Shown piece after piece: positions 1 to 64,000 of a DNA stretch of 64,000 nt (position 1 is its first letter; each line of letters begins with the position of its first letter). The notes below the pieces were generated by a model that worked only from the letters and a program-made list of their open reading frames with translations, did no database searches and had not been told where the DNA came from. Source of the stretch: Herbinix luporum (GTDB lineage Bacteria; Bacillota; Clostridia; Lachnospirales; Lachnospiraceae); assembly GCF_900070325.1 (NCBI RefSeq), contig NZ_LN879430.1, positions 2,163,379-2,227,378 on the forward strand. Direction: 5' to 3'. The position numbers and the translations under genes were made by a program.

Positions 1-660
1 ACCTGCCTTATGATACTTAGAATCTTCATCATAAATCAGTTCAAAGTCCTCCCCATCCTTTTTAAGAACCTCAATATGATAAATATCATTAGAGGTTAAG
101 GAAGGTCCGTTATCAACCTGAGTCATACTAACATCACTGTAAGATAGGTAGGTGCCATAAAGAGTGGGAACTATAAATACAGTATCATTTCCATCTAATT
201 TGGCATAATAACCCTGTCCCCCACTAACCTCGTCTCCTAATAATAAAGTAACACTTTTTCCGTCTGACTGTGTGGCCTTAAGAGAGGCATAGGGACTTAC
301 AAGACCATATTGTGCAAGATCCTCAGGTTTTTCATCTACTATACGTTCTGCCTTTACCTCATCAATAATACTAATCATATTATCTACATAATTTTGCTTA
401 ATGGGCCGTTCTTTGTCTGCTTCGGTTACCCAGGTATCATCCTCAAGAATCAAAATCATATCTGCTTCATCATTTTTAAAGTGGATTCTTTCTATAAGGT
501 CAGGATCCATAGTGGCAAGAATGAGGGAATCGTCTTCACTTGCAGTTTCACCCCTATCCTTGTTCTTATTGAGATACCATACATAAAAGCCTGACATTAG
601 GCCCAACATCACTACAAGAAAGATTAAGGTAAGCAGGTTTTTCTTTTTTCTCTTTGTCAT
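1..660 (-). CDS. DUF4340 domain protein, C-terminus outside the window
   Basis: I read this open frame directly. It starts at the ATG whose first base is 660 and runs without a stop to the window edge, giving 220 codons. The first residues are basic (MTKRKKKN) and are followed by one membrane segment of about 17 residues, so the rest should lie outside the membrane. Later text such as VSGGQGYYAKLDGNDTVFIV matches the DUF4340 style of repeated beta-rich modules. Its ATG overlaps the stop of the GldG-like gene (TAATG), so the two are translationally coupled. DUF4340 proteins habitually follow GldA/GldF/GldG-type ABC genes, as here. The transported substrate is unknown. Confidence 0.8.
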   Translation of the reverse strand, partial: MTKRKKKNLLTLIFLVVMLGLMSGFYVWYLNKNKDRGETASEDDSLILATMDPDLIERIHFKNDEADMILILEDDTWVTEADKERPIKQNYVDNMISIIDEVKAERIVDEKPEDLAQYGLVSPYASLKATQSDGKSVTLLLGDEVSGGQGYYAKLDGNDTVFIVPTLYGTYLSYSDVSMTQVDNGPSLTSNDIYHIEVLKKDGEDFELIYDEDSKYHKAG

Positions 661-2168
661 TAACGCTTCCTCCTCTTAACAACAACAATGACACCTGATG
701 TAAGGATAATCACAGGAAGAATAACAATTGCTATAGCAGCCCATATCAATGCCGGCTTCTGTGTGATATTTAGGGGCTCAGGATATAGATATCTAGCCCT
801 TACAGATATGGTTTCTAGCTCTCCTACAAGATTACCTATAGTATTAACCAGTAGATGGAAATTGCCATAGCTGCTTAGCATATTATCATCAAATATCATT
901 TCAGAGGTATATACTACCATATTGGATGTTACGTTGTTAAAGGTATCGCTAGACTTTAAGCCTATATAGAAGGGACCTTCTATATCTCCTTCTTCTTTCA
1001 TAAGAGTCTCAGGATTATCATTTATCTTGGAATATGACTTATCCGATGTCTCTAATAGAGGTTCTACGGTTAATGAACTTTTTATATTATCCATAATTCT
1101 AAGTCCGGAGGATTTTGGTGTAACTACTATACGATTGCTATTATATAAGCCCTTAGTAATATCGTGTTCTAATACTTTAGGAACTATATATCTAGGATAT
1201 AGGGGAACAAACATGTCGGTATCCCCTTCACATATAATTCCCTTCTCCATCTGAATGCCGTAATAATTTATAAGGGAATTAAGATTGGCAAAATCCTGTG
1301 TCTGATAGTCCATAACAATAACTACATTACCACCTGCTGCCATATACTCCTTAATCATATTCAATTCTGCATCGGAAAAGTCTAGCTTTGGTGCATTGAT
1401 TAATAAGACATTACAATCATCCGGTACTTTTTCTACCGTTAAGGTTTGAAGAGGAAGTATGTCAATATTCATTTTCGACATAATCTCATTAAAAAGTGAT
1501 CCAATCTCATATTCCTCATGGCCAACTGTATAATAGACAACCGGAAGATCAGGATTTGTTACATATTGAATTGCTGATATAAGCTGACCTTCTACGTCAA
1601 TACCTACTGTATAATACTGAAAATACTGCTGGTTAAACTCCTGCACAAGCATATCATTATAATCCACATATTTAGCCTGCTTAGTACGTTCATTTACAAC
1701 TAAAAAGCTATTAAGAGAAACTTCATCATCCACATATTCCTTAGTAAAGGTTGGGTACTGAATAGGGTCTTTCTGCTTCAAGGTAATATGGTCGGAAAGA
1801 CTATCAAACTTCTCAGCAATCCTTTGAAACATAGGTGCTTCATTACCTGCTTCAATTAAATAATAAATTGTAACCTCATCTTCCATATTCTTTATGTATT
1901 CTTTAGTTTCCTTTGTTAAGGTATATATGCCTTCAGAACTTAAATCAATCTTTAAATCAAACTCTGTTATAATCAGATTTGCAAGAAGCACTAATATGAT
2001 AACTATTGCAGATATTATGGATACATAGGCCCCACTGACAAATTTTCTTCCGGTAAAGGAAGCTTTTATCTCTTTAAAGAAGCCATTTTTATTATTCATA
2101 TTATTATCATCCTTATTAAGCTCATTTTGATTATTTATCATGTCCTTATTTTGATTATTATTGCTCAC
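660..2168 (-). CDS. GldG-like ABC transporter auxiliary protein
   Basis: This is about 502 residues. After a polar, Asn-rich head there is a membrane segment around residues 40-60 (SAIVIILVLLANLIIT). A long extracytoplasmic domain follows (NVLLINAPKLDFSDAELNMI, GGNVVIVMDYQ), and a last membrane segment sits near the C-terminus before KRRKR. This is the architecture of the ABC-type GldG / DUF4350-like family, which accompanies ABC-2 permeases. I place the start at a GTG because AAGGAGGT lies 8 bases before it. An ATG eight codons upstream has no such site. The gene lies 14 bases after the permease stop and shares an operon with it. The family was named for gliding motility in Bacteroidetes. 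In Clostridia that role is not implied and the substrate is unknown. Confidence 0.8.
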   Translation of the reverse strand: MSNNNQNKDMINNQNELNKDDNNMNNKNGFFKEIKASFTGRKFVSGAYVSIISAIVIILVLLANLIITEFDLKIDLSSEGIYTLTKETKEYIKNMEDEVTIYYLIEAGNEAPMFQRIAEKFDSLSDHITLKQKDPIQYPTFTKEYVDDEVSLNSFLVVNERTKQAKYVDYNDMLVQEFNQQYFQYYTVGIDVEGQLISAIQYVTNPDLPVVYYTVGHEEYEIGSLFNEIMSKMNIDILPLQTLTVEKVPDDCNVLLINAPKLDFSDAELNMIKEYMAAGGNVVIVMDYQTQDFANLNSLINYYGIQMEKGIICEGDTDMFVPLYPRYIVPKVLEHDITKGLYNSNRIVVTPKSSGLRIMDNIKSSLTVEPLLETSDKSYSKINDNPETLMKEEGDIEGPFYIGLKSSDTFNNVTSNMVVYTSEMIFDDNMLSSYGNFHLLVNTIGNLVGELETISVRARYLYPEPLNITQKPALIWAAIAIVILPVIILTSGVIVVVKRRKR

Positions 2169-2182
2169 TGCTTCCCACCTCC

Positions 2183-3046
2183 TTAGCTCCATCTCTTCTT
2201 CTTAATGACTTGGGTTGACAGGAACAAAAATATAAAGGTAATACTTAAATAATAGATGATATCTGCCAAGTTAAATATTCCCATGTAAAAGTTGTTAAAA
2301 CGGGCAGTAGCAGACAACCAGCCAAACATTTTTACAACAGCACCGTCAAGCAGGGTGGGCTTGTTCATATAAATATATGTTAAAATCACTTCACCAATAA
2401 TACCAACACCCAGTGATACTGTCAGATTATGCATCATTATCCATAATATAAAACAAAGAATTAAGATTAAAGCAGTAAAAAAGATAAAGGCTGTTTTATT
2501 AGTAGTAGAAATACTACTGGCCAGACCATCCATAAATAATGTGAAGAAAAAGACAATAAAAGTAATTACTGCCGCTACAACCTGACTTTCAGTTAGGGAA
2601 GATAAGAATAATCCCATAGCAAGGTATGAGGCCCCTAAAAGCAAAAATCCTACAATACTGGCATAGGAAGAGGCAAAGGGTACTTGACCATACCTAGTCA
2701 TTATTAAGGGATATGTACTTATAATGGCAATTACCATGAATAATATGGTAAATACCGCCAGGAACTTTCCCATAACAATATCTGTGGCACTAACAGGGGA
2801 TGTCAAAAGAAGCTGATCTGTCTTTTGTTTATTTTCTTCTGCCATTATACGCATAGTAAGTAGCGGTACCAATAAAACGAAAATAAAACTTACATTAGCA
2901 ATTGTATGTTCAAAATTAGCGGATCTGGTTAATAGATTATTATTATAGAAAAAGATACCTATAATAGCTAAAAATAAAGCTATAAATACATATCCAATCA
3001 TAGATGTAAAGTAAGAACGTAACTCCTTTTTATAAATCGCCAGCAT
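2183..3046 (-). CDS. ABC-2 type transporter permease (GldF-like)
   Basis: This is a 287-residue polytopic membrane protein with about six hydrophobic segments (for example YVFIALFLAIIGIFFY and ITFIVFFFTLFMDGLA). The early motif LLTMRIMAEENKQKTDQLLLTSPV is typical of ABC-2 permeases of the GldF/NosY type. The chosen start, MLAIYKKEL, has GGAGGA five bases upstream. The longer frame starting six codons earlier lacks a site. The start overlaps the end of the ATPase gene by 17 bases, so the pair is translationally coupled. It should form the membrane channel of the ABC system. The substrate cannot be read from the sequence. Confidence 0.85.
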   Translation of the reverse strand: MLAIYKKELRSYFTSMIGYVFIALFLAIIGIFFYNNNLLTRSANFEHTIANVSFIFVLLVPLLTMRIMAEENKQKTDQLLLTSPVSATDIVMGKFLAVFTILFMVIAIISTYPLIMTRYGQVPFASSYASIVGFLLLGASYLAMGLFLSSLTESQVVAAVITFIVFFFTLFMDGLASSISTTNKTAFIFFTALILILCFILWIMMHNLTVSLGVGIIGEVILTYIYMNKPTLLDGAVVKMFGWLSATARFNNFYMGIFNLADIIYYLSITFIFLFLSTQVIKKKRWS

Positions 3047-4079
3047 TTGAATCCTCCTCCTCACCCTTAGATGATATTATTTCCTCGGGCTGTTTCCTAT
3101 TATTATCAGCTTCTTCAGACTCAGCATTAGAAGAGTCGGTAGAGCTGTTATCCTGAGTAACTTTAAGGAAAATATCCTCCAAGCTCATTCTAATGGACTG
3201 CATCTCTAAAATAGGGGTTTTGTTTTTACTCATACTATAGAAAACTTCTTCTCTTATATCATCATCTTCCTTACAATATACAGTTACATTGATTGTCCCT
3301 TCTTCTAGGGCTTCATTTTCCTCATACTTTGTAATTCTATCTATTTTACCAAGCTCTTTCATTATGGAATCTTTATCACCGCGGATTACCAGTTTTAAAC
3401 CTCCGGTAGAACCAAAATGCATACTGAGATTTTCCGGTTTATCCTGTAATATTAATTTCCCTTTATCTATTATCATAACGCTGTCACATACTGCACTAAC
3501 TTCCTGCATAATATGTGAACTTAGGATAACCGTATGATTCTTACTTAGTTCACGGATTAATTCCCTTATTTCAATAATTTGCTTTGGATCAAGTCCCACA
3601 GTAGGCTCGTCTAAAATAATTAACTCAGGATAACCCATTATGGCCTGGGCAAGACCAACCCTTTGCTTGTATCCTTTAGATAAATGCTTAATCAAACGAT
3701 TCCTCATATCTGTTATCTTAGTGGCTTCCATAACTTCTTCCACCATCTGTTTTCTTAAGGATCGTTTTACTTTCTTTATATCTGCCACAAAATTTAAATA
3801 TTCCAATACCGTAAGATCCGGATATAAAGGTGGAAATTCCGGCAGATATCCAATCATCTTTTTAACTTCTTCGGGTTCTTCAAATACATCCACCCCATTA
3901 ACTGTTACCGTTCCCTCAGTGGCAGATATATAACCTGTTATTATATTCATAGTGGTGGATTTTCCGGCACCATTGGGTCCTAAAAATCCAAGAATCTGCC
4001 CCTTATCAACGGTAAATGATAAATCATCTACAGCGGTATGATTTCCATATCGCTTTACTAGATTTTTTACCTCAATCAA
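3030..4079 (-). CDS. ABC transporter ATP-binding protein (GldA/CcmA-like)
   Basis: This is a 349-residue nucleotide-binding protein. Walker A is GPNGAGKST near residue 35, the signature is LSKGYKQRVGLAQ near residue 135, and Walker B is LIILDEPTVGLDP just after it. The ATPase domain fills about residues 1-215. The C-terminal part is the variable extension usual for exporters of drugs, lipids or polymers, and it ends in an acidic Ser/Glu-rich tail. The start codon is TTG, supported by AAGGAGGA about 8 bases before it. This is the first gene of the four-gene exporter operon. It couples ATP hydrolysis to the GldF-like permease. Confidence 0.88.
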   Translation of the reverse strand: MIEVKNLVKRYGNHTAVDDLSFTVDKGQILGFLGPNGAGKSTTMNIITGYISATEGTVTVNGVDVFEEPEEVKKMIGYLPEFPPLYPDLTVLEYLNFVADIKKVKRSLRKQMVEEVMEATKITDMRNRLIKHLSKGYKQRVGLAQAIMGYPELIILDEPTVGLDPKQIIEIRELIRELSKNHTVILSSHIMQEVSAVCDSVMIIDKGKLILQDKPENLSMHFGSTGGLKLVIRGDKDSIMKELGKIDRITKYEENEALEEGTINVTVYCKEDDDIREEVFYSMSKNKTPILEMQSIRMSLEDIFLKVTQDNSSTDSSNAESEEADNNRKQPEEIISSKGEEEDSNAGDL

Positions 4080-4191
4080 AACAGTCTCCTCCTTAAATAG
4101 CGTTTCTTTATAATTTGTATATTACACTAAGAATACGAAAAAATTGTGAACAAATCTAATATATACCATATAATTATTCTTTTATATATTA

Positions 4192-4261
4192 AAACCCTAA
4201 AAATTACTTATAAGCTGCTTTTTTATATTTAAAAAGCACATATAACAAAAATTTAGGGTTA
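4192..4261 (-). repeat. Nested inverted repeats after dapB
   Basis: An outer pair of arms (AACCCTAAA and TTTAGGGTT) encloses an inner hairpin with arms TGCTTTTT and AAAAAGCA. The element lies between the dapB stop and the ABC operon start, both on the minus strand. It may be an AT-rich transcription terminator for dapB, but the trailing T-run is short. Its role is uncertain. Confidence 0.4.
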
Positions 4262-4300
4262 TTAATATTAATTTATTTTATTTTTCCGAAAAAGATATTC

Positions 4301-5056
4301 TTACCCAATTACATCATTCATTGTGTATATACCTGCCGGTTTGCCGGGCAAGAATTTTGCCGCTTGGATGGCCCCCTTGGCAAAGATAGCTTTTGAATAA
4401 GCAGTATGCTTTATTTCAATGACCTCGTCACTACCGGCAAATATTACATCATGCTCACCGACAATGGTACCTCCCCTTACGGCAGATATACCGATTTCCT
4501 TCTTTTGTCTCGGAGCACGGATATTGGTTCGGTCATATACATATTCATATTGGTTATCTAAGGCATCATTAATGGCATCTGCAATAGCTAGAGCCGTTCC
4601 TGAGGGAGCATCCACCTTTTTATTATGATGTTTTTCTATAATCTCAATATCAAAGCCTGCATCACTTAGGGCCTTGGTTGCTTCCTTAACAAGCTTTAAA
4701 ATCAAGTTTATGCCCATGGACATATTGGCCGACTTAAGTATAGGAATTAGCTTTGAAGCCTCTTCTATAAGCCTTTGGTCTTCCTTTGAAAATCCTGTGG
4801 TGCACAGTACAATTCCGATACCACGGTCTATGGCAAAATCAAGCATTTCCCTAACATTTACCGGTGATGAAAAATCTATAATTACGTCTGCCGGTATATT
4901 ACATTGCTTAAAGCTATAAAATACCGGAAATTTATTATCACTGCTTATAGATATATCAATGCCTGCTACAATGGCAGCTGTATCATCTTCTTCTAATAAG
5001 CCGGTAATTTCCCTGCCCATTCTGCCGTTACAACCACGTAAAATGATATTTATCAT
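4301..5056 (-). CDS. dapB: 4-hydroxy-tetrahydrodipicolinate reductase
   Basis: DapB reduces 4-hydroxy-tetrahydrodipicolinate to tetrahydrodipicolinate with NAD(P)H, the second committed step toward diaminopimelate and lysine. The 251 residues match the family length. The Rossmann motif is at the N-terminus (GCNGRMGREI). The catalytic signature near residue 140, EKHHNKKVDAPSGTA, holds the conserved histidines and lysine. The substrate-binding region SAVRGGTIVGEHDVIFAG follows. GGAGGAAGC precedes the ATG. The gene begins 37 bases after dapA, so both are probably transcribed from the riboswitch-controlled promoter upstream of dapA. Confidence 0.97.
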   Translation of the reverse strand: MINIILRGCNGRMGREITGLLEEDDTAAIVAGIDISISSDNKFPVFYSFKQCNIPADVIIDFSSPVNVREMLDFAIDRGIGIVLCTTGFSKEDQRLIEEASKLIPILKSANMSMGINLILKLVKEATKALSDAGFDIEIIEKHHNKKVDAPSGTALAIADAINDALDNQYEYVYDRTNIRAPRQKKEIGISAVRGGTIVGEHDVIFAGSDEVIEIKHTAYSKAIFAKGAIQAAKFLPGKPAGIYTMNDVIG

Positions 5057-5093
5057 ATGCTTCCTCCAATTGTAGAAATACTATTGTTCCTTA

Positions 5094-5984
5094 TTATACG
5101 GTTTTAATATTACATTTATTTAATTCATTTCTTAATCTTTCTAGATTGGCCGGTTCCATATTGGTTAGGGGCATTCTGGGATTACCCACTTCAAAGCCCA
5201 TTAGATTTAGTGCAGCCTTTACAGGTATGGGATTTACTTCACAGAATAAGGCATTTATTAGGGGAATAAATTTAAGTTGCAGATCTTTGCTTGTTACCAG
5301 ATCTCCTTCTAGATATTTTTCAACCATATCATGGGTTTCTTGTGGTGCTACATTGGATAATACGGAAATAACCCCAATTCCACCTAGAGATAAAACCGGT
5401 ACAATCATCTCATCGCAGCCTGAATATAAATCTATATTACCCTCTGTAAGATTCATAATCTCTGCTACTTGCGCAATATTTCCACTGGCTTCCTTTATTC
5501 CAACTATATTATCCACATTTTTAACTAAACTAGCAACAGTTTGTGGCAGCATATTACAGCCTGTTCTTCCCGGAACATTATACATAATAATAGGAAGTGA
5601 TACACTGTTAGCAATGGCAGTATAATGTGCAATCAATCCTTTTTGTGTGGCTTTATTATAATATGGTGTTACTATAAGCAAACCGTCTACACCATAGCTT
5701 TCAGCTTCTTTTGATAGATATATGGCTGTATTTGTGCAATTAGATCCTGTTCCTGCAATTACAGGAACTCTTTTATTAACTTTTTCAACTGTATACTTAA
5801 TGCATTCTAAATGTTCCTCATGAGTAAGGGTAGAAGCTTCTCCTGTTGTACCACATATTATTATACTGTCAGTTCCATTGGCTATCTGAAAATCAATCAG
5901 CTCACCTAGTTTCTCGTAATTCACCTCATTATTTTCATTAAATGGTGTAACGATTGCAACACCTGCTCCTTTAAATAAAGCCAT
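5094..5984 (-). CDS. dapA: 4-hydroxy-tetrahydrodipicolinate synthase
   Basis: DapA condenses pyruvate with aspartate semialdehyde, the branch point to lysine and diaminopimelate. The 296 residues give a TIM barrel of normal length. Visible motifs are GTTGE near residue 45, the YNVPGRTG stretch with the catalytic tyrosine near 135, and IVGIKEASG, whose lysine near 163 forms the Schiff base with pyruvate. GGAGGTG stands before the ATG. A lysine riboswitch with a terminator hairpin lies in the leader, so expression should fall when lysine is abundant. dapB follows directly. Confidence 0.97.
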   Translation of the reverse strand: MALFKGAGVAIVTPFNENNEVNYEKLGELIDFQIANGTDSIIICGTTGEASTLTHEEHLECIKYTVEKVNKRVPVIAGTGSNCTNTAIYLSKEAESYGVDGLLIVTPYYNKATQKGLIAHYTAIANSVSLPIIMYNVPGRTGCNMLPQTVASLVKNVDNIVGIKEASGNIAQVAEIMNLTEGNIDLYSGCDEMIVPVLSLGGIGVISVLSNVAPQETHDMVEKYLEGDLVTSKDLQLKFIPLINALFCEVNPIPVKAALNLMGFEVGNPRMPLTNMEPANLERLRNELNKCNIKTV

Positions 5985-6084
5985 AATGACACCTCCAAAA
6001 AATTTTAATCAATTTACCTCTATTAATCTACATATTACATTCGTGAAAATATATTGCAGTTAGTATTTATGATATGATTATGCG

Positions 6085-6110
6085 TAAAAAAAGTCGACTA
6101 CAGAGTCGAC
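6085..6110 (-). terminator. Intrinsic terminator in the dapA leader
   Basis: On the minus strand a hairpin with arms GTCGAC(T) and (A)GTCGAC is followed by seven to eight T residues. It lies between the lysine aptamer and the dapA start. It is therefore the likely expression platform of the riboswitch, ending transcription when lysine is bound. Confidence 0.88.
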
Positions 6111-6111
6111 A

Positions 6112-6324
6112 CTAAAGAATTCTATACGTAAAAATATTAACACTACGTAATTTCTTTAGGCAGCACTCCATCCATTCACATGATGACAGTCACATGGTTA
6201 TTCACCATATGCCCAGCGATAATAACTCAGGATTATTATCACTTCGGCAACATCCCCTTTCCACTGCCTCATCTATCCCTGAAATATCAAACAGTGTACT
6301 CTTGAATATTGCGCCTCTACCTCA
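6112..6324 (-). promoter_or_regulatory. Lysine riboswitch (L box) controlling dapA-dapB
   Basis: Read on the minus strand, the aptamer carries hallmark L-box segments: GAGGTAGAGGCGC at the 5' side, GTTGCCGAAG in the middle, CTGTCATCATGTGAATGG, and GGAGTGCTGCC at the 3' side. The closing helix P1 pairs AGGTAG (about 6317-6322) with CTGCCT (6158-6163). Next to the aptamer, CTAAAGAA and TTCTTTAG (6112-6159) form a second stem. This could compete with P1 and act as the anti-terminator before the 6085-6110 terminator. Lysine binding is known for this class. The exact switching structure is my inference. Confidence 0.95.
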
Positions 6325-6352
6325 AGCAATATTTCACATTATTTATAAAACT

Positions 6353-6381
6353 ATATTAACATTTGGCCCAGTAGATGTCAA
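6353..6381 (-). promoter_or_regulatory. Promoter of the dapA-dapB operon
   Basis: On the minus strand TTGACA is followed after exactly 17 bases by TAATAT, a good sigma-A promoter. Transcription would start about 20 bases before the lysine aptamer, which fits a riboswitch leader. Confidence 0.85.
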
Positions 6382-6457
6382 TAGATTTAATGGTATCATT
6401 CCATAAATTTCGATGATTTAGATAATTTAGCCTTTTATTTGAAACAAATAAAATAGG

Positions 6458-6497
6458 GACTGACTTAAATAGCAGTAATTGTACTATTTTGTCAGTC
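6458..6497 (-). terminator. Hairpin terminator after the ssb-like gene
   Basis: The arms GACTGAC and GTCAGTC, extended by AAATAG/CTATTT pairing, flank a short loop. T-rich sequence follows on both strands. The element sits just past the stop of the minus-strand ssb-like gene and before the dapA promoter. Confidence 0.7.
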
Positions 6498-6531
6498 TCC
6501 TTTTTACTTTTTCTATTTATTTTTCTATATA

Positions 6532-7164
6532 TTAAGTTTCATCTAAATATTCTAACTTACTTACTGAAACTTCATATGCTATTCTTTTTTCAAATTCTGT
6601 TTCACTGATTTTCTTTTGATACTCCCTGCTTTGGATTCTTCCCCAAATCTGGACATGGCCTCCTACAGCAAAGGTTTCAGCATATCTGGCATTTCTACCC
6701 CAGCTAATGCAGGGAATATAATCTGATTTTCCATAAGGCCTGTTCACTGCCAGTAAAATATCTGCAATCTCCCGGCCTAAAGGAGTCTTACGGTATACAG
6801 GAGGTTTGCATACATAACCATCCAAAAATATAAAGTTAGGCTTTACATTTTCGGATATTTCATCGACAATTCTAATATCCCTGGCAAATACTGACAACAC
6901 TAATCTGTTCTTGTTTTCTTCATGGCGGTTATAGGATCTAAATTGACCTATTACCTCCGCATATTTCCCCCTGTAATCCTGTTTTACGTCAATAAGACGT
7001 TCAGACACCATGATAGGTATAATGTCATAGGCATCACTTAATCTTTTGACCAGTACGTCTACGACATAAAACCCCTCTCCAAATACATCATGGCTAAATG
7101 TGAATTCTGTTGCTACTTCTCCTGCAATACTTACTTGATTGTTTTCAAATACTTTATCCGACAT
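6532..7164 (-). CDS. Single-stranded DNA-binding-like protein with two OB folds
   Basis: This is about 210 residues, starting at MSDKVFENNQ, where GGGAGAGG lies a few bases before the ATG. Two similar blocks are visible. The first is FENNQVSIAGEVATEF to about residue 100. The second begins near KPNFIFLDGYVCKPPVY and continues with ISWGRNARYAETFAVGGHVQIWGRIQSREY, which reads like an SSB or PriB OB fold. Ordinary SSB proteins have one such fold and an acidic tail. Here the end is KLEYLDET, without the usual DDDIPF tip. I infer a paralogue that works on single-stranded DNA or at the primosome. The main ssb gene is probably elsewhere in the genome. Confidence 0.7.
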   Translation of the reverse strand: MSDKVFENNQVSIAGEVATEFTFSHDVFGEGFYVVDVLVKRLSDAYDIIPIMVSERLIDVKQDYRGKYAEVIGQFRSYNRHEENKNRLVLSVFARDIRIVDEISENVKPNFIFLDGYVCKPPVYRKTPLGREIADILLAVNRPYGKSDYIPCISWGRNARYAETFAVGGHVQIWGRIQSREYQKKISETEFEKRIAYEVSVSKLEYLDET

Positions 7165-7386
7165 ATCGTACCTCTCCCTTCTTTTGTGACGTATATACGC
7201 CACTGCGCTTTAAATTTCTGGGCAAATTTATCTGTTACTGTAACAGCATTCATTTACCTATGATAATATATATGCAAAAAAATATAATTTAGAAGTAAAA
7301 TTTTACATATATTATATTAGTTAGCATATTTTGTTAGATTATACAACATTTTTGTAAAAATTTATGAAAATTATCTGAATCTAACG

Positions 7387-7415
7387 TTGATTTTTACTAT
7401 CTCCTTTGATACAAT
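7387..7415 (+). promoter_or_regulatory. Promoter of typA
   Basis: TTGATT and TACAAT are separated by 17 bases, a plausible sigma-A promoter about 50 bases before the typA start codon. Confidence 0.7.
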
Positions 7416-7466
7416 GATGAAGTTGTCTAGAATGGAATGCTAGAAAAGAAAGAAGGTAATAAACCA

Positions 7467-9302
7467 ATGAAGCGTGAGGATATTAGAAATATCGCTATAA
7501 TTGCTCATGTAGACCATGGTAAAACCACCTTGGTAGACGAGTTATTAAAACAAAGCGGGGTGTTTCGTTCCAATCAGAATATAATGGATCGGGTTATGGA
7601 TTCCAATGACCTAGAAAGGGAACGAGGCATTACCATTCTGTCCAAAAATACAGCCGTAAACTATAAAGGTATAAAAATAAATATTATAGATACACCGGGT
7701 CATGCGGATTTTGGCGGCGAAGTTGAACGAGTTTTAAAAATGGCCGAAGGGGTAATCCTAGTAGTAGATGCCTTTGAAGGACCAATGCCACAAACAAAAT
7801 TCGTTCTTAAAAATGCACTTGATTTGTCACTGCCGGTTATAGTTTGTATAAACAAAGTAGACCGCCCTGAAGCAAGACCTTTAGAAGTGGTAGATGAAGT
7901 ACTGGAATTATTAATAGAACTAGAGGCTGATGATGAGCAGTTAGATTGTCCATTTATATTTGCCTCAGCAAAATCAGGATATGCCTCCACTTCCCCTGAT
8001 GTTAAAGGCTCCAATATGGAAGTTCTTTTTGATACAATAATTGACTATATTCCTGCACCTGAAGGTGATCCAAATAGTGGTACCCAGATCCTTATCAGTA
8101 CAATTGACTACAATGAATATGTGGGACGTATCGGTATAGGTAAGGTAGATAGGGGAACCATCCATGTTAATGATGATGTAGTAATAGTAAACGCCCATAA
8201 TCCCAACAAGAGCAGCCGGGTTAAAATCAGTAAGCTTTATGAATTTGACGGTTTAAAACGTGTTGAGGTTTCAGAAGCTACAATCGGTTCTATCATAGCA
8301 GTATCGGGAATTTCAGAACTTCAAATTGGGGATACAATCTGTTCCCCTGATTATCCTCAGGCCCTGCCTTTTCAAAAAATTTCAGAACCAACCATAGCAA
8401 TGTATTTTAATGTAAATGACAGTCCTTTTGCCGGTACAGAAGGTAAATATGTAACCTCAAGGCATCTTAGGGAGCGTTTATTCAAGGAATTAAATACCGA
8501 TGTCAGCCTTAGGGTTGAAGAAACTGACACAACAGAAAGCTTTAAGGTATCCGGAAGAGGTGAACTTCATCTTTCAGTTCTAATAGAGAATATGAGAAGG
8601 GAAGGATATGAGTTCTCAGTCAGCAAAGCGGAAGTTTTGTATAAGGAAGATGAACTTGGCAATAAGCTTGAACCTATGGAGCGGGCAGTTATTGATATAC
8701 CGGATGAATTTGCAGGTACTGTTATTGAGAAATTAGGCCAAAGAAAAGGTGAAATGGTAGATATGCGTACTACCGGTACCGGTAATACTCGAATTGAATT
8801 TATAATTCCTGCCAGAGGTCTAATCGGATACCGGGGAGATTTTCTTACGGATACCAAAGGCACCGGTATTATGAATACTATCTTCAGCGGATACGGGCCT
8901 TTTAAAGGTGATATACAGTACCGTAAAAGCGGCAGCCTGATTGCATTTGAAACCGGTGAAAGTACCGCCTATGGCTTATATAACGCTCAAGACAGAGGGA
9001 TCTTATTTATTGAACCGGGCACAAAAGTATATTCAGGTATGGTAATCGGTCAAAGCCCTAAGACTGAAGATATTGAAGTTAACGTATGTAAGCGAAAGCA
9101 GCTTACCAATATGAGGGCAGCCGGATCCGATGATGCCTTAAGACTATCCCCACCTAGAATATTAAGCCTAGAACAGGCTCTGGAATTTATTGAAACTGAT
9201 GAATTACTGGAAATTACACCAAAGAATCTTAGAATTCGTAAGAAAATACTAGACTCTACCCTTAGAATGAGAGATCGACGTAATAAACAAAATAACGGAT
9301 AA
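7467..9302 (+). CDS. typA: Ribosome-associated translational GTPase TypA/BipA
   Basis: This is a 611-residue translation-factor GTPase that binds the ribosome and helps assembly and stress adaptation. The G motifs are clear: AHVDHGKTTL near residue 13, RGITI, DTPGHADFGGEVER, and NKVDRPEARP. The C-terminal text (GRGELHLSVLIENMRREGYEFSVSKAEV, ARGLIGYRGDFLTDTKGTGIMN) is diagnostic for TypA over EF-G. I start at MKREDIRN, which follows AGAAGG at workable spacing. An ATG ten codons upstream has no site. It is transcribed alone on the plus strand, with its own promoter and a terminator. Confidence 0.96.
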   Translation: MKREDIRNIAIIAHVDHGKTTLVDELLKQSGVFRSNQNIMDRVMDSNDLERERGITILSKNTAVNYKGIKINIIDTPGHADFGGEVERVLKMAEGVILVVDAFEGPMPQTKFVLKNALDLSLPVIVCINKVDRPEARPLEVVDEVLELLIELEADDEQLDCPFIFASAKSGYASTSPDVKGSNMEVLFDTIIDYIPAPEGDPNSGTQILISTIDYNEYVGRIGIGKVDRGTIHVNDDVVIVNAHNPNKSSRVKISKLYEFDGLKRVEVSEATIGSIIAVSGISELQIGDTICSPDYPQALPFQKISEPTIAMYFNVNDSPFAGTEGKYVTSRHLRERLFKELNTDVSLRVEETDTTESFKVSGRGELHLSVLIENMRREGYEFSVSKAEVLYKEDELGNKLEPMERAVIDIPDEFAGTVIEKLGQRKGEMVDMRTTGTGNTRIEFIIPARGLIGYRGDFLTDTKGTGIMNTIFSGYGPFKGDIQYRKSGSLIAFETGESTAYGLYNAQDRGILFIEPGTKVYSGMVIGQSPKTEDIEVNVCKRKQLTNMRAAGSDDALRLSPPRILSLEQALEFIETDELLEITPKNLRIRKKILDSTLRMRDRRNKQNNG

Positions 9303-9315
9303 GAGTTTTATTATA

Positions 9316-9357
9316 AATGACCGTATAGTAGCATATCTCTGCCCTATACGGTCATTA
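9316..9357. terminator. Bidirectional terminator between typA and the Panacea gene
   Basis: The arms AATGACCGTATAG and CTATACGGTCATT form a 13-bp perfect stem between two convergent genes. It should stop typA transcription on the plus strand and serve the minus-strand gene as well. Confidence 0.85.
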
Positions 9358-9373
9358 ATTTACTTATTTCATT

Positions 9374-10165
9374 TTAATTTGCTTGATAGACAATAGTAAT
9401 ACATTGATCGGGATACTTCTTTATATCATCAACTCCATTAATATCATACTCTTTACATATCTCTTTAAAATAATCTTTTAGGCATTCTTTTGATACGATT
9501 TTATTATTATATCTATCCCGGGATATCTTTAACATACTTCTTTCATAGAGCATCATTGCATGTAAGGCCCTTGGTCCAAACCAGGAGAAAGCATTTAATA
9601 CTTCATCTATAAGCCTTCTTTCATCTTCCTTAAGAAATTCTTCCCCTATTTCCAAAGTACTAATACCACACCTTTTCATGGTTTTATATAACTGGGGAAA
9701 AGGTTTACCTTCTTTATTTATCTTGTAATCTTCTTGGAAAATCTCCTTATCATATAGTGAAAGTGAAAATGCCTGTATGTAATAAAGTAAAAATTGAATA
9801 TAGCTGGCACAAATTTCAGCATCGGTCTTATTAATGATATAATATGCAGCAACGTAAATCTTTGAGGCCATAATCCTAGCAAGTACTGCTTTTTTAGTCT
9901 TTTTAAAAGCTACATTGGTTAGGCAGTGCTTTCTTCTCATTAGTAATTCATAATAATACCCAGGGTTGTCCAATAGTGTTTTTAACTTATTAGAATACTC
10001 ACTAGTGGGAATATCTCCTTCCATATAGCGTATAATTGTTGTCTCTCCCCATCCAAGCAATTTAGCCAATGGTTTTTTTCCTATACGGTATTTTTCAAGT
10101 ATTTGACGAATTTCATCTGCTGTAATTACAGTATCATTTTTTAGGCTATAATTGTTACTATTCAT
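9374..10165 (-). CDS. Panacea (DUF4065/SocA-like) domain protein with N-terminal helix-turn-helix
   Basis: This is 263 residues. The first 70 form a helix-turn-helix like that of MqsA/HigA antitoxins (ITADEIRQILEKYRIGKKPLAKLLGWGE, then TTIIRYMEGDIPTSEY). The rest resembles the Panacea/DUF4065 domain: a stretch like SYIQFLLYYIQAFSLSLYDKEIFQED, then KPFPQLYKTMKRCG, then LIDEVLNAFSWFGPRALHAMMLYE. Panacea proteins are known as antitoxins of varied small toxins and as SocA-type proteolytic adaptors. Here both neighbours are ordinary household genes and no small toxin frame lies next to it. It may therefore be an orphan regulator. GAGGAG lies about 9 bases before the ATG. Confidence 0.72.
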   Translation of the reverse strand: MNSNNYSLKNDTVITADEIRQILEKYRIGKKPLAKLLGWGETTIIRYMEGDIPTSEYSNKLKTLLDNPGYYYELLMRRKHCLTNVAFKKTKKAVLARIMASKIYVAAYYIINKTDAEICASYIQFLLYYIQAFSLSLYDKEIFQEDYKINKEGKPFPQLYKTMKRCGISTLEIGEEFLKEDERRLIDEVLNAFSWFGPRALHAMMLYERSMLKISRDRYNNKIVSKECLKDYFKEICKEYDINGVDDIKKYPDQCITIVYQAN

Positions 10166-10275
10166 TTTTTCATACTCCTCAACTCATGTTAACTATAATT
10201 TGTAATTTTTATACTATATATTACCATATATTTTCATTTTTGTACATGGAACTTTTGAATTATAATGTAAATTTT

Positions 10276-11403
10276 TTAAAATTTTCTAAACTCGTTGAGG
10301 TCATGTATAATAATCTTGAAGCCTTTGATTAGTCTATCAAACATCCCTATTCTATATAAATTAACAATTACCATGCCTATGGGTACACCAAATATCATTC
10401 CCACAACACCGTATAGCTGATATCCTATATATAAGAAGATTAATGTACTAAGGGGACTTAAACCTATACTATCACCAACCATCTTAGGCTGTAATATCTG
10501 CTTAACCACCTGACATACTAAGTATATAATTACCAGCCCCACAGCTCTAAAATAATTACCTGACAGCATATCGGCCAAGGCCCAAGGCCAAAGCACGGCC
10601 CCTGTACCAAATACAGGTAAAAAATCCAAAAATGCTATTCCCAGTGCCAATAAAAAAGAGTATGAAACCCTTAAAATTTCAAAGCCTACCATCATTATTA
10701 CTGTTAGTACCAGCATTATTTTAAACTGAGCTTTAAAGTAACCCCCTACAGCCTTAGTAAAGTTACCATAAATAAAATGCCATCCTTCCACCACAGCACC
10801 GGGCAAAATCTTTTTACAGCCTTCCATAAGCTCATCTCTCTTGGCAATAAAGAAGTATGCCGATAAGATGGTTATAATAAGAGTCAAGAAAAAATCTGCA
10901 ATATTATGTGCCAGGTTGCTGGCCACACTAAAAGTTAATAAATCTTCCCTAGGCTCAAATTCTATAAGATTTTTGTTGACATTATCTAATAAATTATTGA
11001 TAAATTTCTGTATAGCCTCCGGCATATCTCCGCTTAATTCCCTTATTTTAATAGACAGGTTACTAAGCTGCAGCTCAAAATGTTCTACAATAGCCGGTAA
11101 ATCTCCTGCAAGCTGCTTACTTTCTCTAATAAGCATTGATATAATTAAGTACATAGCTCCTATAATAGCAGCAATAACTACTATTATAATAATGGCTGAA
11201 CTATGTTTACGAAGAAGTTTTACCTTCTTTTCCAAAATCCTCACTAAAGGATTTGCAATCATGGCTACAATCCACCCTATTACAAAGGGCAAAAAGAAGC
11301 CAAGTAATTTAGGAACAATAAAAAACAAAAATATTACAACCCCTATGGCAAATAGTAGATTTACAAAGATTTTTAAATACTTAACCAGTTTCGATTCTTC
11401 CAT
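10276..11403 (-). CDS. AI-2E family transporter (PerM/YdiK-like)
   Basis: This is 375 residues with about eight membrane segments and the long central extracytoplasmic region typical of the family. The early hydrophobic pair (LLFAIGVVIFLFFIVPKLLGFFLPF) and the late motif GDSIGLSPLSTLIFLYIGYQLYG, followed by GMIFGVPIGMV, are family hallmarks. The start at MEESKLVKYL has GGAGGG five bases upstream. Family members include the proposed AI-2 exporter TqsA and sodium/proton antiporters, so the substrate here is unknown. It stands alone, with about 110 bases on each side. Confidence 0.88.
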   Translation of the reverse strand: MEESKLVKYLKIFVNLLFAIGVVIFLFFIVPKLLGFFLPFVIGWIVAMIANPLVRILEKKVKLLRKHSSAIIIIVVIAAIIGAMYLIISMLIRESKQLAGDLPAIVEHFELQLSNLSIKIRELSGDMPEAIQKFINNLLDNVNKNLIEFEPREDLLTFSVASNLAHNIADFFLTLIITILSAYFFIAKRDELMEGCKKILPGAVVEGWHFIYGNFTKAVGGYFKAQFKIMLVLTVIMMVGFEILRVSYSFLLALGIAFLDFLPVFGTGAVLWPWALADMLSGNYFRAVGLVIIYLVCQVVKQILQPKMVGDSIGLSPLSTLIFLYIGYQLYGVVGMIFGVPIGMVIVNLYRIGMFDRLIKGFKIIIHDLNEFRKF

Positions 11404-11525
11404 AAATCCCTCCAATACAATCTAGGTAATCCCTATTGTAGGCTTATGTAATCAGCTCTCTATATATATGATAACAAATATATTTATACATTTCTATAGT
11501 ATAAACGTAAAATACCATATAAATA

Positions 11526-12368
11526 CTATTTGCTTTTAATGGAGCTAATAAATAGGGTAGCAAAAAACAAGATAGCTGCAATAATTACCACCGTAGGCCC
11601 CGTAGCCGTTCCTAGATAGAAGGATAAAACAAGGCCAATAACACCTGAAAAAATCGCCACTAAAATCGAAAACAAATGATATTCTCTGACATTTGAAGCT
11701 ATATTTCGACTGGTTGCAGCGGGCAGTATCAGTAATGCATTAATAATCAAAATACCTACCCACTTTATGGATAACATTACGATAATAGCAATTAATATAC
11801 TAAAGGAATCTTCTAGAAGATTAGACTTGATATTTTTACTTCTGGCAAGAGATATATTTACTCCCACTGAATGGAGCTTATTAAAGGCAAGTAACCAATA
11901 TATCAATGTGATAAAAAAGATAATACATAACAAACCCACTTCCTTAACGGTTATACTAAGAATATCCCCTACCAGCATACTGGAATACCTAGAAAAATTC
12001 CCCCCTTTAGACAGAATCATTAGGCCGATAGACATACTTAGGGAAGAAAAAACCGATATAACCGTATCTGTAGATAAGGTTTTTCTACGTTTAATATAGT
12101 TAAGTAGAATTGCAAAGATAATAGCATATAAAACCATAGATATATTAGTATCAGAAATACCAAATATGGTACCCACTGCAATACCGGTCAAGGCAGAATG
12201 ACCCAAGGCATCTGAAAAAAAGGCCATACGATTATTTATAACCATAGTTCCCAGAATCCCAAATAAGGGGGTTATAATAATAATTGCCAGTAATGCATTC
12301 TTCATAAAATTATATTCTACCCAAGAAAAGGGCAGTATTTTTTCCATTATATCATAGAGAATATTCAT
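11526..12368 (-). CDS. Zinc/manganese ABC transporter permease (ZnuB/AdcB family)
   Basis: This is a 280-residue permease of the ABC-3 family with about eight membrane helices. Diagnostic text includes FFSDALGHSALTGIAVG near residue 50 and IKWVGILIINALLILPAATSRNIA near residue 200. It forms the membrane channel for zinc or manganese uptake. Its ATG overlaps the end of the ATPase gene by 17 bases, behind GAGG. The gene order substrate-binding protein, ATPase, permease matches znuA-znuC-znuB operons. Sequence alone does not settle which metal is carried. Confidence 0.88.
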   Translation of the reverse strand: MNILYDIMEKILPFSWVEYNFMKNALLAIIIITPLFGILGTMVINNRMAFFSDALGHSALTGIAVGTIFGISDTNISMVLYAIIFAILLNYIKRRKTLSTDTVISVFSSLSMSIGLMILSKGGNFSRYSSMLVGDILSITVKEVGLLCIIFFITLIYWLLAFNKLHSVGVNISLARSKNIKSNLLEDSFSILIAIIVMLSIKWVGILIINALLILPAATSRNIASNVREYHLFSILVAIFSGVIGLVLSFYLGTATGPTVVIIAAILFFATLFISSIKSK

Positions 12369-13146
12369 CTATACCTCTCCCAAATACTTTTTTAAATTCC
12401 TCACATTGGCGAACCTCTTCAAAGGTTCCTTCTTTTTTTATTGTCTTATCAAGTAAGATAACATGGTCCGCATATTGTCTTACGAATTCAAAATCATGGG
12501 AAACCACAATCATTGCCAGATCATAATTCTCCTTTAATTTCTGAATATTTTTATAAAATAAATCCATGCCCTTTCTATCTATACCGGATACAGCTTCATC
12601 TAAAAGTAATAGATTGGGTATCGGTGTAATGGCTATGGCAAGAAGGACTCTTTGAAGCTCTCCCCCGGACAAATCACTGGCTCTTTTATCTATTAAATGT
12701 TCTGCATCAAATACCCTCAAACTCTCCCTAATAGTCTCATATACCTTTTTACTCTTTCTTAAAAAAATAGGTACATTACTTATATATCCTGCAAAAAGGT
12801 CATAAACACTCATCGGTGTGTTCTTTTCAATATTGACATACTGGGGCACATAGCCTATTTTTAAATTTTCTACAGACTTGTCCTTTAAATCCATAAATTC
12901 TATACTACCGCTATGGTCTATTTCACCTAGTATGGCTTTGATTAATGTGGTCTTGCCTGCACCGTTTCTTCCTATAATAACAGTTACCTTTCCACAGTGA
13001 ATATGGAGGTTAACATTATCAATAATGACATGTTCCCCCATCTTAACACTTATATCCTTAATCTTTAAACAATGAAGCCCACAAGCCCTGCTATTATCTG
13101 CTTGATTTCCATTTTCTTTTTTATTAGTACTTATATTCCTTATCAT
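12352..13146 (-). CDS. Zinc/manganese ABC transporter ATP-binding protein (ZnuC/AdcC family)
   Basis: This is a 264-residue ATPase. Walker A is GRNGAGKTTL near residue 60, the signature is LSGGELQRVLLA near 155, and Walker B is LLLLDEAVSGID. An NNKKENGNQ-like polar head of about 25 residues precedes the core and is longer than usual. GGGAGGA stands before the ATG. It energises the permease encoded directly downstream. The gene lies 22 bases after the binding-protein gene in the same operon. Family membership is clear. The metal is inferred from the neighbouring genes. Confidence 0.88.
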   Translation of the reverse strand: MIRNISTNKKENGNQADNSRACGLHCLKIKDISVKMGEHVIIDNVNLHIHCGKVTVIIGRNGAGKTTLIKAILGEIDHSGSIEFMDLKDKSVENLKIGYVPQYVNIEKNTPMSVYDLFAGYISNVPIFLRKSKKVYETIRESLRVFDAEHLIDKRASDLSGGELQRVLLAIAITPIPNLLLLDEAVSGIDRKGMDLFYKNIQKLKENYDLAMIVVSHDFEFVRQYADHVILLDKTIKKEGTFEEVRQCEEFKKVFGRGIDEYSL

Positions 13147-13168
13147 AGGATTTCCTCCCGGTATTTAA

Positions 13169-14149
13169 CTACATAAGGTCTTCAAATGCCTTCTTTAGGG
13201 TATCTATATTCTTTCTCATTGCCTCTAGATAAGAATCCTTACTTGCATTTCCCGTAACAGCAGAATCAATAATATATACTTCTGCTTCTGTTTCTTCTTT
13301 AATTCTATCTGATATGGTGTCATCATGCTGATCTTCTGTAAAGAGATAATGAATATTCTCTTCTTTAATAATATCTACCACTTCAGCTATTTCACTGGCA
13401 CTTAAAGGGGTATCGTCATGTATTTCCAATGTATATACTACTTCAAGACCGGCTTTATTGGCCAGATAGGCAAATGAATCATGAAATACAACTACCTTAT
13501 TGCTAATATTTTTACTTTCTGACATATCTTTTACTTTATATAGCAGCTGATCCATTTCATCTGCAATCTCCTGAACCTTAGCCTTATATGAAGCAGCATT
13601 TGTAGTTAACTTGTCTATAATCTCCTTATTGTCTTTTTCGTTAGTTAAAAAAGAAGTTCTGATATAATCTTCTAATCCCTGTCTTCCATTTTCAATCTGA
13701 ACCATATATAACTGAGGATCTAACCATACATGGGGATTTACATCCCCCTCATGTTCCATACTTTCAAGCATTTCAATTCCTTGACTAAGATTGATAACAG
13801 TAAGATCAGGATAATTCTTTATAACATCTTCTAGATATTCTTCCATTCCACCGCCATTAATAATAAATACATCGGCACCGGATAAGAGTTTCATATCTTT
13901 AGTGGTAAGCTGATAATCATGAAGACATCCTGCACTAAAATCAGTTAGGCTGTCCACCTTTAAACCCTTAATTTGGTCAGTAAGGTTACTGGTAAGGACA
14001 TAAACCGGATAAAATGATGTAACTATCCTTATATCATCATCTTCTGTATTTGATGTTTTATTCTTTCTATTCAAATAGTAAGTAAGAGCAGTTAAGGTTA
14101 CTACTATTATTATCATGACACTAGCTAAGATAAATAATTTCTTTTTCAT
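13169..14149 (-). CDS. Metal ABC transporter substrate-binding protein (ZnuA/AdcA family)
   Basis: This is 326 residues of the cluster A-I metal-binding family. A hydrophobic N-terminal segment (LFILASVMIIIVVTLTALTYYL) is followed by a polar linker. The expected metal-ligand positions are visible: GCLHDYQLTTKDM, NPHVWLDPQ, VVFHDSFAYLA and TEDQHDDTIS. There is no cysteine lipobox, so the protein is probably held by an uncleaved signal anchor and not by lipid. This is uncommon for Firmicute members. The typical long His-rich loop is also missing, with only a short EHEGD stretch. It is the first gene of the metal uptake operon. Confidence 0.85.
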   Translation of the reverse strand: MKKKLFILASVMIIIVVTLTALTYYLNRKNKTSNTEDDDIRIVTSFYPVYVLTSNLTDQIKGLKVDSLTDFSAGCLHDYQLTTKDMKLLSGADVFIINGGGMEEYLEDVIKNYPDLTVINLSQGIEMLESMEHEGDVNPHVWLDPQLYMVQIENGRQGLEDYIRTSFLTNEKDNKEIIDKLTTNAASYKAKVQEIADEMDQLLYKVKDMSESKNISNKVVVFHDSFAYLANKAGLEVVYTLEIHDDTPLSASEIAEVVDIIKEENIHYLFTEDQHDDTISDRIKEETEAEVYIIDSAVTGNASKDSYLEAMRKNIDTLKKAFEDLM

Positions 14150-14188
14150 ATAGAATCCTCCTTCTTGGTCTAAAGCATCTCGGCTATT

Positions 14189-14239
14189 TGCAACTCATTT
14201 GCATTAACCAATTATATTATAAGTAATATCTTGTGTCAA
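14189..14239 (-). promoter_or_regulatory. Promoter and possible operator of the metal transporter operon
   Basis: TTGACA and TATAAT are exactly 17 bases apart (14211-14239). Just downstream of the -10 there is an inverted repeat TGCAA-5-TTGCA (14189-14203), placed where a metal-responsive repressor could bind. It does not match a Zur or AdcR consensus that I can recall, so the operator is a guess. The promoter is strong. Confidence 0.65.
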
Positions 14240-14252
14240 TTGATTTAATGCC

Positions 14253-14403
14253 TTATCTTGATATCTTGGATATCTTGTTTAACGACAGAGGTAGTGTACC
14301 CACAACTAGTCCTATAAAACTCATTAACATTAAAATGGCTCCAAGTCTAGTAATTGAGCATAATTCAATAGAAGCACACATCCCAAAACCTGACAAAGAG
14401 CCA
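14253..14403 (-). pseudogene. Possible remnant of a Trk/Ktr potassium transporter C-terminus
   Basis: The minus strand reads in one frame from about 14403 to a stop at 14253. The text includes YGSLSGFGMCASIELCSI, TRLGAILMLMSFIGL and VVGTLPLSL. The SGFG...LG...FIG spacing resembles the last helix of KtrB/TrkH proteins. No start codon with a ribosome binding site exists, and the frame begins directly after the terminator of the S-layer-like gene. I read it as the decayed tail of a lost transporter gene. The match is by eye only, one residue differs in spacing, and it may be chance. Confidence 0.35.
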
Positions 14404-14404
14404 T

Positions 14405-14440
14405 AAAAAAAGCTGTGCACTATTTTACAAGTGCACAGCC
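14405..14440 (-). terminator. Terminator of the S-layer-like gene
   Basis: The arms GGCTGTGCAC and GTGCACAGC surround a short AT loop and are followed on the minus strand by seven T residues. It is a textbook intrinsic terminator about 25 bases after the stop codon. Confidence 0.92.
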
Positions 14441-14464
14441 CAAATTTTATTTAATAAAAACTAT

Positions 14465-17011
14465 TTATTTTTTAGTGATGGTTAAACCAACTTTTACTTC
14501 GTGATTTATAAAAGCACCAGAAGCCTCATCAATAGTTTCTTTGATAGTTACAGTTCTTACGTTAAACTCATCAGCAGTACCTACTGCGACAACTTCGACA
14601 ATATTGTCAGTAACGTCTTTTCCATTTAATGTGAACTTGAAGCATTCCTTAACAGCTGCGATCAAATTCGTATCTTCTTTGTTACTTGGATTAACTCCGT
14701 TCTGTTCAAATAAACGATTCTTAACTTCAGCTAATACTGGAGCAACTTGAGTATCGTCTACACTAAACTGTACAATATCTAAAACAACTTCTTTATTATC
14801 AAAAGCAGTAACTTTATAGCTACCTTTAGGAGCCTTCTCTATAGCTCCTCCTTCTCCAACTTTTACTAAGGTAAATTTGTTTTCACTAGAATCAAAGTTG
14901 TTTTCATCCCATTTGTCTTCAGGTGAATCAATCTTAAGAATGTAATCAGAACCACTGTTCAATACCCCTCTTGATACTTTAACACCATTGCTGTTATAAC
15001 CGAATAATTCGATTCCAAGAGTTTTGTTGATTTCACCTTCTTTAACTTTAAGATCAACAAATGTATCTTCTAACTGAAGTTTGTAGTAAGCAACATTTGT
15101 ATCTGTTTTACCATCTAGAACTTTTACTGTAACAACAGCTGCCTTCTTACCAACAGTAACTTTGTAATAATAAGTTCCTACTGCCATGTCTTTAGCTGAA
15201 AATTCAATTGTGTCACCTGTAGCGTTAGATTTTTCATCTGTTAAATCATCAGCAGGACTTCCACTCATCTTTTCAACTGAATATGTAAAGTCGTCTTTTT
15301 CCATCTTAGTTCCTAGTTGATCTTTAACAGAAATTTTCACTTCTGCCTTGTCGTCAACGTCTGGATTGTTAGATAATACAACATTGGTATTGCTTAAAGA
15401 TAAAACACCTACAGTTCTCTCAGGATGTACAGTTATAGAAATTGCACCGATAGGAGTTTTTGAATCACCTTCACCATAGGATACAACTACTACAACATTA
15501 CCTTCCTTAACAGGGAATAAATTACCCTTATTATCAACAATTAAAATATTCTTATCAGAGGATGTGAAATCGAACATTCCTTCTTCAGCAAAGCTATTAA
15601 TAGTAGCTTCTTTTGAACCAGTCTTTGTATTAAACTGTACGAACAGTCTAACATTATTGTCATTAAGAGCAAGAACCTGATTTACATCCTTAAAAGTAGG
15701 TTCTGTTGTAGACTCATCAATGGTCTCAATGGTCCAAGCTTTTAATCCAGTAATATTTGTTGCATCTTTATCAACACCTATGATAATTGCTTCATCTTCT
15801 ACTACACCAACTTCATTACCTTCAGAGTCATACTTATAAGTATGATAAGTAGCAGTAATAGTTGTTGAAGCATTTTTGCCAAATATAGTTAACTCATTAG
15901 TATCAGTATTAAAGTAAGTACCAGCGCCTTCAGAAGACTTCATGGTTACTCTATTTGCTAATTTATCTGTTGTAATATCAACACCATTAGCGTTGTATAA
16001 CTTAAACTCTACCTTAGTAGCCTCGTTATATACAACTGTAGAAGTGGTAATATCTATCTTAGCTACATCTTCTTCATTTGTTGTAGCAGCAACGAAGCTT
16101 TCAGGCTCTAAATCAGTATACTTAACTACATAAGTAGCACCAGCTTTGAAAGGAACATATAATTGAACAGTAGCTGTCTTTTTATCATCACTCATGGTAA
16201 CCTTTTTAACAAGCTGTTTAACTTCTGCTTTACCAATTAACTCGTATACTGATATATTCTTGTCAGCATCTGCCATAGCAGAATCAAATACTACGTCAAC
16301 AGTTTCAAGATCTACCTGACTAACTTCTACAATAGAAGGAGCAACAGTGATCTTTACGGTATCTTCTGCTAATACATATTTAGCATATGTGTCAGCGTCT
16401 TTTTTCCAATCTTCATATTTAGCGTTGGACTGGAATGAACGAGCAGTGATTGTATACTCACCAGCTTCGTTAGCTACGAATACACCCTTTTCACTGATAT
16501 TAGCCTTATCAGAGTCTACTGTCCATCTTGTGATAGCGGATGTCTCCTTTGTGCTTCCAGATACAGTTACAAAGCTTCTGTTAAAGTCATTCTCTTGGCC
16601 AACTGCAAGTTTGTTGCCCTCAGGAATGTTTGTGATTTTAACAGTTTTGATGTTATCTCTTACTGTTACTTTTGCGTAAAGTTTAGTAACAACTTCCTTG
16701 TTCTTATCTGTGATTGTAACAGTTACTGTTGTTTTACCAACGCCAGTTGCTCTAGTAACACCGTTCTTGGAGTTAACTACTGCAATATCTTCGTCAGCAG
16801 ATTCCCAATAGTATTTCCAACCACTTTGTTTGTTGTTAATGTTGAAGTTGAACTTGTTTTTGCCTTCTACACCAAGATGTAAGTACTTGTTAGTAGAGTT
16901 AAGAGTAGGCTTCTTAGCAGCAGCGAATGCTCCTGCAGCAGGATAGAATACTGAAAGTACCATCGCTACTACAAGCACGAAAGACAACTTCTTGAAGAAT
17001 TTGGTCTTCAT
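14465..17011 (-). CDS. Large secreted S-layer-like protein with Ig-like repeats
   Basis: This is 848 residues. A signal peptide is obvious: basic MKTKFFKK, a hydrophobic core, and a likely cleavage after AGAFAAA. A bacterial Ig-like (BIG2-type) module follows at about residues 33-115 (YYWESADEDIAVVNSKNGVTRATGVGKTTVTVT in two parts), and a second candidate lies near 120-220. Further beta-rich segments fill the rest. I see no SLH repeats, LPXTG motif or catalytic motif. Codon choice is more uniform than in neighbours. The gene has AAGGAGG before its ATG, three tandem promoters and a strong terminator. This suggests very high expression, as for a surface-layer or matrix protein. The surface-layer role is inferred. 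Confidence 0.75.
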   Translation of the reverse strand: MKTKFFKKLSFVLVVAMVLSVFYPAAGAFAAAKKPTLNSTNKYLHLGVEGKNKFNFNINNKQSGWKYYWESADEDIAVVNSKNGVTRATGVGKTTVTVTITDKNKEVVTKLYAKVTVRDNIKTVKITNIPEGNKLAVGQENDFNRSFVTVSGSTKETSAITRWTVDSDKANISEKGVFVANEAGEYTITARSFQSNAKYEDWKKDADTYAKYVLAEDTVKITVAPSIVEVSQVDLETVDVVFDSAMADADKNISVYELIGKAEVKQLVKKVTMSDDKKTATVQLYVPFKAGATYVVKYTDLEPESFVAATTNEEDVAKIDITTSTVVYNEATKVEFKLYNANGVDITTDKLANRVTMKSSEGAGTYFNTDTNELTIFGKNASTTITATYHTYKYDSEGNEVGVVEDEAIIIGVDKDATNITGLKAWTIETIDESTTEPTFKDVNQVLALNDNNVRLFVQFNTKTGSKEATINSFAEEGMFDFTSSDKNILIVDNKGNLFPVKEGNVVVVVSYGEGDSKTPIGAISITVHPERTVGVLSLSNTNVVLSNNPDVDDKAEVKISVKDQLGTKMEKDDFTYSVEKMSGSPADDLTDEKSNATGDTIEFSAKDMAVGTYYYKVTVGKKAAVVTVKVLDGKTDTNVAYYKLQLEDTFVDLKVKEGEINKTLGIELFGYNSNGVKVSRGVLNSGSDYILKIDSPEDKWDENNFDSSENKFTLVKVGEGGAIEKAPKGSYKVTAFDNKEVVLDIVQFSVDDTQVAPVLAEVKNRLFEQNGVNPSNKEDTNLIAAVKECFKFTLNGKDVTDNIVEVVAVGTADEFNVRTVTIKETIDEASGAFINHEVKVGLTITKK

Positions 17012-17143
17012 ATTTTTACTTCCTCCTTAAATATTATGTTTTAGTATTATATTTTTGCGTATCCTTACCTGATCCAGAAGTTTTTTGCCCCCACTGTTTT
17101 CAGTTAAGAAACGCATTAATATAATCATTCAGACAACAAGATG

Positions 17144-17172
17144 ATTATAGCAATAAAGGAATTAAAGGTCAA
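17144..17172 (-). promoter_or_regulatory. Proximal promoter P1 of the S-layer-like gene
   Basis: TTGACC and TATAAT are 17 bases apart on the minus strand. The transcript would have a leader of about 125 bases. Confidence 0.85.
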
Positions 17173-17204
17173 GACTTTTTGTCTCTGTTTTTGGATAATT
17201 TACC

Positions 17205-17234
17205 AGTTTATGCCAATCTTCCTTTATTGTCAAA
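17205..17234 (-). promoter_or_regulatory. Middle promoter P2 of the S-layer-like gene
   Basis: TTGACA and TAAACT are 17 bases apart (-35 at 17229-17234, -10 at 17206-17211 within one base). It lies about 60 bases upstream of P1. Confidence 0.65.
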
Positions 17235-17307
17235 ATCACCTGAGCCAGACGATTATATCCTAGTCAAATCTGCTATAGGGATAACCCCTTTCTCCTTACA
17301 TCTCCCA

Positions 17308-17375
17308 TATAGCAAGCTCCTTGAAAGCAGTTAAATTAGGATGTGACTTACCTGCCGGCATGGAGTATTGCTATA
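17308..17375 (-). repeat. Stem-loop in the long leader of the S-layer-like gene
   Basis: TATAGCAA pairs with TTGCTATA, and inner CTCC pairs with GGAG, enclosing about 40 bases that include ATGCCGGCAGG. The element would be transcribed only from the distal promoter P3. I do not recognise it as a known riboswitch. It occupies most of the gap between thrC and P2. Confidence 0.55.
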
Positions 17376-17402
17376 GGTTAATGCCTCATTGCTTTGACTA
17401 TG

Positions 17403-17430
17403 GTTATATAATGCACTTTGTATGTGTCAA
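17403..17430 (-). promoter_or_regulatory. Distal promoter P3 of the S-layer-like gene
   Basis: TTGACA and TATAAC are 16 bases apart on the minus strand, just past the thrC stop codon. A transcript from here would carry a leader of nearly 390 bases. Confidence 0.65.
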
Positions 17431-17454
17431 ATTTATGTCATGGGTTTGTCATAA

Positions 17455-18945
17455 TTAGTTTTTTTTCAATATTTCCTCAACTTCATTTTTCATCTCATCA
17501 ATTTCACATACATTTTTATGCCTAATCTCTGCAGAATATAATTCCTCAATTGCCTTTGGTATTGCCACACCGGATAATTCTTTAAGTACTTTAGCCTGTT
17601 CATAATCATTCTCAGGTATAGGATCTTTTCCTAAGGCACTTAGAACACTTTCTGCAAACTTATAAGGACTGGCAGTTGAGACTATAACTGTTTTTGTCTT
17701 ATCTCCTACTTCATCCTTGTACTTATTATAAACACTAGAAGCTACTGCTGTATGTGTATCTAAGACATATCCTGTTTCTTCATATATGTTAAGAATGGCG
17801 GACTTAGTTTCTTCTACTGTTGCATAGCCTCCGATAAAGTCTTCTAGATTCTTTTTCATATCTGATGTTATTTCATATCTTCCCTTACTGCTTAAGCTGT
17901 TCATTAAATCCTTGGTTTTATCCGTATCCTCTCCTGCAATATGATAAATCAGCCTCTCTAGATTACTGCTGATAAGTATGTCCATGGACGGAGATATGGT
18001 AAGGATAAATTCACGATTAGAATCGTATACACCTGTTTGAAAGAAATCAAACAGAACCTTATTGTCATTGGAAGCACAGATTAACTTTCCTATGGGAAGA
18101 CCCATCTGCTTTGCATAATAAGCTGCAAGGATATTTCCGAAATTACCTGTAGGAACTACAAAATTGATTTTTTCCCCTTCCGATACTTCATTCCTTCTAT
18201 ATAATTCTACATAGGAATAAACATAATAAACTATCTGAGGAAGCAGCCGTCCTATATTGATAGAGTTGGCTGAAGAGAATCGGTATCCCGCTTTTTTTAT
18301 TCTCTCTGCAAGTTCTTGGTCATTAAATATCTTCTTAACTCCGGTTTGAGCATCATCAAAGTTACCACGGATTCCAATTACATAGGTATTATCCCCTTTT
18401 TGGGTTACCATCTGCTTCTCCTGAACCTTGCTTACTCCATCTTTCGGATAAAAGACTATAATCTTAGTTCCCTCTACATCCGCAAATCCAGCCAGTGCTG
18501 CTTTTCCTGTATCCCCTGAAGTGGCCGTAAGAATTACAATCTCATCAGATATATTATTTTTTTTAGCCGCTTTAGTAAGAAGATGGGGCAGAATAGATAG
18601 AGCCATATCTTTAAATGCTATGGTAGCTCCATGGAATAATTCAAGATAATACATATTCCCAACTTTTTTTAGGGGAGCAATATCCGGTACGTCAAATTTT
18701 TCGTCATAAGCTTTGCTGATACAATCCTTTAATTCATCTTCCGTATAATCAGTCAAATATAGTCTTAGAACTTCATAAGCAATCTCAAGGTAATTCATCT
18801 TTGATAATTCATTCATGGATATGGTTAGCTTTGGAATAGCTTCCGGTACAAATAGTCCACCGTCCGGTGACAAGCCTTGAATAATTGCTTCAGATGCAGT
18901 TACTTTTATACTGCTATTTCTTGTACTATGATACATTAGATTCAT
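17455..18945 (-). CDS. thrC: Threonine synthase
   Basis: Threonine synthase converts O-phosphohomoserine to threonine with pyridoxal phosphate. The 496 residues match the longer bacterial form. The N-terminal YHSTRN...SPDGGLFVPE is diagnostic. The cofactor lysine lies in LFHGATIAFKDMALSILPHLL near residue 115, and the phosphate-binding region is TATSGDTGKAAL. AAAGGGG lies about 11 bases before the chosen ATG. A second ATG three codons in is also possible. It is a single gene with its own promoter-like sequence upstream and no visible T-box. Confidence 0.95.
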   Translation of the reverse strand: MNLMYHSTRNSSIKVTASEAIIQGLSPDGGLFVPEAIPKLTISMNELSKMNYLEIAYEVLRLYLTDYTEDELKDCISKAYDEKFDVPDIAPLKKVGNMYYLELFHGATIAFKDMALSILPHLLTKAAKKNNISDEIVILTATSGDTGKAALAGFADVEGTKIIVFYPKDGVSKVQEKQMVTQKGDNTYVIGIRGNFDDAQTGVKKIFNDQELAERIKKAGYRFSSANSINIGRLLPQIVYYVYSYVELYRRNEVSEGEKINFVVPTGNFGNILAAYYAKQMGLPIGKLICASNDNKVLFDFFQTGVYDSNREFILTISPSMDILISSNLERLIYHIAGEDTDKTKDLMNSLSSKGRYEITSDMKKNLEDFIGGYATVEETKSAILNIYEETGYVLDTHTAVASSVYNKYKDEVGDKTKTVIVSTASPYKFAESVLSALGKDPIPENDYEQAKVLKELSGVAIPKAIEELYSAEIRHKNVCEIDEMKNEVEEILKKN

Positions 18946-18990
18946 AATCTTTTAATCCCCTTTATTTAGAAATGGTATTGATAAAAGCAG

Positions 18991-19018
18991 AATAATCCGC
19001 CTGTTAGGGCGGATTATA
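18991..19018 (-). terminator. GC-rich hairpin between the SleB gene and thrC
   Basis: The arms AATCCGCC and GGCGGATT, extended by AT pairs, surround a 5-6 base loop about 55 bases after the SleB stop. It may terminate that gene. A TGATATAAT extended -10 overlaps one arm, so it could also mark the thrC promoter and act as an operator. Confidence 0.55.
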
Positions 19019-19074
19019 TCATATCTCGAAATTAGATTCCAGTATTGTGTTAAATTTTTATAAAATCATCGAAA

Positions 19075-20007
19075 TTATTTGTAAAATTCATGAACCCCAT
19101 GCTTAAATAACCACTTTAGATTGTTATCAAACCACTTCACATTACTTTTCTTAGCAAGCTTTCTTGCCATAAAGTATAAGGCCCCTTGAGAATAATCTTC
19201 ACCCTCTAAAGCTCTTTCTACTGCTTCTTTAGTTTCCTTTGTCACCTTAACCTTCCAAAATCTCTTATCGGCTATGGGAGAAAACTGATAGTCATCTCCA
19301 ACCTTTTGGAATATAACATCCTTGATATTATCGGGAAACTTTTTGCTACACACTCTGTTAATTACAACATTGGCAACTAATATTTTTCCGATTATATCTT
19401 CTCCTGTTGCTTCTGCCTCAACAATCTGCTCCAACATCTCTATATCTTCTTCTGTAATCTTAATTTTAGTGACCTTGTTATTCTTCTTAAGAACCAGTTC
19501 ACTAACTACTTCTTTCTCAGTTTTTTTCTCAGTCTTTTTTTCAGTCTTTTTCTCAGTATTTTTCTCAGTATCTTTCTCAGTATCTTTTTCAGTATCTTTT
19601 TCAACCTCTTCTACAATCGGTTCAGCTTCAGCTACTGAAAAACTTGAAATAGCCTTAGTTTCTTCCTTAAGAACTTTATTATCTTTCATCTGTTCAAACA
19701 TAAGACTATACTCATTACTGCTCATGGCAAATCCTAAAAGCCAGTTGGTATCTTTAGAGCCCACAGCAGTTTGGGACCTTATGGGCAGATATTTCTGCAG
19801 ATAGTCCATCCTATACTCTACTTTTAGGGTGTTTGCTTCATCAGTTTGTGCCTGTACTGCGTCTGCCTTGGATTTGATATCATAAAGAGCATCAGATCCA
19901 ATGATCAACAGAAATACTGACAATACATAAGCTGCAAATACCATGCATATGCCATGATTATTTTCTCGCAGGCTTAACTTTTGAAGAAACTTATTTATGA
20001 TTGTCAT
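19075..20007 (-). CDS. Membrane-anchored cell wall hydrolase, SleB/CwlJ family
   Basis: This is 310 residues from MTIINKFLQK, with AAAGGA seven bases before the ATG. One membrane segment lies near residues 18-40 (ICMVFAAYVLSVFLLIIGSDA), so the rest is outside. A central run of about eight K-x-T-E repeats (residues near 145-175) forms a charged stalk. The C-terminal 120 residues are a SleB-type hydrolase: IVEAEATGEDIIGKILVANVV with the catalytic glutamate, VINRVCSKKFP, YQFSPIADKRFW and ALYFMARK. These enzymes cut peptidoglycan and include spore cortex lytic enzymes. This anchored form may act on the vegetative wall or on spores. Confidence 0.9.
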   Translation of the reverse strand: MTIINKFLQKLSLRENNHGICMVFAAYVLSVFLLIIGSDALYDIKSKADAVQAQTDEANTLKVEYRMDYLQKYLPIRSQTAVGSKDTNWLLGFAMSSNEYSLMFEQMKDNKVLKEETKAISSFSVAEAEPIVEEVEKDTEKDTEKDTEKNTEKKTEKKTEKKTEKEVVSELVLKKNNKVTKIKITEEDIEMLEQIVEAEATGEDIIGKILVANVVINRVCSKKFPDNIKDVIFQKVGDDYQFSPIADKRFWKVKVTKETKEAVERALEGEDYSQGALYFMARKLAKKSNVKWFDNNLKWLFKHGVHEFYK

Positions 20008-20040
20008 AATAATATCCTTTCTTCTTAAACCGAATTTTGT

Positions 20041-20070
20041 CATTACCAATATTTGTAAATATTGGTAATG
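20041..20070. repeat. Perfect palindrome in the SleB leader
   Basis: Arms of 13-14 bases (CATTACCAATATTT and AAATATTGGTAATG) flank a two-base centre. It lies between the -10 of the SleB promoter and its ribosome binding site. It could be a repressor operator or an RNA hairpin over the leader. No T-run follows, so it is not a terminator. Confidence 0.8.
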
Positions 20071-20079
20071 CTAAACTGC

Positions 20080-20108
20080 ATTATAGGTTTCTTAATTTTT
20101 TGTGTCAA
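20080..20108 (-). promoter_or_regulatory. Promoter of the SleB-type hydrolase gene
   Basis: TTGACA and TATAAT are exactly 17 bases apart on the minus strand. The palindrome at 20041-20070 begins about 10 bases after the -10, so it overlaps or closely follows the transcription start. Confidence 0.88.
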
Positions 20109-20380
20109 TAAGAAAAACCAAATTTCGTTAATTGATACTATTTTGATTTAGCATATTTTAACATTAACGGATAATCTTAACAATAGATTTTATAAAAGCT
20201 ATTAAATCTTTGTTGATTATTTACAGACCAATTGTAACAATTTGTTAAGATTATATTAATGATTTTTAACCAACCAATGGTATTTTATTCATATTCTACA
20301 GAAATAGAATAATATTTTTGTAATAATCTGTTAGCCTTTTGCTAAAATTTGCAAATAATCGACTTATTTCCTCTATTGTC

Positions 20381-20410
20381 TTGCAGCCTATACTATATTT
20401 TGATATAGTA
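20381..20410 (+). promoter_or_regulatory. Promoter with dyad symmetry before the double-AP2 gene
   Basis: TTGCAG and TATAGT are 17 bases apart. The -10 is one half of an inverted repeat TACTATA-6-TATAGTA (20391-20410). A protein bound there would block the promoter, and autoregulation is one possibility. The remaining bases between 20109 and 20380 are AT-rich with no gene that I can see. Confidence 0.6.
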
Positions 20411-20450
20411 AATTATATTACAAATATATTATAAGAAAGTGGAGGCTATT

Positions 20451-21245
20451 ATGTTACCAGGTGTTTATTACGCTAAGAAAAAAAGTGGAGAGCCATATTA
20501 TAGGGCTTCAATTACCTTTAAGGGTAATCATATCAGCCTTGGCAGCTATGATACAGAAACAAAGGCTTCTAGTGCCTATAAACTTGCAGGGGAAGTACTT
20601 TATAGCACCCCTGATATATGGAATATAGATAATTACCCAAGCTCATGCCTGTTATCCTTTGATAAATGGGTCGTCTTAATTAACCTAAGAGATAATGGGA
20701 TTTATTTTAAAAATCCTATCTATTTAAAAAAGAGTTACTTCTTATATTATCTAGACAAAGATCTAATTCTCAAATTCGATGTAGATGATTTATTTTACTA
20801 TGCAAGACATAAGATATCCATGCGGGGCCAGCATCTATACACCTCTGAATATGGTATGCAAATAAATTTAAGATCCCGATATGGTATAAAAAATTATGCT
20901 GTAGAGGGAAGGGATTATCGCTTTATTAATGGTGATAATACGGACTTTCGTTATTCCAATATCGAGATTATTAATCCCTACCATGGTGTAAGCAAGTATA
21001 TAAAAAATAATAAAACCATATATGAAGCTAAGATACATCTTAATGGAGACTATATAATAGGTAGATATGACACAGAGGAAGAGGCAGCTATAGCCTATAA
21101 TAAGGCTGCTCAGATATTAAAAAATAAAGGTGTTTCTAAAAATTTTCCCGAGAATTATGTAGAAGGAATAGATGAGATAACCTATGCCGCCCTATATCAA
21201 CGGATTAGAATATCAAAAAAGATTTTAAATTATATGTCCTCTTAG
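20451..21245 (+). CDS. Two AP2 domains around a degenerate HNH core
   Basis: This is 264 residues from an ATG with GTGGAGG five bases upstream. An AP2-like three-strand DNA-binding domain is at the N-terminus (GVYYAKKKSGEPYYRASIT, ISLGSYDTETKASSAYK). A second is near residues 183-230 (HGVSKYIKNNKTIYEAKIHL, YDTEEEAAIAYNKAA). The middle resembles an HNH endonuclease module (YYARHKISMRG, then YRFINGDNTDFRYSNIEII). The usual VDHINGD is YRFINGD, so the catalytic histidine is lost. I infer a DNA-binding protein derived from an AP2-HNH homing endonuclease, now perhaps a regulator. It stands alone between the SleB gene and rnpB. Confidence 0.72.
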   Translation: MLPGVYYAKKKSGEPYYRASITFKGNHISLGSYDTETKASSAYKLAGEVLYSTPDIWNIDNYPSSCLLSFDKWVVLINLRDNGIYFKNPIYLKKSYFLYYLDKDLILKFDVDDLFYYARHKISMRGQHLYTSEYGMQINLRSRYGIKNYAVEGRDYRFINGDNTDFRYSNIEIINPYHGVSKYIKNNKTIYEAKIHLNGDYIIGRYDTEEEAAIAYNKAAQILKNKGVSKNFPENYVEGIDEITYAALYQRIRISKKILNYMSS

Positions 21246-21360
21246 TTACCAATATGTTAATAATATTATATTTTCTTTAAATCTTCCAAATTCACTTTAA
21301 AAAAGTCTAGTTTCATGATATATTAATGCTATATTTTTCTTCTTCCGTTTTCATAATTTC

Positions 21361-21446
21361 ACAAATTGAGCCGCAGGTACAAAATTCAGAAGTTTCTTTT
21401 AAAGAAACGCCCCCCTGTAAATGTACTTGCGGCTCAATTTGTTTTT
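21361..21446 (+). terminator. Long hairpin with a second hairpin in its loop
   Basis: Arms of 20 bases (ACAAATTGAGCCGCAGGTAC, and its complement with one G-U pair at 21423-21442) are followed by TTTTT. The loop contains its own perfect stem, GTTTCTTT-AAAGAAAC. It sits 115 bases after the double-AP2 gene and 50 bases before rnpB. It could be a terminator, a small RNA, or the relic of a small palindromic mobile element. Confidence 0.65.
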
Positions 21447-21496
21447 CCTTTGATTTTACATTTACTTTTATCATCTTACATGTTAGAATACCTTTT

Positions 21497-21863
21497 GTGA
21501 GTAGCACAGATGGTCGCGCTTTTTTAAGTGAGGAAAGTCCGGGCTTCATAGGGCAGGGTGCCGGATAACGTCCGGTGGAGGCGACTCCAAGGCTAGTGCA
21601 ACAGAAATAAACCGCCATGGCAAAGTTTCTTTGCTATGGTAAGGATGGAAAGGTGGTTTAAGAGACCACCGCCCTTCTGGTAACAGAAGGGGCAGATGTA
21701 AACCCCACCCGAAGTAAGGCCGAACAGAAAGCGATACGGTTGCCCGCCGTGCTTTCGGGTTGGCCGCGTAGTATCTGTGAAAGCGGATACTGGAGCCGTA
21801 TGGTAACATACGGTCAAGATAGATGACCATCCGAGACAGAACCCGGCTTATAGTGCTGCTCAT
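21497..21863 (+). ncRNA. rnpB: RNase P RNA, type A
   Basis: This is the catalytic RNA that trims the 5' leader of tRNA precursors. The conserved elements are visible: GAGGAAAGTCCGGGC near 21531, CAGGGTGCCGG, a segment reading GGTAAGGATGGAAAGGTGG, then GAGACCACCGCCC, and GACAGAACCCGGCTTAT near the 3' end. The outer helix P1 pairs GTGAGTAGCAC with GTGCTGCTCAT and sets both ends. A TAGAAT -10 element at 21484-21489 would start transcription at about 21496. The 3' end overlaps the last codon of the convergent kinase-like gene. I see no T-rich terminator directly after it. Several antisense reading frames here are not genes. Confidence 0.97.
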
Positions 21864-23518
21864 ACTTTAAAGCAACTTCCACCTATAAATTCTTTTAATA
21901 TAGAGTTTTTCGGTACAGCATCACTTGGTGCTCCTATAAAATAGTCTAAAAACTTCAGCAATCTTTTTGCTTCTAAATATTCTACACTATCCCTATCTAC
22001 CCCAAATAAAATAGGTTCAGCATACTGCTTTAAGACAGCCAGCTCATAGATTAGAGCGGAATTGAACATTATATCTGCCTCCTCTTGGAATGGGAAGATA
22101 TTCTCTTCTTCGCCCCTTCTTACAGATGGCCACATAGATATAGTTGTCTGGGCTGATGCCCCTCTAGTTCTTGCATCCCTAACCATTCTTCTAATCAGCC
22201 TGCCGTCGGTAGTGGGAATTCTGTTATGTTCATCAATATTTAACTGAGTTAGAGCACTGATATAAATTTTATACTTGCTTTCCCTAGGAAGGCAGTAGGA
22301 TAGTTCATCATTAAGGCCATGTATACCCTCTATAACCAAAATTCCGTCTTTGCCTATATTCAGATAATTACCCTTATATTCTCTCTTGCCGGTTATAAAA
22401 TTATATACAGGCAAATCCACTGATTTACCATTCATTAAGTCAGTCATATCCTTATTAAACTGTTCCAAATCAATAGCATGTAGGCTTTCAAAGTTTAAAT
22501 TCCCATATTCATCTTTTGGGGTTTTATCTCTATTTACAAAATAGTTATCCACTGCAATGGGATAAGGCTTTAAGCCATGGGCTTTCAGTTGAATACTAAG
22601 CCTATGGGAAAATGTAGTCTTACCGGAAGAAGAAGGACCCGCTATCATAATAAATTTCTTATCTTTTGCCTTTTTAATAGCTTCAGCTATTTCACTGATT
22701 TTCTTTTCCTGTAGAGCCTCCTGTACTAAAACCAAATCATTAAACTTTCCTTGGGATATAAGGTCATTAAGAGCCCCTACATTATCAACTTCCATCATTT
22801 TAGCCCATTGATTAGATTCCTTTAAAGTAAGATAGAGTTTTTTCTTGGGTATAAAGGGTTCTACCGTTGTAGGATTTTTCATTCTTGGTAGTACTAAAAC
22901 AAAACCATCCTCATAAAGCATCAAATCAAAATATTTAAGCATACCGGTACTTGGGGGCATATATCCATAATAATAATCTTCAAACCCATCTAGGTTATAT
23001 ATATTTGCCTTAGATACTCGGCGGTACTTAAATAACTTTTCCTTATCATACATCTTATAAAAAGCAAATAGGGATACGGCATCATCTGTACCTATGCTTC
23101 TTTTAAGAAAAGGTATGTCTTTATTAACCAGTTGCTTCATTCTGTCTTTTACCGCTTCGATTCGTTCTATGGTTAAGGGTAGACTACCTTCATAATCAAA
23201 ATATAAGCTGTTTCCTAAAGAGTATTCTACAGAAACTTTCTTTACATTATCTTTACCAAACTCAGCATAAAAAGCCTTAAGTAAGACTAAAATCATACCT
23301 CTGGTATATGTCTTATGGCCGGCATCTTCATTGGTGGTAACAAAACTTACGGTACAATCCTTATCTACGGTCTTAAACAGTTCCCTAAGCTTTCCGTTAA
23401 CAAAGGCAAGGATTATATCATAACTATATTCCTTCTGATATTCAGCCGCAATTTCTGATAATTTAGTGTTAATGGGGTATTCTTTAACTTCTTCACCAAT
23501 CTTTACTTTAACTTTCAT
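21860..23518 (-). CDS. Uridine kinase-like nucleoside kinase with N-terminal TGS region
   Basis: This is 552 residues. The N-terminus (MKVKVKIGEEVKEYPINTKLSEIA) is like the TGS and editing-domain region of threonyl-tRNA synthetase and extends to about residue 230. The C-terminal half is a uridine kinase/phosphoribulokinase-type P-loop domain: IMIAGPSSSGKTTFSHRL near residue 285, then VDNYFVNRDKTP, and IEGIHGLN. Such fusions are common in Clostridia and Thermotoga and are annotated as nucleoside kinases, but the true substrate is not established. The start overlaps the trmK stop by 11 bases. Longer upstream starts only read through trmK. Confidence 0.85.
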   Translation of the reverse strand: MKVKVKIGEEVKEYPINTKLSEIAAEYQKEYSYDIILAFVNGKLRELFKTVDKDCTVSFVTTNEDAGHKTYTRGMILVLLKAFYAEFGKDNVKKVSVEYSLGNSLYFDYEGSLPLTIERIEAVKDRMKQLVNKDIPFLKRSIGTDDAVSLFAFYKMYDKEKLFKYRRVSKANIYNLDGFEDYYYGYMPPSTGMLKYFDLMLYEDGFVLVLPRMKNPTTVEPFIPKKKLYLTLKESNQWAKMMEVDNVGALNDLISQGKFNDLVLVQEALQEKKISEIAEAIKKAKDKKFIMIAGPSSSGKTTFSHRLSIQLKAHGLKPYPIAVDNYFVNRDKTPKDEYGNLNFESLHAIDLEQFNKDMTDLMNGKSVDLPVYNFITGKREYKGNYLNIGKDGILVIEGIHGLNDELSYCLPRESKYKIYISALTQLNIDEHNRIPTTDGRLIRRMVRDARTRGASAQTTISMWPSVRRGEEENIFPFQEEADIMFNSALIYELAVLKQYAEPILFGVDRDSVEYLEAKRLLKFLDYFIGAPSDAVPKNSILKEFIGGSCFKV

Positions 23519-24251
23519 CCTTGTATCCAATTTCGCCCTCCTTATAATAATTAATAGCATTGTCAATCAGTCGGATAAAATTATTAATTTCAAACTGCCT
23601 TTGAATAGACTGCTTTGTCGGCAGAGATATTAGTTCTTTATATATATTTTCATACTGCTTTCTTTCTGCTTTTAAAAATTCCAATAAAACCGGATTTCTT
23701 TCCTCAAGAAGCAACCTTCCAAAATAAATATGTTCAGGCTTTATAAGCTGATAATCCTTATCCTTGAAATTCGGGGAGACTTTCCTTAACTTCATTACAA
23801 CATAATATTTGCCTTCTTCTTTTAACATGCTTTCTTTTATAATAATATATCCTAATTCTTTTAAAGTTTTTCTAACTAAATGTATTTCAGATTGTGGTTG
23901 CAGTATCAACTCTTTAGCTGCTGATACTACATTAATGTTGCCGGTTAGTATTTGTATCATTAACCTGCCACCCATACCGGCAATCAGTATGGTATCTACC
24001 TCTCCGGCTTTTAGCTCCTTTATACCGTCAGATTTTCTGATTGTAATTTTATCTTCCACACCATACCTCTTAATATTTTCCTTTGCCCTATCAAGAGGTC
24101 CTTGGTTAATATCCATGGCCACCACAAAAGGAGATATTCTTTCTTTCACTAAATATATAGCTGTATATGCATGATCACATCCGATATCAGCCACCCGGCT
24201 ACCGGGGGTTACCATGGATGCTACTGCTTCTAGTCTTTTTGAAAGTTGCAT
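23508..24251 (-). CDS. trmK: tRNA (adenine-22-N1)-methyltransferase
   Basis: TrmK methylates N1 of adenine 22 in the D-arm region of certain tRNAs using S-adenosylmethionine. The 247 residues fit the family. The SAM-binding motif I is RVADIGCDHAYTAIYLV near residue 20, with AMDINQGPLDRAKENI after it. The NPPY-like region is replaced by the family-typical DTILIAGMGGRLMIQIL. The C-terminal helical part (about 160-247) fits the coiled-coil extension of TrmK. GAGG lies before the ATG. It overlaps the start of the kinase-like gene and probably shares its transcript. Confidence 0.9.
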   Translation of the reverse strand: MQLSKRLEAVASMVTPGSRVADIGCDHAYTAIYLVKERISPFVVAMDINQGPLDRAKENIKRYGVEDKITIRKSDGIKELKAGEVDTILIAGMGGRLMIQILTGNINVVSAAKELILQPQSEIHLVRKTLKELGYIIIKESMLKEEGKYYVVMKLRKVSPNFKDKDYQLIKPEHIYFGRLLLEERNPVLLEFLKAERKQYENIYKELISLPTKQSIQRQFEINNFIRLIDNAINYYKEGEIGYKDES

Positions 24252-24348
24252 TTTTTCCTCTCCATTATTTCATTTTATGTCATTTTACCATATTATGCAT
24301 TATTTTTCTATAGAACAATCTGTAAATTTATGTCAAATTTTATAAAAC

Positions 24349-24379
24349 TAAAAAAGCTGTTTCGATATTACGAAACAGC
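24349..24379 (-). terminator. Terminator of the dgt-dnaG-rpoD operon
   Basis: The arms GCTGTTTCG and CGAAACAGC around a six-base loop are followed on the minus strand by TTTTTTAG. The hairpin is just after the rpoD stop codon. Confidence 0.92.
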
Positions 24380-24387
24380 CCTTTATT

Positions 24388-25491
24388 TTACTCTAGATAA
24401 TCCTTAAGCTTCCTGCTTCTGCTGGGATGTCTTAGCTTACGCAGGGCTTTTGCCTCAATTTGACGAATTCTTTCCCTGGTAACATTAAATTCTTTTCCCA
24501 CTTCCTCTAAGGTTCTTGCCCTTCCGTCATCTAATCCAAATCTAAGCCTTAAAACCTTCTGTTCTCTTTCGGTTAGGGTTCCTAAAACATCAACCAGCTG
24601 TTCCTTTAATAAGGTAAAAGCTGCTGCCTCAGCAGGGACCGGTACATTATCATCCTGAATAAAGTCTCCAAGATGGCTGTCCTCTTCTTCACCGATAGGT
24701 GTTTCAAGAGATACCGGCTCTTGAGATATTTTCTGAATTTCCCTTACCCTATCTACAGGTATATTCATAACATCTGAAATCTCCTCGGGGGTAGGTTCCC
24801 TGCCAAGCTCCTGCAAAAGCTGTCTTTGTACCCTTGTCAGTTTATTAATGGTTTCTACCATATGAACAGGAATACGGATTGTCCTAGCCTGATCCGCTAT
24901 GGCTCTTGTAATAGCTTGTCTAATCCACCAGGTTGCATAGGTACTGAATTTAAAGCCTTTACGGTAATCAAATTTCTCCACAGCTTTTATAAGACCCAGA
25001 TTACCTTCCTGAATTAAATCTAAAAATAACATTCCACGGCCAACATATCTCTTAGCAATACTGACTACCAGACGGAGATTTGCCTCAGCTAGCCTTTTTT
25101 TAGCCGCTTCATCTCCCTCTTCCATTCTTTTAGCCAGTTCACTTTCTTCCTCCGCAGTAAGTAAAGGAACTTTACCGATTTCCTTTAGATACATGCGGAC
25201 CGGATCTTCTATATTTATGCCCTCTGGAATGGATAAATCTATGGGCTCAGTATCCTCTTCATCATCCGGTATGATGTCATCCTCATCATCCTCTGCGGCA
25301 TCAGTTAACCGAAGAACATCCACATTATGCTTCTCCAGATAATCATATATTTTTTCTACTTTATGAGGATCTAAATCCATATCTGCAAAAAAATCATTTA
25401 CTTCCTGATATTCCAAAACATTTTTCTTCTTTTTTGCAAAAGCCAATAATTCTTTTAATCTTTCTGTAAACTTAGCAATATTCTCGTCCAT
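24388..25491 (-). CDS. rpoD: RNA polymerase primary sigma factor SigA
   Basis: This is the 367-residue housekeeping sigma factor, a length typical of Firmicute SigA. Region 1.1 lies at the N-terminus, with a very acidic stretch near residue 70 ([13 protein letters not shown]). Region 2 is nearly invariant: [19 protein letters not shown] and [17 protein letters not shown]. Region 4 ends the protein with [15 protein letters not shown], then [27 protein letters not shown] precedes the ATG. It follows dnaG by 83 bases in the classic macromolecular synthesis order, here led by dgt. It recognises the TTGACA/TATAAT promoters seen throughout the window. Confidence 0.97.
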
Positions 25492-25574
25492 AGATAATCC
25501 TTCCTTCTTAAACTCTTTTATATTCTAACCATCATTTAATGAAATATGCAGTAATGCTATTTGCAGCAACTTTC

Positions 25575-27356
25575 TTACTTTAGAATTGCTGCTATATTCT
25601 TTTTAAGGTCTGCTTTCTCCATGATGATATTTTGCAATAATATAGTATCATTTGTTTCTATGGCTTTTAGACTCTGCTTGTCTAAACTTTCTTCCTTCAG
25701 AAGATATACCGTATCAAACAGTGCCTTCTGCCTTTCTGTCTCCTTAATCTCACCTAGTAGACCGGCGTTTAAAATAGCCGCCACCTGTGACTGTTGTGAA
25801 GAATCCTCAAAACAACTGATAATTTTAGCCGGTATAACCTTACCGCCCTTGTCATATTCTTCAAAAATTAATTTAGCTACTTCTGAATAAATACCATCTG
25901 AAAAATCCTCCGGCTTAATAAAGCCCTTTAACTTATCATAGATGGCGGCATCTTCCGCAAGCCATGTAATTAAAAGTTTCTGAGCCTTATCTATTCCGCC
26001 GTCACTGGTTTTTCTTTGCTTAGGCTGTGAATAAGTCTGCTTCTTATTATAAGAGCCTTGTAAAACAGATTGAGAGCCCAGCTTATTTACAAGTCTATAC
26101 AATAACATAGCATCAATTTGATAAGTCTTTGCCAGAGCCTCCAGATAGAAATTCCTTTCCAATTCCTCAGAAAAATTCAAGAGTTTTTTTGCCAGCTCAT
26201 TAAAGAACTTGGTTTTCTCCTCCGGATCCTCTAAATTATAGCTACTTTCAAGTATATCAACTTCAAAGAAAAAGCTATTCTTGGCTTCTTCAATCCTTTT
26301 CTTGTATTCATTAGGTCCTAAAGACTTAATAAAATCATCGGGATCCTTAAAGGGATCCATATTGACCACTTTAACAGTTAAGCCTGCATTCCTTAAAATC
26401 GGTATAGCCCGAAGTGCTGCCTGGGTCCCTGCTTCATCACTATCAAAGGTTAAAACAACTTCCCTTGTATATCGTTTTAATAAATTAGCATGATATTCTG
26501 TAAATGCCGTACCAAGAGCAGCAACAGCATTAGTAAATCCCGCCTGATGTAAAGCTATAACATCCATATAGCCTTCACAAATAAGGTAATAAGATTCCCT
26601 TGATCTTCTGGCTATATTTAATCCATACAAAATCCTGCTTTTGTCAAATATATCTGTCTCCGGTGAATTAAGATATTTGGGCATACCATCCCCCATAACT
26701 CGTCCACCGAAACCAACTACCTTATTATTGGCATCCATAATAGGAAATATAATCCTATCCCAGAACTTATCATGACCACCCCGTACCTCATCAAATGATA
26801 CCAGGCCCGATTGTTTGAGAATATTATCCTCATACTGTAGGCTCTTTAAATATTTATAAAGATCATCACTATAGCGATTAGCATAACCTAGACCAAATGA
26901 CTTTATGGTCTCCTCACTTAAGCCTCGATCAAGCAGATACTGTCTGGCAGCTTGTCCTCTATTGGATTTTAATTGATAATAATAATACTTGGCAGCTTCT
27001 TTATTTATTTCTAAGAGTCTGTTTTTTATATCCATCCTGCGTTTTTGACTTGCAGAATACTCCTGCTCGGGCAGATTAACCCCTGCCCTTTCTGCCAAAT
27101 ATTTTAATGCCTCTACAAATGTATAATTCTCGTATTCCATAATAAAGGTATAAACATTGCCTCCGACCCCGCAACCAAAGCAGTGATACATCTGTTTAGA
27201 TTGACTGACACTAAAAGATGGGGTCTTTTCATTATGGAAAGGACATAATCCCAAATAGTTATTACCTGACTTCTTTAAATTTATGTAGGAGCCTATTACA
27301 CCAATAATATCGTTCCTTATTCGGACTTCTTCTATTATTTCATCCGGATAATACAT
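25575..27356 (-). CDS. dnaG: DNA primase
   Basis: DnaG makes RNA primers for replication. The 593 residues fit. The N-terminal CHC2 zinc finger is LCPFHNEKTPSFSVSQ and MYHCFGCGVGGNV at about residues 37-70. The Toprim core follows with LICEGYMDVIALHQAGF near residue 255 and LTFDSDEAGTQAALRAI near 305. The C-terminal third is the helicase-interacting helical domain. GGGAGGAG is before the ATG. It lies 25 bases after dgt and upstream of rpoD, as part of one operon. Confidence 0.97.
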   Translation of the reverse strand: MYYPDEIIEEVRIRNDIIGVIGSYINLKKSGNNYLGLCPFHNEKTPSFSVSQSKQMYHCFGCGVGGNVYTFIMEYENYTFVEALKYLAERAGVNLPEQEYSASQKRRMDIKNRLLEINKEAAKYYYYQLKSNRGQAARQYLLDRGLSEETIKSFGLGYANRYSDDLYKYLKSLQYEDNILKQSGLVSFDEVRGGHDKFWDRIIFPIMDANNKVVGFGGRVMGDGMPKYLNSPETDIFDKSRILYGLNIARRSRESYYLICEGYMDVIALHQAGFTNAVAALGTAFTEYHANLLKRYTREVVLTFDSDEAGTQAALRAIPILRNAGLTVKVVNMDPFKDPDDFIKSLGPNEYKKRIEEAKNSFFFEVDILESSYNLEDPEEKTKFFNELAKKLLNFSEELERNFYLEALAKTYQIDAMLLYRLVNKLGSQSVLQGSYNKKQTYSQPKQRKTSDGGIDKAQKLLITWLAEDAAIYDKLKGFIKPEDFSDGIYSEVAKLIFEEYDKGGKVIPAKIISCFEDSSQQSQVAAILNAGLLGEIKETERQKALFDTVYLLKEESLDKQSLKAIETNDTILLQNIIMEKADLKKNIAAILK

Positions 27357-27381
27357 GCTTTACTCCTCCCATCTTACCACA

Positions 27382-28404
27382 TTAATAAACACTCCAAGCT
27401 GATGGGATCATGAGTTCTTTAAACTTTGCTACTGCATATCTATCTGTCATACCTGCAATATAATCACATACCACCTGTTTGGGAGCTTCATCTAACTTTT
27501 CTATCCGTATATAATACTCTTGTGGTAACTGTTCTAGATGATTAGTATAGTACATAAACAACTGTTCCAGTAAGCGTTCTGCCTGTTCTTCTTGGCTTTT
27601 AGCTTTCTTATTAAGATAAACATTATTAAACATAAATTCCCGAAGACTATACATTGCCTTCTCAATATCAGGGGACATAATAATATCATTTTTACCTTCA
27701 CTGTTTGTTATTATGTCATTAATTAAGGTATTTAACCTATCAGCTAGATTGTTACCAAGGATTTCTTTATATTCCTTAGGTATATCCTCCTCCCTGATAA
27801 TTCCACCACGGATAGCATCATCCGTATCATGGTGGATATATGCGATTTTATCACTTAATTTAACCACCTTTCCTTCTAAGGTAGAAGGTATGGTTGACAT
27901 CTGGTGATTGCGAATACCATCTCTTACTTCCTTGGTAAGATTTAGTCCCTTTCCATGATTCTCAAACCGTTCCACTACACGGATACTATGTATATGATGT
28001 TTGAAGCCTCCGGGACATATTCTATTAAGGGCTCTCTCCCCTGCATGTCCAAAAGGAGTATGTCCAAGATCATGGCCTAGGGCTATAGCTTCCGTAAGAT
28101 CTTCATTTAATCTTAAAGCTTTGGCTATAGTTCTTGCTATCTGGGCTACTTCTAATGTATGGGTAAGTCTAGTCCTGTAGTGGTCACCTTCAGGGGCAAG
28201 AAAAACCTGAGTCTTGTGCTTTAATCTTCTAAATGCCTTAGAATGCAGTATCCTATCCCTGTCCCTTTGATAAACCGGTCGGATATTACAAGGTTCCTCC
28301 TCATAATCCCTTCCCTGAGACTGATCTGAGAATGCTGCATATGGACTTAATATCTCATGTTCCCTAAGTTCAAGCTTCTGTCTGATAGTTAAGTTGTTAT
28401 CCAT
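27382..28404 (-). CDS. dgt: Deoxyguanosinetriphosphate triphosphohydrolase-like protein
   Basis: This is a 340-residue HD-domain enzyme that hydrolyses dNTPs to nucleoside and triphosphate. The metal-binding HD pattern is complete: RTRLTHTLEVAQIA, then IALGHDLGHTPFGHAGE, then a later IAYIHHDTDDAI. I start at MDNNLTIRQK because AAGGAGG lies seven bases upstream. The longer frame has no site. It is the first gene of the dgt-dnaG-rpoD group. Family members vary in preference among dNTPs, so the exact substrate is not certain. Confidence 0.9.
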   Translation of the reverse strand: MDNNLTIRQKLELREHEILSPYAAFSDQSQGRDYEEEPCNIRPVYQRDRDRILHSKAFRRLKHKTQVFLAPEGDHYRTRLTHTLEVAQIARTIAKALRLNEDLTEAIALGHDLGHTPFGHAGERALNRICPGGFKHHIHSIRVVERFENHGKGLNLTKEVRDGIRNHQMSTIPSTLEGKVVKLSDKIAYIHHDTDDAIRGGIIREEDIPKEYKEILGNNLADRLNTLINDIITNSEGKNDIIMSPDIEKAMYSLREFMFNNVYLNKKAKSQEEQAERLLEQLFMYYTNHLEQLPQEYYIRIEKLDEAPKQVVCDYIAGMTDRYAVAKFKELMIPSAWSVY

Positions 28405-28570
28405 TGAATCCTCCTTACTATCACAAAAAGCATATAAATGTGATATCAACTAAAATTAAAGCCTATACTACTATTATTCTACAAAGACTTACGATTTCCT
28501 TTTATAAATTATAAATTTGTATAATATTCATAAATAAAGCCATAAAATTCACCTGATTATTGACCATGTA

Positions 28571-28603
28571 AATAAGCCGGAAGTATTTATATCCGACTTA
28601 ATT
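28571..28603 (-). terminator. Hairpin after queH
   Basis: AAGTCGG pairs with CCGGCTT (one G-U) around a 12-base loop, followed by TTATTTAC on the minus strand. It is a modest terminator just downstream of the queH stop codon. Confidence 0.6.
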
Positions 28604-28606
28604 TAT

Positions 28607-29233
28607 CTATTCATTATTAATTGTATCTTTCCTAATGGAATATACGCAGCCACAATAATCCTGGCGATATAGGCCATATTCCTTAGAAAGTTCAATGGAA
28701 CGTTTGTATCCGTTTCGCTTCTTAAAATCAGAAGGTAGAAATGAAACTCCATATAAAGCAGCTACTTCTTCACCTATTTCATTAAGTTTTGCCGCATTCT
28801 TATGGGGACTGATGGTTAAAGTTGTTGTAAAATACTCATATCCCCCTTCCTTAGCTGCCTTGGCTGCCTCCTTAAGTCTCATACCATAACAAATAAAGCA
28901 TCTGTCACCGCCTTCAGGATCTTTTTCATGACCTTTTACTAAATCATAATATTTCCTAGGCTCATAATCCCCCTCTACAAATAGAACCGAATTTTTTAAG
29001 TTCATAGCCCTAATTAGGTCTTCCTGTTCCTTGACTCTCCTTCTATATTCATCCTCAGGGTATATATTAGGATTATAGTAAAATATAGTTATAGCAAAAT
29101 AATTAGACAGATATTCTAAGACATAACTGCTGCAAGGGGCACAGCAACTATGTATCAGAAGTTTAGGCAAGTTCTTGCTTGGTGAAGAATTAATTTTATT
29201 TATTATTTTATCTAGCTCCAATTGATAGTTCAT
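28607..29233 (-). CDS. queH: Epoxyqueuosine reductase QueH
   Basis: QueH (old DUF208) does the last step of queuosine synthesis in tRNA, reducing epoxyqueuosine, as a non-homologous replacement of QueG. It is 208 residues. Conserved cysteines for the metal centres are visible: HSCCAPCSSY near residue 27, GGDRCFICYGMRL near 108, and QDYCGCVYS near the C-terminus. The text TTTLTISPHKN is also a family hallmark. AGGAG lies before the ATG. It stands alone here, with no other queuosine gene in the window. Confidence 0.92.
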   Translation of the reverse strand: MNYQLELDKIINKINSSPSKNLPKLLIHSCCAPCSSYVLEYLSNYFAITIFYYNPNIYPEDEYRRRVKEQEDLIRAMNLKNSVLFVEGDYEPRKYYDLVKGHEKDPEGGDRCFICYGMRLKEAAKAAKEGGYEYFTTTLTISPHKNAAKLNEIGEEVAALYGVSFLPSDFKKRNGYKRSIELSKEYGLYRQDYCGCVYSIRKDTINNE

Positions 29234-29314
29234 ATATTTACTCCTATACTAATTTCAACCTTTTAGTTACTACTAATTATAAGGGCCAATTAGCATTAAA
29301 GTTTAACATAAAAT

Positions 29315-29365
29315 CCTCCTATTAACAATTCTTTTATTTTAAAAATTTCAAGAATTAATAGGAGG
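29315..29365 (-). terminator. Long AT-rich stem after hisC
   Basis: CCTCCTATTAATTCTT pairs with AAGAATTGTTAATAGGAGG, with one small bulge. ATTTT follows on the minus strand, 10 bases after the hisC stop. It is probably a terminator, although the T-run is short. Confidence 0.6.
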
Positions 29366-29373
29366 CAGTTTAA

Positions 29374-30450
29374 TTACTTATTATTAATATACTGATTTAA
29401 AAATTCAAACAGCTTATCCATCTGTTCTTTTGAACCTATAGTGACTCTAAGATAATTACTAATTCTGGGTAAATCAAAATATCTTACATAAATATTATTT
29501 TCTTTTAAAACTTCATACAACTTTTTTGCAGGAATTGTTTTATGGGTAACAAATAAAAAGTTGGCCCCTGAAGCCGGAAAATCAAATCCCAGTTCTTTCA
29601 AGGACTTCTCAGCTTCTTTTCTGATTTCAATAAGCTTATTTATTCCTTCTTTAAAATACTGTTTATCTTTAATGGCTTCAACTCCAGCTAAAATTGCAGC
29701 CTGATTTAAGGTATAGGAATTAAAGGAGTATTTTACATCATTTAAAGCCTTAATAAGCTTTTTATTTCCCATAGCAAATCCTATCCTCATTCCTGCCATT
29801 GACCTTGATTTTGAAAAGGTCTGTACAACCAGGAGATTATCGTATTTGTCTATTAAGGAAAGTGCTGACTCCCCTGCAAAATCAATATAGGCCTCATCAA
29901 TAATCACTACAGAATTTGTATTATGGGCCACTATATCTTCAATAGTAGATATACTTTCATATATGGATGTAGGAGCATTGGGATTAGCTATTATAATCCC
30001 TCCGTTATCCTTATAATAATCCTCTTTAACAAGCCTAAATTCTTCATCTAAGGCCGGTGTTTCATAGGGTATCCTATACAAATCACACCAGACAGGATAG
30101 AAAGAGTATGTTATATCAGGAAAAAGAATCGGCTTATCAGAATTAAAAAAAGTTAAATATGCCATGGCCAGTACATCATCTGAACCAACCCCCACAAAGA
30201 CCTGTTCTTTTTCCACTTGATAAAACTTAGCTATTTCCTCTACTAAAAGTCCTATGGTGGGATCCGGATAAAGCCTTAAGCTATCGGTATCCATATTTTT
30301 TAATACCTTTTCTACTCCCGGTGCAGGAGGAAAGGGATTCTCATTGGTATTTAGCTTTATTACATCTTTTTCTCTGGGCTGTTCCCCGGGAACATAAGGT
30401 ACTACACTCCTAATATTTTTTTCCCAGGGCCTTATATACTCTTCCCTCAA
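29374..30450 (-). CDS. hisC: Histidinol-phosphate aminotransferase
   Basis: HisC transfers an amino group to imidazole acetol phosphate in histidine synthesis. It is 358 residues from a TTG start with GGAGGT seven bases before it, four bases after the upstream aminotransferase stop. ATG codons further upstream would overlap that gene. Family text is clear: IKLNTNENPFPPAPGV near residue 35, VGVGSDDVLAMAY, IIANPNAPTS, VVIIDEAYIDFAG, and the cofactor lysine in VVQTFSKSRSMAGMRIGFA. No other his gene lies nearby. A related role in phenylalanine or tyrosine transamination cannot be excluded. Confidence 0.85.
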   Translation of the reverse strand: MREEYIRPWEKNIRSVVPYVPGEQPREKDVIKLNTNENPFPPAPGVEKVLKNMDTDSLRLYPDPTIGLLVEEIAKFYQVEKEQVFVGVGSDDVLAMAYLTFFNSDKPILFPDITYSFYPVWCDLYRIPYETPALDEEFRLVKEDYYKDNGGIIIANPNAPTSIYESISTIEDIVAHNTNSVVIIDEAYIDFAGESALSLIDKYDNLLVVQTFSKSRSMAGMRIGFAMGNKKLIKALNDVKYSFNSYTLNQAAILAGVEAIKDKQYFKEGINKLIEIRKEAEKSLKELGFDFPASGANFLFVTHKTIPAKKLYEVLKENNIYVRYFDLPRISNYLRVTIGSKEQMDKLFEFLNQYINNK

Positions 30451-30454
30451 AATA

Positions 30455-31642
30455 TTACCTCCCATATTCCTTAGCAAGCTTCTCAAAGCCGGGCAAGGCC
30501 CTTTTAATCATTTCATAATCAACACAATAAGCAATTCTTACATATCCGGGACAACCAAAGGCAGATCCGGGAACTATTAATATATTATGCTTTTTTGCCT
30601 CCTGGGCAAATTTCTTGTCATCCTGCTCTAAGGCCTTTACAAAGAGATAAAATGCACCCTGTGGTTTTACACATTCATATCCATAGGATACTAAATTGTT
30701 ATATAAAAGCTCCCTGTTACGGTTATATATTTCCACATCTACTTTTGCCTCAAGGCATTTGGCAACTGCTCTTTGTATAAGGGAGGGAGCGTTTACAAAG
30801 CCAAGTATACGGGTTGCCACATTGGCTGCAGCCACCAAGTCTTCATATATATCTACTTCACCTGGAATAACCAAGTAACCTATTCTTTCACCGGGAAGAG
30901 ACAGGGACTTACTATATGAATATCCCACAATAGTATTATCATAGTATTTAGTCAGATAAGGTACCTCTAAATCATCATATACCAATTCCCTATAGGGCTC
31001 ATCTGAAATCAGATAAATAGACTTATTATATTCCTGCTGCTTCCTATTTAATATCTTGGCTAACTTACAGATAGTGTCTTCAGAATATACCACTCCCGTA
31101 GGATTATTGGGAGAATTTATAATAACAGCCTTGGTCTTTGCTGTAATACTTTTTTCAAACTCCTCCAGGTCTGGCTGGAAAGTTTCACAATTTGGCGGCA
31201 CTATTACTAAGTGTCCGTCATAATTGCTGACATAATTACGGTATTCACCAAAAAACGGTGCAAAAGTTATTACCTCATCACCGGGATTTAATAAGGATTT
31301 TAAGATTACATTTAGTCCTCCCGCTGCACCCACTGTCATAATGATATTTTCTAAGCCAAAGTTTGTATCAAATCTTTTATTAAGGGATAAGGCGATTTTT
31401 TCCCTTACATCTTCGTAGCCGGAATTGTTCATATAACCATGAACCATATTGGGATTTTCCTCATTTAAGACCTCTATCAGGGCCTCCTTAATCTCTGACG
31501 GAGGCTCTACACTGGGATTTCCCAAACTAAAATCATAAACATTTTCTGCACCATAAATCTCTGCCAGCCTTTTTCCCTCTTCAAACATGGCACGGATTGC
31601 AGAACTTGAATTAACAAATGCTTTCATTTTATCAGATATCAT
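30455..31642 (-). CDS. Pyridoxal phosphate-dependent aminotransferase (class I)
   Basis: This is a 395-residue fold-type I aminotransferase. Motifs are DFSLGNPSVEPP near residue 38, AAGGLNVILKSLLNPGDEVI, INSPNNPTGVVYSE, LISDEPYRELVYDD, and the cofactor lysine in GYSYSKSLSLPGERIGYL. This pattern is typical of the AspC/PatA-like enzymes of Clostridia, often annotated as aspartate or aromatic aminotransferase. The substrate cannot be read from sequence. It is followed four bases later by hisC, so the two are one operon and may both act in amino acid synthesis. Confidence 0.88.
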   Translation of the reverse strand: MISDKMKAFVNSSSAIRAMFEEGKRLAEIYGAENVYDFSLGNPSVEPPSEIKEALIEVLNEENPNMVHGYMNNSGYEDVREKIALSLNKRFDTNFGLENIIMTVGAAGGLNVILKSLLNPGDEVITFAPFFGEYRNYVSNYDGHLVIVPPNCETFQPDLEEFEKSITAKTKAVIINSPNNPTGVVYSEDTICKLAKILNRKQQEYNKSIYLISDEPYRELVYDDLEVPYLTKYYDNTIVGYSYSKSLSLPGERIGYLVIPGEVDIYEDLVAAANVATRILGFVNAPSLIQRAVAKCLEAKVDVEIYNRNRELLYNNLVSYGYECVKPQGAFYLFVKALEQDDKKFAQEAKKHNILIVPGSAFGCPGYVRIAYCVDYEMIKRALPGFEKLAKEYGR

Positions 31643-31706
31643 ACATATCCCCCTCTCTATACAAATAGTTTATAATCAGATTAGCATATTTGTAAGTTAA
31701 TGGCAA

Positions 31707-32327
31707 CTAGCGGAATCTAATATCAATATAGGACTTTACAATTTCTACGCACTTATCAAAGCCCAGCTGGCTGCTATTTAAACACAAATCATAATTCTTT
31801 GCATCTTCCCAATTTCGACCGGTATAATATTTGTAATATTCGGCCCTGTGCTTATCAATAGAAGTAATTTGCTTTTCGATTTCTTTTTCCGATTTTCCAG
31901 TCATTTCCTTAAGGGTTTTTATGCAGTCTTTAATAGGTGCATGAACAAAGACCTTAACCACATTATCATAATCCTTAAGTATATAGTCCGCAGCCCGGCC
32001 AACTATCACGCAGGATTCTTCCTGTGCCAGTTCCTTAATAATTTTTGCCTGATAGTTAAACAGATTGTCATTGGAAACAAAATCATCGCTGTCCGGGGGA
32101 ATTAACTCACCCTTATATGCTTTTCTTGCAATCCTAAAAAGAGGGGTCTTTCTTAACTTCTCATCAGCCCTGGCAAATAACTCCTCATTAATACCACTGT
32201 CATCTGAGGCCAACCGTAAAAGCTCACGATCATAATAGGCTATGTTTAGTTCCTTAGCCAGCATCTTGCCGATAGTTCTTCCTCCACTGCCATATCCTCT
32301 TGCAATTGTAATTACATATTTGCTCAT
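31707..32327 (-). CDS. Cytidylate kinase-like family protein
   Basis: This is 206 residues from MSKYVITIARGYG, with GGAAGGTG seven bases upstream. The P-loop is modified: ARGYGSGGRTIGKML in place of the GxSGxGKST of true cytidylate kinases. The later text YYDRELLRLASDDSGINEEL and CVIVGRAADYIL fits the AAK_6/cytidylate-kinase-like family common in Lachnospiraceae. The gene overlaps no neighbour but starts 17 bases after the livF stop, so it may be read from the same transcript. The true substrate is unknown. Confidence 0.82.
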   Translation of the reverse strand: MSKYVITIARGYGSGGRTIGKMLAKELNIAYYDRELLRLASDDSGINEELFARADEKLRKTPLFRIARKAYKGELIPPDSDDFVSNDNLFNYQAKIIKELAQEESCVIVGRAADYILKDYDNVVKVFVHAPIKDCIKTLKEMTGKSEKEIEKQITSIDKHRAEYYKYYTGRNWEDAKNYDLCLNSSQLGFDKCVEIVKSYIDIRFR

Positions 32328-32343
32328 AGATTTCACCTTCCTA

Positions 32344-33048
32344 TTATTCACCTAAATATGCTTTTTTTACTGACTCATCATTCATCAGTACCTTGGCATC
32401 GCCCTCTAATACGATATTGCCGGTCTCAAGTACATATGCACGATGGGCAATAGATAAGGCTTTTTTTGCATTTTGTTCTACTAAAAGGACAGTGGTACCG
32501 CTTTTGTTAATACTTTTAATAATATCAAATACCTCTTCAACTAAAATAGGAGATAGTCCCATAGAAGGTTCATCTAAAAGTATTATCTTTGGTTTTGACA
32601 TAAGAGCTCTTCCCATGGCAAGCATCTGCTGTTCACCGCCACTTAAGGTACCGGCCATCTGACTTTTACGTTCCTTTAATCTTGGAAATCTTTTAAATAC
32701 CTGCTCTAGGGTTTCTTCTATCTCCCCCTTATCGCTTCTTGTATATGCTCCTAAGAGCAGATTTTCATATACTGAAAGCTGGGCAAAAACCCTTCTTCCT
32801 TCAGGTACATGGGCTAGGCCCAAGGAAACTATTTTATGGGCAGGAATCTTTTGCAGGTCCACTCCATTATAAAGCACCTCACCTTGTTTAGCTGATATTA
32901 AGCCTGAAACCGTATGCAAAATTGTAGTCTTACCTGCTCCGTTTGCACCAATCAGTGCAATAATTTCTCCTTCCTCTACCTTAAAGGAGACCTTTTTAAT
33001 AGCTTGTATGACTCCATAATATACCTGTAAATTCTTAACTTCTAACAT
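32344..33048 (-). CDS. livF: Branched-chain amino acid ABC transporter ATPase LivF
   Basis: This is a 234-residue ATPase of the Leu/Ile/Val importer. Walker A is GANGAGKTTILHTVSGL near residue 37. LAHVPEGRRVFAQLSVYENL is the classic LivF marker. The signature is LSGGEQQMLAMGRAL and Walker B is IILLDEPSMGLSPI. The start MLEVKNLQVYYG follows GAAGGAG. It is the last transporter gene in the operon livJ-livH-livM-livG-livF. Confidence 0.95.
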   Translation of the reverse strand: MLEVKNLQVYYGVIQAIKKVSFKVEEGEIIALIGANGAGKTTILHTVSGLISAKQGEVLYNGVDLQKIPAHKIVSLGLAHVPEGRRVFAQLSVYENLLLGAYTRSDKGEIEETLEQVFKRFPRLKERKSQMAGTLSGGEQQMLAMGRALMSKPKIILLDEPSMGLSPILVEEVFDIIKSINKSGTTVLLVEQNAKKALSIAHRAYVLETGNIVLEGDAKVLMNDESVKKAYLGE

Positions 33049-33089
33049 TATATTTCTCCTTCGCACAATAGAAGATTTTCTCTGCTTTA

Positions 33090-33848
33090 TTATTCACCTA
33101 GATAAGCTTTGATTACCTCCGGATTATTAAGAACATCTTGGGGAAGTCCATTGGCCAGTTCCGTACCGAAATTAAGTACAAATATTTTCTCACAGATTCC
33201 GGCTACCAATTTCATATCATGTTCAATAAGTAATATAGTTACATCGTATTTCTTCCTTATAAGAGTAATTGTCTCCATAAGTTCATCGGTCTCAGCGGGA
33301 TTCATACCTGCTGCCGGCTCATCCAGTAGAAGAAGTTTAGGAGAGGTAGCCAAAGCCCTGGCAATTTCCAGCTTTCTTTGCTTACCATAAGGAAGGTTAG
33401 CCGACAAAACATTAGCTTCCTCCTTAAGGCCAAAAACCTCAAGGATTTCATAAGCTCGCTCATTCATAGCTTTTTCTGTCTTATAATATTTTGGCAATCT
33501 TAATATACCTGCTATGGAAGAATACTTATAGTCATTATGAAGGCCCACCTTCACATTATCCAGTACCGATAAATTATTAAATAATCTAATATTCTGAAAG
33601 GTCCTTGCAATACCTGCCTTATTAATCTCAATGGCACTGCGGCCTGTTATATTTTCACCGTCCAAAATAATCTGACCCATATCCGGTTTATACACACCTG
33701 TAAGAAGATTAAATACGGTGGTTTTACCGGCACCGTTTGGCCCGATTAGTCCATATAACTCCCCTTTGTTAACAGTGATACTAAAGGAATCAACTGCGTG
33801 TAAACCTCCAAAGGAGATGCCTAGATTTTTTACCGATAACATTTCCAT
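33090..33848 (-). CDS. livG: Branched-chain amino acid ABC transporter ATPase LivG
   Basis: This is a 252-residue ATPase. Walker A is GPNGAGKTTVFNLLTGVY near residue 36. GIARTFQNIRLFNNLSVLDNV is typical of LivG. The signature is LPYGKQRKLEIARAL and Walker B is LLLLDEPAAGMNPAE. GGAGGTG precedes the ATG. It pairs with LivF to power the LivHM permease. It lies three bases after livM and 41 bases before livF. Confidence 0.95.
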   Translation of the reverse strand: MEMLSVKNLGISFGGLHAVDSFSITVNKGELYGLIGPNGAGKTTVFNLLTGVYKPDMGQIILDGENITGRSAIEINKAGIARTFQNIRLFNNLSVLDNVKVGLHNDYKYSSIAGILRLPKYYKTEKAMNERAYEILEVFGLKEEANVLSANLPYGKQRKLEIARALATSPKLLLLDEPAAGMNPAETDELMETITLIRKKYDVTILLIEHDMKLVAGICEKIFVLNFGTELANGLPQDVLNNPEVIKAYLGE

Positions 33849-33851
33849 GGT

Positions 33852-34931
33852 TTACACCTCCTTCTTAGTTTTTCTAAACACAGAACCTAAAAGATTTTTA
33901 AAAGAAAATTTCTTTCGCCACTCTATACACGCCGGTGCCCAGTTAAACAACATCATTATGATTAATACTATGGCATATATCAACATACGATAATCCCTTA
34001 AAAATCTTAGATACTCCGGAAGCAAGGTAAGCAAAATAGCTGCAAAAATTGATCCACGGAGATTACCCATGCCTCCTAAAACAACAAATACTAAAATCAT
34101 AATTGACATATTATATCCGAACTTAGATGATTGTACCGATGAAATATTGTGGGAATATAAAACTCCGGCTACTCCTGCCAAAGCTGCAGATATTGAAAAG
34201 GCCAAAATTTTATATTTAGTAATATTAATACCTACAGATTCCGCAGCAATATGGTTATCCCTTATGGACATAATTGCTCGTCCCGAACGGGAATTAACCA
34301 GATTAACGATAATAAGATAGCTTATAATTAGTAAGATAACTCCGATTGTAAAAGTTGCATCCCTAGGGGTACCGGATATACCCTGGGCTCCTTTAACAAT
34401 AACCACACCACTCTCATCTAGATTAAGGGACATGGCATCTTCTGCTGAAATATGAATTCCTCTTTTATCGTAACCTACATATAATACATTAAGAACATTC
34501 TTGATAATTTCTCCAAATGCCAAAGTAACAATTGCAAGATAATCACCCCGAAGTCTTAAAACTGCAACACCTATAATAACACCAAATAATCCGGCAAAGG
34601 CAGCACCGATTAAAATAGCCAGTGTAAAACGAATAAAGGTATTATCTATGGTATTAACCATGGATTTTGAAAAAAAGGCTCCTGCAAATGCACCGATACA
34701 CATAAATCCCGCATGTCCAAGACTTAAATGGCCCAAAATCCCTACTGTTAAATTTAAGGATATAGCCATAATAGAGTAGTAACATAAGGAAACTAATAGA
34801 TTCTGTAGAAGATTGGACATATTACCTGTTACAATCATGGACTGACATATTGCATATGCAATTACTATGAGTCCGATGGTAACCATATTATTACGGGTAG
34901 ATTTATTTATTTTAAGTATATTCTTTTTCAT
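33852..34931 (-). CDS. livM: Branched-chain amino acid ABC transporter permease LivM
   Basis: This is a 359-residue integral membrane protein with about nine to ten helices. The family marker LSLGHAGFMCIGAFAGAFF lies near residue 68, and LRGDYLAIVTLAFGEI near 130. The C-terminal GGMGNLRGSIFAAILLTLLPE is also typical. A basic C-terminal tail (RKKFSFKNL) is probably cytoplasmic. GGGGGT precedes the ATG. It forms the translocation path together with LivH, encoded 10 bases upstream. Confidence 0.93.
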   Translation of the reverse strand: MKKNILKINKSTRNNMVTIGLIVIAYAICQSMIVTGNMSNLLQNLLVSLCYYSIMAISLNLTVGILGHLSLGHAGFMCIGAFAGAFFSKSMVNTIDNTFIRFTLAILIGAAFAGLFGVIIGVAVLRLRGDYLAIVTLAFGEIIKNVLNVLYVGYDKRGIHISAEDAMSLNLDESGVVIVKGAQGISGTPRDATFTIGVILLIISYLIIVNLVNSRSGRAIMSIRDNHIAAESVGINITKYKILAFSISAALAGVAGVLYSHNISSVQSSKFGYNMSIMILVFVVLGGMGNLRGSIFAAILLTLLPEYLRFLRDYRMLIYAIVLIIMMLFNWAPACIEWRKKFSFKNLLGSVFRKTKKEV

Positions 34932-34941
34932 AATTTACCCC

Positions 34942-35823
34942 CTACACTTTCTCTTGTATCTTTTTGCCAAGTATTCCTGTGGGCTTTACTAAAAGCACTA
35001 TAATAAGTACCAGAAATACAATGGCATCGCCTAACTGTGTAGAGATATATGCCTTGCTTAATATCTCAATAATTCCAAGAAGGATTCCCCCAATCATAGC
35101 ACCGGGTATAGAGCCTATTCCTCCAAATACCGCCGCTATAAATGCCTTAATTCCAGGCATTGCTCCTGAGGTAGAAGATAAATTAGTATATGTTGAAAAC
35201 ATTAAGGCACTTGCTATGGCAGCAAGGGCTGAACCTATGGCAAAAGTAATAGCTATGGTTTTGTTAACATTAACTCCCATAAGAACAGCCGCTTCTTTAT
35301 CCTCAGATACAGCAACCATGGCCCGACCTGTTTTTGATTTCTTAATAAATATAGTTAGTGCAATCATAATAATAATACATACCGGTATAGTTACCAAGGT
35401 CTCCCCGGATATGGGAATCCTACCCCCAGCCAGTGATATTGCCGGCACAGGAATTACTGAAGTGAATGATTTTGATCCCGCTCCAAAAATCAGTAAGGCA
35501 AGATTTTGAAGAAGATAACTGACACCGATAGCTGTAATTAAGACAGCTAATGATGGAGCCTTTCTTAGCGGTTTATAAGCAACACGTTCAATAGTAACTC
35601 CTAAAACAGTACATAAAACTATTGCAATCAAGACCGCAAGAACCGGACTTAGCCCCAAGGAACTCATAAGAGTGAATATAATAAATCCTCCTACCATAAT
35701 TACATCACCATGGGCAAAGTTAAGCATTTTAGCAATTCCATATACCATTGTATAGCCCAGGGCAATCATTGCATATACGCTCCCTAAGCTTATTCCATTA
35801 ATTAAATAAGTTATAAAGCTCAT
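34942..35823 (-). CDS. livH: Branched-chain amino acid ABC transporter permease LivH
   Basis: This is a 293-residue permease with about eight helices. The marker GSVYAMIALGYTMVYGIAKM, then NFAHGDVIMVGGF, is near residues 12-45. The late AFIAAVFGGIGSIPGAMIGGILLG is diagnostic of LivH. I start at MSFITYLING, with GGGGGT a few bases before it. An ATG nine codons earlier lacks a site. A terminator-like hairpin (35967-36005) lies between livJ and this gene, so the permeases are probably made in smaller amounts than the binding protein. Confidence 0.94.
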   Translation of the reverse strand: MSFITYLINGISLGSVYAMIALGYTMVYGIAKMLNFAHGDVIMVGGFIIFTLMSSLGLSPVLAVLIAIVLCTVLGVTIERVAYKPLRKAPSLAVLITAIGVSYLLQNLALLIFGAGSKSFTSVIPVPAISLAGGRIPISGETLVTIPVCIIIMIALTIFIKKSKTGRAMVAVSEDKEAAVLMGVNVNKTIAITFAIGSALAAIASALMFSTYTNLSSTSGAMPGIKAFIAAVFGGIGSIPGAMIGGILLGIIEILSKAYISTQLGDAIVFLVLIIVLLVKPTGILGKKIQEKV

Positions 35824-35966
35824 ATTTACCCCCGTTAGCATGTTTACCATGCATTTTGTCTAATTTGTTTGTTACAATATTTTAACATAGGAAGACTCTT
35901 CATACAAATTTTATACAATTTATATGCAAATTAACCATTAATTAGTAATTTTGTCTATTAATATAA

Positions 35967-36005
35967 GAAACATACAGTAGGAATTATCTCCTATCTGTAT
36001 GTTTC
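35967..36005 (-). terminator. Leaky terminator between livJ and livH
   Basis: GAAACATACAG and CTGTATGTTTC form an 11-bp stem about 50 bases after the livJ stop, followed by only a short T-rich run on the minus strand. It probably reduces, without abolishing, transcription of the downstream liv genes. Confidence 0.8.
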
Positions 36006-36052
36006 AAATCCTAATCTAAATTAATTTTCTTATATAACAATATCCCATTCAA

Positions 36053-37252
36053 TTAATCAGCAGAAACATATTTTCCGTTTTTAATAACAACAGCTAAAGG
36101 CTCCTTGTTAACCTCACCGGAGGATGTCCAAGTCATACCTGAACCGGTAAGTCCGTCTACTGTAATCTTTGTCATAGCTTCCTTAAGACCATCGCAAATA
36201 TCTGATACACTCATATCAGGTGTAACACCGCTTTCTTCAATGGCAGCTTTAATTATATAGATAGCATCATATGCATCTGCACCAAATTGATTTGGAACAA
36301 CACCATCATTAGCTTCTTTAAATTTTTTAACAAACTCTTGTGTTCTCTCATCATCAGCATCAGCTGCAAAAGGTGTTAAGAGCATTACTCCTTCAGCCAG
36401 TGATTTATCAAAGTTTTCAACACCAAGAATTCCATCTAGGCCGTCACATCCAAAGAAAATAGGTTTATAGTCCATAGCTGCTGCTTGAGTTAAAACTAAA
36501 GTAGCTTCCTCATAATAAATCGGTAAGAATATAAGCTCTGCTCCACCGGATTTAGCTTTCTGTAATTGTACATTAAAATCAGATTTATTATCACTTGTAA
36601 ATGCTTCTGTAGCCACAATTTCCAAATTTTGTTTTTTAGCTTCCTCAGCAAATTTCTCATAGATACCTGTTGAATATACGTCTGAGCTATTATAGATAAC
36701 AGCCACCTTAGAAGCCAGGTTATTATCAGCTATATACTTAGCAGATGCCATTCCTTGGTTAGGGTCTGTAAAGCAAACTTGGAATGCATTATCATATTGA
36801 ACTACTTCCGGGGCAGATGCTGAAGGGGTCAGCATAAACATATTATCAGCATAAGCCTCTTCTTTTACTGCATTACTGGGATTGGATGTTACAGTACCCA
36901 TAAGAATCTGCATACCCCAGTCTTTTAATGTATTGTATGCATTAACGGACTTTTCAGGATCATGTACATCATCCTCAAATCTAAACTCAATCATAGCACC
37001 GTTAATTCCACCTGCTTCATTAATTTCCTTAACAGCAATTTCTGCAGACTTCATAACATGTTGACCATAGACTGCAGCATCCCCTGTAATAGGTCCAATT
37101 CCTCCTATATAGAACTTTTTAGCATCGGTTTGATCATCGGTCTGCTGGCCTTGATCCTTGCCATCTAAAGTTTCATCTTTTGTCCCACAAGCTGCTAAGC
37201 TTACCATCATAATACATAGGGTCAAAAACAGACCTATTATTCTCTTTTTCAT
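36053..37252 (-). CDS. livJ: Branched-chain amino acid-binding lipoprotein (LivJ/LivK type)
   Basis: This is 399 residues. The N-terminus is a lipoprotein signal, MKKRIIGLFLTLCIMMVSLAAC, with lipidation of the cysteine. A polar linker follows. The mature domain is the Leu/Ile/Val-binding fold: IGGIGPITGDAAVYG, AEIAVKEINEAGGING, FEDDVHDPEKSVNAYN, and VKEEAYADNMFMLTPSASAP. It captures the amino acid outside the membrane and delivers it to LivHM. The true ligand may differ, since this family also binds amides and urea. It has its own promoter and is followed by a partial terminator. Confidence 0.92.
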   Translation of the reverse strand: MKKRIIGLFLTLCIMMVSLAACGTKDETLDGKDQGQQTDDQTDAKKFYIGGIGPITGDAAVYGQHVMKSAEIAVKEINEAGGINGAMIEFRFEDDVHDPEKSVNAYNTLKDWGMQILMGTVTSNPSNAVKEEAYADNMFMLTPSASAPEVVQYDNAFQVCFTDPNQGMASAKYIADNNLASKVAVIYNSSDVYSTGIYEKFAEEAKKQNLEIVATEAFTSDNKSDFNVQLQKAKSGGAELIFLPIYYEEATLVLTQAAAMDYKPIFFGCDGLDGILGVENFDKSLAEGVMLLTPFAADADDERTQEFVKKFKEANDGVVPNQFGADAYDAIYIIKAAIEESGVTPDMSVSDICDGLKEAMTKITVDGLTGSGMTWTSSGEVNKEPLAVVIKNGKYVSAD

Positions 37253-37408
37253 AATATAAAATCCCTCCCATTAATCATTAGGCTTTTCCGATACGTCGCT
37301 TTAACGTATTAATTCGTTGCCATGCAAATTGTATAAATAAGACGTTCTCCATGGCAAAACAAAATAAAAATCTGTTATGCCTTTTGAACGTCAATATTCT
37401 TAGCCTCT

Positions 37409-37450
37409 ATAATAACCTTGAATAAATATTTTGTCAATAAATATTTTGTC
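37409..37450 (-). promoter_or_regulatory. Promoter and tandem 15-bp repeat before livJ
   Basis: TTGACA and TATTAT are 17 bases apart (37409-37437). The -35 lies in a perfect direct repeat, two adjacent copies of GACAAAATATTTATT read on the minus strand (37421-37450). This could be an operator of a global amino acid regulator such as CodY, but it does not match a consensus I can confirm. The leader also has arms TTGCCATG/CATGGCAA near 37318-37356. Confidence 0.7.
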
Positions 37451-37473
37451 GAAATCATTTAATATATAAATAG

Positions 37474-37731
37474 TTACAATTCTCCACCACATTTATCACA
37501 AAATTCCAGTCCCTCTAAGGTAATACCGCCGCAATCAGGACAAATAATTTTTGCCGGTAGAATCTCTATCTCTACCACTTCATATTCTTCCTTATCCTTT
37601 GTTTGATTCTCATTTGTCTGAGGCAGATTTTCAGAATCAATCTCTCCTTCATCGTAACCTGCCCCATGTTCCGGATAATTTACTTTTATATTTAATTTTT
37701 TACTTCGCAAAAATCTATCCCACTTAAACAT
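37474..37731 (-). CDS. Small zinc-ribbon protein of unknown function
   Basis: This is 85 residues. A charged, acidic middle (NLPQTNENQTKDKEEYEVVEIE) joins a short basic N-terminus to a C-terminal zinc ribbon of the form CPDCG near residue 67 and CDKCGGEL at the end. The knuckles are 14 residues apart. AAAGGA lies a few bases before the ATG. It is followed upstream by the TIM-barrel gene, 40 bases away, with the same direction. I do not recognise a specific family. The zinc ribbon suggests binding to a protein or nucleic acid. Confidence 0.7.
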   Translation of the reverse strand: MFKWDRFLRSKKLNIKVNYPEHGAGYDEGEIDSENLPQTNENQTKDKEEYEVVEIEILPAKIICPDCGGITLEGLEFCDKCGGEL

Positions 37732-37771
37732 ATGCTATCCTTTCAATTTATGGCTTACATAGATAATCATC

Positions 37772-38440
37772 TTAACATTCAGCACGATATTTATTCATTA
37801 AAGCCTTAAAGATTTCACCGTTGGTAGGTGGAGTATATGTAATAGCATTAGCTCCCGCCTCTATGGTTTCTATTATCGATTCCGGTGTCGGTCCTCCTGT
37901 GGCAATTATGGGAACTTCAGGAAAATCATTTCTAATCCTTCTAACAATTTCCGGAGTCCTTGAAGCTGCTGATACATTTAATATAGATACTCCGCTATCT
38001 AGCCTGCTTTTTATATCAGTTTTTTCTGATACTACTGTAATGATAATAGGAATATCAATATATTCTTTCAATAATACAATTGTTTCATTAGGAGTTGGTG
38101 CATTTAAGACTACACCTGCTGCCCCCTGAAATTCTGCATGTTCCGCCAGGTTTACAACCCTGTTTCCTGTGGTTGTTCCACCGCCTACACCACAAAATAC
38201 CGGTACATCAGAACAGGTTATGATTGAATGGGATATAATTGGTTGAGGTGTAAAAGGATATACTGCAATAACTGCATTGGCATTGCAATTACGTATAATT
38301 GCCACATCTGTGGTAAATACAATAGAGCGAATCAACTTACCAAAAATTCTTATTCCGCTGGCGGCATCTATTTCCTGTGGAACCCTTATCATATGTCTTC
38401 TTAAGATTCCGTTGATTTCCGGGGTCAGCCTATCTACCAT
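37772..38440 (-). CDS. Conserved TIM-barrel-like protein of unknown function
   Basis: This is 222 residues. The text alternates short hydrophobic strands and helices as in a beta/alpha barrel: SIVFTTDVAIIRNCNANAVIAVYP, DVPVFCGVGGGTTTGNRV, IPIIITVVS and VPIIATGGPTPESIIETIEAGANAITYTPP in parts. The final GG...AGANAI strand resembles the phosphate-binding end of barrels such as those acting on flavin or phosphosugars. Such proteins in Lachnospiraceae are called hydrolase without proof. GGAGGA precedes the ATG. I cannot assign a reaction. Confidence 0.65.
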   Translation of the reverse strand: MVDRLTPEINGILRRHMIRVPQEIDAASGIRIFGKLIRSIVFTTDVAIIRNCNANAVIAVYPFTPQPIISHSIITCSDVPVFCGVGGGTTTGNRVVNLAEHAEFQGAAGVVLNAPTPNETIVLLKEYIDIPIIITVVSEKTDIKSRLDSGVSILNVSAASRTPEIVRRIRNDFPEVPIIATGGPTPESIIETIEAGANAITYTPPTNGEIFKALMNKYRAEC

Positions 38441-38487
38441 ACTATTCCTCCATTTCAGTATTATATTGTACTTTTGACTTATTTTAT

Positions 38488-38518
38488 AGCCATAGCTTAA
38501 TTGCCTGAAGCTATGGCT
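38488..38518. terminator. Terminator hairpin overlapping the clpX-like stop codon
   Basis: AGCCATAGCTT and AAGCTATGGCT form an 11-bp stem with T-rich runs on both sides. It would end transcription of the minus-strand clpX-like gene, and its arm contains the stop codon (38497-38499). Confidence 0.8.
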
Positions 38519-39903
38519 TTTTGCTTAGAGACGCCTCTCATCTCTATAACAGGTACACCTTTTCCTTGAATATAATCTTTAGTTATAATAACACGTCCTA
38601 TGTTATCATCTTTAGGTATCTCATACATTATATCTAACATTACTTCCTCTAGTATAGCCCGTAGGGCCCTGGCACCGGTCTTTTTTTCCAAAGCCCTTTC
38701 TGCTATGGCCTCTAAGGCCTCTTCATCAAAGATTAAATCAACTTCATCCATAGCAAGAAGGCTTTTGTATTGCTTTAGTATTGCATTTTTGGGTTCTTGA
38801 AGAACCTTTATCATCATTTCCTTAGTAAGTCCTTCTAAAGTAAATAATATGGGCAGCCTACCTAGAAACTCCGGTACCATGCCATATTCTCTTAAATCAT
38901 CTAAGGTGACCTTCTGCAGGAGATTTTTATCATTATCATACTTGTCCTTTAAGTCTGCCATAAAGCCCATGGAGCTTTGCTTATTAAGCCTTGCTTTAAT
39001 GATTTTATCAAGGTCAGGAAAGGCCCCGCCACAGATAAATAGTATATTCTCTGTATTTATTGTCTTAAGAGGCACCATGGCATTTTTTGAAGTTGCTCCT
39101 ACAGGTACTTCTACATCACTACCCTCTAAAAGCTTAAGCAAACCTTGCTGTACGGATTCACCGCTGACATCACGGCTGTTTGTATTTCGTTTTTTAGCTA
39201 TTTTATCTATCTCGTCAATAAATATAATTCCCCGCTCCGCCTTCTTTACATCATTACCGGCTGCCTGCAAAAGCTTTGAAATTACACTCTCTACATCATC
39301 ACCGATATACCCTGCTTCCGTTAAAGTTGTGGCATCAGTTATAGCCAAAGGAACATCTAGAAGTTTTGCCAAGGTTTTAACCAGATAGGTTTTGCCGCAA
39401 CCGGTAGGTCCAATCATTAACATATTAGACTTTTCTATTTCCACATCCTCTGGGGCATGGGAGCTAATTCTTTTATAATGATTATATACGGCTACTGATA
39501 TTACTTTTTTGGCATGGTCTTGGCCTATGATATATTCATCCAATTTAGCCTTTATTATATGGGGTGAAGGAATTTTCTTACGGTCAAATTCTACCTTTTC
39601 TTTCTTTGACTTACCATCCTCCTGTGCCTTTTTTGTCTTTATACTACTACTTATATCGGTCATGCCGAACATCCCCGGGGGAATACCAATCATATTTATA
39701 TAAGGATTATCTGGGTTATTGATTAAGTCAAAGGTTCTTTGCATACAATCTGCACAGATATAGATATGGTTGGGAATTTGCATCAGTTTACCGGCAAGAC
39801 TTTCAGGTCGTTTACAAAGATAACAAATCTCCTCTGTATAATCCTTCTTATCATCAGAATCCTCTATATTTAATTTTTCATTAATATCATCTTTATTACT
39901 CAT
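38497..39903 (-). CDS. Divergent ClpX-type AAA+ unfoldase
   Basis: This is about 468 residues. The zinc-binding N-terminal domain has CYLC and CADC pairs with unusual spacing. The AAA+ module is clearly ClpX: GPTGCGKTYLVKTLAKLL (Walker A), pore loop GYIGDDVES, IIFIDEIDKIAKKRN (Walker B), then LFICGGAFPDLDKII, and GMVPEFLGRLPI. Two functional loops differ from the usual ClpX. The RKH loop region reads VGATSKNAMVP, and the ClpP-docking IGF reads MGF. This suggests an unfoldase paralogue with altered substrates, perhaps still ClpP-bound. The ATG at 39903 has AGGAAGG eight bases upstream. A canonical clpX is expected elsewhere in the genome. Confidence 0.85.
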   Translation of the reverse strand: MSNKDDINEKLNIEDSDDKKDYTEEICYLCKRPESLAGKLMQIPNHIYICADCMQRTFDLINNPDNPYINMIGIPPGMFGMTDISSSIKTKKAQEDGKSKKEKVEFDRKKIPSPHIIKAKLDEYIIGQDHAKKVISVAVYNHYKRISSHAPEDVEIEKSNMLMIGPTGCGKTYLVKTLAKLLDVPLAITDATTLTEAGYIGDDVESVISKLLQAAGNDVKKAERGIIFIDEIDKIAKKRNTNSRDVSGESVQQGLLKLLEGSDVEVPVGATSKNAMVPLKTINTENILFICGGAFPDLDKIIKARLNKQSSMGFMADLKDKYDNDKNLLQKVTLDDLREYGMVPEFLGRLPILFTLEGLTKEMMIKVLQEPKNAILKQYKSLLAMDEVDLIFDEEALEAIAERALEKKTGARALRAILEEVMLDIMYEIPKDDNIGRVIITKDYIQGKGVPVIEMRGVSKQKAIASGN

Positions 39904-40015
39904 CCTCATGTCCTTCCTATGTTTATTCCTAATCCATAGTTAAATCAATTTTTATGTACAATATTATAACCCATTGTGTAAAATCAGACAACACAGAATT
40001 GCAAGATAAAAAAGA

Positions 40016-40068
40016 GGAATTCCATATACAAAGCCCTTTTTATTAAAACTAATTTGTATATGGAATCC
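40016..40068 (-). terminator. Terminator of the htrA gene
   Basis: A long stem (GGATTCCATATACAAA with TTTGTATATGGAATTCC) is followed on the minus strand by TCTTTTTTATC. It lies 30 bases after the htrA stop. Confidence 0.9.
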
Positions 40069-40100
40069 TGATTTCTTTATTTAGTCATTTATTTATTTTT

Positions 40101-41543
40101 TTACTCTGTTCTTTTTCCCAGGGTTGCTTTAACCGTCTCTTCCTTATATCCCTCACCTATATGGCGCATATATTCTATCTCTATCTCTGTACCTACCCGA
40201 ATGCTTGAGATTAACTCACTAAGCTGGGAACCGGATGTAATCTCTATATCATTTACTTTTCTGATAACATCCCCTTCCTTCAATCCTGCTTTTTCAGCTG
40301 CACTGTTTTCTACTACGGTTGTTATATACACTCCTATAGGTATACCAAATCGCTCAGACACATCCTCTGTAACGTCCGTTACTGAAACACCAAGGAATCC
40401 CTGTTCTTCCGGCTTAAGAACCTCACGGGTCATTAACTCATTAATAATCGGTATTGCTCTTGATATAGGGATGGCATAGCCCATTCCTTCAACCTTATAA
40501 TCAGCGAATTTAACTGTATTAATCCCTATTACCTCGCCCTTAATATTTAGCAAGGCTCCACCGCTATTACCGGGGTTAATGGCGGCATCTGTTTGAAGAA
40601 GTATCATTGTATTATAGCTATAATTATCAGATACTTCGATTTTTCTGTCTTTGGCACTGACATATCCTACAGTAAGGGATTGCCCATATCCCATTGCATT
40701 ACCAATTGCTATGGTCATCTCTCCTACCTTAATATCATCGGAGTTACCTAGTTTAGCAATCTTAATTTTCTCAAGGGTACTTTTACTAAGCTTATCTAAG
40801 TCAACAGTAATTACTGCAAGATCTGCCTTGGAATCTGTTCCCTTTATTACTGCCTCTGCCTGAGTTTCATCAATAAATGTAACTGTTATTTTATCTGTTC
40901 CGTCAACCACATGGTTATTTGTTGCAATTAAAAGTTCCTTTTCGTCTTTACCGACAATTATTCCTGAGCCGCTGCCCTCATTGGGAATTTCATATCCAAA
41001 CCAACTGTCAGTAGTTGTAGAAATACTGGTAATAGCTACTATAGATGGCATAGTATTTTCAGCCACTTTCATAACAGCAGATTCCGGAACAGTACTTACG
41101 GTTCCATTGTCAGTACTAGATACTTTTAATTTATTCCCAACCTGGCTATCTTCATCTACGGAACCAAGTATAAAGCTTTCTTTGTTTTGAAATGCAGCCG
41201 GATTAATTTTATAATAAAGAAATTGGACACCGGCAAAAGTTACTCCTGCTAAAATACCAAATAGCAAAGCCTTAGCTGCAAAGGTTAAAACTTTATTTCC
41301 TTTCTTTTTCTTCTGGGGTTTATTTTCCGGTTGGGGTATATGCTGATAATAACTATATCCATTATCTCCCGATACCTTCTCAGCCCAAAAACTATACTCC
41401 GGTGGATTATATCCCTGGGTTTCTTGATTATGGTTATGGTCAGGGTTGTCATAATTGGAATTTAAACTAGAATTATTATGGCTATAACTTTCATCGGAAT
41501 TTCCGGAAATTTCATTTATATTATTTTGATTTAAATCATCCAT
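40101..41543 (-). CDS. HtrA/DegP-type serine protease with PDZ domain
   Basis: This is 480 residues. A long polar, Asn-rich cytoplasmic head (about 85 residues) leads to one membrane segment (LTFAAKALLFGILAGVTFAGVQ in part). The trypsin-like domain has the triad: histidine in IATNNHVVDG, aspartate in KADLAVITVD, and serine in NPGNSGGALLN. A single PDZ domain ends the protein (AEKAGLKEGDVIRKVNDIEI). These proteases degrade or refold damaged envelope proteins. AAAGGAAAGGAG precedes the ATG, and a TTTACA-17-TATAAT promoter lies upstream. No two-component system gene is next to it. Confidence 0.94.
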   Translation of the reverse strand: MDDLNQNNINEISGNSDESYSHNNSSLNSNYDNPDHNHNQETQGYNPPEYSFWAEKVSGDNGYSYYQHIPQPENKPQKKKKGNKVLTFAAKALLFGILAGVTFAGVQFLYYKINPAAFQNKESFILGSVDEDSQVGNKLKVSSTDNGTVSTVPESAVMKVAENTMPSIVAITSISTTTDSWFGYEIPNEGSGSGIIVGKDEKELLIATNNHVVDGTDKITVTFIDETQAEAVIKGTDSKADLAVITVDLDKLSKSTLEKIKIAKLGNSDDIKVGEMTIAIGNAMGYGQSLTVGYVSAKDRKIEVSDNYSYNTMILLQTDAAINPGNSGGALLNIKGEVIGINTVKFADYKVEGMGYAIPISRAIPIINELMTREVLKPEEQGFLGVSVTDVTEDVSERFGIPIGVYITTVVENSAAEKAGLKEGDVIRKVNDIEITSGSQLSELISSIRVGTEIEIEYMRHIGEGYKEETVKATLGKRTE

Positions 41544-41569
41544 AAAATATGCTCCTTTCCTTTAGCTTT

Positions 41570-41598
41570 ATTATAAGTCTATCAATACTTTGTGTAAA
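41570..41598 (-). promoter_or_regulatory. Promoter of the htrA gene
   Basis: TTTACA and TATAAT are 17 bases apart on the minus strand, close to the htrA start. Confidence 0.8.
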
Positions 41599-41625
41599 GA
41601 ATGTGAAGAAACCAAATTTATATTG

Positions 41626-41654
41626 TTGAAAATATAATAATCATGTATTATATT
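41626..41654 (+). promoter_or_regulatory. Promoter of the sugar-phosphate transferase gene
   Basis: TTGAAA and TATATT are 17 bases apart on the plus strand. It is divergent from the htrA promoter, so the 170-base gap holds both promoters. Confidence 0.7.
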
Positions 41655-41716
41655 AATTAAGCCAATTATAAGTTAAAATAAACTTATTTTATAGCCTAAG
41701 GAGGGAGGGTTATAAC

Positions 41717-43138
41717 ATGATTAAGGACAATCAAAAAACACTTAATCGTCTTCATATATTTATGGATGCTGCAATCATTGTAGTTTCCTATTTAATTGCA
41801 TATTATTTAAGATTTTATAGCTTCCTTACTAAAATGAATATCTTTAGTGTTGAAAGTGGGACATTCTATCCTTTAAATATATATGCCAAAAGTCTATATT
41901 TTATTGTTCCATTGTATCTTATTATATATAACCAAGCTAAACTATATACTCCAAAGAGGGGTAAAAAAAGATGGGCTGAATTTTTCCCCATAGCATATTC
42001 AAACTTTTTTGGTTTAGCCTTCTATTTCTTCTATTTGTATATGCTGGAAGAAACCCATATATCTAGGTACTTTCTGGGTATGTTTTCTGTAATTAATGTT
42101 ATTATATGCACAGCTGCCCGAATGACTGTGGCCAATATTTTAAGAACTGCCCGGAAAAAGGGCTATAACTTAAAGCATGTTATCTTAGTTGGCTATAGCC
42201 GTGCTGCAGAAGCTTATATTGACCGTATATTTGCCAACCCACAATGGGGATACTATATACATGGTATCTTAGATGACTCCATGGAGATTGATACTAGATA
42301 CAAAAAAGTACCGGTAATAGGAAAACTAGATCAACTAGAGGAATATCTTACTAAAATGTCACTGGACGAAATAGCCATCACCTTAAGTATAAAAGAATAT
42401 GAGCTTTTAGAAAAAGTCGTGGCAACCTGTGAAAAATCCGGTGTTCATACTAAGTTTGTACCTGATTACTATAGCTTTTTTCCCACAAAGCCCTATACAG
42501 AAGATTTATATGGACTTCCGGTTATTAATATAAGGAATGTACCTCTTAGTAACACCTTTAACTGGATAACCAAAAGAATTGTGGATATTATAGGTTCTTT
42601 AACGGGAATAATAGTATTTTCAGTTCCCATGCTGATTGTGGCTCTATTAATTAAATTAACCTCAAAAGGCCCTATAATATTCTCCCAAGTCAGGGTGGGA
42701 AAAAACAACAAAACCTTTAAAATGTACAAATTTAGATCTATGAAAGTCCAGACTGAAGAAGATGAGGCAAAAGGCTGGACAACTGCAGGGGACCCCAGAG
42801 TAACCGGAATCGGAAAATTTATAAGGCGGACAAGCATAGACGAGCTGCCACAACTTTTTAATATATTAAAAGGTGATATGAGCTTAGTTGGCCCCAGACC
42901 TGAACGGCCACAATTTGTTGAGCAATTTAAAGAAGTAATACCAAGATATATGATAAAACATCAAGTTCCTCCGGGACTTACCGGCTGGGCACAAATTAAC
43001 GGTTACAGAGGAGATACCTCAATTACAAAACGGATAGAACATGATTTATACTATATTGAAAACTGGAGCTTAGGCTTTGATATTAAAATAATGTTTTTAA
43101 CAATATTTAAAGGTTTTATCAATAAAAATGCTTACTAG
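41717..43138 (+). CDS. Polyprenyl-phosphate sugar phosphotransferase (WbaP/CpsE family)
   Basis: This is 473 residues. About four to five membrane helices and a nucleotide-binding-like middle domain (KHVILVGYSRAAEAYIDRI) are followed by the catalytic bacterial sugar transferase domain from about residue 275. Its markers are KRIVDIIGSLTGII, FSQVRVGKNNKTFKMYKFRSM, and GDMSLVGPRPERPQFVEQF. It starts surface polysaccharide repeat units by moving a sugar phosphate to undecaprenyl phosphate. AAGGAGGGAGG precedes the ATG. It is followed 16 bases later by the LCP ligase gene, which could attach the finished polymer to peptidoglycan. The sugar is unknown. Confidence 0.92.
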   Translation: MIKDNQKTLNRLHIFMDAAIIVVSYLIAYYLRFYSFLTKMNIFSVESGTFYPLNIYAKSLYFIVPLYLIIYNQAKLYTPKRGKKRWAEFFPIAYSNFFGLAFYFFYLYMLEETHISRYFLGMFSVINVIICTAARMTVANILRTARKKGYNLKHVILVGYSRAAEAYIDRIFANPQWGYYIHGILDDSMEIDTRYKKVPVIGKLDQLEEYLTKMSLDEIAITLSIKEYELLEKVVATCEKSGVHTKFVPDYYSFFPTKPYTEDLYGLPVINIRNVPLSNTFNWITKRIVDIIGSLTGIIVFSVPMLIVALLIKLTSKGPIIFSQVRVGKNNKTFKMYKFRSMKVQTEEDEAKGWTTAGDPRVTGIGKFIRRTSIDELPQLFNILKGDMSLVGPRPERPQFVEQFKEVIPRYMIKHQVPPGLTGWAQINGYRGDTSITKRIEHDLYYIENWSLGFDIKIMFLTIFKGFINKNAY

Positions 43139-43154
43139 TTACCATTAAAAAGGC

Positions 43155-44204
43155 ATGAAAGGTTGGTTTGCTTATTTTATGACAGCAAAGATGGACAAAA
43201 AAAAGAAATGGCTTACCAGGCTTCTTATTATAGAAGCAATTGTCTTACTAATAACAGTAGTATTGGTTTGGGGATATAATAAGCTTCATAAGACAATTAA
43301 CAAGATACCTAGAGATACCAGTCAGGATGAAGAAATAATATATAATGAGGAAATTCAGCTAGATGGATATAATAACTTCCTTATATTCGGCCTAGATACC
43401 AGGGATAATTCCTTACAAAGGGGTAATTCCGACACTATTATTCTTGTAAGCATTAATAAAAGAAACAATCTGGTTAAAATGGTTTCTATTTACCGGGATA
43501 CCTATGCTTATATTCCTGACAAGGGCTATAATAAAATCAATGCAGCCTATGCCAATGGAGGTTATGGTTTAGCTATCAATACTATTAACATGAACTTTGA
43601 CTTAAATATTACAAAATACGTTACCGTTAATTTTCAGGCAGTGGTAGAAGCAATTGATTATCTAGGTGGAATCACCCTAGATATAGATGAAACAGAACTA
43701 AAATATCTGAACGGATACGTAAGGGAGCTAAATCGAATCAATAATACAAATGTCCCCCAATTAGAAGCTGCCGGCAAACAAAATGTAAACGGTACTCAGG
43801 CAACCGCCTATGCCAGAATCCGATATACAAGGGGTGGAGATTTTAAACGAACCGAACGGCAAAGAATTGTACTTCAGGAGATGTTAAAAAAGGCTAAAAA
43901 ATTAAGCTTACCCAAATTATATAATATGGTAGAAAAATTTATGCCAATGATTTATACCAATTTGAGCAATAAGGATATTATGAATCTTATGAAATCCTTT
44001 CTCTCTTATGATATTGCAGACCAGACCGGATTTCCTTTTGAAAAAGATGCCCATGAATACCGAGGTGTATCTTATGTTTTTCCTATAAACCTTGAGGAAA
44101 ATGTAATAAGACTCCATCAGTTCCTCTTTGAAGATGAAAACTACACCCCTTCCGACCAGGTACAGGAATATTCAGCTTATATTGAAGATATTCGCAAAAG
44201 ATAA
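43155..44204 (+). CDS. LytR-CpsA-Psr family cell wall polymer ligase
   Basis: This is 349 residues with one N-terminal membrane segment (LLIIEAIVLLITVVLVWGY) and an extracellular LCP domain. The family pattern is complete: LIFGLDTRDN, RGNSDTIILVSINKRNN, VSIYRDTYAYIPDKGYNKINAAYANGG in parts, and the arginine-rich YARIRYTRGGDFKRTERQR near residue 225. LCP enzymes join teichoic acids or capsular polymers from lipid carriers to peptidoglycan. The first ATG has a poor ribosome site, and a start about 8-12 codons later is possible. A terminator follows. It shares a transcript with the upstream transferase. Confidence 0.93.
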   Translation: MKGWFAYFMTAKMDKKKKWLTRLLIIEAIVLLITVVLVWGYNKLHKTINKIPRDTSQDEEIIYNEEIQLDGYNNFLIFGLDTRDNSLQRGNSDTIILVSINKRNNLVKMVSIYRDTYAYIPDKGYNKINAAYANGGYGLAINTINMNFDLNITKYVTVNFQAVVEAIDYLGGITLDIDETELKYLNGYVRELNRINNTNVPQLEAAGKQNVNGTQATAYARIRYTRGGDFKRTERQRIVLQEMLKKAKKLSLPKLYNMVEKFMPMIYTNLSNKDIMNLMKSFLSYDIADQTGFPFEKDAHEYRGVSYVFPINLEENVIRLHQFLFEDENYTPSDQVQEYSAYIEDIRKR

Positions 44205-44214
44205 ATCATTAAAA

Positions 44215-44252
44215 GGGCTAACACACAAGTAAGAAGTGCGTAGCCCCATTTT
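44215..44252 (+). terminator. Terminator of the transferase-LCP operon
   Basis: GGGCTA and TAGCCC, with inner CAC/GTG pairing, are followed by CATTTTTAA. It separates the plus-strand pair from the convergent teichoic acid genes. Confidence 0.85.
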
Positions 44253-44271
44253 TAATTATCTTATTTATATT

Positions 44272-45426
44272 TTATGATTTGATTAAGTCAACAATTCTCT
44301 TAGTAGCCTTCCCATCAAGATTAGGGAAGTTTTCTTTATTAAACTTTCTTATTCTTTCTATAGAATAGCCCTTTTTATTTATGATATCTATAAGCTCTTC
44401 ACAACTTTTAGCTACAGGTCCCGGCACATAGCTAATATAATCCTCATAAAAACCACGACCCTTATTTGAAAATTCCTCCAAATCATAGGCAAAGAAAATC
44501 ATAGGTTTCTCGGTAATACAATACTCAAATATTATTGAAGAATAATCCGATATTAGTATATCAGAAGCCATTATAAGGGATGATAAATCTTTCTCCCGTG
44601 AAAGATTACATATCTTTTTAATATCCTTAGCATCTGCTAACCTTGCTACAAAAGGATGTAGCCGAAGTCCTAGGATATAATCTTTGGGCAGCAGCCTTGA
44701 TAATTTCTCTACTTGATTTATTATGGTCTCAGATCCTAAATTCTCATCCCTAAAAGTCGGGGCATATAAGATTAACTTCTTATCCCTAGACAGCTTATAT
44801 TTCTTATAAATAACTTCCTTATCAATATTTATACCTTCCTTGTCACTCTTCCATAAGCGATAGAGAATATCATCGGTTTTAGGAAGACCGGTGGCATAGA
44901 CTTTATCTATGCTAATTCCAAAAACCTTGGCATAAAGTTTTGCTGTACTTGTATTATTTACTATCAAATGAGTAATATTTCTATTGGCCTTTTTTTCCAA
45001 CTCTTTAAGCTTACCGGTATTAACGTCCTGACCAAATTTTTTTATTGTTCCTGTACCATGCCATAGCTGAACAACTTTTACATTCTTTTTAACCTTAATA
45101 TATGCCATAGGTAAAAATACATTATCAAGCAATATTATATTTGATTTGGCCAGCAGATAAGGTTTAATTAAGAAAAAGGATAATAGATTTCTTACATTTT
45201 TAAACCCCCTTACAGATCCTACTTCTGTCTTGGTAATATAAGAAAATTTATACCCCGGTTCAGTCTTCTTTAACCGGCTTATAACTAGGCTGACATTACT
45301 GCTTTCTCCGTCATCATGGGTCATGACACAAAAAAATCTTTTATTACCTGCCAAATTATTCACTGTAAAAAGTCTGCATATGTAATAAACAAATGCAAAT
45401 ATACGATATCCTATTTCCTTAACCAT
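44272..45426 (-). CDS. CDP-glycerol glycerophosphotransferase family protein
   Basis: This is 384 residues of the TagB/TagF family. Markers are VQLWHGTGTIKKFGQD near residue 120, ILYAPTFRDE, and the pair DILISDYSSIIFEYCITEKPMIFF and GRGFYEDYISYVPGP. These enzymes add glycerol or ribitol phosphate units to a teichoic acid-like chain on the cytoplasmic membrane face. It lacks the long N-terminal region of full TagF and may be a priming or modifying enzyme. It is the last gene of a minus-strand group with a TagB/F paralogue and tagD. Confidence 0.88.
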   Translation of the reverse strand: MVKEIGYRIFAFVYYICRLFTVNNLAGNKRFFCVMTHDDGESSNVSLVISRLKKTEPGYKFSYITKTEVGSVRGFKNVRNLLSFFLIKPYLLAKSNIILLDNVFLPMAYIKVKKNVKVVQLWHGTGTIKKFGQDVNTGKLKELEKKANRNITHLIVNNTSTAKLYAKVFGISIDKVYATGLPKTDDILYRLWKSDKEGINIDKEVIYKKYKLSRDKKLILYAPTFRDENLGSETIINQVEKLSRLLPKDYILGLRLHPFVARLADAKDIKKICNLSREKDLSSLIMASDILISDYSSIIFEYCITEKPMIFFAYDLEEFSNKGRGFYEDYISYVPGPVAKSCEELIDIINKKGYSIERIRKFNKENFPNLDGKATKRIVDLIKS

Positions 45427-45453
45427 AATCCACTATCCTTTATACTCAGCTTT

Positions 45454-46653
45454 CTAATTATGATACGGTACGATTTTTGTTAATAGTTCTATAACCTTAC
45501 CGGATGCATTTCCATCATCTGCATGGTTATATTTTTTACTAAAAGCTTTATATTTTTCATTATATAGATTAAAATCGTATTCCTTAATGGCCTCAAGTAA
45601 GGTAGGCATTGTCTCTACCACCGGTCCCGGAGCCTCATTAATCAAATCAAAATAAAATCCCCTCAAAGTGTTCTTATATTCATTAAGATCATAACAGTAA
45701 AACAAGATTGGTCTTTTTAGTATGCTATAATCAAACATAACCGAAGAATAATCAGTTATCAGCATATCTGAAACCAGATATAGAAGGGAAATGTCATAGC
45801 TCATATCATAGGTATAAATAAAACCCTGATAGGGTGACCAATCAATCTGATCCATAACCAAGTAATGATACTTGACAATCATTACAGTATCATCCTTCAA
45901 CTGCTTCATAAGCAAGGAAAAATCTATCCTGGGGTTAAATTTATACCTTCCGTTCCCATGGAATTCATTATCCCTCCAGGTAGGAGCATAGAGAATTATT
46001 TTTTTGTCTAAGGGAAGTCCTAATTCTTTTTTTATTTTTTCTATATCTTCTTTATTGTTTTTATGAAAAAGAATATCATTTCTGGGATAACCAATTTCAA
46101 GAATTTCTTTTGTAAATCCAAATGCTCTTCTAAAAATCTCAGTGGAGTATGAATTTTGTGAAATTAGATAATCCCAAGTTTGAGCATTATTATAAAAATT
46201 CCTTTTATAATCAGAAATATCTTTCTCTCCGGCCATAAAAACCGCCTCTAAATCAAGAGCCAGCTTCTTTAAAGGGGTACCATGCCAAGTCTGTATATAA
46301 GTACAGCCTTTTCGCTTAATTATATACATAGGGAATCTAGAATCACTTATCCATACCCCTGCCTTGGCAAAATAATAAAAATACCGGAACCGGTTTCTTT
46401 TAATTTTCTTAGCCGATCCCGGTATTTTAGTCTGCATATCTTCCAATATAAAATAACAGCGGTACTTTTTATCCAGTCCCCGGGCAACCATTTCCTCATA
46501 AATCGCCTTGGGGTTTCCTGTATAATTTCTGCCTAAATTACTTTCAAAAAGTATAATTTTCTTATTTATAGGCAAAATTTTTGTTAATATCTTATAGCAG
46601 GCTAATACCATCTGTTTTAGAAAACCCATACCAAATACCGTACCTTTCATCAC
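45454..46653 (-). CDS. CDP-glycerol glycerophosphotransferase (TagB/TagF type)
   Basis: This is 399 residues. The family motifs are complete: TYIQTWHGTPLKKLALDLE near residue 130, NFYNNAQTWDYLISQNSYSTEIF, IGYPRNDILFH, ILYAPTWRDNEFHG, and DMLITDYSSVMFDYSILKRPILFY, then RGFYFDLINEAPGPVVET. It transfers glycerol phosphate from CDP-glycerol to the growing teichoic acid. The start is uncertain because no clear ribosome site stands before the first ATGs. MGFLKQMV, eight codons in, is an alternative. It lies between tagD and the family paralogue, 18 bases after tagD. Confidence 0.92.
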   Translation of the reverse strand: MMKGTVFGMGFLKQMVLACYKILTKILPINKKIILFESNLGRNYTGNPKAIYEEMVARGLDKKYRCYFILEDMQTKIPGSAKKIKRNRFRYFYYFAKAGVWISDSRFPMYIIKRKGCTYIQTWHGTPLKKLALDLEAVFMAGEKDISDYKRNFYNNAQTWDYLISQNSYSTEIFRRAFGFTKEILEIGYPRNDILFHKNNKEDIEKIKKELGLPLDKKIILYAPTWRDNEFHGNGRYKFNPRIDFSLLMKQLKDDTVMIVKYHYLVMDQIDWSPYQGFIYTYDMSYDISLLYLVSDMLITDYSSVMFDYSILKRPILFYCYDLNEYKNTLRGFYFDLINEAPGPVVETMPTLLEAIKEYDFNLYNEKYKAFSKKYNHADDGNASGKVIELLTKIVPYHN

Positions 46654-46671
46654 AATTTGGTAATTCTTTTA

Positions 46672-47067
46672 TTACATTTTTTTGTTGTTAAGATCTTCTT
46701 TTATCTTTGTTGTTGATATGCCTTCTGTTCTGGGAAGATAAATTACCTCGCAATAATCTTTTAGGAAATCAAATTTACCCTTCCAATCATCCCCCATTAC
46801 AAAAATATCTACATCATTATCTATTACATCCTGTATTTTCTGCTCCCAGTTATATTCCGGCAGTACCTCATCCACATAACGAATAGACTCGAGAATTACC
46901 TTACGATCCTCATAACTATGATAAGCCTTCTTGTTCTTTATGGCATTAAATTCGTCTGTTGATAAGACAACAATAAGATAATCCCCCAGCTCTTTTGCTC
47001 TTCTTAATAAATTAATATGGCCTACATGTAAAAGATCATAGGTTCCGTAAGTAATAACCTTCTTCAT
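46672..47067 (-). CDS. tagD: Glycerol-3-phosphate cytidylyltransferase
   Basis: TagD makes CDP-glycerol from CTP and glycerol 3-phosphate, the donor for glycerol teichoic acid. The 131 residues match the family. Markers are YGTYDLLHVGHINLLRRAKELGD (with HVGH for nucleotidyl transfer), VLSTDEFN, and RTEGISTTKI near the end. A weak purine-rich site precedes the ATG. It supplies the TagB/F-type enzymes downstream and those of the 50132-52516 gene. The gene sits 84 bases after the truncated remnant beside the IS30 element. Confidence 0.95.
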   Translation of the reverse strand: MKKVITYGTYDLLHVGHINLLRRAKELGDYLIVVLSTDEFNAIKNKKAYHSYEDRKVILESIRYVDEVLPEYNWEQKIQDVIDNDVDIFVMGDDWKGKFDFLKDYCEVIYLPRTEGISTTKIKEDLNNKKM

Positions 47068-47151
47068 TGCTCTTTCATTCTCTCCTGTAAAGAGAATTTC
47101 CCTCCTTCTTTTTCATTATGGTTTTTTGTGCAGTTGCACAACTGCCCTAAT

Positions 47152-47346
47152 CTATTTTTCTTCTTCCGTTTCATTCTTTGTAACTATCTTATCTTTATCC
47201 TCTGCTGCTGTATCAGTTTTAGCTTCAGTATTTGTAGCATTCTCCTCTGTGGCAGGCTTCTTCTTTTTCTTTTTCTTCTTTTTGGGTTTACTAGAAGCCT
47301 TTTCTGCCCCTATAAACTTTTGGGAAGTTGTAAAATAAAATGCCGT
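47152..47346 (-). pseudogene. C-terminal scrap of a gene cut by the IS30 element
   Basis: The minus strand carries about 64 codons in one frame before a stop, with no start codon of its own. The text begins with a hydrophobic end (AFYFTTSQKFIGAEK). It continues into a lysine run (about nine K in a row) and an acidic, Ala/Thr/Glu-rich tail ending NETEEEK. The frame runs into the IS30 left end, and on the far side the tagH stop follows at once. So the 5' part of this gene is gone, not merely displaced. It was probably a membrane protein of the teichoic acid group. I cannot name it. Confidence 0.65.
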
Positions 47347-48520
47347 AATATATAGAAAACTCATGGTAATCCATTGTAAAATGTTTAATAACCAAAGAAA
47401 AACATTAGCAAAGGAGTACCATGAGTTATATATGAATAATAACACAGAAACAAGAAAAAACAAACACCTAAATGAAAGAGAAAGATACGCCATAGAGTTG
47501 TACCTAAAAGAAAAGTATACAGTAACGGAAATAGCAAAGAGGTTGGGCAGGCACAGAAGGACAATAGAAAGAGAAATAACCCGTGGGACAATATATTTAC
47601 AAAATAGTGATTTAACATACAGAAAAGAGTATTGTGCAGATGTAGCCCAAAGGAGATATGTAGAGAACGGGAAGAATAAAGGTCCACGGTTAAAGATAGG
47701 AAATGACCATGAATTAGTGAGGTATATAGAATCAAAGATAATAAATGAAAAATATTCTCCTGATGCTGTTATTGGACAAATAAAAGCAAAGGGACTGAAG
47801 TTTAAAACGAGTATCTGCACGAAAACACTATATAACTACATTGATAGAGGGGATGTATTTTTAAGACTAACGAATAAATATTTGCCAGTGAAAAAGGATG
47901 GTAAAAAACGCATATATCAAAGGGTTAAGAAGATAGCACTGAAAAATCTTAAGGGAAGCAGCATAGAGGAAAGGCCGAAAGAAGTTAACGATAGGAAGGA
48001 ATATGGACACTGGGAGATGGACTGTGTAGTAGGCAGAAAAAATAGCGCAGCAGTATTACTGGTATTAAGTGAACGAAAGACGAGAGAAGAAATAATTCTT
48101 AAACTACCAGACAAAACGCAGGAATCAGTAATCAAAGCAATAGATGAATTAGAAAGGAAGTATAGAAGGAAATTTAGGGAGAAGTTTAAAACGATAACAG
48201 TAGATAACGGGACAGAGTTTTTGGACTATAGAGGGATAGAGAAATCAAAAACAGAGCCAGGCAAGGACAGGACGAAAGTGTATTATGCTCATCCTTATAG
48301 TTCTTGGGAAAGAGGAACGAACGAAAATATTAATAAACTGATAAGAAGATTTATACCAAAAGGAACAGATATATCAAAAGTAAGTAAAGCAAAAATAAAA
48401 AGTATAGAGAGATGGATTAATGAATATCCAAGAAGAATGTTTGGTTATAGGTCAGCCATAGAAATGGCGGTATGATGTATAGAATTTATTCCAGTAAGCA
48501 ATGGATTTACCAAATTTTGC
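47347..48520 (+). mobile_element. IS30-family insertion sequence
   Basis: The element is about 1.17 kb and holds one transposase gene. Inverted ends are visible: TGGTAATCCATTG at 47364-47376, and CAATGGATTTACCA (complement TGGTAAATCCATTG) at 48499-48512. The outer limits are approximate. AAATGCCGT (47338-47346) on the left and ACGGCATTT (48521-48529) on the right are exact inverted copies. IS30 elements are known to prefer palindromic targets, so these could be halves of the target. Alternatively they belong to the element ends. Confidence 0.85.
47432..48475 (+). CDS. IS30-family transposase
   Basis: This is about 347 residues from MNNNTETRKN. A longer frame opens upstream, and the true start is uncertain. 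The N-terminal helix-turn-helix (TVTEIAKRLGRHRRTIEREI) is typical of IS30. The DDE catalytic core is present: aspartate in GHWEMDCVVG, aspartate in TITVDNGTEF, and glutamate in ERGTNENINKLIRRFIPKG. The gene looks intact, with no frameshift, so the element may still be able to move. Base use is AG-rich on the coding strand, unlike neighbouring genes, which fits recent arrival. It has a site AAAGGAG some 20 bases before the chosen ATG. Confidence 0.95.
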   Translation: MNNNTETRKNKHLNERERYAIELYLKEKYTVTEIAKRLGRHRRTIEREITRGTIYLQNSDLTYRKEYCADVAQRRYVENGKNKGPRLKIGNDHELVRYIESKIINEKYSPDAVIGQIKAKGLKFKTSICTKTLYNYIDRGDVFLRLTNKYLPVKKDGKKRIYQRVKKIALKNLKGSSIEERPKEVNDRKEYGHWEMDCVVGRKNSAAVLLVLSERKTREEIILKLPDKTQESVIKAIDELERKYRRKFREKFKTITVDNGTEFLDYRGIEKSKTEPGKDRTKVYYAHPYSSWERGTNENINKLIRRFIPKGTDISKVSKAKIKSIERWINEYPRRMFGYRSAIEMAV

Positions 48521-48527
48521 ACGGCAT

Positions 48528-49283
48528 TTAATATTGCAATTTATACCCTATAAACTTTTCTTCATAGAGCTTGCAAATCTCTTCTACAGGCCCATCGGCT
48601 ACTAAAGTGCCTTTATCTAAAATAATGGCACGGTTACAGATTCGTCTTACCTGCTCAATAGAATGGGATACGAATAAAACCGTAATCCCTTTATCAAACA
48701 TTTCTAGTATTCTTTTCTCACTCTTTTTTCTAAACTTAGCATCTCCCACAGACAGAACTTCATCAAGAATAAGAATTTCAGGCTCCATTACTGTGGCTAT
48801 GGAAAAGCCCAATCTGGCCTTCATACCGGATGAATAATTTTTTACCGGTACATGGATAAAATCACCCAGCTCAGAAAATTCCACTATTTCATTAAACTTT
48901 TCTTTTATTAACTCCTTGGGATATCCCAGTACTGCACCGTATAGATAAATATTTTCCACTCCGGTATATTGACGATCAAAGCCTGCTCCCAGTTCCAACA
49001 AAGGTACAATTTTACCTTTAACGGTCAAATTACCTTCAGAGGCTTTTAAAACCCCGGCTATGATTTTTAAGAGTGTGCTTTTTCCGGCACCATTTAAACC
49101 TAGGATACCTAGACGATCACCCTTATTTACCGTAAAGGAAACATCCTTTAGAGCCCAGAATTCTTGATATCTTAACTCATTTTTTATAAATTTAATAACA
49201 TATTCCTTAAAATTATCAACTTTCTTTTCCATTAGGTTGAATCTCATACCTACATTCTCAACCTTTAAAATCTCTTTACTCAC
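48528..49283 (-). CDS. tagH: Teichoic acid ABC exporter ATPase
   Basis: This is 251 residues from a GTG with GGAGG six bases before it. The ATG four codons earlier has no site. Walker A is LGLNGAGKSTLLKIIAGVL near residue 60. The signature NYSSGMKARLGFSIA and Walker B ILILDEVLSVGDAKF are those of TagH/RfbE polysaccharide exporters. It lacks the long C-terminal domain of Bacillus TagH. It powers export of the finished polymer with the permease encoded just upstream. Its stop codon directly adjoins the IS30 element. Confidence 0.92.
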   Translation of the reverse strand: MSKEILKVENVGMRFNLMEKKVDNFKEYVIKFIKNELRYQEFWALKDVSFTVNKGDRLGILGLNGAGKSTLLKIIAGVLKASEGNLTVKGKIVPLLELGAGFDRQYTGVENIYLYGAVLGYPKELIKEKFNEIVEFSELGDFIHVPVKNYSSGMKARLGFSIATVMEPEILILDEVLSVGDAKFRKKSEKRILEMFDKGITVLFVSHSIEQVRRICNRAIILDKGTLVADGPVEEICKLYEEKFIGYKLQY

Positions 49284-49333
49284 AATATCCTCCATACCGG
49301 GATTTATTTAATATTACAATTAAATCCCTCTAA

Positions 49334-50116
49334 TTAGATATTTAATATGAATTTATCCTGTTTCTTATAAAATAACAGAATACCGATTAACAATGAAGCA
49401 AAACTATAAGCTGCAGAAATAAATAATGCCTGTGGATCTAAGCTATGACCATAAATACAATTTCTAAAATTAATAATTATATGGTAGATTGGATTAAAAT
49501 AAAATATCCACTGGGCACCTACGGAGCTTGCATCATAAAATATAGCTGAAGTATACATAATCATCATTAAGGCAACATCCCATAGATATTCCATATCACG
49601 GAAAAAAACCGCCAAGGTTGCTAGGATTAATCCCATACCCAAGCTAAGAACCAAGATTAAAAACAAGGGTATAATTGCATTAAAAATATAGACTGTGGGA
49701 TAAACCTTAAATATAATCATGGCTCCAAATAGTACAATCATTGAAATCATAGAAATAATATAGGATGACAAAATATTGGACAAAGGGTAAATGTACTTGG
49801 GAACATATACCTTCTTTATCATACCACTATTACTTCTTATAGATTTCATTGCTTGTTTTGTCGACTGGGAAAAGAAGGAGTATAAAAGTCTTCCTGTTAA
49901 AATATAGACAGGAAATGTTGCATCATTTTTTTTACGTATGCCTATAAAAACCAGTGTCAAAACAATAGTAGTCAGAATCGGTTCTAAAAGTGTCCATAAT
50001 ATGCCTAGATAAGAACGTCTATATTTTAGCTTAATATTCTTTTTGGTCAGTTCAAATAATAGATATCTATATTTCTTGAAGTTTTTAATTGCTCTATCCA
50101 AATTTATCTCCACCAT
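49334..50116 (-). CDS. tagG: Teichoic acid ABC exporter permease
   Basis: This is 260 residues, an ABC-2 permease with about six membrane helices. The conserved N-terminal NIKLKYRRSYLGILWTLLEP and later FFRDMEYLWDVALMMIMYTSAIFYD, then NPIYHIIINFRNCIYG, are typical of TagG and O-antigen permeases. A TTG five codons after the first ATG has a better ribosome site (GGAG) and could be the real start. It moves lipid-linked teichoic acid across the membrane with TagH. It lies 38 bases before tagH. Confidence 0.92.
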   Translation of the reverse strand: MVEINLDRAIKNFKKYRYLLFELTKKNIKLKYRRSYLGILWTLLEPILTTIVLTLVFIGIRKKNDATFPVYILTGRLLYSFFSQSTKQAMKSIRSNSGMIKKVYVPKYIYPLSNILSSYIISMISMIVLFGAMIIFKVYPTVYIFNAIIPLFLILVLSLGMGLILATLAVFFRDMEYLWDVALMMIMYTSAIFYDASSVGAQWIFYFNPIYHIIINFRNCIYGHSLDPQALFISAAYSFASLLIGILLFYKKQDKFILNI

Positions 50117-50131
50117 TTACTAAATATTTCT

Positions 50132-52516
50132 TTATATCTTGAATACCGATTCTACCACTTTTTTGGAAGCCTGTCCATCTTCCCAAGCACAAAATCTATT
50201 ATAAAATTCTTCATACCTTGATTTATACTTTTGTTCTATTATATCAATATTTTTTATACTATCAACAACTTCTTCACTTGTAAATACCAAAGGACCCGGT
50301 ACTTCCTTTTCAATATCAATATAAAAACCACGAAGGACATCCCTATACTTTTCCAAATCATAGGTAAAGAATAGCATAGGTCTTTTTAAATTGGCAAAAT
50401 CAAAAAATACCGATGAGTAATCTGTTATTAAAATATCAGATATTAAATAAAGTTCCGATATATCATCGTACTTGCTCACATTGTAAGCAAATCCTTTTAG
50501 ATGGCTGACATCAAGAGAATCTGCTATAAAATAATGGGTACGAAGTAAAAATACATACTCATCTCCTAATTCCTTTTTCATTAAATCCAAATCTAACTGT
50601 AATTTAAATTTATACTTACCCTTATCGTAAAACTCATCATCTCTCCATGTGGGTGCATATAAAATAATTTTCTTTTCCTTGGGGATACCAAGGCGTTTTC
50701 TTATAATGGCAGCAATTTGATCACGGTCTTTGGAATGAAGGATATCATTTCTTGGATACCCGGTCTCCAACATAGTATTATCAAACATAAAACAACGTTT
50801 GAAGGTTTTAGAGCTAAATTCATTGGCAGCAATCAGATAATCCCATGCCCTTGACTGCTTGTATACCTGCTGTTTATATCTGGGTGTAGCAGAACTGATA
50901 TCATCTATATCAAATACCAGTTTCTTTAAAGGAGTACCGTGCCAGGTCTGTAAGAATATATTTCCTTCCCTTTTTACAATCCACTCAGGCTGACGGCTGT
51001 TAAAAACCATATAGCCAGCTCTTGCAACATAATAGTAATATCTTAAACTAAAACGCTTAATCTTCTTATGGCGAAAAGGAATCTTAGTTCCTTTTTTATT
51101 TATAATCCAAATACATTTATATTTACCTGGTGCATTAGCGGATATATATTCATAAATATATTTGGGGCTGTCCGAATAACTTTTTCCAAAAAAACTTTCG
51201 AATAGAATCCAGTTTTCCTTCATGGGTCTCTTTAAAAACACATGAACATATAAGGCTCTGCCTAAAGCCTTTCTACTTCTTAAAACCTTTTTTAATTTTT
51301 TTATACCTAAATGAAGCTTAACTATACGAAGTGATTTGTTAACATCCTGTTTAATCAAAGCTTTAACAAGGCGGCGTCTGTATCCTTTAAGTCCCTTTAT
51401 AACTTCTTTGTTTATTTCTTTAGCAAGGAGACTCATCTTAATAAAGTTCTCTTCACGCCAGATATCATTTACACTCCTTTTTAATCTAGGAGCGTATACC
51501 CTTGTATAGTATGAGATATATTTTTTCTCAAACCTATCCATTAAATCAGGATTGTATTCTATACGTTTTTTTGTTTCGTAATATGCAGCAATTAACTCAT
51601 TGAAGCGATTAGGGTCTTTAATCTGAGATAGGGCCGGAAAATTAATGGCATCATTGTGCTTACGCTTAACATAAAGAGCTGCAAAACGCTTTTTATACCT
51701 GTCTGTTTTTGATAAGGCTTCCATAAGAAAGGGAGCATCCGACAAATAAACTAAATCTTCAGGAAAGCGCAGCTTATTTTCTTCTACAAAGCTTCGTTTG
51801 AACAAGATATTTAAAACAGAAATGTTTTTAACACCTTTTCTTTTACTTACTAAAATACGATATGCTTGTCTTGTCCTAGCTTCCCTACGAAGTTGTTTCT
51901 CTTCTTCTGTCAGCTCCTCTTCATTAATAATCTCTTCTTCCGACTCTTCAATTTTCTTAAATTTCTTATCCCTCTTCTCTTCCTCACCTTCCTCGGTGCT
52001 TTCCTTATCATCTGAGGGATCTTCTGCACTATCAGCCTGGTTATCATCATCTTCCTGCTCATCTTCTGAAGGGGTTTCTAAATCACTTTCCTCTTCTTGA
52101 TCCTTGCTTTCTTTTTCCTCCTGTTCCCTAAGAAAATATACACTTCTTTGAAACCAGGTAGGTTTCTTCTTTCCGTAAGTGATATCATCATCTCTGTCAA
52201 GAGCTGCCTCTACCAGCAGTTCAATAGTATTCTCATATAAGTAGTCATCACTATCTAGAAAATATACATAGTCCCCCGTTGCTACATCTAGCCCTAAGTT
52301 TCTAGCTGCTGCAACCCCAGTCTTATTATCTAAATGATGTAATTTTACATCTAATTTATCCCCATATTCTGATACACATGCCAAATCCTCCTTAGGGGCA
52401 TGGTCACTGACAACAATAACCTCAAGATTACCATAGGTTTGTGCCACCAAACTATCAAGACAATCCCTTAAATATCCTTCCCCCCTATGAAATGGAATGA
52501 TTACACTTACTTTCAT
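50132..52516 (-). CDS. Fusion of family 2 glycosyltransferase and CDP-glycerol glycerophosphotransferase
   Basis: This is about 794 residues from MKVSVIIPFH, with GGAGGA before the ATG. Residues 1-130 are a GT-A glycosyltransferase (IIPFHRGEGYLRDCLDSLVAQ, metal-binding DSDD at 88-91). An acidic low-complexity stretch of about 80 residues (130-212, rich in Glu, Asp and Ser) interrupts it, and the rest of the glycosyltransferase part follows. From about residue 430 the protein is TagB/TagF-type (FLQTWHGTPLKKLVFDIDD, ILYAPTWRDDEFYDKGK, DILITDYSSVFFDFANLKRPMLFF). It could add both a sugar and glycerol phosphate to one polymer. It lies 31 bases before tagG. Confidence 0.88.
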   Translation of the reverse strand: MKVSVIIPFHRGEGYLRDCLDSLVAQTYGNLEVIVVSDHAPKEDLACVSEYGDKLDVKLHHLDNKTGVAAARNLGLDVATGDYVYFLDSDDYLYENTIELLVEAALDRDDDITYGKKKPTWFQRSVYFLREQEEKESKDQEEESDLETPSEDEQEDDDNQADSAEDPSDDKESTEEGEEEKRDKKFKKIEESEEEIINEEELTEEEKQLRREARTRQAYRILVSKRKGVKNISVLNILFKRSFVEENKLRFPEDLVYLSDAPFLMEALSKTDRYKKRFAALYVKRKHNDAINFPALSQIKDPNRFNELIAAYYETKKRIEYNPDLMDRFEKKYISYYTRVYAPRLKRSVNDIWREENFIKMSLLAKEINKEVIKGLKGYRRRLVKALIKQDVNKSLRIVKLHLGIKKLKKVLRSRKALGRALYVHVFLKRPMKENWILFESFFGKSYSDSPKYIYEYISANAPGKYKCIWIINKKGTKIPFRHKKIKRFSLRYYYYVARAGYMVFNSRQPEWIVKREGNIFLQTWHGTPLKKLVFDIDDISSATPRYKQQVYKQSRAWDYLIAANEFSSKTFKRCFMFDNTMLETGYPRNDILHSKDRDQIAAIIRKRLGIPKEKKIILYAPTWRDDEFYDKGKYKFKLQLDLDLMKKELGDEYVFLLRTHYFIADSLDVSHLKGFAYNVSKYDDISELYLISDILITDYSSVFFDFANLKRPMLFFTYDLEKYRDVLRGFYIDIEKEVPGPLVFTSEEVVDSIKNIDIIEQKYKSRYEEFYNRFCAWEDGQASKKVVESVFKI

Positions 52517-52664
52517 TATCTTTCCTCCAATTGTAATGGGATTATTTGTTATTGACAATATACAACAAATATTATAGCATTAAGCTTCATAATGAGTCAA
52601 GGACAGGTCATTTGCTATACAAATTCACTTAGCTCTATTTTCTCCTTCTTTCACTTAAATAATC

Positions 52665-52697
52665 AAAAAGAGATTGGAATCATAAGACCCCAATCCC
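52665..52697 (-). terminator. Terminator of leuA
   Basis: GGGATTGG and CCAATCTC (two G-U or mismatch positions) are followed on the minus strand by TTTTTGATT, just after the leuA stop. Confidence 0.8.
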
Positions 52698-52714
52698 TAT
52701 CTGTTTATCTCTTA

Positions 52715-54382
52715 TTATTCACTTACACCTAAACGATTTAATGCACTGAATATAGCCCTAATGGAGGCTCTAGTAATATTAGAACTTACACCAACACCAA
52801 AGGTTGCCTTTTTACTGCTTAAATCCAGCATATGTATATAGGCTGCAGCTTTAGCTCCTGCTCCACCGCTAAGAGCATGCTCGTTGTAATCAAGAATCTT
52901 AACATTTATATTAAGTTCTTTTTGCAAGCCTTTCTGAACTGCATCAATGGGTCCGTTACCTACAGCTTCAAAGAATTTTTCCACACCATGGTTAGTATAG
53001 TAGATGATAGCATGGGTACATCCGTCATCATTATCAGATATATCCTCAAACTTACATCTTCTAAAGTGAAGAGGTTCTTTCTTATCAATATAATTCTTCT
53101 TAAATTCCTCCATAATCTGATCAGGAGTAACTTCTCCTTGTTTTTCAGATATAGGCTGTATTATATCAGCAAACTCCTTGTGCATACCCTTAGGAAGTTT
53201 GTATCCAAAATATGTTTCCATAATAAAGGCTACACCGCCCTTACCGGACTGACTGTTGATACGAACAATGGGTTCATAGCTTCGTCCGATATCAGAAGGG
53301 TCAATAGGAAGATAAGGTACTGCCCAAATCTTACTTTGCCTTTCTCTAAGGGCCCGCATTCCCTTATTAATTGCATCCTGATGAGATCCGGAAAATGCTG
53401 TAAATACCAGCTTGCCGGCATATGGATGCCTTTCATGAACTTTCATCTTTGTTAATCTTTCATATACTTCTATAATTTCATTAACATTAGTTAAATCCAA
53501 TTTAGGATCTATACCTTGTGAAAACATATTATAAGCAATAGTAAGAATATCCACATTACCGGTTCTTTCACCGTTTCCAAATAAGGTACCCTCAACCCTG
53601 TCAGCTCCGGCTAAAAGTGCCAGCTCAGCAGCTGCAATACCGGTGCCCCGGTCATTATGAGGATGGACACTTATAATTATACTGTCTCTATTCTTAATAT
53701 TTCTGTTAATCCATTCGATCTGATCCGCGTAAACATTAGGGGTGTTCATCTCCACCGTGGAAGGTAGATTAATAATCATCTTATTCTCAGGAGTAGGACC
53801 CCATGTATCAACAACCGCATTACATACTTCCAATGCGTAATCTATCTCAGTTCCTGTAAAACTCTCCGGTGAATATTCCAATATGATTTCCCCGGGAAAA
53901 TCCTTGGCATATTCTTTCACAAGCTTTGTACCCTTTATGGCAATCTTCTTAATTTCCTCTTTGTTCATATTAAATACAACGTCCCTCTGTAATACAGAGA
54001 CAGAATTGTAAATATGAACTATTGCCCGAGGTATCCCCTCCAAGGCCTCAAAGGTCCTTTTTAACAAATGCTCTCTACACTGTACAAGAACCTGAACAGT
54101 TACATCATCAGGAATTAGCTTGCGATCAACCAACTGCCTTAAAAATTCAAATTCAATTTGAGATGCAGAAGGAAATCCCACCTCAATTTCTTTAAATCCC
54201 AACTTAACCAAGAGATTAAAAAATTCAATCTTTTCTTCTACCACCATAGGCTCAATTAGTGCCTGGTTTCCATCTCTTAAATCTACACTACACCAAATAG
54301 GTGCCTCATTTATTTCTTTATTTGGCCATTGTCTGTCGGGAAAATTAATCACCGGATTTTTTTGATATTTTTTGAAATTCAT
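52715..54382 (-). CDS. leuA: 2-isopropylmalate synthase
   Basis: LeuA condenses acetyl-CoA with 2-oxoisovalerate, the first step of leucine synthesis. The 555 residues and the N-terminal text (NFPDRQWPNKEINEAPIW) are of the LeuA2 type. Catalytic motifs are SVDLRDGNQALIEPM near residue 35 and IISVHPHNDRGTGIAAAELALLAGADRVEGTLFGNGERTGNVD in parts, with the metal-binding histidines. The C-terminal 130 residues form the leucine-binding regulatory domain (GGAGAKAAAYIHM), so feedback inhibition by leucine is expected. AGGAGGA is before the ATG. No other leu gene is near. Confidence 0.95.
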   Translation of the reverse strand: MNFKKYQKNPVINFPDRQWPNKEINEAPIWCSVDLRDGNQALIEPMVVEEKIEFFNLLVKLGFKEIEVGFPSASQIEFEFLRQLVDRKLIPDDVTVQVLVQCREHLLKRTFEALEGIPRAIVHIYNSVSVLQRDVVFNMNKEEIKKIAIKGTKLVKEYAKDFPGEIILEYSPESFTGTEIDYALEVCNAVVDTWGPTPENKMIINLPSTVEMNTPNVYADQIEWINRNIKNRDSIIISVHPHNDRGTGIAAAELALLAGADRVEGTLFGNGERTGNVDILTIAYNMFSQGIDPKLDLTNVNEIIEVYERLTKMKVHERHPYAGKLVFTAFSGSHQDAINKGMRALRERQSKIWAVPYLPIDPSDIGRSYEPIVRINSQSGKGGVAFIMETYFGYKLPKGMHKEFADIIQPISEKQGEVTPDQIMEEFKKNYIDKKEPLHFRRCKFEDISDNDDGCTHAIIYYTNHGVEKFFEAVGNGPIDAVQKGLQKELNINVKILDYNEHALSGGAGAKAAAYIHMLDLSSKKATFGVGVSSNITRASIRAIFSALNRLGVSE

Positions 54383-54397
54383 AATAATTCCTCCTAA

Positions 54398-54445
54398 TTA
54401 ATATAATTTTAAGACTAATAAAAATACATGAAAAAATTATATTAA
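54398..54445 (-). promoter_or_regulatory. Perfect 13-bp stem just before the leuA ribosome site
   Basis: TTAATATAATTTT and AAAATTATATTAA are separated by 22 bases and end three bases before TTAGGAGGA. The remaining gap up to 54700 is AT-rich with no gene that I can see. The stem may protect or control the leuA leader. No T-box or leader peptide is apparent. Confidence 0.55.
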
Positions 54446-54705
54446 CGTCGGAGTCGATATATCACACTGTATTTTTTTACTATAAACAATGTGCTATTGT
54501 CTACACAAGTCCCATATAACCAGATCCTTTCTTTCATTTTTCATTATTATGTTATAATATGTTCCTTAATTATAAAGTATGATATGTATAATTATTAACA
54601 TATCCAAATATAGTGTGATTAATTATAACACTGAACATTTTAATTAGCAACCATTTTTTAAAATTTTACTCATCTTCTTTAATAAAATAAATATTTATTT
54701 CATAT

Positions 54706-54745
54706 AAAAAAAGCCGATTGATAGAAGTATTCTTCCTCAATCGGC
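54706..54745 (-). terminator. Terminator of the cdaA-cdaR operon
   Basis: GCCGATTGA and TCAATCGGC are followed on the minus strand by TTTTTTT. It lies about 25 bases after the cdaR stop codon. Confidence 0.93.
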
Positions 54746-54770
54746 AATTGTTTTTATATATATTTTATTT

Positions 54771-55997
54771 TTATTGTTCTTTTTCAAGACTTAATACAAC
54801 CTTAGGTGTATCGTAAATTTCAGTGTCCGATAATTCAGTTTGAATGTCCAAGAAGTATGTACCAGATGAGGAATACCCTGATAAATTTATAAAAGGTTTT
54901 AGAGTATTCCTGTTTATTTCATCAAGTTTACTGGCAGGGCCTTTAATATTAACCTTAATCGGTCCCTTGGTAATAAATTCAGCATTTAAGTTATCTGACT
55001 TATTCTTAATCTCTATATCATTGGGCCAGATAGACACTTCCTTACTTTCAAGTTTTTCTATCTTAATATTAATTGAAACATTGTTATCCTCACCCACCAG
55101 ATGTATTTCTTCATCCACCTTCTCATCTAGGTCAAGATATTCCTCAATGTTTTCCCTAGCACCAGTAACATCCCAAGTCACTTCTAATATCTCAAGGTTA
55201 TCTAGTATAGAATCTTCTGCTGCTATTTCAACAGTCTTGGGTTCATACTCTACTCCTGTCACTACATATCCATCTGCAGGTTTTCCTGTAATATTTATTT
55301 TCAGTGGAACTTCTTTAATCTTATATAAATCTAAACCTACCTCAATAAAGTAAGTACTAAATGTTAATCTGGTAGCATCAATTACATTACCTTCTTCATC
55401 CAAGGCCATGGGTCCTAATATCTGTATATTGGATTTTGAGGCACCCTCTACATCTGCCTCTACTACTACTTGTTTAATTTTTTCAATCCTACTTTTTGGA
55501 CCGCTAACTAAAATAATATTAGGTTTAGCAGATTTGTTACCAAGAAAAAATCCCTCTGCTACCTTTCCCTTATCTACTACATTAACCTTAAATTGCTCTT
55601 TGTGTATTTCCTCTATGCTGACAATCATATGCTGTACATCGCCCCTGTCAACAATCTCAATTTCATCCTTATATCTTTTGGGGGTGATGGTTATATTAAC
55701 AGAGTTAACACTGGACAAATGGGCAAAATCCGCCGATACATCAAAATCCGATGCAGATATGTTCTCCATTATAGACCGTCTTGCGGCAACTTTAAAACTA
55801 ATGGTTTCTCCTTCGATAATTTCATAACTCTGGTTTTTAGTTATTATAATATCCTCATTCTTAATATTAACCGGAACATCGGTAAAGGTCTCATAGCGAA
55901 TAGGATCATTGGTATTAGTTATAACCAGCCATAAAATCGCAGCTATTACTACCGATAGAATTTTAACACCAATATTTCTAGTCAATTTCTCTTTCAT
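54771..55997 (-). CDS. cdaR: YbbR-domain regulator of diadenylate cyclase
   Basis: This is 408 residues. An N-terminal membrane anchor (IGVKILSVVIAAILWLVITNTND) is followed by about four YbbR repeats outside the cell, each with text such as YEIIEGETISFKVAARRS and VVVEADVEGASKSNI. CdaR proteins control the c-di-AMP synthase CdaA from the outer face of the membrane. The start overlaps the cdaA stop by 20 bases, behind GAGG. The pair is therefore translationally coupled, the usual arrangement in Firmicutes. In many of these, glmM follows. Here it does not. Confidence 0.92.
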   Translation of the reverse strand: MKEKLTRNIGVKILSVVIAAILWLVITNTNDPIRYETFTDVPVNIKNEDIIITKNQSYEIIEGETISFKVAARRSIMENISASDFDVSADFAHLSSVNSVNITITPKRYKDEIEIVDRGDVQHMIVSIEEIHKEQFKVNVVDKGKVAEGFFLGNKSAKPNIILVSGPKSRIEKIKQVVVEADVEGASKSNIQILGPMALDEEGNVIDATRLTFSTYFIEVGLDLYKIKEVPLKINITGKPADGYVVTGVEYEPKTVEIAAEDSILDNLEILEVTWDVTGARENIEEYLDLDEKVDEEIHLVGEDNNVSINIKIEKLESKEVSIWPNDIEIKNKSDNLNAEFITKGPIKVNIKGPASKLDEINRNTLKPFINLSGYSSSGTYFLDIQTELSDTEIYDTPKVVLSLEKEQ

Positions 55998-56850
55998 TGC
56001 CTCGTCTTCCCTTCCAAAATTTCAATCTGTTAGTATCAGACATTTTATTCTGGGCCTCCATAAGCTTTGATCTTAAGTAGTCTCCATCCACATTTCTTAT
56101 TAACTTGCCTTCTCTTGCTATGGATACCTTACCTGTTTCTTCTGATACTATGATGGTAAGACAATCAGACACCTCACTTATGCCTATACCTGCACGGTGC
56201 CTTGTTCCTAAATCCTTACTTAACTGCATATTATCTGATAAAGGCAGATAACAAGTTGCAGCTACAATTCGATTATTTCGAAGTATAACTGCCCCATCAT
56301 GAAGCGGTGTATTTCTTTCAAATATATTAATCAGTAATTCACTGCTTATTATACTATCTACCAAAATCCCTGTATTTACAAATTCATTTAAGGGTGTTTC
56401 TTCTTCAATTACAACTAAGGCTCCGGTTTTATTTCTTGCCAGTTCAAATATAGCTCGTACAATTTCATTTAATGTATAATCCGAAAACTTTTCATTTTTA
56501 TCTTTAGTATCATCAAAAATCAGAATAGAACGAACTATATTTTTCTTGCCCAGTTGCTCCAAAGCCTTACGAAGTTCCGGCTGAAACACAATCAAAATAG
56601 CAATAATACCAACATCAATTGTATTGGATATAATCCAAATAACAACATTTAGCCTAAATATAACGGCGACTAACCAGAAAAGCATAATAACAACCAGACC
56701 TTTAACTAAGGCCCAGGCTCTTGTATTCTTAATCCACTTGACAACATGGTAGATTAAAAAAGCAAGTATAATAATTTCAATAATATCGGTAATATAAATT
56801 TTCGGTATAGAAAATCGATAATCACTTATTAAATTTCTGATTGCTTGCAT
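55978..56850 (-). CDS. cdaA: Membrane-bound diadenylate cyclase
   Basis: CdaA joins two ATP molecules to make c-di-AMP, which controls potassium balance and wall integrity. It is 290 residues. Three membrane helices fill about residues 20-90. The DAC domain contains the DGA motif at 185-187 (LHDGAVIL) and the RHR motif at 217-219 (GTRHRAGIGISE), both essential. GGGAGAG lies before the ATG. It precedes cdaR and follows two membrane protein genes that may belong to the same transcript. Confidence 0.96.
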   Translation of the reverse strand: MQAIRNLISDYRFSIPKIYITDIIEIIILAFLIYHVVKWIKNTRAWALVKGLVVIMLFWLVAVIFRLNVVIWIISNTIDVGIIAILIVFQPELRKALEQLGKKNIVRSILIFDDTKDKNEKFSDYTLNEIVRAIFELARNKTGALVVIEEETPLNEFVNTGILVDSIISSELLINIFERNTPLHDGAVILRNNRIVAATCYLPLSDNMQLSKDLGTRHRAGIGISEVSDCLTIIVSEETGKVSIAREGKLIRNVDGDYLRSKLMEAQNKMSDTNRLKFWKGRRGNEREID

Positions 56851-56905
56851 ATACTTCTCTCCCGCCGTTATAATTCATTTACTGTATGCTCATTAGTCAG
56901 TATAT

Positions 56906-57919
56906 TTAAAAGTTAGTATAGTCATCATCATCGTAGTTGAAGTATTCTTCTGTTTCATCCGTATCCGGCTCACTAAACTCCCTGCTTTTTACATCACTAG
57001 AATTAATATGTTTTACATTGACCTGGGATACGGTCACAGTTACCTTAGGCACCGCTTTCACATAATAGTAATATACTTCATCTTCAAATCTGGCATGCTC
57101 CGCTCTTGAATAATCCAAGGTAAGTTCAAAGAAATGGACTATAAATACTAAACCTGTAGAAATTATGGTTCCTACTATCATACCCAGTATTTGACCTGAC
57201 TTGTTCAATATTAAATAACTAATTAAAAAACCTAAAATACTGGTAAGTCCCCCTGCCAAAATTGAAATCTCAAATGCATAATCAAAAGACATTTTTCTAA
57301 TAGAATAGGTAACCATAATTATCAATGCAAAAATAGCTATTGTCATAATCATCTGCTTGTTTCCAATTAGGTTATCAACAACAGTAGTATAAAGTTGCAT
57401 AATATCCTCAACAGAAATACCTGTCTGCGTGGTTACCGCTGTTTTTATAACTTGAAATAAAAAATATACTATCACACCGCAGCTTGTGGGAACCATAGCT
57501 ACAGGGGTAGATATTAACCCCAGTAAAATCGGGATAAAATATGGCATCTTCAAAAGAAATAAAACCGGCACAGCTAGTACCACATATCCCTGATTTGGAG
57601 TGTATCTAAGGAAAAGTAGATACAATATCATAAGTACCATAATAACTATAATAGATAAAATGGGCGATATAAAGAATACATGTAGTATAGCTATGGCTGC
57701 TGCCAAAAGCACCATTATAGCCGATGGTGTAAATGCACTTAATAAAGACAAGGCAAAAACAATAGGTATAGACTTAAATCTTACGTCATATCCTATTTCT
57801 TTATTTATAGCCTGAAATGCTATAAATGCAAATATAAATTTTATTGCAGGTACTAAATATGCGTCATATTGCTTATAAAAATTTTTAATTTTTTCTCTTA
57901 ATTCAAGTAATGGTAACAT
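56906..57919 (-). CDS. Polytopic membrane protein of unknown function upstream of cdaA
   Basis: This is 337 residues from MLPLLELREK, with GGAGGG several bases before the ATG. About eight to nine hydrophobic helices lie between residues 20 and 265 (for example IVFALSLLSAFTPSAIMVLL and ISIVIMVLM-like stretches). A soluble C-terminal tail of 70 residues follows, ending in a strongly acidic stretch (TDETEEYFNYDDDDYTNF). I do not recognise a family. It lies 55 bases before cdaA and 17 after the next small membrane gene, so a link with c-di-AMP signalling or wall growth is possible but unproved. Confidence 0.7.
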   Translation of the reverse strand: MLPLLELREKIKNFYKQYDAYLVPAIKFIFAFIAFQAINKEIGYDVRFKSIPIVFALSLLSAFTPSAIMVLLAAAIAILHVFFISPILSIIVIMVLMILYLLFLRYTPNQGYVVLAVPVLFLLKMPYFIPILLGLISTPVAMVPTSCGVIVYFLFQVIKTAVTTQTGISVEDIMQLYTTVVDNLIGNKQMIMTIAIFALIIMVTYSIRKMSFDYAFEISILAGGLTSILGFLISYLILNKSGQILGMIVGTIISTGLVFIVHFFELTLDYSRAEHARFEDEVYYYYVKAVPKVTVTVSQVNVKHINSSDVKSREFSEPDTDETEEYFNYDDDDYTNF

Positions 57920-57936
57920 AATATAACCCTCCATAC

Positions 57937-58338
57937 TTAATACTCATGGGTCGATTCTTTATATATTTTTTCCATGCGTTTTAATAGTTTGAAATACCTT
58001 GCTAGCTTCTTTCTCGAAGCATCGTATTTCATAGAATAACCTAAGTATGATCCCAATCCGTATATAGTGATTATAATAATATAAAAGCCCAGTATATATC
58101 CACCTATTGTTTTGTATTGTAAACTTACTGCTTTTTTTATCAAGTGTTCCATTCTATAAAATCCAATCATCATTATAATTAGAATATAACCTATAGTTGC
58201 ACTGATAATTGATTTTATAACCTGAAGTCTTACATAATCTTGTTTATAATATTTGCTTAGATAGATGTCTTCTTTGCCTTCTTTATTCTCATACACTGCC
58301 AGCTTTGTCATTAACCTTATTTTCTTAAAGTTTAACAT
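57937..58338 (-). CDS. Small membrane protein of unknown function
   Basis: This is about 133 residues. A basic, soluble N-terminal part of some 45 residues is followed by two clear membrane helices (IISATIGYILIIMMIGFY and GGYILGFYIIIITIYGLGSYLG). The C-terminal part is basic (DASRKKLARYFKLLKRMEKIYKE) and probably helical. GGAGG lies five bases before the chosen ATG, and an adjacent ATG one codon earlier is too close to it. It starts the operon that continues with the larger membrane protein and cdaA-cdaR. No family is recognised. Confidence 0.65.
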   Translation of the reverse strand: MLNFKKIRLMTKLAVYENKEGKEDIYLSKYYKQDYVRLQVIKSIISATIGYILIIMMIGFYRMEHLIKKAVSLQYKTIGGYILGFYIIIITIYGLGSYLGYSMKYDASRKKLARYFKLLKRMEKIYKESTHEY

Positions 58339-58564
58339 CATTGCCTCCAATATCCCATAAAATATTAATTATTTCAAGTCTTAACTGCATTAGTTAAATA
58401 TATGCAAATATGCCTAAGTATATTGCTAATGGCGATTTTACTATCAAGCAAATTATAACACATACACTCAAGCTTTTGTATAATTATTTTGCTTTTTAGG
58501 AATTTTAGTTAAACTTTTCTTAGAAATATTATAAAAACTGCTATAGCTGTTATACTTTTATATA

Positions 58565-58600
58565 AAAAAAAAGAATCTCCTATTTTATAGGAGATTCTTT
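58565..58600. terminator. Bidirectional terminator after the CocE relic
   Basis: AGAATCTCCTA and TAGGAGATTCT form a perfect stem with A/T runs of five to nine on both sides. It ends the decayed hydrolase gene on the minus strand. The rest of 58351-58654 is AT-rich, with no gene that I can see. Confidence 0.85.
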
Positions 58601-58654
58601 TTGATTATAATATTCTGAACTTTGATTAAACTGCCTGATCTGCAGCAATTAAAT

Positions 58655-60094
58655 TTATCGGATAATAATATCTCCATCCTGGAATTTAGGTGGTATCACA
58701 GGTATCTGAAGGAATGATTCATATTGTCCGCCAGTATAGATAAGATGATTTCCATGATTATCAGTATCCCATATCAAGGGCTCAAACCAATCTTCACGGA
58801 TATAACGACCGGAAATTTGAACACGTATATACTGCCCCTTATGCCAAAAACGGCTGGTAGGTACGATTTCAATATCCACGGGAACAATCTGTCCGGGCTC
58901 TAATTTTTCATCACAGGTATGGGCCTGAACGGGATTATAATCTGTAGAAAGCTTCTCATCTAACTTACGCCGTGAAACTCTCATCTTTCCCCATACTCCA
59001 GGATGTGGTTCTCCAAATAAGGTGATGGGAAGGAATTCTTTTGTGGTACTTAATTTCTGTACGTTTATAAATAAATCCATATCATTATAGCTTTCTGCAG
59101 CCACATACAGTCTTAACTTCATATATCCGGTAATTTCTGTGTCCTCTTCAAAGCGGTAGTCAAATGTAACCTCCCCGGTCTTACTGTCATAGGAAACAGA
59201 AGCTTCATTTTCTACCGGTGTGTTTTGCATTGTCATATTTGCTGCATTCAAATATAATTTTTCATATTTTGTCCTCTTCAGCGGAAAACTATCTTCCGCA
59301 CGATTGGTCATATAATTAAATTCATAAACGTCCTGAACTTCAATTCTTACTCTTGGAGTAAGCTCCCATCCATTTCTCTCCAACTTTAGATAGCGATCAA
59401 AGAAGCGCTCCAAATCCTGAAGGTTTTCATTGGCATATGCATCCGGCCACTCAAAATTTCTATGGGCACGAATCCATTTTTTCTTTGACTTAATTCTACG
59501 GAAGGCATTAAAAGAACCTCTTAAGTGAAAATGGTTCCAGCATGCGGTTAAATAAACTGGAATTTTTATATTTTCTCAGATAGGGTCTTTGTCCTTCCAA
59601 TATGTACAATTAATATAAGGATATAATGTCAAGTTGTCCGGTGTATCATCAATATAGTTAGGTCCTACAGCTTCTGCCATAACCATTCTGACAAAGGATC
59701 TGGCAGGGATACCCCCTTCACATAGTGATTCACGGTACATATCAGTTGTTGCTTCCCAAGGGGCTATACATACAAGATGAGGTGGGCATTGAGAAGCAAT
59801 ACGTAATTGTGTCATAGCTACGCAACTGTTTCCGGCCATTCCGATTCTTCCGTTACACCAAGGTTGCTCTGCAGCCCATTCAATAAAATCATATCCATCT
59901 TGTGCATCCTGAGTACCAAACTGAATAAAATCTCCCTCTGAATGTCCGATACCTCTAGGATCCACATTGGCAACGGCATATCCGCGACGACACCAATAAC
60001 CTGGGTCAGGACTTTCGAACTTAGACATATTGGAAACTGTTTGAGGCGGAACACCCATTTCCAAGGGGTCCCATACCCATGTTGGCAGCTCCAC
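58655..60094 (-). pseudogene. CocE/NonD-family hydrolase gene with an internal stop
   Basis: One frame of 480 codons spans this region and is broken only by a TGA at 59576-59578, where the text reads YWKDKDPI-stop-ENIKIPVYLTA. A tryptophan is probable there, so one base change would restore it. Family motifs are present: ANVDPRGIGHSEGDFIQFG, then the nucleophile serine in GRIGMAGNSCVAMTQLRIAS. The C-terminal X-Pro-peptidase-like beta domain follows (RFWHKGQYIRVQISGRYIREDWFEP in parts). The N-terminal portion is missing and replaced by a flavoprotein start. The gene is therefore broken twice. Confidence 0.85.
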
Positions 60095-60215
60095 CTACTG
60101 TAGAAGCTTTTTCAAGAACAATTACATCAGCTCCATTTTCTGCAGCCTCTACCGCAGCGGATAATCCGGCTGGGCCTGCAGCAATGACTACGATCTCAGT
60201 TTCCATCTTCTTCAT
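60065..60215 (-). pseudogene. N-terminal fragment of an FAD-dependent oxidoreductase fused to the CocE relic
   Basis: From MKKMETEIVVIAAGPAGLSA to about residue 50 the frame reads as the FAD-binding start of a fumarate reductase/urocanate reductase-type flavoprotein (AAVEAAENGADVIVLEKAS, GGAANMGMGPLG). Then the homology stops and the CocE text begins in another frame. I infer a deletion that joined the two genes near 60060-60075. The first glycine of the usual GAGPAG is alanine here (IAAGPAG), a further sign of decay. The promoter side (60216-60395) is AT-rich and shows no gene. Confidence 0.75.
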
Positions 60216-60395
60216 GCTATAACCTCACTTTACTTTATTGTTTGCCTTAAATATCAATGATTTATCTTTATCTTAATATATTTGAAATGAGGTATATAGG
60301 CTAAATTTTATCTAATCTATATGAATTTTTGTCGTAACACTATACACTTTGGGCACTTTATTGTTGAATCTTACGATAAATGTTCCAGTAATGCA

Positions 60396-60426
60396 AAAAA
60401 GAATCCCTGTTTTCAAGAGACTCTTT
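60396..60426 (-). terminator. Hairpin after the PH-domain gene
   Basis: AAAGAGTC pairs with GATTCTTT (one G-U), followed on the minus strand by TTTTTTG, about 25 bases past the stop. Confidence 0.65.
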
Positions 60427-60449
60427 CTTAATTACATAATTTGTTTTTA

Positions 60450-60818
60450 TTAAAGTAAAGCTTTAGCAATCAGCTTATCAAATTTCCTTATATCTACACC
60501 CTTATTTAGATTTATTTTTATGTGACCGGCCCTTGTCCAAAGCTCTACTTCTGCATTAACATCCAAAAATCTTCCGGCATTCTCAGTGGACCACATAACT
60601 ATTGATGAATAAGGCAGAGAATATATCTCAACCTTTTTGCCTGTAAAGCCCTGAGCATCTCTTACAATCAATCTCTTGTTAGTAAATATGGCACTATCAC
60701 GGAATGTCTTATATGCAGCAACTGCCTCTTCCCCTTCTACCAATAAATCATTTACATCATCGGGGATGGGACACTCTCCTATTAATGTCCATGTTAAAAT
60801 ATTACCCATTTCTGCCAT
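60450..60818 (-). CDS. Bacterial PH-domain protein
   Basis: This is 122 residues from MAEMGNILTW, with GGAGGT nine bases before the ATG. A start 24 codons upstream adds only junk. The core KTFRDSAIFTNKRLIVRDAQGFTGKKVEIYSLPYSSI and the following WSTENAGRFLDVNAEVELW text are typical of the bacterial pleckstrin-homology family (bPH_1, also called DUF1696). Such small proteins are widespread in Firmicutes and their task is unknown. It stands alone between lysS and the hydrolase relic. Confidence 0.88.
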   Translation of the reverse strand: MAEMGNILTWTLIGECPIPDDVNDLLVEGEEAVAAYKTFRDSAIFTNKRLIVRDAQGFTGKKVEIYSLPYSSIVMWSTENAGRFLDVNAEVELWTRAGHIKINLNKGVDIRKFDKLIAKALL

Positions 60819-60976
60819 TATTAAATACCTCCATGTAAAATCATTCCTGTATTGTAATTCTATATTACTATTAAGGAAAAAATTAGTCAATTTATAATAT
60901 TAATTCCTAATATTTTTACATAAACCTTTTTTAAAAAAGTTACTTTATATTAAAAAAGATACTACACTTCTGAAAC

Positions 60977-61012
60977 AAAAAAGCCGCCTGTTTCAGTTAA
61001 GAAACAGACGGC
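60977..61012 (-). terminator. Terminator of the greA-lysS operon
   Basis: GCCGTCTGTTTC and GAAACAGGCGGC (one G-U) around a six-base loop are followed on the minus strand by TTTTTTG. Confidence 0.93.
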
Positions 61013-61066
61013 ATACCAATATCTGTGTCAAATAAGTAAATTTGATACAAAAATCACTTTTAAGTT

Positions 61067-63001
61067 TTAATAAAGCTTTGCTCCAGCCGGAATGCGGTCA
61101 TCAACCATCAGAAGATTAAGCTTTTCTTCGCCATCTTCTTCGTGAATAGCACTAAGCAGCATACCGCAAGAGTCAATACCCATCATTGTTCTTGGGGGAA
61201 GATTTACGATAGCAATAAGAGTCTTGCCAATTAGTTCTTCCGGCTCATAATATGGGTGAATACCGCTTAAAATGGTGCGGTCTGTACCTGTTCCGTCATC
61301 TAAGGTAAACTGTAAAAGTTTCTTTGACTTAGGAACTGCCACACAATCTTTAACCTTTACTGCACGGAAATCTGATTTACTAAAGGTATCAAAATCTACA
61401 CAATCCTCAAATAAGGGTTCAACTTTTACCTTAGAAAAATCTATCATCTCTGGCTCTACTTTTTCCTCATAAGAAGCCTTAGTTTTTACATCAATTCTCT
61501 TATTTACATCATTTAATGTCTTCATTGTAGGGAATAGCAATACATCCCTTATAGCTGCAGAATCAGTAAGCAACATAACAAAGCGATCAATACCAATTCC
61601 TATGCCTCCTGTAGGTGGCATACCATACTCCAAGGCATTTAGGAAATCTTCATCAGTCTCATTTGCTTCTTCATCTCCTGCTGCCCTTAATTCTTCTTGA
61701 GCCTCAAATCTTGTTCTTTGATCCAAAGGATCATTTAACTCAGAGAAGGCATTGGCCATTTCCCTTCTTGTAATAAACAGCTCAAACCTTTCTGTATAAT
61801 CAGGATTATCAGGCTTTCTGCTGGCCAAAGGAGAAATCTCTACAGGATGATCCATAATAAAGGTAGGTTGAACTAAATGTTCCTCCACATACTCTTCAAA
61901 GAAGAGATTAATAATATCCCCTCTCTTATGTCTATCCTCAAATTCAATATTATGCTCCTTAGCCAAAGCCTTAGCAGAAGCTTCGTCTTTTATCTGATCA
62001 AAGTCAACATTGGCATACCTTTTAATAGCCTCAACCATAGTAAGTCTCTCAAAAGGTTTTGCTAAATCTATTTCTTCTCCTTGATAGTTTATTTTAGTGG
62101 TACCTAGTACCTTTTGTGCTACCGTACGGAAAAGATCTTCAACCAAATCCATCATTCCATAATAATCTGTATATGCCTGATACAACTCAAGTAAGGTGAA
62201 TTCAGGATTATGTCTAACGGACAGACCTTCATTACGAAATACTCTGCCAATTTCATATACACGCTCTAATCCGCCTACGATAAGTCTTTTTAGGTATAAT
62301 TCTAAGGAAATTCTTAAAAAGAGATCTTGATCTAATGCATTATGATGGGTGCAGAAAGGTCTAGCTGCAGCTCCTCCGGCATTAGAAACCAGTACCGGTG
62401 TTTCAACTTCAATAAAATCTCTGCTGTCAAGATAATTTCTAATTTCTCTGATAATTAAAGATCTCTTTATAAAAGTATCCCTTACCTCGGGATTTACTAT
62501 CAAATCCACATATCTTTGACGATATCTAAGGTCCGTATCTTTTAGTCCATGGAATTTCTCAGGAAGTATCTGCAGGCTTTTTGAAAGAAGGACTATTTTA
62601 CTGGCTTTTACGGAAATCTCTCCGGATTTAGTTTTAAACACTTCTCCTTCTATACCAATTATATCACCAATATCATATTTCTTAAATTCAGCATAGGGCT
62701 CTTCACCAATGTCGTCTCTTCTTACATAGGCTTGAATATCACCTTTTAAATCCCTGACGTTACAAAAAGAAGCCTTACCCATAACCCGTTTTGTCATAAT
62801 ACGGCCGGCTATGGACACGGTTTTTCCTTCAAACTCTTCATAATTAGTAGTAATATCAGCCGAATGATTAGTTACATCGTATTTCATTATTTTAAAGGGA
62901 TCTTTTCCCTTACTTTGAAGTTCAGCTAGCTTTGTTCTTCTAACTTTAAGCAGTTCATTTAAATCCTGATCGCTTTGCATTTGTGCTCTTTCATCTGCCA
63001 T
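61067..63001 (-). CDS. lysS: Lysyl-tRNA synthetase, class II, with C-terminal tRNA-binding domain
   Basis: LysS charges lysine tRNA. It is 644 residues, against about 500 for the usual form. An N-terminal OB fold binds the anticodon ([18 protein letters not shown]). The catalytic core has motif 2, [22 protein letters not shown], and motif 3, [13 protein letters not shown]. From about residue 535 there is an added EMAP/Trbp-like domain ([46 protein letters not shown]), as in the C-terminus of methionyl-tRNA synthetase. I start at MADERAQMQ, behind AGAGGTG. It follows greA by 54 bases in one operon. Confidence 0.95.
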
Positions 63002-63055
63002 CTTATCTTCACCTCTTATCATTTAGCAGGTATTTTTTTAATACCTATATTAATA

Positions 63056-63541
63056 TTAATTTGACCTTTGAATTTCTAGTATTTCATACTGAATTACTTC
63101 ACCGTTGGTTGTCTCAACATCCACAATTTCTCCAACCTTTTTTCCAAGAAGTGCCTTACCCAATGGAGATTCATTTGAAATCCTACCTTTAAGGCTGTTT
63201 GCTTCAGTTGATCCAACAATTTTATATGTCAATTCCTCTTTATATTCCATATCGAAAATACGGACCTTACATCCGATATTTATTACATCAACATCAACTT
63301 CATCCTCTATTACTACTTCTGCATTTCTAAGGATTTTATCAATCTCTTCTATTCTGGCCTCAATATCTCTTTGCTCATCCTTAGCTGCATCGTATTCGGC
63401 ATTCTCAGATAAATCCCCCTGCTCTCTGGCTTCTTTAATCTTTTGAGCAACTTCTTTTCTCTTATTAACCTTTAAATCGTGAAGCTCCTCTTCTAGTTTT
63501 CGTAATCCTTCATAAGTTAATATATTTTTCTTCTCTACCAT
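63056..63541 (-). CDS. greA: Transcription elongation factor GreA
   Basis: GreA rescues arrested RNA polymerase by stimulating transcript cleavage. It is 161 residues from MVEKKNILTYEGL, with AAGGGTG close before the ATG. The N-terminal coiled coil carries the acidic tip (AREQGDLSENAEYDAAKDEQRDIE in parts). The C-terminal domain ends with SNESPLGKALLGKKVGEIVDVETTNG. Both are standard. It has a near-perfect promoter and is followed by lysS. Confidence 0.96.
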   Translation of the reverse strand: MVEKKNILTYEGLRKLEEELHDLKVNKRKEVAQKIKEAREQGDLSENAEYDAAKDEQRDIEARIEEIDKILRNAEVVIEDEVDVDVINIGCKVRIFDMEYKEELTYKIVGSTEANSLKGRISNESPLGKALLGKKVGEIVDVETTNGEVIQYEILEIQRSN

Positions 63542-63595
63542 AAAACACCCTTCCTCCATATGCATATACTTTTAATTCCACAATACATTCAAAGT

Positions 63596-63624
63596 ATTAT
63601 ATATCATCAATTGTTTCTTGTCAA
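63596..63624 (-). promoter_or_regulatory. Promoter of the greA-lysS operon
   Basis: TTGACA and TATAAT are 17 bases apart on the minus strand. The transcript would begin about 50 bases before greA. The remaining gap to 63830 is AT-rich, with no gene that I can see. Confidence 0.88.
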
Positions 63625-63830
63625 CATCGTAGAAAACTCAATAATTTCTTACAATTTTTGAGGCCAATAATAAATTTTAGACAATTTTTACCCGGGATAT
63701 GGAAACAATCCAGAAGATTAGTTGGCCAAATACTATCTCCCGGAAAGTTACATTATATCTTATCTTTATAACCTATAAAATATACTAGCTAATTATGAAT
63801 AATCAATAAAATCTGTTTTATACACTTTAA

Positions 63831-64000
63831 TTAAAATAATTTTTTATAATAATCACTAAAATCAAAGGTAGCAAAATAGTCTTTTGGTGTCTCTGCTCTG
63901 CGGATTAATTGCACCTTGCCGTCTTCTTTTAAAAGCAGCTCCGCACTCTTTAATTTACCGTTATAATTATATCCCATGGAAAATCCATGGGCACCGGTAT
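63831..64000 (-). CDS. lysA: Diaminopimelate decarboxylase, C-terminal end only
   Basis: The minus strand is open from the window edge to a TAA at 63831, giving 56 codons. The text TGAHGFSMGYNYNGKLKSAE, then KVQLIRRAETPKDYFATF, matches the end of LysA, where GAYGFSMASNYN...AEVL and IRRRET are family signatures. LysA removes carbon dioxide from meso-diaminopimelate to give lysine. The 5' part is outside the window. It completes the set of lysine genes here with dapA and dapB. Confidence 0.88.
   Translation of the reverse strand, partial: TGAHGFSMGYNYNGKLKSAELLLKEDGKVQLIRRAETPKDYFATFDFSDYYKKLF

Follow-up and report, generated by a model that had tools for sequence, protein, structure and literature searches.

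The S-layer gene of Herbinix luporum is preceded by a structured leader RNA, probably cis-regulatory, that was identified by covariation beyond that expected from phylogeny and column make-up. The leader is conserved among relatives, its first domain (Domain I) covaries, its other helices retain their complementarity, and two promoters are conserved ahead of a gene whose product is related to known S-layer proteins. The reading toward which we lean is that promoter-dependent 5′ folds stabilize and tune an abundant S-layer mRNA.

Genomic context and conservation of the leader

The window, i.e., the whole stretch of DNA analyzed, comprises 64,000 nucleotides of the H. luporum genome (2.61 Mb, single contig), and the features discussed lie on its minus strand unless a plus is given. 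The leader region (17454-17012) consists of the 443 bases between thrC, encoding threonine synthase (17455-18945; Pfam PF14821 and PF00291), and a gene for a Sap-like protein of 848 amino acids (14465-17011). The product matches Bacillus anthracis Sap chains in phmmer with E-values of 1e-6 to 2e-6, the best stretches falling within residues 210-754. Its AlphaFold2 model (mean pLDDT 83, pTM 0.40; alignment of 14 sequences) has among its ten best Foldseek matches Sap (the best, E 1.2e-27), EA1, SbsC, and SbsB, together with two nuclear-pore chains. The first four matches, all of them Sap, reach global TM-scores of only 0.22-0.31; therefore, the likeness to Sap is one of domains in order, not of one rigid shape. 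By this predicted assembly-domain homology to Sap, the gene is an S-layer gene. Its product is like Bacillus Sap and EA1 in the sequence and modeled fold of the assembly domains, and unlike them in that no SLH anchor domain is found among its Pfam matches; the N-terminus appears signal-peptide-like by eye. Judging from its identity as an S-layer protein, the surface protein would be highly abundant.

The gene thrC lies upstream of the leader in all 27 extracted genomes and in 36 of the 38 loci of the named genome collection, the remaining two having only 372 and 736 bases of upstream sequence. Leaders were extracted from 26 members of the genus (H. luporum included), which denotes here the group classed as the same genus in the genome search, and from one member of another genus; the named relatives at this locus are Herbinix, Mobilitalea, Anaerocolumna, Lachnoclostridium, and other Lachnospiraceae. 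Within the genus, copies of the adjoining protein share 32-76% identity with that of H. luporum, some of them being cut by contig ends, and the protein alignment (A2) omits L099, in whose protein there are unknown residues. One record appears under two handles, G057 and L098: G057 was excluded from the 26-row set, the own-partner tests and the partition functions on 40 leaders used L098, and the counts of TGACA repeats and of the loop over 40 leaders used G057.

For 17 other members of the genus, the alignment covers the whole 443-base stretch to within one base, with an identity of 67-79%; the rest match only piecewise. Over 26 genomes, the identity per block is 0.85-0.89 for the distal promoter P3, 0.95-0.97 for the proximal promoter P1, 0.91-1.0 for the ribosome-binding site, and 0.81 for the block containing GUCACAUCC. 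The same alignment delineates a conserved A/U-rich stretch with the Shine–Dalgarno sequence AAGGAGG (17028-17022) at 17012-17045, in which mean column identity reaches 0.97-1.0 across 17034-17012. A mobile or repeated element was considered and rejected, the leader being single-copy in the genome and its other matches spanning just 17-29 bases.

Domain I: architecture, covariation, and distribution

The initial annotation had described an 8+4 bp stem in a P3 leader of almost 390 bases, and its letters are confirmed on the minus strand, where UAUAGCAA (17375-17368) and CUCC (17365-17362) pair with GGAG (17320-17317) and UUGCUAUA (17315-17308). None of 100 shuffles of the 394-nt leader folds as well as the leader itself (z -5.19), and for 186 nt of the leader alone 8 of 200 shuffles fold as well (z -2.18). 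Domain I is the RNA element at 17402-17251, the last eight bases of which are element (1), and this interval was used for alignment A1, the covariation analysis, and the covariance model R1. It contains a closing helix (17400-17393/17268-17261), CA/UG pairs (17383-17382/17300-17299) beside a purine-rich internal loop, a covarying arm (17377-17368/17315-17305), an apical hairpin (about 17357-17325), and a small GGG/CCC hairpin (17289-17286/17280-17277). The apical loop GUCACAUCCUA (17337-17347) is identical in all 24 rows of A1, and GTCACATCC is present in 26 of 40 leaders, including two of Lachnoclostridium phytofermentans. The architecture was obtained with RNAalifold on a separate MAFFT alignment, and 32 pairs were counted in a hand-written structure; A1 aligns 24 leaders over 17402-17251, 23 of the genus and L102, with G011, G021, and G023 excluded as leaders without the inner domain.

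Pairing is retained in 84.8% of 748 cells, compared with 35.8-41.5% when partners are slid by 1-3 columns, an excess that is to be expected since the structure was drawn from the same sequences. The double changes are the stronger part of the evidence: 25 of the 32 pairs show changes on both sides, and the covariation score of 0.331 compares with 0.078-0.130 for slides of 1-3 columns and is reached by none of 500 shuffles. Because the kinship of sequences can mislead, a null was constructed on the thrC tree with column changes re-placed at random; 31 compensatory branches were observed, whereas 5.8 ± 2.2 were expected, with a maximum of 13 in 300. Exchange of partners between leaders leads in the same direction. 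In the basal arm, the own partner gives -14.5 kcal/mol vs -8.5 for swapped partners (single best in 9 of 24; 0 of 20000 permutations), and in the apical arm -11.1 vs -7.6 kcal/mol (5 of 24; 0 of 20000), while the closing helix, which is nearly invariant, gives -8.9 vs -8.0 kcal/mol (3 of 20000 permutations). Cells with GU or UG (69) outnumber those with AC or CA (25), which favors the sense-strand RNA as the selected molecule.

These results bear directly on a reading confined to DNA, in which the conserved blocks would be promoters and operators and the inverted repeats sites for proteins. As such a reading would have it, conservation is strongest at P3 with its TGACA repeats, at P1, and at the ribosome-binding site; nested multi-helix covariation with GU in excess of AC, and own-partner pairing across variable spacers, are unexpected for DNA sites, and we regard this explanation as very unlikely. 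A coding leader was also rejected: the lengths of Domain I range from 138 to 159, and 0, 3, and 0 of the 24 rows are open in the three sense frames. A covariation search had been suggested earlier for 17240-17400, and over 17402-17251 both conservation and covariation were found in relatives. As a leader RNA the proposed segment is real, but its extent was drawn too small, given that the helix 17258-17251/17126-17119 and a third helix, located ahead of the ribosome-binding site, belong to the structure as well.

No match at the gathering score was obtained in Rfam 15 for this leader or for the loci of four relatives. The best match below threshold, a plant-type microRNA model (28 bits, E 0.0015, gathering score 135), traces the long-range hairpin 17262-17115; all matches fall far below the Rfam gathering scores, and a known RNA family was rejected. 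The impression that no known riboswitch is recognizable in the leader thus agrees with Rfam. Elsewhere in the window, Rfam finds a lysine riboswitch aptamer (6153-6327, minus; RF00168, 123.5 bits) and a class A RNase P RNA (21498-21866, plus; RF00010, 287.8 bits), and the ORFs 21313-21618 and 21546-21863 that overlap the latter are probably mechanical only. No description of the leader was found in the open-licence literature, and the terms S-layer, surface layer, phytofermentans, Lachno, and thrC are absent from the main texts of three RNA-motif papers. The leader sequence suggests a previously undescribed RNA, without an Rfam entry, that would serve in control or protection. The earlier idea of a new leader RNA controlling a very abundant surface protein accordingly holds for the undescribed RNA, through covariation, synteny, and the lack of an Rfam match, and for the S-layer gene; the control and the abundance we infer.

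Of 34 genus genomes, 23 contain a match to the model R1, a single one per genome and invariably within this leader. Domain I always lies ahead of the same class of gene, and on its strand. The inner part of Domain I is missing in 3 of 26 genus leaders. These account for three of the 11 misses, and the other eight genomes allow no judgment: five contigs end inside thrC, two genomes are without a thrC match, and in the eighth the contig stops 24 bases past the last aligned thrC codon, inside the upstream block of P3. In 397 family and 392 order genomes, which are overlapping samples scanned with stricter filters, so that weak members may be missed, R1 finds only the genus genomes G000 and G005 and one further match (G331, E 0.052), which falls within the 207-aa ORF of a gene unrelated to this one and was dropped as due to chance. 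Two leaders of L. phytofermentans match at E 1.4e-4 and 7.9e-4, and G011 (L082; E 0.009) and G023 (L101; E 0.021) retain the closing helix, which in them encloses a short loop. The Anaerocolumna leaders, on which R1 scores no better than chance, display a closing helix with other letters and an unrelated inner hairpin (by eye only). Since the inner part is absent from three of the 26 genus leaders and from the Anaerocolumna leaders seen, it is dispensable.

The question of what reads the invariant loop leads to two further explanations. Domain I may be a protein-binding autoregulatory leader, in which the S-layer protein, an assembly factor, a ribosomal protein, or an RNA-binding protein binds the loop and represses or stabilizes the P3 message, thereby matching synthesis to surface demand. 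Among the 34 genus genomes, Domain I stands before one gene only, the loop is invariant in 24 of 24 rows within stems that covary, and the leader has no terminator-like site, all of which are consistent with such a role; Domain I is nonetheless lost in some species that retain the gene, and we consider this explanation unlikely. Alternatively, the multi-helix architecture, the conserved loop, and the purine-rich internal loop would be suited to a riboswitch sensing a metabolite or ion. That explanation is less likely still, in view of the absence of a gathering-score match in Rfam here and at four relatives' loci and of a terminator-like site in the leader, and of the fact that R1 never lies before a metabolic gene in the genomes searched, the large samples having been scanned with stricter filters. 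A possible pseudoknot between the loop and GAAUGU, paired in 82.1% of cells, shows no covariation because the loop is invariant, and this too counts against a riboswitch.

Promoters and predicted alternative pairing in the leader

Three tandem promoters had been proposed for the gene; the letters of all three are present on the minus strand, and P1 and P3 are conserved, but P2 is not. The proximal promoter P1 (TTGACC, 17172-17167; TATAAT, 17149-17144) has a spacer of 17 and an extended -10, TGCTATAAT, and its predicted start at ~17137 would give a leader of ~126 nt. Both its -35 TTGACC and its -10 TATAAT occur in 26 of 26 genus genomes. A 36-nt pattern of the P1 block is found at 38 loci of the named genome collection, each 104-177 nt before a gene with a similar product start (by eye), so P1 looks gene-specific instead of being a general consensus match. 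The distal promoter P3 (TTGACA, 17430-17425; TATAAC, 17408-17403) has a spacer of 16, with a predicted start at ~17399-17396 and a leader of ~388 nt. Its -35 reads TTGACA in all 26 genomes, and its -10 agrees at no fewer than four of six positions in 23 and at five or more in 14. The initial promoter scan did not list P3 because it requires T at position 6, and in a strict scan of the region for promoter-like pairs (at least 8/12) P1 passes in 26 genomes, P3 in 8 owing to its loose -10, and the P2 region in 3. A 12/12 consensus promoter is located elsewhere in the window (20108-20080, minus), ~30 bases before a cell-wall hydrolase ORF (19075-20049). Between that hydrolase and the RNase P gene lies a 268-aa ORF (20439-21245, plus) with no Pfam match at E 0.001, the repeats of which may be AP2-like.

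The proposed P2 (TTGACA, 17233-17228; TAAACT, 17210-17205) was rejected as a conserved promoter. A reading with P1, P2, and P3 all active can point to the P2 letters, which are present and score 10/12 in H. luporum. In the 26 genomes, its -35 matches at four or more of six positions in 4 and at five or more in 2, and its -10 at four or more in 3 and at five or more in 0; this makes the three-promoter reading very unlikely. With P2 lacking conservation and P1 and P3 kept, two promoters are supported. The letters would also allow further -10 boxes at elements (1) and (4), for which no fixed -35 is seen.

Upstream of P3 are three TGACA repeats with an exact 11-bp spacing (17451-17447, 17440-17436, and 17429-17425), the last of which is within the P3 -35 box. 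The triplet is exact in 36 of 40 leaders, and in 39 if TGCCA is allowed, and is nearly invariant across genera; the exact triplet has one copy in the whole genome. Operators of the PhoB/OmpR type consist of direct repeats at 11-bp spacing that overlap the -35 box. The TGACA repeats share the direct repetition, spacing, and overlap, a likeness of arrangement only, and may resemble Pho boxes. The triplet is possibly a direct-repeat operator or activator site. In L099 (C. polysaccharolyticum) and L100 (Anaeromicropila populeti), the P3 -35 reads TTGCCA, and L096 (Lachnoclostridium sp. UBA5725) is without the triplet; these three retain the P1 block and an S-layer-type gene, and their P3 leaders have different hairpins (by eye).

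Downstream of Domain I, the leader contains elements that can exchange partners. Element (1), AUAUAAUC (17251-17258), directly follows the closing helix and forms, with a 3′ extension, the left arm of the long-range helix of Domain II. The core of element (3), GAUUAUAU (17126-17119), lies close to where the P1 transcript is predicted to begin; that predicted 5′ end is formed by (3) together with its extension, GUUGUCUGAAUGAUUAUAU (17119-17137). Element (4), AAUAUAAU (17046-17053), precedes the ribosome-binding site and is the alternative partner of (3). With their extensions, (1) and (3) are predicted to form a duplex in every one of 39 leaders (-9.1 to -18.6 kcal/mol); L096, without a recognized element (1), is outside these 39 rows and has no partition value for this pairing. 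The own-partner mean is reached by 0 of 20000 permutations over all genera and by 522 of 20000 within the genus (61 of 20000 for the extension alone), and, with a core that shows almost no variation, only 1 of 39 leaders has its own partner as the single best. An inner helix of the P1 leader (17056-17115), pairing UGCGU (17115-17111) with ACGCA (17060-17056), continues the (3)-(4) pairing. Over 27 leaders, its own partner gives -14.5 kcal/mol vs -12.4 for swapped partners, a value reached by 2 of 20000 permutations, and is the single best in 3 of the 27.

Partition functions were computed on 40 leaders with starts set at a fixed distance from the -35 box, a rule that visibly misplaces the start in at least L067. 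In the P3 RNA, the probability of (1)-(3) exceeds 0.5 in 32 leaders and that of (3)-(4) in 7, whereas in the P1 RNA (3)-(4) exceeds 0.5 in all 40; hence, the partner of (3) is predicted to depend on the promoter used. Element (2), the P1 -10, was discarded as a partner of (3), reaching at most 0.01 in the 40 P3 RNAs. The Shine–Dalgarno sequence has a mean unpaired probability of 0.57 in the P3 RNA and 0.76 in the P1 RNA over 40 leaders, the opposite of H. luporum (0.96 and 0.68, respectively), so no simple on/off rule emerges; it is largely paired in a few P3 RNAs (G011, 0.14; G016, 0.21). No site resembling an intrinsic terminator was detected in the leader on the strand of the gene, which makes switching by termination unlikely. 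The lack of a terminator and a Shine–Dalgarno sequence that is not consistently hidden speak against a classical riboswitch, though not decisively.

A tentative possibility, built on these predicted folds, is a new class of gene-specific leader whose fold is set by the promoter, in which the distal RNA would carry a sensor domain with an invariant loop and lock (3) with (1), and the proximal RNA, starting inside (3), would lock (3) with (4). If so, the cell would pick either an S-layer message under regulation or one free of it, and the sensor would be read by a protein or by the ribosome, the loop perhaps resembling the 3′ end of 16S rRNA.

Proposed function and comparison with known systems

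In the stabilizing reading that we favor, the S-layer gene would have two start points, each giving a transcript with its own folded 5′ end. The P3 transcript (~388 nt leader) would start at the foot of Domain I, a multi-helix element of ~140 nt with an invariant loop, and continue into the long-range helix (1)-(3), its 5′ end falling within ~4 nt of a helix, an arrangement that would hinder 5′-end-dependent decay. The P1 transcript (~126 nt) would start inside the extension of (3), and with (1) lost, (3) would pair with (4). Both folds may act mainly to stabilize the 5′ end of an abundant mRNA and to serve as its leaders in translation; the fold around (4) may be altered by promoter choice, and the invariant loop may be bound by a protein or other partner that adjusts the P3 form. 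The lack of a terminator-like site, a Shine–Dalgarno sequence that is not consistently hidden, a single and usually abundant protein, a P3 start at a helix foot, and the slpA precedent together favor a stabilizing, tunable leader. Several observations weigh against it: the P1 transcript is predicted to begin with ~11 unpaired nucleotides and would be a weaker stabilizer; a plain stabilizer would not need the invariant loop and leaves it unexplained; some species do without the inner part of Domain I; and the core of (1)-(3) varies very little, with (3)-(4) winning in 7 of 40 P3 RNAs.

The precedent comes from Lactobacillus acidophilus slpA (Boot et al. 1996), before which two consensus promoters are described (PMC6482533; reference entry in PMC6176008), with only one sub-promoter reported there to drive mRNA synthesis and a leader for which a protective effect on the mRNA is proposed (PMC6482533). 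The Herbinix locus likewise has two conserved promoters before an S-layer gene; unlike slpA, for which one active sub-promoter is reported, both are conserved across species. Compared by description only, the Herbinix leader differs in its covariation-based structure, its several domains, its invariant loop, and the refolding predicted to accompany promoter choice. RppH and RNase E, according to PMC3997798, need single-stranded 5′ ends, which explains stabilizing 5′ structures, and a 5′ stabilizer lengthens the life of some B. subtilis mRNAs. As with the ermC stall sequence and a 5′ hairpin on bla, both described in that source, structure is located at or near the 5′ end; unlike those stabilizers, the Herbinix leader is much larger, gene-specific, and endowed with an invariant loop, and its stabilizing role is one we infer. 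The riboswitch and leader families of Rfam 15 share with it the leader position and the multi-helix fold, whereas the Herbinix leader has no gathering-score match, is tied to one structural-protein gene, and lacks a terminator-like site.

To our knowledge, the tuning of S-layer protein synthesis is little known outside a few groups. S-layer proteins are produced in very large quantities; in lactobacilli, a rate of up to 500 subunits per second is cited (PMC6176008). A leader RNA backed by covariation and carrying an invariant loop offers a concrete target for such work, and the relatives that share the locus include cultured isolates and L. phytofermentans, for which a genome-wide start-site map has been published (PMC5171806); the main text of that C. 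phytofermentans paper does not contain the word 'surface'. The P1 block, furthermore, is a candidate for use as a strong promoter with its leader when genes are to be expressed in these anaerobes.
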